NCBI GenBank assembly: GCA_017437755.1
Contig: JAFRXI010000061.1
Location: forward strand, 1-37,454
Direction: 5' to 3'
DNA from: Bacteroidales bacterium
GTDB lineage: Bacteria > Bacteroidota > Bacteroidia > Bacteroidales > UBA932
DNA: 37,454 bases
Shown: in pieces, positions 1-37,454 of the stretch
Layout of the letters: every line of letters starts with the position of its first letter
How positions within the stretch are numbered: the first letter of the stretch is position 1
Notes under the pieces: generated by a model
The model's input: only the letters and a program-made list of their open reading frames with translations
What the model was told of the DNA's origin: nothing
The model's database searches: none
Position numbers and translations under genes: made by a program

Positions 1-207
1 TAGAAAAACAAGAAATACCATAAGTAATCTTATGTCTTGTGAATCTCTTTGCCTTCGTGAAATTGCAGTCCCTAATTTCGCAACTCGACCGAAAAGGTTT
101 CGTTCTACTCTTACAGACTTCTCTTTCTGCTTTTCTCTTTACCTCGTTTTATCTCTCAATATTGTCAATGAACTATCCGTTTTGAGACCGTTTCTCAAAC
201 GGGACTG
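1..207 (-). other. Putative rRNA operon leader (5' part of transcript, gene beyond left edge)
   Basis: No convincing coding region is present. Downstream (minus strand) of the promoter at 208-238 is a hairpin, CCGTTT with a GAG loop and AAACGG (189-203). After it comes an AT-rich leader containing TTCATTGACAATATTGAGAG-like text. From general knowledge this resembles the leaders that precede 16S rRNA in Bacteroidota. The 16S gene itself is not in the window, so the call rests on promoter strength, the hairpin, and the lack of an ORF. A 65-codon plus-strand ORF at 32-229 runs antisense and looks non-coding. Confidence 0.6.
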
Positions 208-238
208 CAAAGGTAGCAACTTTTTCTAATCCCGCAAA
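208..238 (-). promoter_or_regulatory. Consensus promoter, probably of an rRNA operon
   Basis: Read on the minus strand, TTTG (235-238) is followed by exactly 19 bases and then TACCTTTG (208-215). This is a full match to the Bacteroidota primary-sigma promoter (TTTG, 19-21 bases, TAnnTTTG). It points leftwards into a gene-free leader that runs off the window edge. The same arrangement, including the TACCTTTGCA context, precedes the tRNA unit at 27182. The rRNA assignment is an inference from the leader and promoter strength. Confidence 0.8.
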
Positions 239-289
239 TTTTTTTGTGATTTTTTTTGCGATATTTGCAAGACTCTAACAAACGACGAT

Positions 290-2266
290 ATGGGCAAAGA
301 CAAACTCAGCCTCCCGGAAAATGCTCAACGGGAGCTAAAACCCGGAGAAGAGTACAAACCGCTCCTCAAACCGGAATCCACTTTTCCTGAAGTAACCCCC
401 TATTCCGTAATAATGGGTATAGTCATGGTCGTCCTGTTCTCGGCGGCCGCGGCCTACCTCGGACTGAAGGTCGGCCAGGTTTTCGAGGCTGCCATCCCCA
501 TCGCTATAATAGCCGTAGGGATGTCCGGGGCGCTCGGGAAGAAGGGCGCGCTGGGACAGAACGTGATAATACAGTCGATAGGAGGCTGCTCCGGGGCAAT
601 CGTGGCAGGAGCCATCTTCACCCTTCCTGCCATATATATACTTGGCATAGAGGTCGATTTCTGGAAGATGCTCCTCTCGTCACTGCTCGGCGGAGTGCTG
701 GGAATCCTTTTCCTCATCCCGTTCCGGAAATACTTCGTAAAGGAGATGCACGGCAAATACCCCTTCCCCGAAGCCACGGCCACAACCCAGGTGCTGATTA
801 GCGGGGAAAGCGGCGGGAAAGGAGCCAAAACGCTGATAATCAGCGGCCTCATCGGCGGATTGTACGACTTTATCGTGGCCACCTTCGGGGCATGGGCCGA
901 GACCATCTCCACAACGGTCATGGGAATCGGACAGACCGTCGCCGACAAGGCCAAGGTCGTCCTCAAGTTGAACACCGGCGCCGCCGTGCTCGGACTCGGA
1001 TACATAGTGGGACTCAAATACGCCTTCATCATATGCTGCGGCAGTTTCCTGGTGTGGCTGGTGATAATTCCGCTGATGAACCTCATCTTGGGCGGCAGCG
1101 TCATAGACCTGATGAACACCGGCGTAACCATGACCATCGGAGAGATGTCGCCGGAGCAGATATTCAAGGATTACGCCCGTCACATAGGCATCGGAGGCAT
1201 TGCCACCGCGGGAATCATCGGTATAATCAAATCCTTTGGAGTGATCCGTTCCGCAGTGGGTCTGGCTGTCAAGGAGTTTTCCCGCAAGGGCGGTGACAAG
1301 GCCGAGAAGCCGGTCCGCACCGACGAGGACCTTCCCATGAAGACCATAGTGACCGCCATCGCCATTACCCTTCTGGCCGTTTTCGCATTCTTCGCATTCG
1401 GAGGGGTGGTAAACAACGTATGGCAGGCCCTTATCGCACTTGTGGTGGTTGCCGTCATATCCTTCCTGTTCACCACGGTGGCGGCAAACGCAATCGCCAT
1501 AGTGGGCAGCAATCCCGTCAGCGGCATGACCCTCATGACGCTCATACTGGCGTCGCTGGTACTGGTTGCCGTAGGTCTCAACGGTAACGCCGGCATGGCC
1601 GCGGCCGTAATCATCGGCGGAGTGGTATGCACGGCCCTGTCCATGGCCGGATCGTTCATCACCGACCTGAAAATCGGATACTGGATCGGTACGACTCCCA
1701 AGAAGCAGGAAGGCTGGAAATTCCTGGGGACAGCAGTGGCGGCCGCAACCGTCTGCGGCGTTATGCTTATCCTCAACAAGACCTACGGCTTCACCGGAAG
1801 CGAGGCCCTGGTGGCACCGCAGGCCAATGCCATGGCAGCCGTGATCCGGCCCATGATGAACGGAGGAGGGGCTCCCTGGCTGCTTTACGGCATAGGTGCG
1901 CTGATTGCGGTGATCCTCACCCTGTTCAAGGTTCCCGCCCTGGCATTTGCCCTGGGAATGTTCATTCCCATCGACCTCAACCTTCCCCTCCTGGTGGGCG
2001 GAGCCATATCGTGGTATGTAGGGAGCCGCAGCAAGGACAAGGCCCTGAACACGGCCAGGACTGAGAAAGGCACCCTCATCGCTTCCGGATTCATCGCCGG
2101 CGGCGCCCTCATGGGTGTGGTCAGCGCAATCCTCAAGTTCGCCAACGTCGACTGGTTCATGACGGCCTGGAACGAACATTGGGGCGAAGCCGTAGCCATC
2201 CTTCCCCTGCTCGGAATCATCTTCTTCATGACCAGGAGTGCAATGAATGCAAAAGTCGAAGAATAG
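290..2266 (+). CDS. OPT-family oligopeptide transporter
   Basis: A 658-residue, very hydrophobic polytopic inner-membrane protein of the OPT family (bacterial oligopeptide/YSL-type branch), whose members take up small peptides or metal chelates by proton coupling. The family-typical loop GKYPFPEATATTQ lies near residues 154-167, and KVGQVFEAAIPIA near residue 60 is the usual first re-entrant segment. Length fits the bacterial family of about 600-700 residues. A weak promoter-like GATATTTG lies at 260-267. The gene is followed after 12 bases by peptidase T, so peptide import and hydrolysis are probably co-transcribed. Substrate specificity cannot be read from the sequence; peptides are favoured by the pepT neighbour. 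Confidence 0.9.
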   Translation: MGKDKLSLPENAQRELKPGEEYKPLLKPESTFPEVTPYSVIMGIVMVVLFSAAAAYLGLKVGQVFEAAIPIAIIAVGMSGALGKKGALGQNVIIQSIGGCSGAIVAGAIFTLPAIYILGIEVDFWKMLLSSLLGGVLGILFLIPFRKYFVKEMHGKYPFPEATATTQVLISGESGGKGAKTLIISGLIGGLYDFIVATFGAWAETISTTVMGIGQTVADKAKVVLKLNTGAAVLGLGYIVGLKYAFIICCGSFLVWLVIIPLMNLILGGSVIDLMNTGVTMTIGEMSPEQIFKDYARHIGIGGIATAGIIGIIKSFGVIRSAVGLAVKEFSRKGGDKAEKPVRTDEDLPMKTIVTAIAITLLAVFAFFAFGGVVNNVWQALIALVVVAVISFLFTTVAANAIAIVGSNPVSGMTLMTLILASLVLVAVGLNGNAGMAAAVIIGGVVCTALSMAGSFITDLKIGYWIGTTPKKQEGWKFLGTAVAAATVCGVMLILNKTYGFTGSEALVAPQANAMAAVIRPMMNGGGAPWLLYGIGALIAVILTLFKVPALAFALGMFIPIDLNLPLLVGGAISWYVGSRSKDKALNTARTEKGTLIASGFIAGGALMGVVSAILKFANVDWFMTAWNEHWGEAVAILPLLGIIFFMTRSAMNAKVEE

Positions 2267-2278
2267 CATTATTATAAT

Positions 2279-3502
2279 ATGGAAAGCATACTTGACAGAT
2301 TCCTGCGCTATGTCGCAGTCGATACCCAGTCGGACGAAGAATCCGAAAGCCAGCCCAGCACGGCCAAACAGCTGAATCTGCTGCGGATGCTCCGGGACGA
2401 GCTTCTGGCAATGGGCCTGGAGGCCAGCCTGGATGAATACGGGTACGTAATGGCCACAATTCCGTCGAACATCGGCGCCAAGGTCCCCGCGGTGGGTTTC
2501 ATCGCCCACGTGGATACCGCCCCGGACGCATCGGGAGCCGACGTCAAGCCCCAGATCATCAAGGACTACGACGGATCCCCGATCGAGCTCAAGGGAGTCC
2601 CCGGGCTGTTCCTCAATCCGTCGGAATTCCCCGAACTCCTCCATTTCAAGGGACAGACCCTGATCACAACCGACGGCACCACCCTTCTTGGCGCAGATGA
2701 CAAAGCCGGGGTTGCGGAAATAATGACTGCCGTCCAGTACATCACGGAACATCCTGATTTCAAGCACGGTACCATCAAGATCGGCTTTACTCCCGACGAG
2801 GAGATCGGCCGCGGGGTAGTCAAATTCGACGTCAAGAGATTCGGGGCCGATTTTGCCTACACCATGGACGGCGGGGAGATAGGCGAACTGGAATTCGAGA
2901 ATTTCAACGCAGCATCGGCAAAAATCCATATCCAGGGCCGGAACGTACATCCCGGGAACGCCAAGGACAAGATGAAGAACGCAATCCTGATCGCTCAGGA
3001 GCTGAATTCACTCCTTCCCGTGAGGCAGCGGCCGGAAAACACCCAGGACTACGAGGGGTTCTTCCACATCATCTCCTTCAACGGCACCGTGGAAGAGGCC
3101 GACTTTGCCTACATCATCAGGGACCACGACATGGCCCTGTTCCAGAAAAAGAAGGCCGTGATGCAGGAATGCGTGGATTTCATCAACTCCCGCTACGGCG
3201 AAGGTACCGCAACCGCAGTAATCAAGGACCAATACTACAACATGCGGGGACAGGTCGAACCCCATTACCATATTATAGAGAAGGCTGTCAAGGCCATGGA
3301 GATGGAAGGCATAAAGCCAAGGATCCAGCCCATACGCGGCGGGACCGACGGCGCCAACCTCAGTTTCATGGGACTGCCCTGCCCGAATATCTTTGCGGGC
3401 GGGCTCAATTTCCACGGAAAGATGGAATACGTGCCGCTGGAAAGCATGGAAGCGGCGTCCAGGGTTATTCTGAATCTGGTATCGCTGTTTGCTGAGGCTT
3501 GA
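2279..3502 (+). CDS. pepT: Peptidase T (tripeptide aminopeptidase)
   Basis: A 407-residue cytosolic M20B metallopeptidase that removes N-terminal residues from tripeptides. The di-zinc site is intact: HVD at 77-79, DD at 140-141, DEE at 173-175, MDGGE near 197, and the final His in the FHG motif near 380. These positions nearly coincide with those of characterised PepT enzymes. It follows the OPT transporter by 12 bases, suggesting a peptide-scavenging operon. Its last 38 bases overlap, tail to tail, the 3' end of the convergent OstA-like gene, so no separate terminator space exists between the two. Confidence 0.96.
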   Translation: MESILDRFLRYVAVDTQSDEESESQPSTAKQLNLLRMLRDELLAMGLEASLDEYGYVMATIPSNIGAKVPAVGFIAHVDTAPDASGADVKPQIIKDYDGSPIELKGVPGLFLNPSEFPELLHFKGQTLITTDGTTLLGADDKAGVAEIMTAVQYITEHPDFKHGTIKIGFTPDEEIGRGVVKFDVKRFGADFAYTMDGGEIGELEFENFNAASAKIHIQGRNVHPGNAKDKMKNAILIAQELNSLLPVRQRPENTQDYEGFFHIISFNGTVEEADFAYIIRDHDMALFQKKKAVMQECVDFINSRYGEGTATAVIKDQYYNMRGQVEPHYHIIEKAVKAMEMEGIKPRIQPIRGGTDGANLSFMGLPCPNIFAGGLNFHGKMEYVPLESMEAASRVILNLVSLFAEA

Positions 3503-6143
3503 CCTTCCGGGCCGCACGGGCGGCCCTGCGTTCCTTCTGCTTCTGATAACGGGCCATGTACTTACGCAGGGTCCGTTGTTCTTTTTCAGAACGCTTCTGC
3601 TGCTTCTTCAGGGCCTCGAGGGTTTCCTTACGCTTCTTGGCCAGTTTCTTGGCCTCCTTTGCGGCGGCCTTTTCGGCGTCCTTGCGGTCCAGTTCCGCCC
3701 AGCGGGCCTCCCTGGCAGCCTGTTTTTCTGCCTTGATCCTCTCCCTTTCCGCCTTGGCTGCCTCCTTTGCGGCCACCTTCGGATCCACCGCGGGAACATT
3801 TGAAGACCGGGAAACCGTATCACGGATGGTTGTACCCAGGCTGTCGACAGGTGCGACCGGAGCCGAAACGCTGTCAACCGGCTCCCGCACGGCCATCTCA
3901 AGCGAAAGGGAATCGGCCGTCGCAAGGCTGTCGGCCATCATTGCTATTTCCGGGTCGGCCTCACGCCTGAGGGCACGTTCCCTGCTCCTGACGGCCTCCA
4001 GCGAATCGCGTTTGGCCATCTCCTTGTAAATCTTGTTCATGTAGCCAGGGAAATAGATCGCGGTCTCCGGATAATCGGCCCTGGGATGCGCCAGGTAGCT
4101 GTTTCTCTGGGATGGCCTCGGTTCAAGCGGGGTGATGTCCTCCCGCCCCTTGGGCCGGCGGTCGGGATCCCAGCGGAAGCCCTTCAACTCACTGTCTTCC
4201 TTTGGCAGCTGGACCACCGGATAGGCGTCGTTCTTGGCGTCCTCGAAATAGGTGATGTTATCCAGGTCCCCGTCCCGGAACAGGGCATAGATCATCTTTG
4301 CATCCACCTTGTTCACCGTGGCGATGACATCCTCTTCCCTTAGGAAGAACAGGGCCGTCGCCCCTCCAAGGGCGTCAAAGCGCGAAAGCGTCCCGGTACT
4401 GTCGAAGTACGCCAGCATCTCCGCCCCCCTTATCTGGTCAAAATGGAGGGTGTCTTCCATTGTGGTGATGAACGAGTTGGACATCAGGCTGGCCTTGTCG
4501 ACGGCCTCGTTCCTGACCCTGACGAAGATGCTGTCGGCGCTGTACTGGCGGTTGCCCTCATTGTAGACTATGGGGTCGATGTACAGGCGGGCCAGGGAAT
4601 CCAGGTCGCAGTAGACCAGCGAGTCGCATACCATCTGGATATCCTCCCGGAACAGTTTCACGTTGCCCGTTGCCCAGAGGAATCCCACCTTGGTTGAATC
4701 CTTGGGGCCCTCCAGGGTGTCGGAAGGGGCCAGCAGACTGTCGGAGGGTGCCAGCAGACTGTCGGAAGGAGCCGACAAAGAATCCAACGGTGCCGAAAGC
4801 GAATCCAGGGGGACGGTAAGCGAATCCATGGGAACGGCGAGTGAATCCGCCGGAACGGAAAGTGAATCCGACGGCACTGCCAGGGAATCCACCGGGGCGG
4901 CCACGGAATCGACCGGTACAGACGAGGTATCTGCAGGTACCGGCACCGGAGCCGCATCCTCCTCCGAAGGAGTATCTAAAGGGAGCTTTCCGGTCCGGGC
5001 GTCACTTTTCCTCATGGCTATGTCCGGGGGCCGGTTGGGGTCGTTCATCGCCGCTTCCTCGGCAGCCTTTGCCGCCGCCTCCGCAGCCTTCCTCCGGAAC
5101 TCGCTGACCGGATCGGCCTCCATGTCTTCCAGCCGTTTCTTGGCATCGGGGACATACAGGGTGTCTATCTGGAACATCATGAACGTCCTGTAAACCAGGG
5201 TATCTCCGCCAAAATAGACGGTATCCTTCCGCTGCTCCGATTCAGAAATCGACATTATGGCCGGCTTTCGGGTCATGGTGACTTCCGACAGCGAATCCAC
5301 GTAAACCAGTTGCCCGGCAAGTCCGTACACATTGCGCGTGGTATCCATAATCTCGGCGTTCCCGAGCATGCGCACGTCGCCGGTTGCACGGTTGTAGAAC
5401 AGCGAATCGGTCCATGCCTCCTGGTCCTGGGTAAGCACATGCACCTTCTTGCGGAAGAAAAACAGGTCTATGTCCCTCTGGAACCAGCCGTCGTCGGCCG
5501 ACAGCATGTTCTCGTCCTGCCAGGCATCGGTGCCGTACCCGAAATAGGCCCGGCTCTCGTCGGAATTATATACGAGCCTGGATGTCTTGACGAACGTTGA
5601 ATCCGCAAACATGTTGACGTGGTCCATGAAGGTGAAGGTCTTCTCCTTTCCGTCGTACGACCCGAAACGGCTCTCGATGATCTGGCCGTCGTGGTCCCTC
5701 ATGGAACCTCCGCTCTGGAATACGGCTATACTGTCCTTGGTATTATAGTCCAGGTACCTGGTTCTCAGGGTGTTCTTATCCTTGTCCTGAAGCTGGACCA
5801 GCTGCCCCCTGAACTTGGCCAGGTCCTCGTCTATCACGTATTCCAGGCTCTCGCTGGTCAGGGTGGTCCGGTCCTGGAGGATCTTCACATGCCCCAGGGC
5901 CTTTATTATCTGCGTATCCACGTTCCAGTAGGCCGTGTCGCAGAGCAGGTAGGTATTGTTATGGAAAAACTTTGCCGGGCCTATCACCTTGCGGAAATGC
6001 TCTCCGCCTTCCTCGATGAGCTGGGCCGACTGGGCGCTGATCAGGGTGACCAGACTGTCGGACCTGTCCTTCCGCTGGGCGGACAAGGCGAAGGGCAGCG
6101 CCAGAAGGGCTGCCGCAAGGATGGTCCGGGGACAGAAACGCAT
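3465..6143 (-). CDS. OstA/LptA-like periplasmic protein with repeat linker and charged C-terminal helix
   Basis: An 892-residue exported protein (signal peptide about 1-22, ending ALSAQ). The N-terminal part (about 30-330) reads as an OstA-like, LptA-type beta-taco fold, with repeated strands describing DTAYWNVDTQIIKALGHVKI-type units. A second OstA-like block lies around 485-620. Between them, residues about 405-478 are a low-complexity linker of hexapeptides of the form A/V-P-x-D-S-L. The last 130 or so residues are almost pure Lys/Ala/Glu/Arg, predicted as a long charged helix. Members of this Bacteroidota family are taken to act in LPS transport or outer-membrane assembly. It is the last gene of the guaB operon, one base after the SurA-like gene, which supports an envelope role. 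The exact function is inferred. Confidence 0.8.
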   Translation of the reverse strand: MRFCPRTILAAALLALPFALSAQRKDRSDSLVTLISAQSAQLIEEGGEHFRKVIGPAKFFHNNTYLLCDTAYWNVDTQIIKALGHVKILQDRTTLTSESLEYVIDEDLAKFRGQLVQLQDKDKNTLRTRYLDYNTKDSIAVFQSGGSMRDHDGQIIESRFGSYDGKEKTFTFMDHVNMFADSTFVKTSRLVYNSDESRAYFGYGTDAWQDENMLSADDGWFQRDIDLFFFRKKVHVLTQDQEAWTDSLFYNRATGDVRMLGNAEIMDTTRNVYGLAGQLVYVDSLSEVTMTRKPAIMSISESEQRKDTVYFGGDTLVYRTFMMFQIDTLYVPDAKKRLEDMEADPVSEFRRKAAEAAAKAAEEAAMNDPNRPPDIAMRKSDARTGKLPLDTPSEEDAAPVPVPADTSSVPVDSVAAPVDSLAVPSDSLSVPADSLAVPMDSLTVPLDSLSAPLDSLSAPSDSLLAPSDSLLAPSDTLEGPKDSTKVGFLWATGNVKLFREDIQMVCDSLVYCDLDSLARLYIDPIVYNEGNRQYSADSIFVRVRNEAVDKASLMSNSFITTMEDTLHFDQIRGAEMLAYFDSTGTLSRFDALGGATALFFLREEDVIATVNKVDAKMIYALFRDGDLDNITYFEDAKNDAYPVVQLPKEDSELKGFRWDPDRRPKGREDITPLEPRPSQRNSYLAHPRADYPETAIYFPGYMNKIYKEMAKRDSLEAVRSRERALRREADPEIAMMADSLATADSLSLEMAVREPVDSVSAPVAPVDSLGTTIRDTVSRSSNVPAVDPKVAAKEAAKAERERIKAEKQAAREARWAELDRKDAEKAAAKEAKKLAKKRKETLEALKKQQKRSEKEQRTLRKYMARYQKQKERRAARAARKVKPQQTAIPDSE

Positions 6144-6144
6144 A

Positions 6145-7536
6145 TTATTCCCTGAACTTGGAAGCCCATCCGCCGCGGTTGAATTCGCATTCGCGGAATA
6201 TCGGGTCGATTACGATGTAGGTTGTCTTGATCTTCTCCTCTATGAACTTGTCGATGGCCTTGATCTGCAGATTCTGCCGGACCTGGGAGAGCAGCTGGCT
6301 GTAATCCTCGCTGAAGGTGGCGGTATGGGCCGGAAGGATCTTGTCCACCCGGATGATCTTATACACGGTATTACCGGAACGACCCTCATTGTCAAGTGAT
6401 TCCACCGGTTCCGACATCTCCCCTTCCTTGAGGTTGCGTATGGCTTCATAGTCCTGGGGCTTCAGCTGGTCTATCTCGAAATAGGCCGAGCCGGTACCCG
6501 GATCGGCCATCTGGCCTCCGTTGGTCCTGGTAGCAGGGTCCTCGGAATAGAACCGGGCTGCGAGGGGGAAGGTCACAGCGCCGGAAATGATCTCGTTCCT
6601 GAGGCTGTCAAGGGTATGGAAGGCCTTGTCGCGGTCGTCCCTGGTATACTGGGGCTTGAGCAGGATATGGCGGGCGTTGAACATGTCGCCCTTCTTTTCC
6701 AGCACTTCTATGATATGGAAGCCGTCGGGGGTTTCCACGATCTGCGAAATCACACCGGGACGGAGCGACATCGCCGCATCGGAGAACGCCGGCCAGAAGA
6801 TCGACTTGGAAGCAAGACCCAGTTCGCCACCCTTGCGGGCGCTGCCGGGATCCTCGGAATACAGCCTGGCCAGGGTCGAGAATTTCTCCCCGGCCATTAT
6901 CCTCTCGCGGAGCGACAGGAGTTTTTCCTTGACGGCCATGTTCGCGGCCTCCCTGTCGGGATAGATGCAAATCTGGCTCAGGCGGTATTTGATGGGGACA
7001 ACCGGAAGGTCCTCGACGTCGGCGGTATCCAGATACTGCTTCACGTCGTACGGGGTAAGTTCCGGGATATTGGACGCGATCTGTCCCTGCTCCTGCTGTG
7101 TAAGACTCTGGTCCTGAAGCGTTTCCCTCCACTCCTGACGCAACCGGTACAGGGGCTTCCCAAAATACTCCTCAACCTCCGCGTCGCCGCCGAGGGAAGT
7201 CCTGATCTGGTCGATCCTCTGCGACATCTCACCTTCCACCATATCCTGGTTCACGGTCAGGGAATCCAGCCTGGCCTGCATCAGGAACAGCTTTGATTCC
7301 ATCATGCTCTCCAGGAGTTCGCACCGGAGGTTCCTGTCGGAAGAAAGGCCCTGGGCCCGCATCATGCGGACCTCCTCTTCTATGTTCGATATGGTTATGA
7401 CCTCGTTGCCAATCACGGCAACCGTCTTGTCTACAACACCTCCACTGTACTTCTGGGCAAACGCCACGGCGGTTGAAGTAAGGGCCGCAGTTATCATCAA
7501 AGCCTTGATGCAGAAGAAGTTAAATCTCATACGCAA
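6145..7536 (-). CDS. SurA-like periplasmic peptidylprolyl isomerase
   Basis: A 463-residue exported protein with a signal peptide (about 1-27, ending AVAFA). An N-terminal SurA-like chaperone region (about 30-170) precedes two parvulin/PpiC domains, roughly 180-285 and 285-400. The hallmarks F-S-x-L-A-R-x-Y-S-E-D-P, G-G-E-L-G and G-F-H-I-I-E are clear in the first. The second keeps ARHILLKP, Y-S-E-D-P and G-G-Q-M. Function: folding and delivery of outer-membrane beta-barrels in the periplasm. It is separated by one base from the genes on both sides, so it is translated within the guaB-to-OstA operon. Start could also be the Met at codon 3. Confidence 0.9.
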   Translation of the reverse strand: MRMRFNFFCIKALMITAALTSTAVAFAQKYSGGVVDKTVAVIGNEVITISNIEEEVRMMRAQGLSSDRNLRCELLESMMESKLFLMQARLDSLTVNQDMVEGEMSQRIDQIRTSLGGDAEVEEYFGKPLYRLRQEWRETLQDQSLTQQEQGQIASNIPELTPYDVKQYLDTADVEDLPVVPIKYRLSQICIYPDREAANMAVKEKLLSLRERIMAGEKFSTLARLYSEDPGSARKGGELGLASKSIFWPAFSDAAMSLRPGVISQIVETPDGFHIIEVLEKKGDMFNARHILLKPQYTRDDRDKAFHTLDSLRNEIISGAVTFPLAARFYSEDPATRTNGGQMADPGTGSAYFEIDQLKPQDYEAIRNLKEGEMSEPVESLDNEGRSGNTVYKIIRVDKILPAHTATFSEDYSQLLSQVRQNLQIKAIDKFIEEKIKTTYIVIDPIFRECEFNRGGWASKFRE

Positions 7537-7537
7537 A

Positions 7538-8412
7538 TTAATAAATCACAAAATTACCCTTGGCAATGGCATCATCAAGCAAGTCTTGTTCCAAAGTAGA
7601 CGCCAAGGCGTGTTTCCTTCCTGCAAGAATCATGTCACGGATCCTGGGGACGCAGTATTCCAGCGGAGCCGTCATTCCGGCCTTCATGGATTCCGTCACG
7701 AACGCCACCCTGTCGTTGCCATGCCCGTCGGGAATCGATATCACCGATTTCTTCATGGCCGACAGCATGGTGATGTAATCCGTTCCGAATTCCCTTGCCA
7801 GCGCGGAAGCGTCGGTCCACTCCCCTGTCAGGTCAAGGTACCTGGATGCATACCGGGTGACAAGGCTGTCCGCCTCGTCGCGGTCCCCGGCCTTGGAAGA
7901 GACCATTTTCTTCATGATCTTCTCCCTTTCCGGAGAGTCGTGGGATATCACCATGAACTTGGCCTTGAGTATGGGGACGGACAGCGTGAAACGGTCCTTG
8001 TCGGCAGCGTAACGCGCCTTTATCTCCTCCTGCGATATCACCGTGTCGAGCCTCTCGTTGATGTACATCTGCTCGTAGCGGTACTTCAGGAGGGCCGTCC
8101 TGTACTCCTCCAGCTCCTTTGTGACGTCCTTGCTTTCCTTGGAAAGCTGCTCCTCCGCCACGTCCAGGAAAACCAGGTTCCCGGCCCAGGACCGGATATA
8201 CCGTTCCGAGAAGGCGGCGCTGTCGGCAGGGCTGATACCGCCGGGAAGGACGGCCTCGAGCTCGGTCCTGGTGAGCCGGTGCCGCCCTACGCGGGCCACC
8301 GTCTCGCCGGAGAACCGGTCGGCCATGGTACCTGCAATCGACGACACCCTTGAACAGGATGGCGTCAACATTGCAGCGAGGCCTAAAAGCAGTATCAGGT
8401 TCCTGATTCTCA

Positions 8413-8413
<1 letters not shown>
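7538..8413 (-). CDS. SurA-N-like lipoprotein chaperone lacking a recognisable PPIase domain (GTG start)
   Basis: A 291-residue protein when started at the GTG at 8413-8411, which overlaps the guaB stop as TAGTG. This start exposes a clean lipoprotein signal: charged RIRN, a hydrophobic core LILLLGLAAML, then TPSC with the acylated Cys at about residue 20. A longer reading frame extends to 8539 inside guaB, but its first 42 codons only mirror guaB sequence. The C-terminal region (AGMTAPLEYC...IRDMILAGRKHALASTLEQ) resembles the C-terminal helix of SurA-type chaperones. No parvulin signature is visible. It lies between guaB and the SurA-like PPIase, a conserved Bacteroidales order. A periplasmic chaperone role is inferred. 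Confidence 0.75.
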
Positions 8414-9888
<1,475 letters not shown>

Positions 9889-9907
9889 TCATTTATGTTA
9901 TATCTTG

Positions 9908-9915
9908 CAAAAATA
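9908..9915 (-). promoter_or_regulatory. Putative -7 box for the guaB operon
   Basis: On the minus strand this reads TATTTTTG, matching TAnnTTTG, and ends 25 bases before the guaB ATG. No clear TTTG box is seen 19-21 bases upstream in the AT-rich spacer, so the assignment is moderate. Confidence 0.5.
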
Positions 9916-9972
9916 ATCAAAAAATATCTAAAAAATCCTTGTACATTATTTAAAAAAGCGAGTCTTTCTGAC

Positions 9973-9980
9973 TATCTTTG
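9973..9980 (+). promoter_or_regulatory. Putative -7 box for the transporter gene at 9989
   Basis: TATCTTTG matches TAnnTTTG exactly and ends only eight bases before the ATG at 9989, which predicts a leader of a few bases at most. No good TTTG box is visible at the expected upstream distance. Confidence 0.6.
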
Positions 9981-9988
9981 CGCCCGCT

Positions 9989-11674
9989 ATGCTGAACCTG
10001 CTTACACAAAGAGATACCGCCGGGGCCATTTTCATCCTGGCAATCGCCATAGCCGCAGGCCTTTACCTGGGCAAATTCAAAGTCAAGGGAATCTCGCTCG
10101 GAAGCACCTGGATACTGTTCGTGGGTATCCTCATGGGGCATCTCGGGCTCAGGATCAACCCCATGATGCTGTCGTTCATAAAGGACTTCGGGCTTATCCT
10201 GTTCGTCTTTGCCATCGGCCTTCAGGTGGGGCCCGGTTTCTTCCATTCTTTCCGGAAGGACGGACTTCCCATGAACCTCATGGCGCTGGGACTCGTCATC
10301 CTCTCTGTCGTCACAACGTATGTCATCCATCTTGTGAGCGGGGAGAACCTCGGGATCATGACCGGCATCATGTCCGGTGCTGTGACCAATACTCCAGGTC
10401 TCGGCGCGGCACAGCAAACCCTTTCCGACGCCGTATCGATGTCGCCTGAAAGCGCCGCCAAGGTCTCCGACGCAGCCTACGGCATCGCCTCGGCCTATGC
10501 AGTGGCATATCCGCTCGGCGTCCTGGGAGCCATCGCAGTCCTGCTGCTGTCCAAGGCCGTTTTCAGGGTCAACATCGACAAGGAGAAGGAGATGGCTTCC
10601 AAAAACGATGACGATGAAGGCAACGCCTACCGCCTGGTATGCCAGGTCGAGAACCCGGCCCTGTTCGGGAAAACCATCCACGACATAGTGGGCGGAGATA
10701 ACACCGACCACCTGGTCATCGCCCGGATGAAACGGGGCGACAAAGTGTTTTTCCCCGACCTTGACCTTCCCCTCCAGGAAGGCGACAAACTCCTGATTGT
10801 CACCGACGTACAGCATAAGGAGAAAGTCCGGATTATATTCGGCGAAGAAGTGCCGGTAAACATGAATGAATGGCGGCCCATGGGCACCAAGCTGGTGGCC
10901 AGCCGCCTTTCCATCACGGATTCGTCCATCACCGGAAAGAGCCTGCGCAAGCTGGACGTCCGCCGGAAATACGGAGTGACTGTCACCCGCATCCTGCGTT
11001 CCGGAGTTGACCTCCAGGCCGATGCCGACCTCATCCTCCAGGTGGGCGACAGCATGAAGGTGGTGGGCTCCGAGGAAGGGATCGCGCGCCTTGCCCGCCT
11101 GGTGGGCAACGAGCCCGAATCGCTGCACAAGCCAAACCTCCTGCCCATCTTCCTGGGGATAGCCCTGGGAGTTCTGCTGGGCACCCTCCCCATCCGGTTC
11201 CCGTCCATGCCCCAGCCCCTCAAGCTGGGCCTTGCCGGCGGTCCCCTGATCGTAGCCATCCTGCTGGGGCACTTCGGACCCAAGCTCAGGATAACCACCT
11301 ACACCGCCCTCAGCGCCAACCTCATGATCCGGGAGATCGGCATCTCTCTCTTCATGGCTGCCGTGGGCCTGGGTGCAGGGAAGAGTTTTGTGTCATCGCT
11401 CGTGAACGGCGGATACATGTGGGTCCTTTACGGAGCCCTGATCACCCTGATTCCGATGACGATTGCAGCCCTTGTGGCCCGCTACGCCCTTAAAATGGAC
11501 TTTTTCAAGATTTGCGGACTCCTCGCCGGCGGAACCACCGACCCGGCCCTCCTCTCCTTCACCGAGCAGATGTACGGCAGCGGCCGCATCGCGGTCAATT
11601 ATGCTACGGTCTATCCCCTGACCATGTTCCTCAGGGTCGTGGCCGCGCAGGTAATGATAATGATAATGTTATAA
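9989..11674 (+). CDS. AspT/YidE/YbjL-type putative antiporter with two RCK_C domains
   Basis: A 561-residue inner-membrane protein of the aspartate:alanine exchanger (AAE) family. Two homologous membrane halves flank a cytosolic region of two TrkA-C/RCK_C domains (about 205-380). The duplicated substrate-region motif can be seen twice: SGAVTNTPGLGAAQ near residue 130 and AGGTTDPALLSF near 515. Family members exchange dicarboxylic amino acids or related anions, but the substrate here is unknown. Four bases separate its stop from the M49-like lipoprotein gene, so the two are likely co-transcribed. The C-terminus is very short after the last helix (VMIMIML). Confidence 0.88.
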   Translation: MLNLLTQRDTAGAIFILAIAIAAGLYLGKFKVKGISLGSTWILFVGILMGHLGLRINPMMLSFIKDFGLILFVFAIGLQVGPGFFHSFRKDGLPMNLMALGLVILSVVTTYVIHLVSGENLGIMTGIMSGAVTNTPGLGAAQQTLSDAVSMSPESAAKVSDAAYGIASAYAVAYPLGVLGAIAVLLLSKAVFRVNIDKEKEMASKNDDDEGNAYRLVCQVENPALFGKTIHDIVGGDNTDHLVIARMKRGDKVFFPDLDLPLQEGDKLLIVTDVQHKEKVRIIFGEEVPVNMNEWRPMGTKLVASRLSITDSSITGKSLRKLDVRRKYGVTVTRILRSGVDLQADADLILQVGDSMKVVGSEEGIARLARLVGNEPESLHKPNLLPIFLGIALGVLLGTLPIRFPSMPQPLKLGLAGGPLIVAILLGHFGPKLRITTYTALSANLMIREIGISLFMAAVGLGAGKSFVSSLVNGGYMWVLYGALITLIPMTIAALVARYALKMDFFKICGLLAGGTTDPALLSFTEQMYGSGRIAVNYATVYPLTMFLRVVAAQVMIMIML

Positions 11675-11678
11675 CGAT

Positions 11679-13283
11679 ATGAAAAAGTGTTTGTTCCTTG
11701 CAGCCATCGCCCTTGTGGCGGCTGTCTCCTGCAACGAATCCCCCAAATCCCCCTTCAACCGCAGCGTAGCCGACTACGCCGTAGTCAATATCGAGACACC
11801 CGACCTCAGCGGCATATCCGACAACGGGAAGGAAGTGCTTAACCTCTACCGCTTTGCCGCCGACGAGGCCGACGCCATATATTGGGAGCAGTATTTCGGC
11901 GACAAGCAGGCCCTGCTCGACAGCATCGCCGACCCCGTCCAGAAGACCTTTGCACAGATCAACTACGGCCCCTGGGACCGTTTCACCGGCAAATCCTTCG
12001 TGGAAGGTTATTCCGACTGCCCTCCCGGAGCAGGATTCTACCCTGCCGACATGACCGTCGAGGAGTTTGAGGCCTGGGACAACCCCCTCAAGAACAGCCC
12101 CTATACCCTTGTCCGCCGCAACGCCGACGGCTCCCTCGAGACCGTGTGGTATCACGACGCCTACAAGGAGCATCTGGAGAAGATTGCAAAATATCTTGCC
12201 GCCGCAGCCGACATCACCATCAAGCCCAGCGTCAAGAAGTACCTCGAGGCAAAGGCGGATGCCTTGCTTACCGACAATTACTACGAGAGCGGCCTGGCAT
12301 GGCTTGACATGGACGACAGCAAGATGGACCTGGTGATCGGCCCCGACGAAGCCGCCGACGACCAGCTGATGGGCATCAAACGTTCCTATGAGGCGTTCGT
12401 CCTCCTGAAGAACGAGGCCAGGACCAAAGAACTCATGCAGTATGTCTCGCGTATCCAGGACTTCCAGCAGGATCTTCCCGGAGACCCGGCCTACAAGACC
12501 TTCCAGCCCGGAGCCGGCTCCAACATCTTCTCCTGCGACGCCCTGTATTATGCCGGAAAAGCCAATGCCGGCGTGAAGGTCATCGCCCTGAACCTTCCGT
12601 TCGACGCCGATGTCCAGCGCGAAAGGGGGACCCGCACCATCCTCCTGGAGAATATCCTCAACGCCAAATACAACCATATAGTGGCCCCCACCGGTGAGAT
12701 ACTGCTCTCGCCCGAGTCGGTGGAGCACCTTTCGGCCGACGCCTTCTTCTGGAATACCGTATTCCGTGAAGTCGCCCACGGACTGGGCGTAAAGGAGACC
12801 GTCAACGGGAAGGGCAGCGTGGAAGAGGCGCTCCAGAAAGTCGCCCCCACCCTTGAGGAAGTCAAGGCCAATGCCGCAGGCGTGCTGATGGTATGCAACC
12901 TCCAGGCCCACTACGACATCCACCATATCTTCACCAAAGAAGATGCGCTCACCACATTCTTCGCCTCGCTGCTCCGTTCCGGTCGCTTTGGCGAGGGGTC
13001 CGCACTGGGCCGTGCCAACATAATCATCTACAATTATCTGCACGAGAAGGGCGCCTTCCAGAGGAAAGCTTCCAACAAGTATTCGCTCGACCTGGCAAAG
13101 ATGGAGGATGCCCTGTCGGAACTGACCGCCCTAGTCCTCAAGACCCAGGCAACCGGCGACCTCGGATTTGCCACCTCTTTCGAAGAGAGCTATTCCAAGC
13201 GCAGCGCAGACTTTGATGCCGACAGGCAAAACCTTGGTCTTGAGAAGGTTCCTGCCGACATCCGGTTCAACTTCCACAAATAG
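11679..13283 (+). CDS. M49 (DPP III)-like lipoprotein with altered zinc motif
   Basis: A 534-residue lipoprotein: signal MKKCLFLAAIALVAAVSC with the lipobox AVSC at residue 18. The C-terminal half matches the M49/dipeptidyl-peptidase III-like proteins common in Bacteroidota and also found in plant NUDIX-M49 fusions. The segment at 359-372 should carry the zinc motif HEVAHGLG, but reads R363-E-V-A-H367-G-L-G. The second motif L-E393-E394-V-K-A is present. Thus the presumed catalytic Glu364 and ligands His367 and Glu394 remain, while the first His is Arg (codon CGT). Activity is therefore doubtful: it may be a catalytically dead peptidase, a binding protein, or a one-base error. It follows the transporter by four bases. 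Confidence 0.8.
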   Translation: MKKCLFLAAIALVAAVSCNESPKSPFNRSVADYAVVNIETPDLSGISDNGKEVLNLYRFAADEADAIYWEQYFGDKQALLDSIADPVQKTFAQINYGPWDRFTGKSFVEGYSDCPPGAGFYPADMTVEEFEAWDNPLKNSPYTLVRRNADGSLETVWYHDAYKEHLEKIAKYLAAAADITIKPSVKKYLEAKADALLTDNYYESGLAWLDMDDSKMDLVIGPDEAADDQLMGIKRSYEAFVLLKNEARTKELMQYVSRIQDFQQDLPGDPAYKTFQPGAGSNIFSCDALYYAGKANAGVKVIALNLPFDADVQRERGTRTILLENILNAKYNHIVAPTGEILLSPESVEHLSADAFFWNTVFREVAHGLGVKETVNGKGSVEEALQKVAPTLEEVKANAAGVLMVCNLQAHYDIHHIFTKEDALTTFFASLLRSGRFGEGSALGRANIIIYNYLHEKGAFQRKASNKYSLDLAKMEDALSELTALVLKTQATGDLGFATSFEESYSKRSADFDADRQNLGLEKVPADIRFNFHK

Positions 13284-13287
13284 GGAC

Positions 13288-13326
13288 CCGCCGGAGTGGC
13301 GGATGTCTTGCGGCGCGCAGTTTTTT
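13288..13326 (+). terminator. Possible terminator after the M49-like gene
   Basis: Two small hairpins follow the stop codon: CCGCC/GGCGG (13288-13302) and TGCG/CGCA (13309-13319). The second is followed by G and six T. Stems are short, so strength is uncertain. Confidence 0.45.
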
Positions 13327-13374
13327 ATTCTACGAAAAAATGCGTATATTTACGCCGACAAGAACAAGCCGCCT

Positions 13375-13992
13375 ATGAAGAAAGGTTTCCTAAGTCGCTT
13401 AAGCGACATAACAAAGATCGGGAGTCGCGCCAGTTTTTCCGATGTTGAGCAGAAGATTACCAAGTACGAATATGGTTCCGATGCCTTTATGCAGATCTTG
13501 GCGAATCGTTACTCTTGCCACTCTTTTACAAATTATCCCGTCTCCGACTCCAAGTTAAAGATGATCCTGGAGGCCGGCCGGCTGGCGCCGTCCGCAAGGA
13601 ATCTCCAGCCCACCCGTATCTGGGTGGTCAGGAGTGAGGATGCGCTTGCCCGCCTCAGGACGGTTCATCCGTGCTACGGCGCACCGGTCGTCCTCATCGT
13701 GGGCTGCCGGAACGAAGAGGCCTGGGTCCGGGAAAGCGACGGAATCAATGCCGCAAAGACGGATGCCGCCATCGTCCTGACGCACCTCATGCTCACTGCA
13801 ACTGACGCCGGACTCGCCAACATGTGGATCTGGGACTTCGATCCCCGCAAGATACGGGAAGTCCTCCCCGAGACCAGGGAGCACGGAGTCTACGGCCTGC
13901 TTGCCATCGGCTACCCTTCCGACGGGGAAGGCCAGCCTACGGAACTTCATTCTGTCCGCAAGTCACTGGAGGACATGGTGATAGAACTCTAG
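13375..13992 (+). CDS. Nitroreductase-family FMN-dependent oxidoreductase
   Basis: A 205-residue protein of the nitroreductase fold, NAD(P)H- and FMN-dependent, typically dimeric. The family N-terminal segment RYSCHSFTNYPVSDSKL (about 45-61) and the FMN-binding APSARNLQP (about 70-78) are clear. The middle helix ANMWIWDFDP and the terminal LLAIGYP (about 180-186) are also typical. The chosen start is the ATG at 13375, which gives a 38-residue N-terminal extension. The alternative Met39 (13489) would give the usual family length of about 167. The reading frame is open upstream to 13168 but there it overlaps the previous gene. The first 185 bases are visibly less GC-rich than the rest and contain the palindrome GTCGCTTAAGCGAC. 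The substrate is not predictable. Confidence 0.82.
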   Translation: MKKGFLSRLSDITKIGSRASFSDVEQKITKYEYGSDAFMQILANRYSCHSFTNYPVSDSKLKMILEAGRLAPSARNLQPTRIWVVRSEDALARLRTVHPCYGAPVVLIVGCRNEEAWVRESDGINAAKTDAAIVLTHLMLTATDAGLANMWIWDFDPRKIREVLPETREHGVYGLLAIGYPSDGEGQPTELHSVRKSLEDMVIEL

Positions 13993-14101
13993 GAGCCGGC
14001 TATTGTCCCTGCCGGAAGTAGCCCGACATCGTCCCTCCCGCTTTTTCCAAAAACTTATTCCGAGCCCGGTGGAATCCGGGTGCTGGAATAAAAATAATTG
14101 C

Positions 14102-14109
14102 TATCTTTG
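14102..14109 (+). promoter_or_regulatory. Putative -7 box for the small gene at 14132
   Basis: TATCTTTG matches the Bacteroidota TAnnTTTG element and lies 22 bases before the ATG at 14132. No consensus TTTG box is obvious upstream. Confidence 0.6.
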
Positions 14110-14131
14110 CCCCGAATTAATTCAAACCGAC

Positions 14132-14413
14132 ATGAATCTTAGAGACATCAAGAAAGACATAGAGTACTTTGTGGGTGCTTTTGTCGACGACTGCGCGCTT
14201 TTCCTCAACGTCAACCCCGGGAAGCAGACCGAAAAGATTACCGACCTCATTGACAAGGCCGTGGACCTCTACAACGACCTGCGTGATTCCATCGGCAAGG
14301 CCGAGGGCAACAAAAAGGCATATTTTGACAATCTCCGCAAGGAGATGCTCACCAAGCTCGACGGCCTTTACGAAGAGCTGAGCGCCGCCGTCAAAGAAGG
14401 CGTGGAGAAGTAG
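14132..14413 (+). CDS. Small conserved-looking helical protein of unknown function
   Basis: A 93-residue, highly charged, apparently all-helical soluble protein beginning MNLRDIKKDIEYFVGAF. It has no signal peptide, membrane segment or metal motif. I do not recognise its family. The start at 14132 is supported by the TATCTTTG box 22 bases upstream; the reading frame opens earlier, but that part is promoter DNA. It stands alone: the nitroreductase ends 140 bases upstream and a strong bidirectional terminator (14431-14461) separates it from galE. Codon use and GC match the neighbours, so it is probably a real gene. Confidence 0.75.
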   Translation: MNLRDIKKDIEYFVGAFVDDCALFLNVNPGKQTEKITDLIDKAVDLYNDLRDSIGKAEGNKKAYFDNLRKEMLTKLDGLYEELSAAVKEGVEK

Positions 14414-14430
14414 GCTTGTCCTTAAAAGAC

Positions 14431-14461
14431 AAATGGGGTGGTCGTTCCGATCACCCCATTT
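14431..14461. terminator. Bidirectional hairpin terminator between the small gene and galE
   Basis: AAATGGGGTG pairs perfectly with CACCCCATTT around an 11-base loop in which further pairs can form (GTC/GAT). T-rich sequence follows on both strands. It lies midway between two convergent stop codons. Confidence 0.8.
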
Positions 14462-14480
14462 CATTTATAGTCAATTGGTT

Positions 14481-15518
14481 CTATTTGCCGGCGAGATGCT
14501 TCTCCCAAGCCCACGCCGCTGCCAGGGTATCCTCCACCGAACGCCCTGCCTTCCAGCCAAGGACCTTGTTCGCCAGGGAGGGATCGGCCCATATCGCGGT
14601 GACGTCGCCCTCGCGGCGGGGAGCAAACCGGTAATTGAGTTTCAGGCCGTTGACCTTCTGGAAAGCGTTCACCAGCTCCAGTACGGACACGGGACGTCCG
14701 GTGCCGATATTGTACACCTCGCAGCCTTCGGTCATCTTTCCGTCCATCATCCTCGCAACAGCGCAGACATGTGCCTTGGCCAGGTCCACGATGTCGATAT
14801 AATCCCTCTGGCAGGTACCGTCGGGGGTGGGATAGTCGTTGCCGAATATGGAGAGGCACTCCCGCTTCCCAATCGCGGTCTGGGTGATGAAGGGAACCAG
14901 GTTGTTTGGAACTCCCCTGGGCAGTTCCCCGATAAGTGCGGAAGGGTGTGCGCCGATGGGGTTGAAATACCTCAGCAAAATGCCCTTGATCTCACCGGGT
15001 GTGCCGGCCGTGGCGCGGACAGTGTCGCGGAGTATGTCCTCGCACATCTGCTTTGTGGCCCCGTAGGGCGAAGTGGCAGGCTTGCGCGGCGACCGCTCCG
15101 TCACGGGAACCACGTCGGGCTCGCCGTAAACGGTTGCAGATGAAGAGAATAACACGTTATGGCATCCATGGGCGCCTGCCGCCTCAAGAACATTGAGGAA
15201 GGAGCCCAGGTTGTTCTTGTAATACATCACCGGCTTTGCCACCGACTCGCCCACCGCCTTGAATGCGGCAAAATGGATGACGGCGTCTATCGGGTACTTG
15301 GCGAACAGGGCGTCGGCCGCGGCAGCGTCGCAGAAATCCGTCTTCTCAAAGGGAATGTCGTCGCGGCCGGTTATCTTCTTCACACCCTCAAAGCAGGTGA
15401 GGTCGCAATTGGACATGTTGTCGGCCACTACAACCTCGTAGCCGGCCTGGATAAGTTCAACGGTCACATGGCTTCCTATGAAGCCCGCACCGCCGGATAC
15501 CAAAACTGTTTTTTTCAT
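14481..15518 (-). CDS. galE: UDP-glucose 4-epimerase
   Basis: A 345-residue cytosolic short-chain dehydrogenase-fold enzyme that interconverts UDP-glucose and UDP-galactose using bound NAD+. The Rossmann signature GGAGFIGSH is at 9-17, the catalytic Ser is in FSSSATVYG (about 125-133), and the catalytic pair is Y152-G-A-T-K156. The C-terminal substrate region includes NIGTGRPVSVLELV and WKAGRSVEDTLAAAW. Start is the ATG at 15518; the open frame extends to 15887, but that stretch is antisense to dacB. The gene is expressed divergently from dacB from back-to-back promoters and ends at a bidirectional terminator. It supplies UDP-galactose for surface polysaccharides. Confidence 0.96.
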   Translation of the reverse strand: MKKTVLVSGGAGFIGSHVTVELIQAGYEVVVADNMSNCDLTCFEGVKKITGRDDIPFEKTDFCDAAAADALFAKYPIDAVIHFAAFKAVGESVAKPVMYYKNNLGSFLNVLEAAGAHGCHNVLFSSSATVYGEPDVVPVTERSPRKPATSPYGATKQMCEDILRDTVRATAGTPGEIKGILLRYFNPIGAHPSALIGELPRGVPNNLVPFITQTAIGKRECLSIFGNDYPTPDGTCQRDYIDIVDLAKAHVCAVARMMDGKMTEGCEVYNIGTGRPVSVLELVNAFQKVNGLKLNYRFAPRREGDVTAIWADPSLANKVLGWKAGRSVEDTLAAAWAWEKHLAGK

Positions 15519-15538
15519 ATCAGGAATCTTTGGAATTA

Positions 15539-15556
15539 CAAATTTAATTAATTTTG
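15539..15556. promoter_or_regulatory. Back-to-back -7 boxes for galE (minus) and dacB (plus)
   Basis: The minus strand has TAAATTTG at 15539-15546, 20 bases before the galE ATG. The plus strand has TAATTTTG at 15549-15556, 17 bases before the dacB ATG. Only two bases lie between the boxes, so polymerase binding at the two promoters should be mutually exclusive. A TTTG at 15529-15532 is 16 bases from the dacB box, shorter than ideal. Confidence 0.6.
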
Positions 15557-15573
15557 CGAAAAAGCAGTCCGCT

Positions 15574-17121
15574 ATGAGGAAAATCATAACTTCAGTGCTT
15601 TCAGCCGCCTTGTTCCTGGCAACGGTTCCTGCCATGGCACAGGCCCCGGCTCCCGCCAGAAAATCCGTCCGCAAGAACACCCAGGCCCAGCGATATGTAC
15701 GCATCCTGGAAAAGAACCGCGGGTTCGCCACCGCATCCTGGGGCGTGCTGGCACTGGACGCCAAGGGCGACACCCTGGCCGAATACCGCAGCCGCACCAA
15801 GCTGGTCCCGGCATCCAACATGAAACTGATAACGGCCGGGACAGCCCTGCACTCGCTGGGAGCGGATTTCAAGTACCAGACCACCATCGCATGCAGCGGC
15901 AGCGTATCGGAAGGCGTCCTCGACGGTGACGTCTATATCATCGGCGGAGGCGACCCCACCACCGCCTCAAAGGACTCCATCGCCATTCCGGCCGACGGCC
16001 TTTTCTGGAAATGGAAGACCTTCCTCCGCAGCAGCGGAATCGCCACCGTCAAAGGCCGGGTGATAGGTGACGGCAGGTATTTCGACGGCGCCCGGGAAAA
16101 CAGCACCTGGACCTACGACGATATCGGAACCGCCTACGGCACAGGCGGAAGCGGTCTTTCATTCTACGGCAACGCGCAGGACTTTGCCGTCAGCGCCGGG
16201 ACCTCCGCCGGAGCCCCGGTCAACATCTCGGTGGTATACCCCTCGACGCCCTGGATGAAGTACTCCCACCATGCCGTCACCGGGCCGGCCGGCACGGGGA
16301 ACAGCCTTTACCTCTTCACCACCGACCTCGCCCCGACCGGCGGGATACGCGGCACCTTCGCCCTGGACCGCAAGCCCAAGACCGAGGAGTTCTCCAACAA
16401 GTTCCCGGAAATGACCTGCGCCAGCTATTTTGTCAGGAACCTCGAAGGCAGCGGGATAAAGGTGGAAGGCGGATATGCCGACATCGACCCTGACGGCGAC
16501 GTCCGCGGCGGCGACTTCCTCAAGAAAGGCAGGGCCCTGCCGCCCGACAGTCTCAGGGTACTGGGCCGGTCCCAGTCGCCGGAACTATGGAAAATAGCCC
16601 TCGAGACTCTCCACCGCAGCGATAACTTCTATGCCGAAACCCTTTTCCGCACCATGGGGCTGAAAGCCTCAGGCACAGCCGTTTACGACAGCTGCAAGGT
16701 GGCCGTGGCAGATGTTCTGGACGCCCTCGGGAAGTTCCCTGCCGACGGAATCAGGATCGAGGACGGAAGCGGCCTTTCGAGGAGGAACTACCTTTCGCCG
16801 GAATACATGACCGCCTTCCTCGGGGCAATGAAACGCTCCCCCGCCTACGCCTCGTTCCTCAAGACGCTCCCCTCGCCCGGCAGCAACGGTACCCTGAAAC
16901 GGGTCCTGCCCTCCGAACAGCCGGCGCTTAAGTCCAGGATAAAGATGAAAAGCGGATCTATGGACGGAATCCTCTGCTACAGCGGCTACATCCTGCCCTC
17001 CGACGGCAAAGCGGAAGACGCCATCGTCTTTTCCATAATGACCAACAACTGCACCCTCCCGGTGCCGCAGGTCAGGGCTGCCATCACCCGCATAATCGCC
17101 CTGCTGGCTGCAGGGAACTGA
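15574..17121 (+). CDS. dacB: D-alanyl-D-alanine carboxypeptidase/endopeptidase (PBP4 type, family S13)
   Basis: A 515-residue exported penicillin-binding protein with signal peptide 1-22 (ending VPAMA). It acts on peptidoglycan stem peptides in the periplasm. The three active-site motifs are S81-N-M-K84 (S-x-x-K), S349-D-N351 (S-x-N) and K459-S-G461, where the family usually has KTG; Ser for Thr is a mild, tolerated change. A large insertion between motifs 1 and 2 is typical of S13. Start is the ATG at 15574, just downstream of a TAATTTTG box; the longer frame from 15478 would overlap galE. The stop is followed within six bases by structured repeat copy 1. Confidence 0.93.
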   Translation: MRKIITSVLSAALFLATVPAMAQAPAPARKSVRKNTQAQRYVRILEKNRGFATASWGVLALDAKGDTLAEYRSRTKLVPASNMKLITAGTALHSLGADFKYQTTIACSGSVSEGVLDGDVYIIGGGDPTTASKDSIAIPADGLFWKWKTFLRSSGIATVKGRVIGDGRYFDGARENSTWTYDDIGTAYGTGGSGLSFYGNAQDFAVSAGTSAGAPVNISVVYPSTPWMKYSHHAVTGPAGTGNSLYLFTTDLAPTGGIRGTFALDRKPKTEEFSNKFPEMTCASYFVRNLEGSGIKVEGGYADIDPDGDVRGGDFLKKGRALPPDSLRVLGRSQSPELWKIALETLHRSDNFYAETLFRTMGLKASGTAVYDSCKVAVADVLDALGKFPADGIRIEDGSGLSRRNYLSPEYMTAFLGAMKRSPAYASFLKTLPSPGSNGTLKRVLPSEQPALKSRIKMKSGSMDGILCYSGYILPSDGKAEDAIVFSIMTNNCTLPVPQVRAAITRIIALLAAGN

Positions 17122-17126
17122 TAATT

Positions 17127-17246
17127 GTTACCTGTCTCTGTTTCGAAACCATATGCACCCGCGCATGTAGCGGGAGGGGCCCCCTGCCGCAAGGCTGGGA
17201 GGGACGAGGCCGAAAGGCCGAGGGTGGAGAAACAGAGACAGGTAAC
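17127..17246 (+). repeat. Structured repeat element, copy 1
   Basis: The element fills the gap between dacB and radA, which converge. Perfect 18-base inverted arms (17127-17144 and 17229-17246) enclose a core nearly identical to copy 2 at 20878-20996. Inside are hairpins CCCGC/GCGGG (17158-17174), CCCTGCC with GCAA loop (17182-17199, one mismatch) and GGCC-GAAA-GGCC (17208-17219). The core contains GCGCATGTAGCGGGAGGGGC and GGACGAGGCCG. It could be a structured RNA, a REP-like element or a large terminator. The family is not one I can name. Confidence 0.75.
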
Positions 17247-17251
17247 ACTAC

Positions 17252-18622
17252 CTAATTTCCGAACAGGGAGCGGACAAGGGCGGCGATGTCGGCAACCTTG
17301 ACAATGGTGATGCCGTCCACCCCGTGGTCTACCTTGGAATACTGCGACACGTATATCTTCCTCAGGCCCAGGCGCGAAGCCTCTCCGGCCCGCCTTTCCA
17401 CCTGCGGCACCGGACGGATCTCACCGCTGAGGCCGACCTCGCCGGCGAAGCACACGTTCCTGGGCACCGGAACGTCGAAATTCGACGACAGCACTGCGGC
17501 GATCACGGCCAGGTCGCAGGCTGGATCGTTTATCCTCATTCCGCCCGCCATGTTCAGGAACACGTCCTTCTGCGCCAGCTTGAAACCGGCCCTGCGCTCC
17601 AGTACGGCCAGCAGCATGTTGAGCCGCCTCACGTCAAAACCGGTGGCGGAGCGCTGCGCGGTGCCGTAAACTGCGCTGGAAACCAGGGCCTGCACCTCGA
17701 AGAGGAACGGTCTGGCCCCGTCCAGCATCACGCTGACGGCGGTGCCGCTGAGATCCTCGCCATGGAACGGCATCAGCATCTCCGACGGATTCTCCACTGT
17801 TCTCAGACCGGTACCCGTCATCTCGAATACGGCGAGTTCCGACGTTGATCCAAAACGGTTCTTGATGCTGCGGAGTATCCTGTAGGCACCGCGGTTCTCG
17901 CCCTCGAACTGCAGGACCACGTCCACAATGTGTTCCAGGACCTTGGGCCCGGCGATGGAGCCCTCCTTGGTGATGTGGCCTATGAGTATCACCGGTATCC
18001 CCGAGCCCTTTGCAAAACGGAGCAGGCTGGCGGCCACTTCCTTTATCTGCGACACGCTCCCGGCTGTGGATTCCACACCGTTGCAATACATGGTCTGCAC
18101 CGAGTCCACTATCATCAGGTCAGGGGCAATCCTCTGGGCCTCAGACAGTATGCTGTCCATAAGGGTCTCGCTGTAGATATAGCATCCCGAGGAATCGCCT
18201 CCAAGGCGGTCGGCCCTCATCCGGACCTGGCGGACGCTTTCCTCACCGGTGACATAAAGTGTCCTGAGCCCCGGGCAGGAAAGAGGGATCTGGAGCGACA
18301 GGGTGGACTTGCCGATCCCCGGCTCGCCGCCGATCAGCACCAGGGAACCCTTGACGATTCCCCCTCCGAGTATCCTGTCGACCTCGGCACTGCCCAGCGA
18401 AATCCTGTCCTCGCCAACCTCTTCCACGGCCGACAGGGCCATGGGAGACCTGCCCTCGCCAGGTATTGAAGCAGACAGCACCTTCTTTCCGGTTGAAGGT
18501 CCTGAAGGCTGTTCCACCATCGTATTCCACTCACCGCAGGACGGACACCTGCCCATCCATTTGGCGCTCTCGTTGCCGCAATTGGAGCAGAACCAGAGAG
18601 TCTTTGTCTTTCCCGTTGCCAT
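17252..18622 (-). CDS. radA: DNA repair protein RadA (Sms)
   Basis: A 456-residue cytosolic RecA-like ATPase that promotes branch migration during recombinational repair. It has the N-terminal zinc finger CSNCG...CPSCG (about 9-32), Walker A GGEPGIGKST (about 95-105), the RadA-specific KNRFG motif (about 253-257), and a C-terminal Lon-protease-like domain containing GEVGLSGEIRPV. All elements are intact and the length is standard. The ATG at 18622 (MATGKTKTLWFC) is preferred over a start five codons upstream, because the zinc finger normally begins near residue 10 and a promoter-like TATCTTCG overlaps the longer start. Confidence 0.96.
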   Translation of the reverse strand: MATGKTKTLWFCSNCGNESAKWMGRCPSCGEWNTMVEQPSGPSTGKKVLSASIPGEGRSPMALSAVEEVGEDRISLGSAEVDRILGGGIVKGSLVLIGGEPGIGKSTLSLQIPLSCPGLRTLYVTGEESVRQVRMRADRLGGDSSGCYIYSETLMDSILSEAQRIAPDLMIVDSVQTMYCNGVESTAGSVSQIKEVAASLLRFAKGSGIPVILIGHITKEGSIAGPKVLEHIVDVVLQFEGENRGAYRILRSIKNRFGSTSELAVFEMTGTGLRTVENPSEMLMPFHGEDLSGTAVSVMLDGARPFLFEVQALVSSAVYGTAQRSATGFDVRRLNMLLAVLERRAGFKLAQKDVFLNMAGGMRINDPACDLAVIAAVLSSNFDVPVPRNVCFAGEVGLSGEIRPVPQVERRAGEASRLGLRKIYVSQYSKVDHGVDGITIVKVADIAALVRSLFGN

Positions 18623-18626
18623 GACG

Positions 18627-18634
18627 CGAAGATA
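18627..18634 (-). promoter_or_regulatory. Putative -7 box for radA
   Basis: The minus strand reads TATCTTCG, seven of eight to TAnnTTTG, ending four bases before the radA ATG at 18622. That predicts an almost leaderless mRNA. It lies directly after the terminator of the upstream gene. Confidence 0.45.
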
Positions 18635-18635
18635 C

Positions 18636-18669
18636 AAAAAAAAGATATTGTTCCTTTGGGGACAATATC
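18636..18669 (-). terminator. Strong intrinsic terminator of the mini-lipoprotein gene
   Basis: On the minus strand an 11-base-pair stem (GATATTGTCCC paired with GGAACAATATC, one G-T pair, four-base loop; 18644-18669) is followed at once by eight T (18636-18643). It sits between the small lipoprotein gene and the radA promoter. Confidence 0.88.
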
Positions 18670-18706
18670 AATTTTGACGTGATGCACCACAAGGGTGCGG
18701 TCCGAA

Positions 18707-18901
18707 TTACTCAGCGACTACGGTCTGGGCAGCGGCGCAGCAGGAATCAGCGGCAGCGCAGCAGGAGTCAGCCTTTTCGCAGCAATTCTCGGTGGCCTCG
18801 GCGGCCTCGGCTTCGGCAGCGGCCTTCTTGGGGCTGTTACCACAAGCAACTGCAGCACCCATCAGTGCAACAACTGCAAGAGACATAAATACCTTTTTCA
18901 T
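18707..18901 (-). CDS. Small lipoprotein with heptad-spaced Cys pairs
   Basis: A 64-residue predicted lipoprotein. The signal MKKVFMSLAVVALMGAAVAC ends at Cys20, the acylation site. The mature part is only about 44 residues, Ala/Glu-rich and probably helical. It contains three adjacent Cys pairs at 40-41, 47-48 and 54-55, exactly seven residues apart, in repeats of the form C-C-x-x-A-D-S. Such spacing would place all pairs on one face of a helix, suggesting metal or thiol chemistry in the periplasm or outer membrane. I do not recognise a named family. It has its own promoter (18935-18942) and a strong terminator, so it is a monocistronic, probably well-expressed gene. Confidence 0.82.
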   Translation of the reverse strand: MKKVFMSLAVVALMGAAVACGNSPKKAAAEAEAAEATENCCEKADSCCAAADSCCAAAQTVVAE

Positions 18902-18934
18902 CTTGATGAACAGTTAATTAAACAATTGTGGCCG

Positions 18935-18965
18935 CAAAATTACTCCTTATTTCTGACGGAAGCAA
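18935..18965 (-). promoter_or_regulatory. Putative promoter of the mini-lipoprotein gene
   Basis: The minus strand has TAATTTTG (18935-18942), matching TAnnTTTG, with TTG (18963-18965) 20 bases upstream. Predicted leader is about 30 bases. Confidence 0.65.
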
Positions 18966-18994
18966 GAAATATTTTGAATTTTTTTAATTTCCGC

Positions 18995-19486
18995 CTACCT
19001 TTTCACCTCCAGCACCTCCATTTTGGAGATATCGCCCCCCTCTATCCTGAATCTCAGGGCAGTACGTACCGCATGCCATCCCTGGATACCCGCCGCTCCG
19101 GGATTGACGTACAGCATGTCATACTTTGGATCATGCATGACCTTGAGGATATGGGAGTGTCCGCAGACGAAGAGTTTGGGCCTCAGTATCTCTATCAGCT
19201 CCTTGGCCCTTGGATAATAGTGTCCGGGCGAGCCGCCGATATGCATCATCAGCACGCTCATCCCCTCGCAGTCCCAGCACTTGTATTCCGGATATTGATA
19301 ACGTAAATCAAAGCTGTCGCAATTCCCGTAAACGCCCACAAGCGGCTTGAACTCAGCTATTTCCGCTGCCGTATCGAGTCCTCCTCCAAAGTCCCCGGCA
19401 TGCCAGATCTCATCCACCGGCGAGAGGAACTTCCAGAACTCGGGGCCAACCACCCCGTGGGTATCGGACAAAAGGCCTATGTACAT
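18995..19486 (-). CDS. YfcE/MJ0936-type metallophosphoesterase
   Basis: A 163-residue cytosolic calcineurin-like phosphoesterase. Metal-binding motifs appear in family order: SDTHG (D8, H10), HAGDFGG, YGNCD, then MHIGGSPGH and CGHSH near the C-terminus. Members hydrolyse phosphodiesters in vitro; the natural substrate is generally unknown. The length is typical of the small YfcE class. It starts two bases after the rsmE stop, and rsmE starts two bases after tsaC, so the three form a translation-factor and RNA-modification operon. Confidence 0.9.
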   Translation of the reverse strand: MYIGLLSDTHGVVGPEFWKFLSPVDEIWHAGDFGGGLDTAAEIAEFKPLVGVYGNCDSFDLRYQYPEYKCWDCEGMSVLMMHIGGSPGHYYPRAKELIEILRPKLFVCGHSHILKVMHDPKYDMLYVNPGAAGIQGWHAVRTALRFRIEGGDISKMEVLEVKR

Positions 19487-19488
19487 CG

Positions 19489-20208
19489 CTACATGAATTT
19501 GAAATATACCGCGGCGGCGGCAACCACGGCGGCAGTCTCAGTACGGAGACGCGACGCCCCAAGATGCACCGGGACGAATCCTGCCTCAACCGCGGCCCCT
19601 GCTTCGGCAGGGGAAAAATCGCCCTCCGGGCCAATGAGGACAACGATTTCATTCCCAGGAAAAGAGTCCAGGGCCGATTTGACGGAAACCCTCGGGACCT
19701 CCCCTTCAAAGCAATATGCAATGAGCTTAAGGGCGCCGGAGCCGGTACACTTACTGATGAACTCCGCCACCGGGACAGCCTCGGATATCTCCGGAACAGC
19801 AGCCTTGAGCGACTGCTTTGCGGCGGAAAGAGCCACCCTCACGGCCCTGTCGGTCTTGTAGACCTTCCGTTCGGAACGCTCCCCTATCAGCGGAACGATC
19901 CTGTCCACACCCATCTCCACGGCCTTTTCCACAAACCACTCAAATCGGTCGTTGTTCTTGGTGGGGCACACTCCGAGGGTAAGCCTGTAAGGATGCCCGC
20001 CCCAGCCTTCAAAGGACTCCAGCACGGTTGCGGCCACCGCCTTGGGCGAAGCCTCGTCAATCCGGCAGCGCAGCATGGTACTCTTTCCGTCCATCACGCA
20101 AATCACGTCACCGCAGCGATGCCTGAGCACCTTGACGCAGTGGGCGGCCTCCTCTTCGGAAAGCACCACCCTGCCGCCTTCAATATCCTTGGAATGAAAC
20201 AGTTCCAT
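19489..20208 (-). CDS. rsmE: 16S rRNA (uracil-1498-N3)-methyltransferase
   Basis: A 239-residue SPOUT-class methyltransferase that methylates N3 of U1498 in 16S rRNA using S-adenosylmethionine. The N-terminal PUA-like domain includes H-C-V-K-V-L-R-H. The central part has CPTKNNDRFEWFVEKAVEMG and RSERK. The C-terminal SAM-binding knot has IVVLIGPEGDFSPAE and LGASRLRTETAA, all diagnostic. It is in a tight operon between tsaC and the phosphoesterase. Confidence 0.95.
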   Translation of the reverse strand: MELFHSKDIEGGRVVLSEEEAAHCVKVLRHRCGDVICVMDGKSTMLRCRIDEASPKAVAATVLESFEGWGGHPYRLTLGVCPTKNNDRFEWFVEKAVEMGVDRIVPLIGERSERKVYKTDRAVRVALSAAKQSLKAAVPEISEAVPVAEFISKCTGSGALKLIAYCFEGEVPRVSVKSALDSFPGNEIVVLIGPEGDFSPAEAGAAVEAGFVPVHLGASRLRTETAAVVAAAAVYFKFM

Positions 20209-20210
20209 CT

Positions 20211-20813
20211 TTACATGCGGATTATTTTCACCTCTCCGTCCATGCCCACCTTGATGATCTGCGAAGCCCTGCCCGTGGCTCCTTTCTCCATCGAAGGGGA
20301 AACCACAAAGTCAACTGCCGAACGTATCTCCCCGGAAATCTCCTTGAAAGACCCCGGCGTACCCTCTCCCGAAATATTGGCCGACGTGGAAACCAAGGGC
20401 CTTCCTAGCTTGAAAATCAACGACTTGCAAAAATCCGACATGGGAATACGGATGCCAACGGAGCCGTCTTCCGCCACAGCGTTCCACGCAAGGTGGAAGC
20501 GGTCGCCCTTTTCTCCGGGCACCCCGGCCACGGCCTCGGGGTAGATTATGGTCATGGGGGCGTCGTTCACCTCAACCAGGTCCACCGCCATGGGCGGAAC
20601 CGCCTTCACGTACCTGGTCACCATGTCCAGGTCCGAGGCAAGCAGCACCAGCGACTTGCTGTCCTCCCTGCGCTTGATTGAGAACACCCTGGCAACGGCG
20701 TCGGGATTGGTGGCGTCGCACCCGATTCCCCAAACCGTATCGGTAGGATAAAGGATAACCCCTCCTTCGCGGAGGACCTTCAAGGTCTCAGAAATAATTT
20801 CCGGCATACCCAT
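20211..20813 (-). CDS. tsaC: Threonylcarbamoyl-AMP synthase (Sua5/YrdC/TsaC family)
   Basis: A 200-residue YrdC-fold enzyme that makes threonylcarbamoyl-AMP from Thr, bicarbonate and ATP for the t6A modification of ANN-reading tRNAs. Family motifs include GGVILYPTDTVWGIGCDA (about 16-33), FSIKRREDSKSLVLL, SVGIRIP and LGRPLVSTSANISGEGTP. It lacks the C-terminal Sua5 domain, so it is the short TsaC type. The ATG at 20807 (two codons in) is an equally plausible start. It is the first gene of an operon with rsmE and the phosphoesterase. A TATTTTTG box lies at 20830-20837 on the minus strand. Confidence 0.94.
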   Translation of the reverse strand: MGMPEIISETLKVLREGGVILYPTDTVWGIGCDATNPDAVARVFSIKRREDSKSLVLLASDLDMVTRYVKAVPPMAVDLVEVNDAPMTIIYPEAVAGVPGEKGDRFHLAWNAVAEDGSVGIRIPMSDFCKSLIFKLGRPLVSTSANISGEGTPGSFKEISGEIRSAVDFVVSPSMEKGATGRASQIIKVGMDGEVKIIRM

Positions 20814-20829
20814 TGTTCAAAAGTTTACG

Positions 20830-20837
20830 CAAAAATA
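20830..20837 (-). promoter_or_regulatory. Putative -7 box for tsaC-rsmE operon
   Basis: The minus strand reads TATTTTTG (matches TAnnTTTG), 16 bases upstream of the tsaC ATG at 20813. No TTTG box at the ideal distance. Confidence 0.55.
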
Positions 20838-20859
20838 CAAGAATCCAGTCAAAAATCAG

Positions 20860-20867
20860 TATTTTTG
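20860..20867 (+). promoter_or_regulatory. Putative -7 box reading into structured repeat copy 2 and the mutL operon
   Basis: TATTTTTG matches TAnnTTTG and lies 10 bases before the left arm of repeat copy 2. Transcription from here would carry the whole element in the 5' leader of the gene at 21010. No clear TTTG box is visible upstream. Confidence 0.5.
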
Positions 20868-20877
20868 TAAGTTAATA

Positions 20878-20996
20878 TATAACCTGCTTCGTTGAGAGAC
20901 CGTATGCAACCGCGCATGTAGCGGGAGGGGCCCGCGGCAAAGCCGTGGGAAGGACGAGGCCGGAGGCCGAGGGTCGGAAAACGAAGGCAGGTTATA
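20878..20996 (+). repeat. Structured repeat element, copy 2
   Basis: Arms TATAACCTGCTTCGTT (20878-20893) and its complement (20980-20996, one bulged base) enclose the same core as copy 1. Internal hairpins: CCGC/GCGG around GCATGTA, CCCGCGGC-AAA-GCCGTGGG (20931-20949), and GGCC-GGA-GGCC (20958-20968). Compared with copy 1, the arms and the middle hairpin differ in sequence but keep pairing, while unpaired core stretches are conserved. The element occupies most of the space between the promoter at 20860 and the start codon at 21010. Confidence 0.75.
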
Positions 20997-21009
20997 AGCA
21001 ATGTAAATT

Positions 21010-21318
21010 ATGGCCGGTTTTAATTTCGGTTTCTTCGGAGACCAGGAACACAGGGTATTCAATTACAAGCCCCGGTATTACGATCCCGAGGAGGAAAAGC
21101 GCAAGGCGATGTTCGGCGAAGTTGACGGCACCGCCGACAAGGAGCGCAAGGACGGCACCTACATCCCCGGAAGCAGCATACGGGGTGCATGGAGGGGCGG
21201 CAATTACCAGCGCACCCGCAGCGGTGCCACCAGGGCCCAGGCCGTCATCGGCATAGTGGGCCTCCTGCTGGTTGCAGTGGTACTTTACTATATCATCAAA
21301 TTCTATTCACTCCTGTAA
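21010..21318 (+). CDS. Small tail-anchored membrane protein upstream of mutL
   Basis: A 102-residue protein with a charged, Gly/Arg-rich cytosolic part beginning MAGFNFGFFGDQEHRVFNYKP. There is one C-terminal membrane helix, VIGIVGLLLVAVVLYYIIKF (about 79-98). Similar small proteins with an RVFNYKPRYYDPE-like segment are common in Bacteroidota, but no function is known to me. Its stop overlaps the mutL start by one base (TAATG), so translation is coupled. Upstream lies structured repeat copy 2, which would form its 5' leader. Confidence 0.82.
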   Translation: MAGFNFGFFGDQEHRVFNYKPRYYDPEEEKRKAMFGEVDGTADKERKDGTYIPGSSIRGAWRGGNYQRTRSGATRAQAVIGIVGLLLVAVVLYYIIKFYSLL

Positions 21319-23090
21319 TGGAACTCAGGATTCTTCCTTCCGGCATCGCCGACATGATAGCAGCGGGCGAGGTGGTCCAAAGGCCTTCCTCCGTGGTCAA
21401 GGAACTGATGGAGAACGCCGTGGACGCCGGAGCGTCGCAGGTATCGGTGGCCATCTCGGATTCGGGAAGGACCATGATCCGCGTGGTGGACGACGGATGC
21501 GGGATGTCTCCCGACGACGCCGTCCTGTGCTTCCAGAGGCACGCCACCTCCAAGATCGCCACGGCCGAAGACCTCCAGCGGATACTCACCTTCGGTTTCA
21601 GGGGCGAGGCCCTCGCGTCCATTGCGGCTGTATCGGAAGTGACCCTCCGCACCCGCAGGGAGGAAGACCAGACCGGATGCGAAGTCCAGTTTGCGGCCGG
21701 CGAGCACCTCTCCACCCGTGAAACGGCAGCCCCCAAGGGAAGCAGCTTCACCGTCAGGAACCTCTTCTACAACATACCGGCCAGGAGGAAGTTCCTCAAG
21801 AGCGACAACGTGGAGATGCGCCACATAATCGAAGAGTTCACAAGGGTGGCCCTCACCCGGCCCGAGGTGGGTTTCAGCCTGTCTCACGGCGGCCGGGACA
21901 TCTTTGTCCTCAAGCCCGCCAAATCCCTCAAATTCAGGATATTGGACCTCCTTGGAAGTTCGGTGGTAGGCGACGTGGTGGACATCTCGGCCGACACCTC
22001 CATAGTCTCCGTCCGAGGCTACGTGGGCAGCCCCGACTCCGCCAGGAAGACGCTCGGGAACCAGTTCTTCTTTGTGAACGGGAGGTATTTCCGCAGCCCC
22101 TACCTGCACAAGGCCGTGATGAAGGCCTATGAAAACCTCATTCCGGAAGGCAGCACTCCGTCGTACTTCATCTACATGGAGGCCGACCCCGGCTCGGTTG
22201 ACGTGAACATCCATCCGGCCAAGACAGAGGTGAAATTCGAGGACGACAGCATTATTTTCCAGACCCTGCTGGCCTGCATCAAGGCCTCGCTGGGAAAGAA
22301 CGCGGCTGCCGGAAGCATAGATTTCGACAACCCCGAGGAAAGGGACATGCCGGTCATAGGCAGCAGATTCGAGGAATACCGCCCCGCCTCCATTCCCCAG
22401 GCCGGGACCGATCCCTCGTACGACCCCTTTGCCGCCCCCTCCGCAGGACCGGCCAAAGAGTTCGACTATTCCAGATACGTGGATAAATCCGGCGACTACG
22501 GCCGTCTCTTCGAGGACAGGCCCCTGCCGTCGGCAGTCCCCATTGTGGTCCAGGGCCGCTTCATAATCGCCCGCTCCACTTCCGGCCTGATGGTGATCCA
22601 CGCCAGGAGGGCAATGGAAAGGATCCTTTACGACAGGTTCATCAGGGCCCTTTCAAAGAGCGCCCACGTCACGCAGACGTCCCTGTTCCCGGTCCAGATC
22701 AACGTGGGAGCCGAGGGCAGGACCGTCTTTGACGCCAACGCCCGGGTCCTGTCGTCGCTGGGCTTTGACATAGTCCCGTTCGGGACCGACACCATAGTGG
22801 TCAACGGGGTGCCCGAAGGCTGCTCCACCGAAAGCGGAAAGGTGGAAAAACTGATGGCCGACATCCTCCTTGCCCTGTCGGACGGGACTTCCCCGCTCCC
22901 GGGGATGATGGAATCGGCACTGGCCGGAAAACTTGCCGCGGCAGCGGCGGCCGGAACCTCCCTTGACAGCCCTTCGGCCGCCCAGGGAACGGTGGACGCC
23001 CTGCTTTCCAGCGACAATCCGGAATTTACAGGCTCCGGCAAGAGGATAATCTCCATAATCGGAGCCGACGAACTTGAAAAAAGATTCTAA
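21318..23090 (+). CDS. mutL: DNA mismatch repair protein MutL
   Basis: A 590-residue GHKL ATPase that couples MutS mismatch recognition to downstream repair. N-terminal motifs are intact: E32-N33-A-V-D36-A-G, VDDGCGM (about 57-63), GFRGEAL (about 94-100) and NIHPAKTEVKFEDD near 300. The start is the ATG at 21318, overlapping the previous stop. The C-terminal domain is degenerate: the nuclease motif region DQHA-x2-E reads I-H428-A-R-R-A-M-E-R-I, and no C-P-H-G-R-P motif is visible before the end DELEKRF. An endonuclease role is thus unlikely, although the dimerisation domain seems retained. Confidence 0.95.
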   Translation: MELRILPSGIADMIAAGEVVQRPSSVVKELMENAVDAGASQVSVAISDSGRTMIRVVDDGCGMSPDDAVLCFQRHATSKIATAEDLQRILTFGFRGEALASIAAVSEVTLRTRREEDQTGCEVQFAAGEHLSTRETAAPKGSSFTVRNLFYNIPARRKFLKSDNVEMRHIIEEFTRVALTRPEVGFSLSHGGRDIFVLKPAKSLKFRILDLLGSSVVGDVVDISADTSIVSVRGYVGSPDSARKTLGNQFFFVNGRYFRSPYLHKAVMKAYENLIPEGSTPSYFIYMEADPGSVDVNIHPAKTEVKFEDDSIIFQTLLACIKASLGKNAAAGSIDFDNPEERDMPVIGSRFEEYRPASIPQAGTDPSYDPFAAPSAGPAKEFDYSRYVDKSGDYGRLFEDRPLPSAVPIVVQGRFIIARSTSGLMVIHARRAMERILYDRFIRALSKSAHVTQTSLFPVQINVGAEGRTVFDANARVLSSLGFDIVPFGTDTIVVNGVPEGCSTESGKVEKLMADILLALSDGTSPLPGMMESALAGKLAAAAAAGTSLDSPSAAQGTVDALLSSDNPEFTGSGKRIISIIGADELEKRF

Positions 23091-23091
23091 G

Positions 23092-23796
23092 ATGCCATAT
23101 TACTACGACGACGGCGGCGGAAACCGGATCGGACAATTTTGGAGAAGCATCCCTGCGGTGACACGCAACATCATCATGGTCAACGTGATAATGTTCATCG
23201 CCACCCTTGTCAACGAGGATTTCATGGTGGGCTGCTTCTCGCTGTTCTACCCGGCATCGCCTCATTTCCGCTGGTGGCAGTGCATCACCCACATGTTCAT
23301 GCACGGCGGATTCTGGCACATATTCTTCAACATGTACACCCTGTTCCTGTTCGGGAGCGCTGTGGAAAAGACCATCGGGACCAGGAAATTCCTGGTTTTC
23401 TACTTCGTGACCGGACTCGGGGCGGCACTTCTCCACACCGGGGTGGAATACCTCCAGGCCCAGTTCTACGCAGTGGGCATGGCCACCGGCGACATAAACG
23501 CCCAGGTCGCCTACACCAACCTGCTGAGGACCCCTACCCTGGGAGCTTCCGGGGCCATCTACGGCGTCCTCATCGGCTACGCCATGCTCTATCCCAATTC
23601 CGTCCTGACCCTTATCTTCCCGCCGGTTTCGCTCAAGGCCAAGTGGTTTGTAATAATATTCGCGGTGATCGAACTGGTCACCGGAATCACCGGCACCGCC
23701 GAGGGCGTCGCGCATTTCGCCCACCTGGGAGGAATGCTGTTCGGCTTCCTGCTGATCCTGTATTGGCGGAAGACCGGCAGGCTCTGGCGGTACTAA
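23092..23796 (+). CDS. Rhomboid-family intramembrane serine protease
   Basis: A 234-residue polytopic membrane protease. The catalytic Ser153 lies in GASGAIYGVL and the catalytic His211 in HFAHLGGMLFGF. The loop-1 region WWQCITHMFMHGGFWHIFFN is the usual rhomboid entrance motif. It begins one base after the mutL stop; an upstream TTG at 23074 lies inside mutL and is less likely. Substrates are unknown. A mutL-rhomboid neighbourhood is familiar in Bacteroidales. Confidence 0.94.
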   Translation: MPYYYDDGGGNRIGQFWRSIPAVTRNIIMVNVIMFIATLVNEDFMVGCFSLFYPASPHFRWWQCITHMFMHGGFWHIFFNMYTLFLFGSAVEKTIGTRKFLVFYFVTGLGAALLHTGVEYLQAQFYAVGMATGDINAQVAYTNLLRTPTLGASGAIYGVLIGYAMLYPNSVLTLIFPPVSLKAKWFVIIFAVIELVTGITGTAEGVAHFAHLGGMLFGFLLILYWRKTGRLWRY

Positions 23797-23809
23797 TCCC
23801 CATCAAACT

Positions 23810-24889
23810 ATGGCAGAGACAAAAAAGAGATCCTTCCTGTCCAGGTTCCTGTTCTGGATTGCGGCCTTCCTGGTGGCGGCCCTGCTGGTGGTCTGCTACC
23901 TTTCCGCCATCATAAATCCGGTAAAGGCATGGCACCTCACCGTGGTGGGACTGCTGTATATACCCATCCTGCTGCTGGTCGTGATATTCCTGTTCTGGGC
24001 GATGTTCCGGCGTGCCGGCATCTCCGGCCTGCTGCTTCTGGCTCTCCTTCCGTCGGTTTTCCTGGTGGGAAGGTACTACCAGTTCAAGGGCAACCAGGTC
24101 GAACGCTATGAGGGCGGCCTCAAGGTGGTTTCCTACAACACCGGTCTCTTTGCCCACGACCGCACCGGGAAAAAACTGTCGCGGCAGGACCTTATCGACT
24201 CGGTGGCCACCTTCCTGCGCGGGACCGGGGCCGACGTCATCTGCCTCCAGGAGTTCCTCCTGCCGGCAAAAACCGACGTGGCATCGTACTTCAGGTCCAG
24301 GTTCCCGGGCTATAACGCCGAGTACTGGCTGCTTCATTCCGGCCCTGAAGGAATGGCCGGGAACGCCATCCTCAGCCGCCTCCCCATCCTGGGGAAAGGC
24401 AAGATCGATTTTGACAGCAGCACCAACATGGCCCTTTATACCGACATCCTTGCCCAGGGGGTGAAATTCCGCGTATATAACTGTCACTTTGAGAGTTACA
24501 ATATCACAATCGGAGCCATGGCCAAGTCGCTCAAGGACGAGGTGGAACTTGAGGCAAAGGAAAGGAAGATAAAGCGCAGCATCCTCCGCCGCGCCGACCA
24601 GGTGGAATCCGTGCTCAAGAGCATGGACGAGTGCCCCATCCAGTGCATGGTTACCGGCGACTTCAACGAGAATCCCCTTTCCTACACCTACCGCAGGATG
24701 ATAAAAGGACGTAAGGACTCGTTCGTGGAAGTTGGAAAAGGCCTCGGGGCCACGTACAGCGGACTCTGGCCCTTCCTGAGGATAGACTATATCCTCTATC
24801 CCGCCGACCTCGCTCCACTCTGGCATGAAGTCAGGAAAGTAAAGTATTCAGACCACTACCCCATCGTGGCCGCATTCAATTTAAAATGA
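23810..24889 (+). CDS. Membrane-anchored endonuclease/exonuclease/phosphatase-fold protein
   Basis: A 359-residue protein with two or three N-terminal membrane helices (about 11-85) followed by an EEP catalytic domain, probably outside the cytosol. Active-site motifs: VVSYNTGLF (Asn), ICLQEFLLP (Glu), YNCHFES, GDFNENP (Asp, Asn) and SDHYPIVAAF (Asp, His), so the hydrolase site is complete. The substrate could be nucleic acid or a phospho-lipid/inositol; the membrane anchor is common among Bacteroidota paralogues. It is 13 bases after the rhomboid gene and one base before ispF. Confidence 0.9.
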   Translation: MAETKKRSFLSRFLFWIAAFLVAALLVVCYLSAIINPVKAWHLTVVGLLYIPILLLVVIFLFWAMFRRAGISGLLLLALLPSVFLVGRYYQFKGNQVERYEGGLKVVSYNTGLFAHDRTGKKLSRQDLIDSVATFLRGTGADVICLQEFLLPAKTDVASYFRSRFPGYNAEYWLLHSGPEGMAGNAILSRLPILGKGKIDFDSSTNMALYTDILAQGVKFRVYNCHFESYNITIGAMAKSLKDEVELEAKERKIKRSILRRADQVESVLKSMDECPIQCMVTGDFNENPLSYTYRRMIKGRKDSFVEVGKGLGATYSGLWPFLRIDYILYPADLAPLWHEVRKVKYSDHYPIVAAFNLK

Positions 24890-24890
24890 A

Positions 24891-25367
24891 ATGGTTAGAA
24901 TAGGTAACGGATACGACGTCCACGCCCTCGCCCCAGGTCTTCCAATGTGGCTGGGAGGGGTGAGGATTCCGTCCCAAAACGGTTTTGTGGCCCATTCCGA
25001 CGGCGACGTGGCCATCCACGCCCTATGCGACGCCATCCTCGGGGCCCTGGCCCTTGGCGACATCGGCCACCTGTTCCCCGACAACGACGACCGGTGGAAA
25101 GGCGTTGACAGCAAGATCCTTCTTGGAAAAGTGATGGAACTGGCCCGGGAAAGGGGCTGGGAAATTGGCAACGCCGACATCACCATCGCCCTGCAGAGGC
25201 CCAAGCTCGCTCCCCACATCCATTCAATGAGGGAGACTCTGGCGCGTGTCATGGGGACTGAGGTGGAAGCCGTAAGCGTCAAGGCCACCACCACCGAGCG
25301 CCTGGGCTTTGTGGGAAGGGAGGAAGGCTGCGAGGTCTGGGCTACCGTTCTCCTTGTGAAACGGTAA
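24891..25367 (+). CDS. ispF: 2-C-methyl-D-erythritol 2,4-cyclodiphosphate synthase
   Basis: A 158-residue trimeric cytosolic enzyme of the MEP isoprenoid pathway. It cyclises CDP-ME 2-phosphate with release of CMP. Zinc ligands D9, H11 (YDVH) and H43 (AIHALCDA) are present, with HSDGD at 35-39 and the C-terminal VKATTTERLGFVGREEG typical. It is the last gene of the 21010-25367 operon. Its final 26 bases overlap, tail to tail, the end of the convergent DUF2807 gene. Confidence 0.96.
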   Translation: MVRIGNGYDVHALAPGLPMWLGGVRIPSQNGFVAHSDGDVAIHALCDAILGALALGDIGHLFPDNDDRWKGVDSKILLGKVMELARERGWEIGNADITIALQRPKLAPHIHSMRETLARVMGTEVEAVSVKATTTERLGFVGREEGCEVWATVLLVKR

Positions 25368-26064
25368 GGCCAGAAGTCGATACATCTCCGCTGCCAAGCA
25401 CCCTGGTCTTTACCGATCTGGCTGAGCCCGAAAGGGTTATGTCCCCGCTGCCGTTGACTGCTGCCGAGATGTCGCCGGCATTCCGGCAGACTATATCCAC
25501 GTCGCCGCTACCGTTTATCTGCACGCTGCATTCAGGAGCGGTAAGGGATTTCACCCCTATGTCGCCGGAGCCGTTAAGGCTAACCGTAAACGCCTTGCAT
25601 TCAACAGTTTCCGCTTCAATATCCCCGGCTCCGGCAAGGGTTATGTACAGACCTTCCGCTGTCTTCAGCCTACCTCCTATGTTTATGTCACCCGAGCCGC
25701 TCAGGGTCACGGAGCTGATATCGGGGCAGGATATCCTTAACATATCGTCCGTCTCCGGGGAAATGGATGTCCCGCTTTTCAATCCCACCACAAGGATTCC
25801 GCCCTCGACCGAAATCTCGTAATAGTCGATCAGATTGTCGTCGGTGAAAAGCACCACCGACTGTGGCCCCTGCGTGAAGTCGACATCGGTGGATCCAACC
25901 ACTTTGATCCCGCTGAACGGGGGCACGTCAAAGGTCTTGGACGCCTGTACGCCGCTTCCTTCGACAATCGTATTGTTCCCGATATTGATCTTGAATCCGG
26001 GGATCCTGAAGACACACCCTGAAAACAGGCCCGCCGCGGCGAGCAATAGCATCAACTTTTTCAT
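25342..26064 (-). CDS. DUF2807 (GIN-domain) lipoprotein
   Basis: A 240-residue lipoprotein: signal MKKLMLLLAAAGLFSGC with lipobox FSGC at residue 17. The mature part is a right-handed beta-solenoid-like DUF2807 domain with many repeats of the type S-G-S-G-D-I/V (SGSGDINIGG, AGAGDIEAE, NGSGDIGVKS, NGSGDVDI, LGSGDVS). The family is named for a putative auto-transporter head but occurs as periplasmic or surface lipoproteins in Bacteroidota; function unknown. It follows the glycosidase-like lipoprotein gene by 12 bases on the same strand, and overlaps the 3' end of ispF by 26 bases. Confidence 0.9.
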   Translation of the reverse strand: MKKLMLLLAAAGLFSGCVFRIPGFKINIGNNTIVEGSGVQASKTFDVPPFSGIKVVGSTDVDFTQGPQSVVLFTDDNLIDYYEISVEGGILVVGLKSGTSISPETDDMLRISCPDISSVTLSGSGDINIGGRLKTAEGLYITLAGAGDIEAETVECKAFTVSLNGSGDIGVKSLTAPECSVQINGSGDVDIVCRNAGDISAAVNGSGDITLSGSARSVKTRVLGSGDVSTSGLTVSQGER

Positions 26065-26076
26065 CGTCCAATGGTT

Positions 26077-27084
26077 TTATTCACTGCTGATTATGGCAAG
26101 GCCCGGACCGATGGCACGTTCCGTCCCGTCGGAGGGCTTGTTCCTGATCTCAAATGAAGCGTCCGCACCGTATTTGGTATCACCTGCCTTCCTTACGATG
26201 AAGGTGGAAGAGCCCCCTCCGTCGATGTTCAGGGCGTATTGACAGCCCAGCGAGAGCATGATCTTCTGCATGTCCAGGTAGTTCATCCCCACTGCCCTGG
26301 TCTTGTCCCTTCCGTCAAGGACCACCAGCACAACCTTGGTATTGTCTTCCATGATACCAAGCATCGTCCTCGGGTGCACTCCGGACACGCTGTCTTCCGA
26401 CAGGGGGGAAGGGCCGCCTTTTTCCACCAGCAGCACCCCGCCGCTGAAAGCTTCCTTTATAAGTCCGAACGACTTTATATTGGGATAGTCGGCGCTCCTG
26501 GCCATACGGACCTTCTCGTTGTCGCTCCAGTAGACAAAACTGCGGGGCCTGGTCGCTTCGGAATCAAACACGTCCTTGTAGCAGGTGCCGTTATGCCAGA
26601 ATATCCCCTGGGGCGATCCCGCATTGCTGCCGGAGGTGATGAAGAAATCGGTATTCACACCTCCTTCAACCCGATGCCCCTGGGTATCAATCCTTTTGAA
26701 CTGGGCACTCAGCTTTTCGCGGCCGCCGCTGAAATCCCCGGTGGTCGCCCCCGGAACGGTATTGGTCATGCTCACCGTCTTGTCGGACAGGTCCACCTGC
26801 ATCACAAATACCGCCTGCGGGGAACCGGCGTAGTCGGAATAACTGATTTCACTCACGCTGATACCGCTGTGGGGACTGTAGGTTGTGAAGGCCGTTTCCT
26901 TATTGACGAGTCCCGTCTCCTGGAAGGCCTTTTGGACGTCAACCGGATATTCTTTAGCCGGGACTGTCACTTCCTGTTCTTCCTGCTCCTTGTCCGGGCC
27001 CGGAAGGTCCGGCGTCATCGTCTTTTTGCATCCGGTAATTCCCGCCAGCATCAAGACTGCGATTACTGTCAACACACTTTTCAT
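26077..27084 (-). CDS. Phosphodiester glycosidase (NAGPA/DUF2233)-domain lipoprotein
   Basis: A 335-residue lipoprotein: signal ending ITGC (Cys19), followed by a Pro/Glu-rich tether. The C-terminal two-thirds match the NAGPA domain (the uncovering-enzyme fold). Hallmarks: GGVNTDFFI, PQGIFWHNG, HPRTMLGI, LDGRDKTRAVGMNYLDMQ and the NIDGGGSSTFIV segment near the end. Related proteins cleave sugar phosphodiesters; here the substrate may be a surface or dietary glycan, which is inference. It is the first gene of a two-gene minus-strand operon with the DUF2807 lipoprotein and is divergent from the tRNA unit. Confidence 0.88.
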   Translation of the reverse strand: MKSVLTVIAVLMLAGITGCKKTMTPDLPGPDKEQEEQEVTVPAKEYPVDVQKAFQETGLVNKETAFTTYSPHSGISVSEISYSDYAGSPQAVFVMQVDLSDKTVSMTNTVPGATTGDFSGGREKLSAQFKRIDTQGHRVEGGVNTDFFITSGSNAGSPQGIFWHNGTCYKDVFDSEATRPRSFVYWSDNEKVRMARSADYPNIKSFGLIKEAFSGGVLLVEKGGPSPLSEDSVSGVHPRTMLGIMEDNTKVVLVVLDGRDKTRAVGMNYLDMQKIMLSLGCQYALNIDGGGSSTFIVRKAGDTKYGADASFEIRNKPSDGTERAIGPGLAIISSE

Positions 27085-27121
27085 ACGTACACGAATAATC
27101 GATGCAATTTAGCAATTTTTT

Positions 27122-27152
27122 TTTGTAAATTATCAAAAGAATTGTACCTTTG
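27122..27152 (+). promoter_or_regulatory. Consensus promoter of the tRNA unit
   Basis: TTTG (27122-27125), exactly 19 bases, then TACCTTTG (27145-27152). It is identical in elements and spacing to the promoter at 208-238 and lies 29 bases before tRNA-Gln. Confidence 0.88.
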
Positions 27153-27181
27153 CAATCCCGATTGGCCAGAAGGGATTTAAT

Positions 27182-27252
27182 TGAGATATGGTGTAATGGT
27201 AGCACTACAGATTCTGGCTCTGTCAGTGAGGGTTCGAGTCCTTCTATCTCAA
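27182..27252 (+). tRNA. tRNA-Gln (anticodon CTG)
   Basis: A full cloverleaf: acceptor TGAGATA pairs with TATCTCA (27245-27251), and the discriminator is A. The anticodon stem ACAGA/TCTGT holds loop TTCTGGC, giving anticodon CTG, which reads CAG (Gln). The T-arm has the normal TTCGAGT loop. The 3' CCA is not encoded. It is the first gene of a two-tRNA transcript. Confidence 0.95.
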
Positions 27253-27261
27253 CAAAAGCCT

Positions 27262-27277
27262 TAACCCCGCGGGGTTA
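27262..27277. repeat. Perfect 16-base palindrome between the tRNAs
   Basis: TAACCCCGCGGGGTTA is its own reverse complement and lies in the 29-base spacer between tRNA-Gln and tRNA-Met. It may be an RNA-processing hairpin or a partial attenuator. Confidence 0.7.
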
Positions 27278-27281
27278 TGAT

Positions 27282-27355
27282 GGCGGGGTAGCTCAGCTGG
27301 TTAGAGCGTCGGATTCATAATCCGGAGGTCGTGGGATCATGCCCCACTCCCGCTA
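27282..27355 (+). tRNA. tRNA-Met (anticodon CAT) with unusual T-loop
   Basis: Acceptor GGCGGGG pairs with TCCCGCT (G-T at both ends), the D-arm is GCTC/GAGC, and the anticodon stem TCGGA/TCCGG holds loop TTCATAA (anticodon CAT). CCA is not encoded. The T-stem GTGGG/CCCAC is perfect, but the loop reads ATCATGC instead of the near-universal TTCRAN-Y: positions 54 and 58 are A and T, the reverse of the usual T54-A58 pair. An elongator Met tRNA is favoured by the body sequence; an Ile-CAT (lysidine) tRNA cannot be excluded. Confidence 0.88.
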
Positions 27356-27366
27356 CAAGCAAACAC

Positions 27367-27386
27367 AACATATGTCTTGATTGACT
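27367..27386 (+). repeat. Direct repeat, left copy
   Basis: AACATATGTCTTGATTGACT, 19 of 20 identical to the copy at 28715-28734. It starts 11 bases after tRNA-Met, and the two copies bracket an AT-richer 1.3-kb stretch with one lipoprotein gene. Confidence 0.75.
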
Positions 27387-27420
27387 ACGTTCAATCTCAC
27401 AGACAAAACTCTATATATAC

Positions 27421-27456
27421 CCGTCACAATACCCTGTGATGGTCTTTTTTATTTTA
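27421..27456 (+). terminator. Intrinsic terminator of the tRNA unit
   Basis: CCGTCACA pairs with TGTGATGG (eight pairs, one G-T) around ATACCC, followed by TCTTTTTTATTTTA. It is the first terminator after the two tRNA genes. Confidence 0.85.
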
Positions 27457-27909
27457 TGGGGATGGGGTTGGGGAAGAGTACGATCACCCAAACAGGTGAC
27501 AATGCTCCCTATCCAGAAAAAGTCCAAAAGTGTGACCATATGTGCGACCAGTGCTGTTTAACTAAAAAAAGGTCGCACTTTTTATGTCTAGAACCACTGC
27601 AAAAGTCTCTTATCTCCGTGTCTTCGTGGACGCTGACCCGCACGGCGTTCCGGGTGATGAAAGGAGCCGTCTGCGCCGGCGAGGAGAGATTTGCGTCAGC
27701 AGCAGGGCCACAGCGGCAATGATTTGTCTATCAGCCATTTCCGTCTTGACTCAGTTCCCTCAAATATAATGATTATTTGAGCCTCATGCATTATTCCGTG
27801 TTAAATAATTAAGTCAGTGTCTTTTTGGGGTGCGGAAAGATTTCAAAAGATGGGGAATATCACAAAAAATCACTAACTTGCAGCATTAATCCCCAAATAC
27901 TTTCATATC
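27457..27909. other. Gene-poor AT-richer stretch with hairpin repeats
   Basis: No convincing gene is present. A 113-codon frame (27381-27722) spans the tRNA terminator and has no recognisable protein character. Three copies of an octamer occur: GTGTGACC (27530-27537), GTGCGACC (27542-27549) and the inverted GGTCGCAC (27571-27578) followed by five T. The last two form an eight-pair hairpin with a 21-base loop. A short frame from 27584 begins MSRTTAKVSYLRVFVDAD but ends after 61 codons; it could be a decayed fragment. A possible -7 box TAACTTGC lies about 40 bases before the lipoprotein gene. Confidence 0.5.
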
Positions 27910-28650
27910 ATGAAAAGACTGCTACACATTTCCCTGGCCGCAATGATGGTTCTCGTCGCATGCAGCAAAGACCCGAAACCGGGCAAGAAATTTGCCGCTC
28001 CTAAAGTAGTCGATCTTGGAATTGAAGTCAATGGAGTCAATGTAAAGTGGGGCTCTTTCAACGTGGGAGCGACAAAAGAAAGCGATTATGGTCTCTACTT
28101 TTCTTGGGGTGAACTTTCAGATAAAGACCTTTATGAATGGAATTCCTATCAATTCGGTGAGAAAGATTCATACAATGTCACCCGGTACTGCCCGGGGGAC
28201 AAGTCTTTCCGTTGGGCCGGAGGGGGAAGCCCTGACGGTCTGACAATCCTGCAGACATCCAATGATGTGGCGCGGCAGAGAATCGGTAAAAAATGGCGGA
28301 TGCCCACTTTCAACGAGGTCCTGGCCCTGATTAACACGAAGACGGATCCGGACTACGTGTGGGAATGGACTGAAATCGACGGACATAAAGGCTATAAGAT
28401 TACAAGCAAGAAGGCAGGATCGGAGGGCAACAGCATCTTCCTTCCTGCCGCCGGTAGCATTTCCTCCGGATCAGAGCCATCTTCTGTCGGACAAATGTGT
28501 GACTTCTGGTCGTCGTCCCTCGACACAAGTGATCCCAGTCGCGCCTATTCGTTCGGGTTCGGGTATTATGGCTCCGATGACCAGAGGGTGGGTACCGGTG
28601 CTTACTCCCGGTCCTATGGCCTGGTCATCCGTCCCGTCAGCGCAGAATAA
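27910..28650 (+). CDS. FISUMP/major-paralogous-domain-type surface lipoprotein
   Basis: A 246-residue lipoprotein: signal MKRLLHISLAAMMVLVAC with acylated Cys18. The mature domain is the paralogous type abundant in gut Bacteroidota (related to the Fibrobacter major paralogous domain). Landmarks in order: VDLGIEVNGVNVKWGSFNVGA, YGLYFSWGE, WRMPTFNEVLALI, GYKITSKKAGSEGNSIFLPA, FWSSSLDTSDPSRAYSF and the ending YGLVIRPVS. Function is unknown; such proteins are thought to be displayed on the cell surface. Its GC content is visibly lower than the neighbours, and it sits between 20-base direct repeats next to a tRNA, suggesting acquisition as a small islet. Confidence 0.87.
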   Translation: MKRLLHISLAAMMVLVACSKDPKPGKKFAAPKVVDLGIEVNGVNVKWGSFNVGATKESDYGLYFSWGELSDKDLYEWNSYQFGEKDSYNVTRYCPGDKSFRWAGGGSPDGLTILQTSNDVARQRIGKKWRMPTFNEVLALINTKTDPDYVWEWTEIDGHKGYKITSKKAGSEGNSIFLPAAGSISSGSEPSSVGQMCDFWSSSLDTSDPSRAYSFGFGYYGSDDQRVGTGAYSRSYGLVIRPVSAE

Positions 28651-28677
28651 GAATCGACATATCATCACTTTCATCCA

Positions 28678-28701
28678 GGGCCGCCCATCATAAAGCGGCC
28701 C
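28678..28701 (+). terminator. Hairpin downstream of the lipoprotein gene
   Basis: GGGCCGC and GCGGCCC form a perfect seven-pair GC-rich stem with a ten-base loop, 27 bases after the stop codon. No T-run follows directly, so it may be a weak or factor-assisted terminator. Confidence 0.55.
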
Positions 28702-28714
28702 TGAGTCATTGTTT

Positions 28715-28734
28715 AACATATGTTTTGATTGACT
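28715..28734 (+). repeat. Direct repeat, right copy
   Basis: AACATATGTTTTGATTGACT, one mismatch to 27367-27386. The first ten bases are a perfect palindrome. Confidence 0.75.
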
Positions 28735-28850
28735 CTATATGCGGCTGCCGCCACGAAAGACAATGGGAGAAAACAAGGACTGGATAGTTCGGTTGTGGCC
28801 TTTGGCAGAGTTCTTGCATCTGAAGGCCTGGTCAATCAATGGACACAAAA

Positions 28851-29255
28851 ATGAAAAAGTGGATACTATCGGTGCTCGTCACCATCCTTGCGGTTTATGC
28901 CGCATATGCACAGGAAGGCCGGAAGGCCCTCGCAGAAATCGACTCGCTGGCGGCCAGGGCGGAAGCTCTCGGCGCCGACGGCACCCAGGCGCAGTGGGAC
29001 AGCCTCGACGTCCGGTTCGGGGATATCATCGGCCGGATGCATGAAAACCGCGACTCCCTTTCCCGGGAGGAACTCAACCACGGCATGCAGGCCCTCGGAC
29101 GTTACGTGGGCGCCCGGGCCAAATTCCTCTCTTCCCAGGCAGGAACGGTCGTAGACAGTGTAAGCAGTTACGTCAACATCATCGGCCGCCGGATCGGCGC
29201 CTTCCTCCGAGGCTTCCACCAGGGGATAGGCACCACGCCACCCCCTCAGAACTGA
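28851..29255 (+). CDS. Small exported helical protein of unknown function
   Basis: A 134-residue protein with a signal peptide MKKWILSVLVTILAVYAAYAQ (cleavage after AYA). The mature part is amphipathic and helical (ALAEIDSLAARAEALG..., REELNHGMQALGRYVGARAKF), ending in a Pro-rich tail TPPPQN. It resembles small periplasmic Bacteroidota proteins of unassigned function, but I cannot name the family with confidence. The ATG at 28851 is preferred to 28839 because it gives a classical signal-peptide n-region. GC content returns to that of the chromosome here, to the right of the direct repeat. No clear promoter was found. Confidence 0.72.
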   Translation: MKKWILSVLVTILAVYAAYAQEGRKALAEIDSLAARAEALGADGTQAQWDSLDVRFGDIIGRMHENRDSLSREELNHGMQALGRYVGARAKFLSSQAGTVVDSVSSYVNIIGRRIGAFLRGFHQGIGTTPPPQN

Positions 29256-29290
29256 CGGGGCTTATTTCAATGACCTGCGGCCAGTCCAAG

Positions 29291-29380
29291 TGCTTATACC
29301 CTGCACTTAAACTGGACCCCTATAAGCAAAAACGGCCTGAAATGCTTATACCCTGCCAGTTATTTGGACCCCTATAAGCA
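29291..29380. repeat. Tandem pair of 38-base inverted-repeat units
   Basis: Unit 1 (29291-29328) and unit 2 (29343-29380) each begin TGCTTATACCCTGC and end TGGACCCCTATAAGCA. The outer eight bases TGCTTATA/TATAAGCA are perfect inverted repeats. The middle eight bases differ between units. A 14-base spacer separates them. An alternative hairpin pairs CCAGTCCAAGTGC (29281-29293) with GCACTTAAACTGG (29303-29315), 11 of 13 pairs. The block lies between two genes, just upstream of the promoter at 29424. Confidence 0.8.
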
Positions 29381-29423
29381 CCAACCACGGGGAAAAGCGC
29401 ACTAACCTAATCCGGAAAATATC

Positions 29424-29431
29424 TATCTTTG
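29424..29431 (+). promoter_or_regulatory. Putative -7 box for the large gene at 29453
   Basis: TATCTTTG matches TAnnTTTG. An in-frame TTG at 29429 lies within this box, so the gene must start downstream, at the TTG 29453. Confidence 0.65.
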
Positions 29432-29452
29432 CCAGGAATAGGAGACCTTGCA

Positions 29453-31843
29453 TTGAAACACCTGCGCCACATAGCGCTGCTTGCGCTTTTCATCTTTTAC
29501 CCGCTTGCATCAACGGCCCGTGGTGCCACAATGCTGGACTCCCTCCTGTTCCGGTTCAAGACGTATTCCACCCTGTGCTCCCCGGAAAAGGTCTACCTGC
29601 ACTTCGACCGCAGCTGCTACACCGCCGGCGAGACAATCTGGTTCAAGGGCTGGGTACAGGAAGCCTCCAGTTTTTCCGACCTTTCCCCCAGCAATTTCAT
29701 CTACGCCGAAGTGCTTGACCAAAAGGGTGAAGCCCTGGTGAGGGTTAAGGTCAAACGTACCGGCGACGGCTTCCCGGGATGCATTGAACTGCCTGACGAC
29801 CTGGAAACCGGCGACTATACCATCCGGGCCTATTCCCTCTGGCAACTCAACAACCACATAGAATACCTTTTCAACGACAGCATCCGGATAATCGGCGGCA
29901 AGGGAAAGAAGGAGAAGAAGCCGGGGACGTCAAAGTCAGGCGTGGAACTCAGTTTCTGGCCTGAAGGCGGACGGTATTTTTCCGGCCACAAGGCGGTGAT
30001 GGGTTTCAAAGCGGTTGACCGTCAGGGCAGAAGCGTGAATTTCAACGGATTCCTGGTGAGCGACCAGGACAGCGTCCAAAGGCGGGTCTTCACCGTCCAC
30101 GACGGCATGGGAACCTTTGCCTTCCTCCCGCAACCAGGAAACAGCTACAGCATCCGCGACGAATCCGGAAGGATGCATCCCCTCCCCCCACCTTCGGAAG
30201 AGGGTGCCACCCTGCAGCTGAGGATCCATTCCGGCCGTTACTACATCGGCGCCATCGGCTTTGGCGGAGGTGAGGCGAGCCTGCTGGTCCGGGACCTCTC
30301 CGAACTCCGCCCCCTCGCCCAGGTCAGCCTTGACGGCAAGCCCGGCGTCTTTATCATGGAGAAGTCGTTCTTCAGGCCCGGAATCAACCATTTCCTGCTG
30401 GTGGATTCAAGGGGGAAGATCCTCTCGGAGAGGCTGTTCTACGTACGCGACGACAACGCTCCCATTTGCAGGCTTGACATGGACCGGTTTACCGACACTC
30501 CCAGGTCCAAGGTTCAGGGGTCCATCTCCCTGAACTCTCCCGGCGGGGCTCCCCTGGACGGAACCTGCTCTGTATCAGTGGTCAGGGGCTCCCTCAAAGA
30601 CTGGCAGCAAAGCGACGGCATCACCTCCTACATGGGTCTTGGCAGCGAACTGAAGGGCAGGATCCACAACCCTTGCTACTATTTTGACCCGGATATCCCA
30701 ATAAAGGAAAGGGATGCCGCGCTGGACCTCCTGATGATGATCCAGGGATGGCGCTACTACGACATGGAGAAGATAACCGACGTCAAGGGAGGCTTCTTCC
30801 GGATCCGTCACGTACGCGAAATGATGCAGGAGATACGCGGCCGGATCACCCGGCGGATTTCGTCAAAAGCTCCCAGGAATTTCATCTTCACCGTTTTGAT
30901 ACCCAAGCTGAACATGGTCCATTCAATGGAGGTGGAACAGGGCAGCGACTTCATAATCGACAGCCTGGATTTCCAGGAAAACACCGGGGTCCTGATCAAC
31001 ATCGGCACCTCGCGCCTGGGTGCGACCTACCTGCCCAAATGGGATGGGGACCCTGCCGCGGAACCTTATGTCTACAAGCCCTCCCCGGGATTTGCCGGAA
31101 CCATAAAGCCCCAAGCGCCCCGGCTTGCCGAAGCCGCGTCGGACGACACCCTCAAGGCCGCGGTGGTAACCGCCTCGTACCAGGACAAGGATGTGCTCGT
31201 CTTCGGACACAGCTACCGGCAGGACCTGGTCACGTACAAGGACATGACCCTGGTGGAGTACCTGAGCATGACAAAGGCCATGTTCGAATATGACGGCGAG
31301 AACATGTACAACCGCACCCGGAGGAGGGATATATCCTATTCCGAGGACTCCCAGGACGGCATCCAGGAGCTTCCAGAACCCGACGGGTTCAACCAGACGG
31401 GGCAGGTGAAACTGATAGTGGACGACTTGGAAGAGCCCTGGTGGGGGTACGACATGCTGCGCCTTGAAGACCTTCGCTCACTGAGCATCTCAACGCAGCC
31501 TGATCCCTTTTACGGAGGGGATGGAGGTGTGGTACACATCTCCGTGAAACCGGGAGGACTCAGCCGGAGCACCGACCGCGATCCGTCCCTTCTGTATTTC
31601 GTTCCGCTTGGATACCAGGTTCCACGATATTTTGAATCCCCGCGCTACGACCGTGGAGACTACGTGCTTTCCGACAAGCGGAACACCGTCTGGTGGTCGC
31701 CGGATGTCAGGATCAGCGGCGGACGGGCTGCCATATCGTTCTTCAACAGCGACTTGACCGACTTCCCCTATATTGTCAGGATTGAGGGTATTGGCGCCGA
31801 CGGACGCTCATTCTCCAGCCACTGCATGATTTCGCCTGAATAA
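29453..31843 (+). CDS. Large exported MG2-like protein with TonB-plug-like C-terminal domain
   Basis: A 796-residue exported protein if started at the TTG at 29453, giving the signal KHLRHIALLALFIFYPLAST. N-terminal part (about 30-130) resembles the MG2-like domain of Bacteroidota TonB-linked proteins: CSPEKVYLHFDRSCYTAGE, then IWFKGWV and GDYTIRAYSLW. Middle beta-sandwich segments follow. Residues about 560-720 look like a degenerate carboxypeptidase/plug region (YKDMTLVEYLSM, LEDLRSLSIST, VVHISVKPGG). No 22-stranded barrel follows, so it is not a full TonB-dependent receptor. Such proteins are frequent in Bacteroidota and of unknown role, perhaps periplasmic partners of outer-membrane complexes. 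It is apparently monocistronic. Confidence 0.8.
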   Translation: MKHLRHIALLALFIFYPLASTARGATMLDSLLFRFKTYSTLCSPEKVYLHFDRSCYTAGETIWFKGWVQEASSFSDLSPSNFIYAEVLDQKGEALVRVKVKRTGDGFPGCIELPDDLETGDYTIRAYSLWQLNNHIEYLFNDSIRIIGGKGKKEKKPGTSKSGVELSFWPEGGRYFSGHKAVMGFKAVDRQGRSVNFNGFLVSDQDSVQRRVFTVHDGMGTFAFLPQPGNSYSIRDESGRMHPLPPPSEEGATLQLRIHSGRYYIGAIGFGGGEASLLVRDLSELRPLAQVSLDGKPGVFIMEKSFFRPGINHFLLVDSRGKILSERLFYVRDDNAPICRLDMDRFTDTPRSKVQGSISLNSPGGAPLDGTCSVSVVRGSLKDWQQSDGITSYMGLGSELKGRIHNPCYYFDPDIPIKERDAALDLLMMIQGWRYYDMEKITDVKGGFFRIRHVREMMQEIRGRITRRISSKAPRNFIFTVLIPKLNMVHSMEVEQGSDFIIDSLDFQENTGVLINIGTSRLGATYLPKWDGDPAAEPYVYKPSPGFAGTIKPQAPRLAEAASDDTLKAAVVTASYQDKDVLVFGHSYRQDLVTYKDMTLVEYLSMTKAMFEYDGENMYNRTRRRDISYSEDSQDGIQELPEPDGFNQTGQVKLIVDDLEEPWWGYDMLRLEDLRSLSISTQPDPFYGGDGGVVHISVKPGGLSRSTDRDPSLLYFVPLGYQVPRYFESPRYDRGDYVLSDKRNTVWWSPDVRISGGRAAISFFNSDLTDFPYIVRIEGIGADGRSFSSHCMISPE

Positions 31844-31880
31844 ATCCGGCCGCAGCCCGGAAATATTCCTCAAAAATATC

Positions 31881-31888
31881 TATCTTTA
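31881..31888 (+). promoter_or_regulatory. Putative -7 box for lutABC
   Basis: TATCTTTA, seven of eight to TAnnTTTG, ends four bases before the lutA ATG at 31893. This predicts a leaderless or nearly leaderless mRNA. Confidence 0.5.
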
Positions 31889-31892
31889 GGGT

Positions 31893-32630
31893 ATGAAAGT
31901 CGCCCTGTTTATACCATGCTACGTGGATGCGCTCTCGCCGGACGTGGGAACAGCATCATGGAAGCTTCTGCGCCACCTGGGCGTAGATGTCAGCTATCCC
32001 GAGAACCAGACCTGCTGCGGGCAGCCCATGGCCAACGGAGGCTTTGAGCGGAAAGCCATTCCGCTTGCCCGGAAGTTTGAAGAGAGATTCAAGGGTTACG
32101 ATTACGTCGTGACCCCGTCGGTGAGTTGTCCAGCCTTCATAAAGGAGCATTACCCGCATCTGCTCGGGGAATCACACACTTGCGAGGCCGCGGAACACAC
32201 CGTCGACATCGTCACCTTCCTTCACGACATCCTCAAGGTGCACGAGCCCCTGGGCCGGTTCCCCTACAGGGTCAGCCTCCACAATTCCTGCCATGGGGTC
32301 AGGGTCCTGGGACTGTCGGCCCCAAGCGAGAAGAACATCCAGCCATACAACAAAATGGCCGACCTGCTGTCGCTTGTCGAGGGCATCGAGGTGGTGGAAC
32401 CCGAGCGGAAGGACGAGTGCTGCGGATTCGGGGGCTTCTTCTCAATGGAGGAAAGGGCCGTTTCCAAACGCATGGGGACCGACAAGCTGCGGCGCCATAT
32501 CAACACAGGGGCCCAGTACGTCACAGGGCCCGACGCCTCCTGCCTCATGCACCTCAAGGGCATTGCACGCGGGATGGGGGCGGACATAAAGTTCAAGCAT
32601 ATAGTTGAAATCCTTTCGGCAGGACTATGA
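31893..32630 (+). CDS. lutA: L-lactate oxidation complex subunit LutA (CCG-domain protein)
   Basis: A 245-residue cytosolic protein of the LutA/YkgE family, with two cysteine-rich CCG domains that bind an Fe-S cluster or mediate electron transfer. The motifs are C41-C42-G-Q-P-M-A-N-G-G and C176-C177-G-F-G-G, with upstream Cys at VSCPAF and NSCHGV. It works with LutB and LutC to oxidise L-lactate to pyruvate. Its stop overlaps the lutB start by four bases (ATGA). Promoter box at 31881 is very close to the start. Confidence 0.94.
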   Translation: MKVALFIPCYVDALSPDVGTASWKLLRHLGVDVSYPENQTCCGQPMANGGFERKAIPLARKFEERFKGYDYVVTPSVSCPAFIKEHYPHLLGESHTCEAAEHTVDIVTFLHDILKVHEPLGRFPYRVSLHNSCHGVRVLGLSAPSEKNIQPYNKMADLLSLVEGIEVVEPERKDECCGFGGFFSMEERAVSKRMGTDKLRRHINTGAQYVTGPDASCLMHLKGIARGMGADIKFKHIVEILSAGL

Positions 32631-33910
32631 GCAAACAACATAAAGACAAGGCAAGGGAGTTCCTGCAAAACGACAGCTATGCCACCTGGCACGACCAGAC
32701 CTTCTGGGGCGTCCGCGCTAAACGGGACACGATGGCCGGGAATCTGCCCGAATGGGAAACCCTTCGCGAAAAGGCATCACAGATAAAACGCCATACCCTT
32801 TCCCATCTGGACCGGTATCTGGACGAGTTCAGCAGGAACGCCGAACGTAACGGAGCAGTGGTCCACTGGGCTTCCGACGCCGCAGAATTCAATGAAACCG
32901 TGCTGGGAATCCTCAAGGGACACGGGGTCCGCAAAATGGTGAAATCCAAATCGATGCTTACCGAAGAATGCGAAATGAACCCCTTCCTGGAGGCCCATGG
33001 AATCGAGGTGGTGGAGACGGACCTGGGCGAGCGCATAATACAGCTGGGCCGGCAGAAGCCCAGCCACATCGTCATGCCCGCCATCCACCTGAACCACGAC
33101 GACGTTGGGGAACTGTTTGAGCGTGAGGGCATTTCGCATGAAAAGGGGAATCATGACCCGGTGTTTCTCACCCAGCAGGCCCGCCTGAGCCTCCGCCATG
33201 AATTCCTTTCCGCCGGCGCCGGAATGACCGGAGCCAACTTCGGGGTGGCCTCAACAGGCGACGTCGTAGTCTGCACCAACGAGGGCAACGCCGATATGTC
33301 CACCTCCTGCCCCAAGCTGCACATCGTGGCCATGGGCCTGGAAAAGCTGGTCCCCGACTACGACTGCCTGGCGGTTTTCCAGCGCCTCCTGGCCCGGTCC
33401 GGCACCGGCCAGCCCACCACAACCTACACCAGCCACTTCCGCAAGGCCCGTCCCGGGGCGGCTCCAATGCACATAATCCTGGTGGACAACGGCCGCAGCA
33501 CTTGGCTCTCGGATCCGGAGCACTGGGAGTGCCTCAAATGCATCCGCTGCGGGGCCTGCATGAACACCTGCCCCGTGTACAGGCGCTCCGGAGGCTATTC
33601 CTACAGCTATTTTATCCCCGGTCCCATCGGAGTCAACCTTGGCATGCTCCGTTCTCCAAAGGAACATGCCGGCAACGTGGCCGCCTGTACCCTCTGCCAG
33701 AGCTGCCAGGAGGTCTGTCCCGTAAAGGTGAACCTGGCCGGGCAGATCTACCGCTGGAGGCAGCAACTGCCCGCATTCGGCAAGGCCAATCCCACAAAGA
33801 GGGTGCTGAGTGACGGAATGAAGATGGTTTTCAGCCATCCCCTGCTTTACAAGACGGCTACCGGAGTATTGAAGCCTTTTCACAGCAGATTTAAAAAATT
33901 GGAAAAATGA
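32627..33910 (+). CDS. lutB: L-lactate oxidation iron-sulfur subunit LutB
   Basis: A 427-residue protein of the LutB/YkgF family. The N-terminal LUD domain (about 60-290) contains GMTGANFGVASTGDVV and NEGNADM. It is followed by two ferredoxin-type 4Fe-4S motifs: C305-I-R-C-G-A-C-M-N-T-C-P and C354-T-L-C-Q-S-C-Q-E-V-C-P. The C-terminal tail is short. It overlaps lutA and lutC by four bases each, indicating coupled translation of a three-subunit complex. Confidence 0.95.
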   Translation: MSKQHKDKAREFLQNDSYATWHDQTFWGVRAKRDTMAGNLPEWETLREKASQIKRHTLSHLDRYLDEFSRNAERNGAVVHWASDAAEFNETVLGILKGHGVRKMVKSKSMLTEECEMNPFLEAHGIEVVETDLGERIIQLGRQKPSHIVMPAIHLNHDDVGELFEREGISHEKGNHDPVFLTQQARLSLRHEFLSAGAGMTGANFGVASTGDVVVCTNEGNADMSTSCPKLHIVAMGLEKLVPDYDCLAVFQRLLARSGTGQPTTTYTSHFRKARPGAAPMHIILVDNGRSTWLSDPEHWECLKCIRCGACMNTCPVYRRSGGYSYSYFIPGPIGVNLGMLRSPKEHAGNVAACTLCQSCQEVCPVKVNLAGQIYRWRQQLPAFGKANPTKRVLSDGMKMVFSHPLLYKTATGVLKPFHSRFKKLEK

Positions 33911-34494
33911 GCACCAGGGAAGAAATACTGGCAAGATGCCGCTCGTCAATAAGGGAACGTTATGCCATGCCCTCGCTGGACGATATCAATCCCATTACCT
34001 GGGACGACCCCGTGAAGCAGTTCCGCCAGGCCCTGGAAAATGCTGGCGGAAAGGCGGTTGAAGTGCCCTCAGGCAGCGACCTGGGCGAGGTGATAAAGGG
34101 ACTTTTCCCCCAAGCGGTCAGCTTTGCGGGCAACCCCGGCGAAATCCCGGCAGTCAACATCGATCCCGACACCGTGGAGGACGTCTCCCGGATGGAGTCG
34201 CTGGATGTGGGAATCGTAAGGGGTGAGACAGGCGTGGCGGAAAATGCCTGCGTCTGGGTACCCCAGACAATGAAGGAGAAGGCAATGTGCTTCATCTGCG
34301 AGCATCTGGTGATACTCCTGCCCAAAAGCCGGATAGTGAACAACATGCACGAGGCATACCGCAGGATTTCCTTTACCGGATACGGTTACGGCTGCTTCAT
34401 CAGCGGCCCTTCAAAGACCGCCGACATCGCCCAGGTACTGGTAATGGGTGCCCAGGCAGCCCGCAGCCTCACTGTGCTCCTGCTGCCCGAATGA
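33907..34494 (+). CDS. lutC: L-lactate oxidation subunit LutC (LUD-domain protein)
   Basis: A 195-residue LUD-domain protein of the LutC/YkgG family. Typical segments are VGIVRGETGVAENACVWV (about 101-118), FICEHLVILLPKSRIVNNMHEAY and FISGPSKTADIAQVLVMGAQ near the C-terminus. It is the third gene of the lutABC operon. No lactate permease or regulator lies beside it. The stop is only nine bases from the stop of the convergent M16 protease gene and no hairpin terminator is visible between them. Confidence 0.94.
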   Translation: MSTREEILARCRSSIRERYAMPSLDDINPITWDDPVKQFRQALENAGGKAVEVPSGSDLGEVIKGLFPQAVSFAGNPGEIPAVNIDPDTVEDVSRMESLDVGIVRGETGVAENACVWVPQTMKEKAMCFICEHLVILLPKSRIVNNMHEAYRRISFTGYGYGCFISGPSKTADIAQVLVMGAQAARSLTVLLLPE

Positions 34495-34503
34495 CAGACG
34501 CCG

Positions 34504-37314
34504 TCACTCCTCGTTGTAAACCGTCAGAAGAAGGTCGCCCGATGAAATCCTGCGGGCAAGGTCCTGGATATCCGAAGGTTGCAGTGAGGTAACGACCTTC
34601 TCATAATCATAGCCATAGGGAATACCCGTCTCCACACGGTCCACCATCCGTCCCAGCTGCATTGCAAGTGACCTTGCCACCTTGTCCTCCTTCTCGTAGT
34701 AGTGTTTAACAAGGTACTTGACGGCAAATTCCATCTCGTGTGGGGTAGGGCCGTCGGCGCACATGCGCTCCAGTTCGTCCTGAAGGTCGCCCAGCAGGAG
34801 GTCCCGCATCACGGGGCGGGTCCTGAAATCCACGAAAGAACGGGACGGGATGCCCTTTTCCCCCTCAAATACAGTGAAGAATGAGACGCTGTACGCCCCT
34901 CCCCTCTCCTCACGGATGAGCGAGAGATAGCGGGCGGACATGATATAGTCCAGGATGTCGGCGGCAGCCCTTTCCCTGACGCTCCCACGGGCCTTGAAAT
35001 AGTGGTTCCAGCTTATTTCGGTGAACGGGGCCGACAACGGCGTCGAAGTCCTTACGACATCGGCCCTGCCCTTCACCACCGGAGCCTTGGGCAGGTATTT
35101 CCCCTTCCTGTACGGATAAGGGACTTCCAGCGATGCGATATATTTCTCCACGAGGGAGAGGATTTCAGCCCTGGGCAGGTCGCTGCAAATGACCACCTTC
35201 ATGGAGGAGACGTCTCCGTAAAAGCGCCGGAACACATCCTCCGCCATGGCAAGGTCCACCATCTCCACGGCGGCGCTGTCTATCTCGCTCATCCAGGGGT
35301 GCTTGCCGTATGTGGCCACCCGGCAGTCTTCGTCAAAGAGGTTCTTCGGGGTCTTCTTCTTGCCCAGGCTCTTGAGCGACGAAGCCTTCTGCAGCGAGAG
35401 GGTGCGTTCATCGCCCAGGAAAGGATCGGAAACCTGAAGGTATGCGGCCTTGAAAGCGTTTTCCACCTTGCCCGGCCTGGCCGAAACATCGATCCGCGCG
35501 CCCCTGGACCCGCCGCCCAGTGTGAGTTTCACCCCCGACAGGGCCGGATAGTTCTTCATTTCCGGCCTGGTGCAGCCACGGAAACCGGCCATCCTCTTTA
35601 CGTGCGCAAGCGCGTATCGCGACGCCGTAACTACCTGAGGATCAAACGCTTTATACCCGGTATCAAAAAGGAACGACATGCACAGCCGGTCGCCCCTTCC
35701 AACAGGAGCTGCTTCCTTGTAATAAAGCCGGATCCCGTTGGAGAGCTTCCACAGCTCCATGTCCGTGCCCTTAACCTTCGACACGGACTTTACCGCGCCG
35801 GGGGTTGCGGCCACTTCCAGGTCCAGTCTCGGATACACAAGGTTCCGGGGAGGGATATTCTCGGTGGCGACCTCGGCTATTACCTCCTTCATCCTTTCGG
35901 CCGAAGGAGCTATCCCCTTGTCCGACACGTGGTTATAGCAGTTTGAATAAATCTTGTCAGCCTCCCCGAACATCATCTTCGGATACGGCGCAATGTCGTC
36001 CGGGGTCAGGGCGTCCAGGATGGAGCGGCGTATCTCATTCATGGTTCCCGGAAGCACCAGCGGCGCCCCCTGCAGGAAGCTGGCGAGGACCATGTCCACT
36101 ATCTCGCTGTTCCGCGTCTCACTGCGTTCAGTCAGGGAGTTAAGGTGCATCCTTTCCGAAACCCCAAGCTTCGCGGCCTCGAACTCGGCCTCCGAAATCC
36201 CGTACAGCAGAAGCCGGCGCACTTCCCTCTCGGTAAACCGGAGGCATCCTTCCAGGTTGTCCTTCCCGGACGGGACCACAGTCGCCATAGAGACATAGAT
36301 GTCGGGGCGATAGGTATTGGTCACCATCGTGGCGCTCTGGGCCGGGGAACCCTTCTCCTTAGCCCTCTCCTTGAAGCGGTCGGCCATCACCGACGAAACT
36401 ATCATCCGGCACAGGTAATCCTTGTAGAACGATTCGTCGCGGTGGTTGCACCCCTCCGGTTTCTGGCGGTAAAGGGCCTTGAAGGCCTGGTAGCGGATCT
36501 CGGGGTCAGTCATGTCGGAGAACAGCGGCTCCGTGAGTGCCGGCGGATCGTATTCGTCCTTGGGTTCGGGATTAACTGACGCGGGTATATCGGAAAACAA
36601 TTCCCTGACGCGTCCTTCCATCCTGTCCACATCAAAGTCACCGACAATGATAATAGCTTGAAGATCAGGACGATACCACTTGTGATAGAAATCCAGTATC
36701 TCATCCCTCCTGAAGCCGTTAATGACTTCCAGCGAACCCAGGACGCTCCTCCGGGCCTGCTTGGAGCCATGGAACACCAAGGCGTTCTGAAGCCGGGCCA
36801 TACGGCTGCGCGGGTCATCGGAGAGCCTCCATTCCTCGCTTATTACCCCCCGTTCCTCATCCAGGGCCTTCTGCTCGCATGAAATGTCGCAGGACCAGTC
36901 ATGAAGGACAAGCAGCACGGAATCCACAAAGGAGTCCCTCACAAGGGGAACCTCCGAAAGGTTATAAACGGTCTCGGTCTTGTTGGTGTATGCGTTGACG
37001 TTATATCCGAACCGGACCCCCTCCTTGGCCAGGAAATCCAGGATACCCTTGTCGGGGTAGTGCCTGGTGCCGTTGAAAGCCATGTGCTCCAGGAAATGGG
37101 CCAGGCCGTCCTGGTTGTCCTCTTCCTGAAGTGCACCCACATTATGGGCGATATAGAACTCGGCGCAACCCGCCGGCACGTCGTTATGGCAAAGGTAATA
37201 CGTCAGGCCGCTCTCCAGCTTCCCTGTACGGAAATCCGGATCGTCGACGATGGGCTGGGCCAGCAGCGGGAAGAAACAAAAAAACCCCAGAAGGACAGGG
37301 GTAAATCTTTTCAT
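34504..37314 (-). CDS. M16-family (insulinase/pitrilysin) zinc protease, exported
   Basis: A 936-residue exported protease with signal peptide MKRFTPVLLGFFCFFPLLAQ. The inverted zinc motif H73-F-L-E-H77 lies in GLAHFLEHMAFNGT, and the third ligand region ERGVISEEW is near 150-160. Two pairs of M16 homology domains follow, the second half inactive as usual (R/Y pair region near EERGGAYSVSFFTVFEG). Length matches the two-repeat PqqL-like proteins of Bacteroidota. It is expected in the periplasm, degrading peptides or small proteins. It follows the upstream outer-membrane protein gene by 12 bases on the same strand. Confidence 0.93.
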   Translation of the reverse strand: MKRFTPVLLGFFCFFPLLAQPIVDDPDFRTGKLESGLTYYLCHNDVPAGCAEFYIAHNVGALQEEDNQDGLAHFLEHMAFNGTRHYPDKGILDFLAKEGVRFGYNVNAYTNKTETVYNLSEVPLVRDSFVDSVLLVLHDWSCDISCEQKALDEERGVISEEWRLSDDPRSRMARLQNALVFHGSKQARRSVLGSLEVINGFRRDEILDFYHKWYRPDLQAIIIVGDFDVDRMEGRVRELFSDIPASVNPEPKDEYDPPALTEPLFSDMTDPEIRYQAFKALYRQKPEGCNHRDESFYKDYLCRMIVSSVMADRFKERAKEKGSPAQSATMVTNTYRPDIYVSMATVVPSGKDNLEGCLRFTEREVRRLLLYGISEAEFEAAKLGVSERMHLNSLTERSETRNSEIVDMVLASFLQGAPLVLPGTMNEIRRSILDALTPDDIAPYPKMMFGEADKIYSNCYNHVSDKGIAPSAERMKEVIAEVATENIPPRNLVYPRLDLEVAATPGAVKSVSKVKGTDMELWKLSNGIRLYYKEAAPVGRGDRLCMSFLFDTGYKAFDPQVVTASRYALAHVKRMAGFRGCTRPEMKNYPALSGVKLTLGGGSRGARIDVSARPGKVENAFKAAYLQVSDPFLGDERTLSLQKASSLKSLGKKKTPKNLFDEDCRVATYGKHPWMSEIDSAAVEMVDLAMAEDVFRRFYGDVSSMKVVICSDLPRAEILSLVEKYIASLEVPYPYRKGKYLPKAPVVKGRADVVRTSTPLSAPFTEISWNHYFKARGSVRERAAADILDYIMSARYLSLIREERGGAYSVSFFTVFEGEKGIPSRSFVDFRTRPVMRDLLLGDLQDELERMCADGPTPHEMEFAVKYLVKHYYEKEDKVARSLAMQLGRMVDRVETGIPYGYDYEKVVTSLQPSDIQDLARRISSGDLLLTVYNEE

Positions 37315-37326
37315 ATCAAGAAGTTG

Positions 37327-37454
37327 TTAAAAGTTACAGCCTATGCTCACGCTGGCTACGTTTCTGAAGCGGCCGTCCATGTATTCAGGCGCCGAAAGCA
37401 TCGAGAGGAAGCTGTCCGAGACCTTGATGTAAGGAGCCAGTTTCTCAAAGCGCA
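37327..37454 (-). CDS. C-terminal end of an outer-membrane beta-barrel-like protein (partial)
   Basis: Only the last 42 codons are in the window; the 5' part lies beyond the right edge. The translated end, RFEKLAPYIKVSDSF...GRFRNVASVSIGCNF, alternates hydrophobic residues and finishes in Phe, the usual signature of a C-terminal outer-membrane beta strand. The family cannot be determined. It is 12 bases upstream of the M16 protease gene, so the two probably share a transcript. Confidence 0.65.
   Translation of the reverse strand, partial: RFEKLAPYIKVSDSFLSMLSAPEYMDGRFRNVASVSIGCNF

Follow-up and report, generated by a model that had tools for sequence, protein, structure and literature searches.

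A dispersed palindromic element with a pseudoknotted core and site-specific arms in a family of Bacteroidales

The window analysed here, a 37,454-nt stretch of DNA from a Bacteroidales bacterium, holds two copies of a structured sequence of about 120 bases, which raises the question of what kind of genetic object they are. An earlier note, made from the sequence alone, took them for members of a structured RNA family and named a REP-like element moved by a RAYT transposase and a compound terminator as alternatives. Both copies and their common core are real by direct reading, folding z-scores and model matches, and comprise the following parts:

17126..17247, + strand: copy 1, whole element, between convergent gene ends
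17126..17144, + strand: copy 1, 5' arm (P1), pairs with 17229-17247, 19/19 complementary
17229..17247, + strand: copy 1, 3' arm (P1), read directly and by self-match
17148..17150, + strand: copy 1, P2 5' strand, partner 17223-17225, with a GAA/GGA internal loop outside P2
17153..17166, + strand: copy 1, pseudoknot stem PK1, 17153-17156 with 17163-17166 (helix 3 of the covariation analysis)
17158..17174, + strand: copy 1, pseudoknot stem PK2, 17158-17162 with 17170-17174, crossing PK1 (helix 4 of the covariation analysis)
17180..17199, + strand: copy 1, variable hairpin P3, CCC..GGG base
17208..17219, + strand: copy 1, hairpin P4, GGCC-GAAA-GGCC
20878..20996, + strand: copy 2, whole element, between divergent gene starts
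20878..20893, + strand: copy 2, 5' arm, from direct reading and folding
20980..20996, + strand: copy 2, 3' arm, with one bulged base

Copy 1 is flanked by a Peptidase_S13 gene (stop at 17121) and a gene ending at 17252 that we call RadA-like from its Pfam matches. Copy 2 lies between a Sua5_yciO_yrdC gene starting at 20813 on the minus strand and a 102-aa ORF starting at 21010 on the plus strand, and ends 13 bases upstream of the ATG of the latter. Folding z-scores were -7.4 for copy 1 and -5.6 for copy 2, and none of 200 shuffles of either copy folded as well. The finer features described earlier are likewise in place: the arms are self-complementary, perfectly in copy 1 and over 16 pairs with a single bulged G in copy 2, the middle hairpin is altered between copies, and the GGCC hairpin carries GAAA or GGA loops. 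A pseudoknot, overlooked in the earlier note, is formed in copy 1 by ATGC/GCAT crossing CCCGC/GCGGG. By covariance model (E<=5), these are the only two copies in the window. That no named RNA family corresponds to them also held for Rfam: 4227 families at gathering score gave two tRNAs in the window and nothing over the element, and the six weak matches at E<=10 all lie elsewhere.

A search for the core in related genomes uncovered a large family that has spread among related gut bacteria. In its own genome, BLAST placed the element at 33 positions, and the covariance model gave 53 matches at E<=0.01 from 150 candidates scored. It occurs in 50 of the 61 genomes of its genus, its own among them, in 12 of 25 genera within the family and in none of 246 genomes sampled elsewhere in the class; the sequences compared are assemblies, mostly MAGs. 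Neither BLAST against phages and plasmids nor the exact core pattern against viral contigs gave a match, and the literature searched, judged by titles and abstract openings, contained no description of the element. The family appears new to the databases and literature searched and, on sequence comparison, behaves as a dispersed mobile palindrome, unlike a plain RNA gene.

The core, about 80-90 nt long, consists of an internal loop (GRA/GGA), the 3-bp stem P2, an H-type pseudoknot and the two hairpins P3 and P4, and its two ends are complementary over a short stretch (GTTTY/RAAAC type). Its stems covary strongly: 97.0% of cells in the covariation alignment are paired, compared with 60.2% in shuffles. 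Both pseudoknot stems contain both-sided changes, and the three PK1 pairs show 57, 63 and 47 of them among 109 rows, with at most one unpaired row each. The arms follow another pattern. Among 14 A-type copies of the own genome (91 pairs), cores are 0.91 identical and outer arms 0.37, and even where core identity reaches 97% the arms are unrelated beyond about five inner pairs. Pairing is confined within copies, as had been proposed: own arms match at 12.6 of 15 positions on average (28 of 31 copies reach 11), whereas arms swapped between copies match at 6.3 (45 of 930 reach 11). This control used 31 of the 33 positions given by BLAST, omitting two that lie at contig ends, and excluded the five innermost pairs, so that it is unbiased by arm pairing. 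The arms are not random target DNA, since the 5' arm in the clade of loci L117 and L266 contains 43% G and 14% C. G.T pairs exceed A.C pairs in the arms modestly (58:26, or 46:27 with similar arms removed), which hints at selection on RNA or single strands; the counts are uneven between groups, at 10:5 in the own genome, 15:15 in others and 21:7 in the sister clade. Arms also change in concert, although 51 of 68 double changes stem from five ortholog pairs with largely different arms, which may be separate insertions.

In a sister clade, as distinct from the window copies, the element lies in frame and in either orientation inside housekeeping genes that look essential. Ten ORFs with an insert were compared with Pfam: in five, matches span the insert or flank it on both sides; four have two Pfam stretches, with a position listed for the first stretch only; and one has a match only before the insert. 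TruB_N is among the interrupted genes. Opposite core orientations occur at 8 of 24 orthologous sites, and the arms were kept at the four sites examined closely. Flipped cores between retained arms were found in L111/L125, L093 and L110/L102, L128/L129, L100/L117, and L264 versus L095 and L263. One locus, L221, is a bare palindrome without a core at a site that is filled in relatives; since both G005 and G038 have the element in the orthologous place, it is best read as core loss.

Insertion can be followed by comparing occupied with empty sites. Three comparisons, in TruA-, glycosyltransferase- and dihydropteroate-synthase-like genes, agree in that one arm holds resident sequence and the other its inverted copy (13, 13 and 19 bases), with the resident sequence running on beyond. 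At the TruA-like site (L266 filled, L204 empty; flanks identical at 102/111 and 95/100 positions), the left arm starts with resident ACGGAGGAGGGTA and the right arm ends with its inverted copy at 12/13 positions (p 6e-7); GGGTA stands on either side of the element, and the empty state aligns without gaps to solved TruA. At the glycosyltransferase-like site (L100 and L117 filled, L233 and L234 empty), L100 carries an inverted copy of resident GGTTCTGCGGAGG at 12/13 positions. Here no solved homologue was found, and the empty sites could have arisen from the filled state by deletion between the GAGG repeats present. At the Pterin_bind site (L095 filled, L211 empty), the resident match lies in the right arm and the inverted copy in the left, at 16/19 each; no direct target-site duplication was seen, for which GGGTA and GAGG are candidates at the other two sites. 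The empty state has one single-residue gap there relative to solved dihydropteroate synthases, and it may itself represent a loss, because the site is occupied in G037, G038 and G005. Two further sites gave less: a DapF-like site gave 10/16 (p 0.002), and an aminotransferase-like site was judged by eye. Other comparisons were unclean and were set aside: L207 and L205 contain a different small repeat, L203 and L221 have the look of deletions and L269 that of a deletion derivative, and L240 and L262 could not be attributed.

We consider it just about probable that the window copies belong to a non-autonomous mobile palindromic element of one Bacteroidales family, in which fold-back or template switching extends the arms into the target and later keeps them matched and flips the core. 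The core would insert between genes and, in some species, also within them, in frame and at positions that fall in loops of housekeeping proteins. A growing 3' end with the core already copied would fold back via the terminal complement of the core and copy the strand just made, by snap-back or template switch, thereby extending the arms into the target. Afterwards, template switching would change arms in concert and flip the core. Polymerases that switch template from one arm of an inverted repeat to the other are documented to homogenise the arms and to invert the spacer (PMC8604942). No mobilising enzyme was found among neighbouring ORFs of the fetched loci. A common neighbouring gene was discarded as mobiliser: among the 40 most connected ORFs listed it is the RadA-like gene, a deliberate fetch target, that predominates. 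The only RVT_1 match in the own genome fits a UG26 RT profile and falls far below cut-off with the group II intron RT/maturase model. An outright transposase-free element, whose pseudoknotted core would enter a stalled replication fork by being copied there at a matching motif and would act as a fold-back primer, so that each insertion writes an inverted target copy and stays invertible, seems to us unlikely at present.

Other origins of the arms deserve weighing. They might be carried along, with insertion guided by homology into targets that share the arm edge (e.g. GGAGGGTA), and diverge rapidly under template switching that keeps them matched. In the clade of L117 and L266 the arm is partly carried, its inner part being shared in some measure between sites: these two loci lie in different genes and yet agree at 23 of 25 arm bases. 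A GGAGG(G/T)TA motif occurs at both resident sites (glycosyltransferase-like and TruA-like); the common arm edge could reflect target choice by homology. Owing to this sharing, only ACGGA (five bases) beyond the common motif is surely an inverted target copy at the TruA-like site. We nevertheless doubt this account, since own-genome A-type cores of near identity bear unrelated arms and the inverted copies hold resident bases outside the motif: GGTTCTGC in the glycosyltransferase, ACGGA in TruA and 19 bases in Pterin_bind. That the core entered the loop of pre-existing palindromes such as intrinsic terminators, the arms being older than the element, would suit the position of copy 1 between convergent genes and the bare palindrome L221. 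We find it hardly credible: the empty sites L204, L211, L233 and L234 lack a pre-existing arm palindrome (L211 has 6 bp, GGAGAT/ATCTCC), many copies lie inside ORFs, and L221 reads best as core loss. A compound terminator leaves copies inside genes or just upstream of a start codon unexplained.

A RAYT-mobilised REP-like element, with long REP-type stems for arms and a Y1 (HUH) transposase that would cut the folded single strand and join it again, draws weak support from co-occurrence, as the element is present in 44 of 46 genomes with a Y1_Tnp match (43 of them above the family cut-off) and in 6 of 15 without (n=61; Fisher p 1.3e-5; Spearman 0.58). Four of the loci retrieved for their elements (L020, L037, L074 and L075) contain RAYT-like ORFs, and L037 has two copies, the nearer about 450 bp upstream of such an ORF. 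The RAYT genes of L050-L053, L020 and L075, however, adjoin other palindromes, and the hairpins flanking them score at most 16.5 bits with filters off, versus 52-97 for copies at the same loci. Six genomes have elements and no detected RAYT, one of them (70% complete) with 15 elements, and repeat-tolerant genomes could account for both. GTAG is common in the core, but the idea that it is a REP-type tag did not survive: it sits in the pseudoknot loop, is replaced by GCAG, GTAA, TTAG or TCAG in other copies, and no GTAG or CGTC tag stands at one end of the palindrome. RAYT mobilisation strikes us as rather improbable, and a functional structured RNA (a small RNA or cis-regulator spread by duplication, its stems under selection for pairing) as very improbable. 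The earlier RNA reading was right about a real family with covarying stems and a conserved core, and the covariation of both pseudoknot stems and the modest G.T excess in the arms speak for it. A plain RNA gene fits poorly with copies dispersed over unrelated sites, with outer arms that differ where A-type cores agree, with sister species that hold the core in opposite directions at one site and with housekeeping genes that contain in-frame copies of either orientation, and compensatory changes are also made by template switching (PMC8794818).

Among known systems, Rickettsia palindromic elements (RPE) are a close likeness. These 105-146 bp repeats lie between genes and also, in frame, within genes for conserved proteins (PMC2229807, whose reference list dates the description of in-frame elements to 2000), and RPE-1 interrupts the tRNA pseudouridine synthase B gene (PMC3733652), as the element here interrupts TruB_N. 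The present family is likewise a dispersed palindromic repeat of about 100-150 bp with in-frame insertions, these in the sister clade. RPE are, however, tabulated with a 12-bp terminal inverted repeat, whereas the outer arms here are site-specific, and the core here has a covarying pseudoknot and occurs in both orientations at one site; the likeness is one of size, palindromic form and position relative to genes. The parts of the literature covered gave no mechanism of RPE spread. REP/BIME/REPIN sequences with RAYTs are also short dispersed palindromes, with RAYT-like proteins in the same genomes and frequent GTAG here, but REPs measure 20-40 bp with a tag at one end (PMC3733652), and it is other palindromes that flank the RAYTs inspected here. 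MITEs (ERIC, Correia/NEMIS, RUP) are non-autonomous, of similar size and sometimes in frame in genes, but are tabulated with family terminal inverted repeats (PMC2229807), whereas the terminal repeats here vary by site. Template-switch mutation and quasipalindrome correction share arm homogenisation and spacer inversion with the present element (PMC8604942, PMC8794818, PMC6649704); the spacers inverted in the yeast data measured 2-5 bp, in contrast to a core of about 80-90 bases that is inserted and later found flipped.

If mobility by template switching is true, it would constitute a distinct class of transposition, and an insertion that writes an inverted copy of its target would be an unusual integration product. 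Close relatives offer sites with and without the element, flipped copies and arms that lack a core, which allows direct comparison of insertion, inversion and loss. The family also carries a warning: strong stem covariation, often taken to prove a functional RNA, can arise from a mutational process.

Direct reading of the sequence bore out where the earlier note had placed two copies of a palindromic element of about 120 bases, in which outer arms (P1) enclose a core:

17126-17247: copy 1, whole element, arms complementary at 19/19 positions
20878-20996: copy 2, whole element, arms forming 16 pairs with one bulge

Each folds better than 200/200 shuffles (z -7.4 for copy 1, -5.6 for copy 2). 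Copy 1 is flanked by two convergent genes, one Peptidase_S13 and one putative RadA-like, an assignment we base on ATPase, zinc-ribbon and Lon_C-type matches. Copy 2 separates a Sua5_yciO_yrdC gene from a 102-aa ORF without a Pfam match, on divergent strands. BLAST with copy 1 located 33 places in the window's own genome, and its core matched in 20 of 61 same-genus genomes. A covariance model, R1, built from 28 copies (alignment A1), returned copies 1 and 2 only in the window at E<=5 and 53 matches in the own genome at E<=0.01 (150 candidates scored). With the own genome included, R1 matched in 50 of the 61 same-genus genomes and, at family level, in 47 of 149 genomes and 12 of 25 genera; at class level the own genome was the sole match among 247, in a search that scored 15 candidates per genome under stricter filters and could miss weak copies. 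The exact core pattern occurred in 56 stretches of named genome contigs, 55 titled Bacteroidales or Bacteroidia, and many titles name ruminant samples (rumen, omasum, reticulum, abomasum). One such contig (L171) is labelled Treponema; it is probably Bacteroidales DNA placed in the wrong bin. The pattern had no match in viral contigs, nor did BLAST against phages and against plasmids match the element.

The proposed structure was paired in 93.8% of A1 cells (shuffled 73.2%), with a covariation of 0.537 against 0.153 for shuffled rows. A second alignment, A2 (109 distinct rows), scored over P1, the 3-bp stem P2 and the crossing stems PK1 and PK2, gave 97.0% paired cells (shuffled 60.2%) and a covariation of 0.916 against 0.195; sliding partners by 1-3 columns lowered pairing to 38.6-48.1%. 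Since A1 members were chosen partly for arm pairing and A2 was aligned to an arm-containing model, both favour P1; in a bias-free check of 31 of the 33 BLAST places, a copy's own outer arms paired at a mean of 12.6/15 positions and swapped arms at 6.3. Covariation supports both stems of a predicted H-type pseudoknot: in A2 both-sided changes number 57, 63 and 47 at three PK1 pairs, none of which is unpaired in more than one row, and 54, 13 and 1 in PK2. Variation is also nested within the core: in several copies (L128:13391-13554, L266, L271, L273) the pseudoknot loop includes additional GCCCCGCAAGGGC..CGGGA-like sequence.

Core and arms differ sharply in conservation. Among 14 copies of one core type (A-type) in the own genome, identity is 91% in the core, hairpin P3 excluded, against 37% in the outer arms; the cores of copy 1 and L001 match at 97%, with arms unrelated except for inner GTTTC/GAAAC. 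A bulge-tolerant count, made without a shuffled control, placed 115 of 117 distinct copies above a low arm-score threshold, and an ungapped count retained 115 of 162 (median arm 20), the remainder lying at locus ends or failing. In some copies (L070, L083, L085) the arms reach at least 40 bases and include a recurring AAGCGGA-type internal loop; in this subtype, which includes L049, a second long outer helix follows the loop, AAGCGGA-like on its 5' side and GCGCA-like on its 3' side. In the sister clade (G005, G037, G038, G310) the 5' arms are 43% G and 14% C (28 distinct arms), several with GGAGGGTA-like motifs; those of the own genome lack this G-richness (25% G, 29% C; 17 arms). In contrast to dispersed copies, paired copies about 180-405 bases apart in GC-rich clusters (L016, L018, L036, L037, L178) have similar arms.

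Occupied and empty states of the same site were compared. A TruA-like gene is occupied in G310 (L266) and empty in G038 (L204), with flanks matching at 102/111 and 95/100 positions; L204 is gapless across the site against solved TruA (1dj0_A), and the empty state therefore has native length. L266 reads resident ACGGAGGAGGGTA, TGGTGTCGCAAACC, core, GGTTTGCGATACCA, TACCCTTCTCCGT, resident GGGTAATTATTGG, where TACCCTTCTCCGT is an inverted copy of the resident tract (12/13, p 6e-7) and the arms pair at 25/27; the copy at this site in G005 (L114) has other arms. A glycosyltransferase-like gene, for which a search for a solved homologue found none, is occupied in G038 (L100) and G005 (L117) and empty in G310 (L233) and G037 (L234). 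The left arm of L100 begins with resident sequence (12/13 against L234), and its right arm ends in an inverted copy (12/13) followed by the resident right flank (20/26); deletion between GAGG repeats could have recreated this empty state. In a Pterin_bind gene, occupied in G037 (L095) and empty in G310 (L211; flanks 92% and 87%), resident AGAAGGGCAATGTCCTGCC recurs in the right arm (16/19) and, inverted, in the left arm (16/19, p about 1e-7), bounded by resident GGAGAT/ATCTCC. L211 has a single-residue gap at the site against solved dihydropteroate synthases and may represent a loss, because G038 (L263) and G005 (L264, contig end) are occupied too. A DapF-like site is weak (10/16), its alignment to a solved structure being uninformative there, and the remaining comparisons are unclean.

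The arms of L117 and L266 have 23/25 bases in common though in different genes, so the element can bring part of an arm along; past the GGAGGGTA-like motif that is shared, the inverted resident copy amounts to ACGGA at TruA and GGTTCTGC at the glycosyltransferase. At L207, L205, L130 (about 3700-3940 and 8600-8690), L272 and L276, positions filled by the element in sister species are taken by another small repeat with TCATTCTGAGCG..GAAGAATCT or TCATTTCGA..GAGAAATCTCC, which suggests that the two share permissive insertion spots. L221 has arms without a core at a site where the element is complete in two sister species, apparently a bare palindrome left behind after core loss.

Of 45 copies listed for four closely related genomes (one of the 45 a weak antisense duplicate), 32 lie within a frame that stays open for 30 codons or more in each direction, as do 8 of 31 in the own genome, several in GC-rich clusters; these counts rest on open frames, not on a coding test. 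Nineteen such frames were translated, and for L120 at least the translated frame is probably not the coding one. Among ten ORFs scanned with Pfam, five have a domain spanning the insert or domains on either side (Radical_SAM_N; PseudoU_synth_1; FAD_syn + Flavokinase; UPF0004 + Radical_SAM; FAD_binding_4 + MurB_C, the last flanking the second of two inserts). In four others a single domain matches in two stretches, the position being known for the better stretch (Ala_racemase_N, DAP_epimerase, Aminotran_1_2, Pterin_bind), and one has a match only ahead of the insert (TruB_N); gene names narrower than these matches are our reading. In-gene copies occur in both orientations relative to the gene.

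Ortholog pairs (flanks 78-99.3% identical, at least 150 aligned bases each side) comprised 26 in the same and 12 in opposite orientation. L122/L099 was dropped from the latter, because the minus-strand match of L122 merely echoes, at a weak 23.6 bits, the one on the plus strand. By our grouping the remaining 37 represent 24 sites, 8 with opposite orientations, and two further flips were found (L264 vs L095 and L263; L273 vs L116). Where arms were compared, those flanking the inverted core are conserved at L111/L125 (94-96% flanks), L102 vs L093 and L110, L128/L129, L100/L117 and L264, and differ at L120/L091 and L089/L129.

Across the 520 arm columns of the 26 same-orientation pairs, 389 are unchanged, 68 are double Watson-Crick changes, 49 single and 14 other double; 51 of the 68 come from five pairs whose arms differ for the most part (L088/L108, L222/L134, L090/L128, L106/L097, L119/L106). 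The other 21 pairs (420 columns) show 355 unchanged, 17 double, 40 single and 8 other, 16 of the singles stemming from two L170 pairs in which an arm is misplaced; by our estimate, independent change at 13% flank divergence would give about 95 single changes and 7 double ones. When polymerases switch template between inverted repeats, arms are documented to be homogenised and spacers inverted (PMC8604942); template switching can also generate hairpins and preserve them (PMC8794818), and coding palindromes of nematomorph mitochondria are discussed under this mechanism (PMC6649704). The sequences compared are assemblies, mostly MAGs by title; conservation of arms across four of them (L087, L098, L109, L121) argues against assembly artefacts.

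Y1_Tnp (RAYT) genes are candidate mobilisers: 46 of 61 same-genus genomes have a match (43 over cut-off), and the element is present in 44 of these 46 vs 6 of the 15 without. The link is unproven, because the RAYT genes whose flanks were read adjoin their own, different palindromes. The own genome holds seven RAYT-like ORFs or matches, six Y1_Tnp (one with an internal stop) and L020; since each place inspected, among L050-L053, L020 and other Y1_Tnp places, has its own palindrome alongside, several RAYT/REP systems seem to coexist. The genome's sole RVT_1 (reverse transcriptase) match is UG26-like (L054:1264-2532; UG26 (DRT) profile, E 2e-149). Fold-back synthesis at insertion could be primed by the inner terminal complement, where P1 is best conserved, a step that we infer given the unproven RAYT link and the UG26-like character of the sole RVT_1 match.

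The closest known kind is the Rickettsia palindromic element (RPE; PMC2229807, PMC3733652), which has size, palindromy and in-frame insertion in common with the element, whereas site-specific arms, a pseudoknot and flipping are features of the element described here. We place it among palindromic mobile repeats as a new type, outside RPE, REP and MITE.
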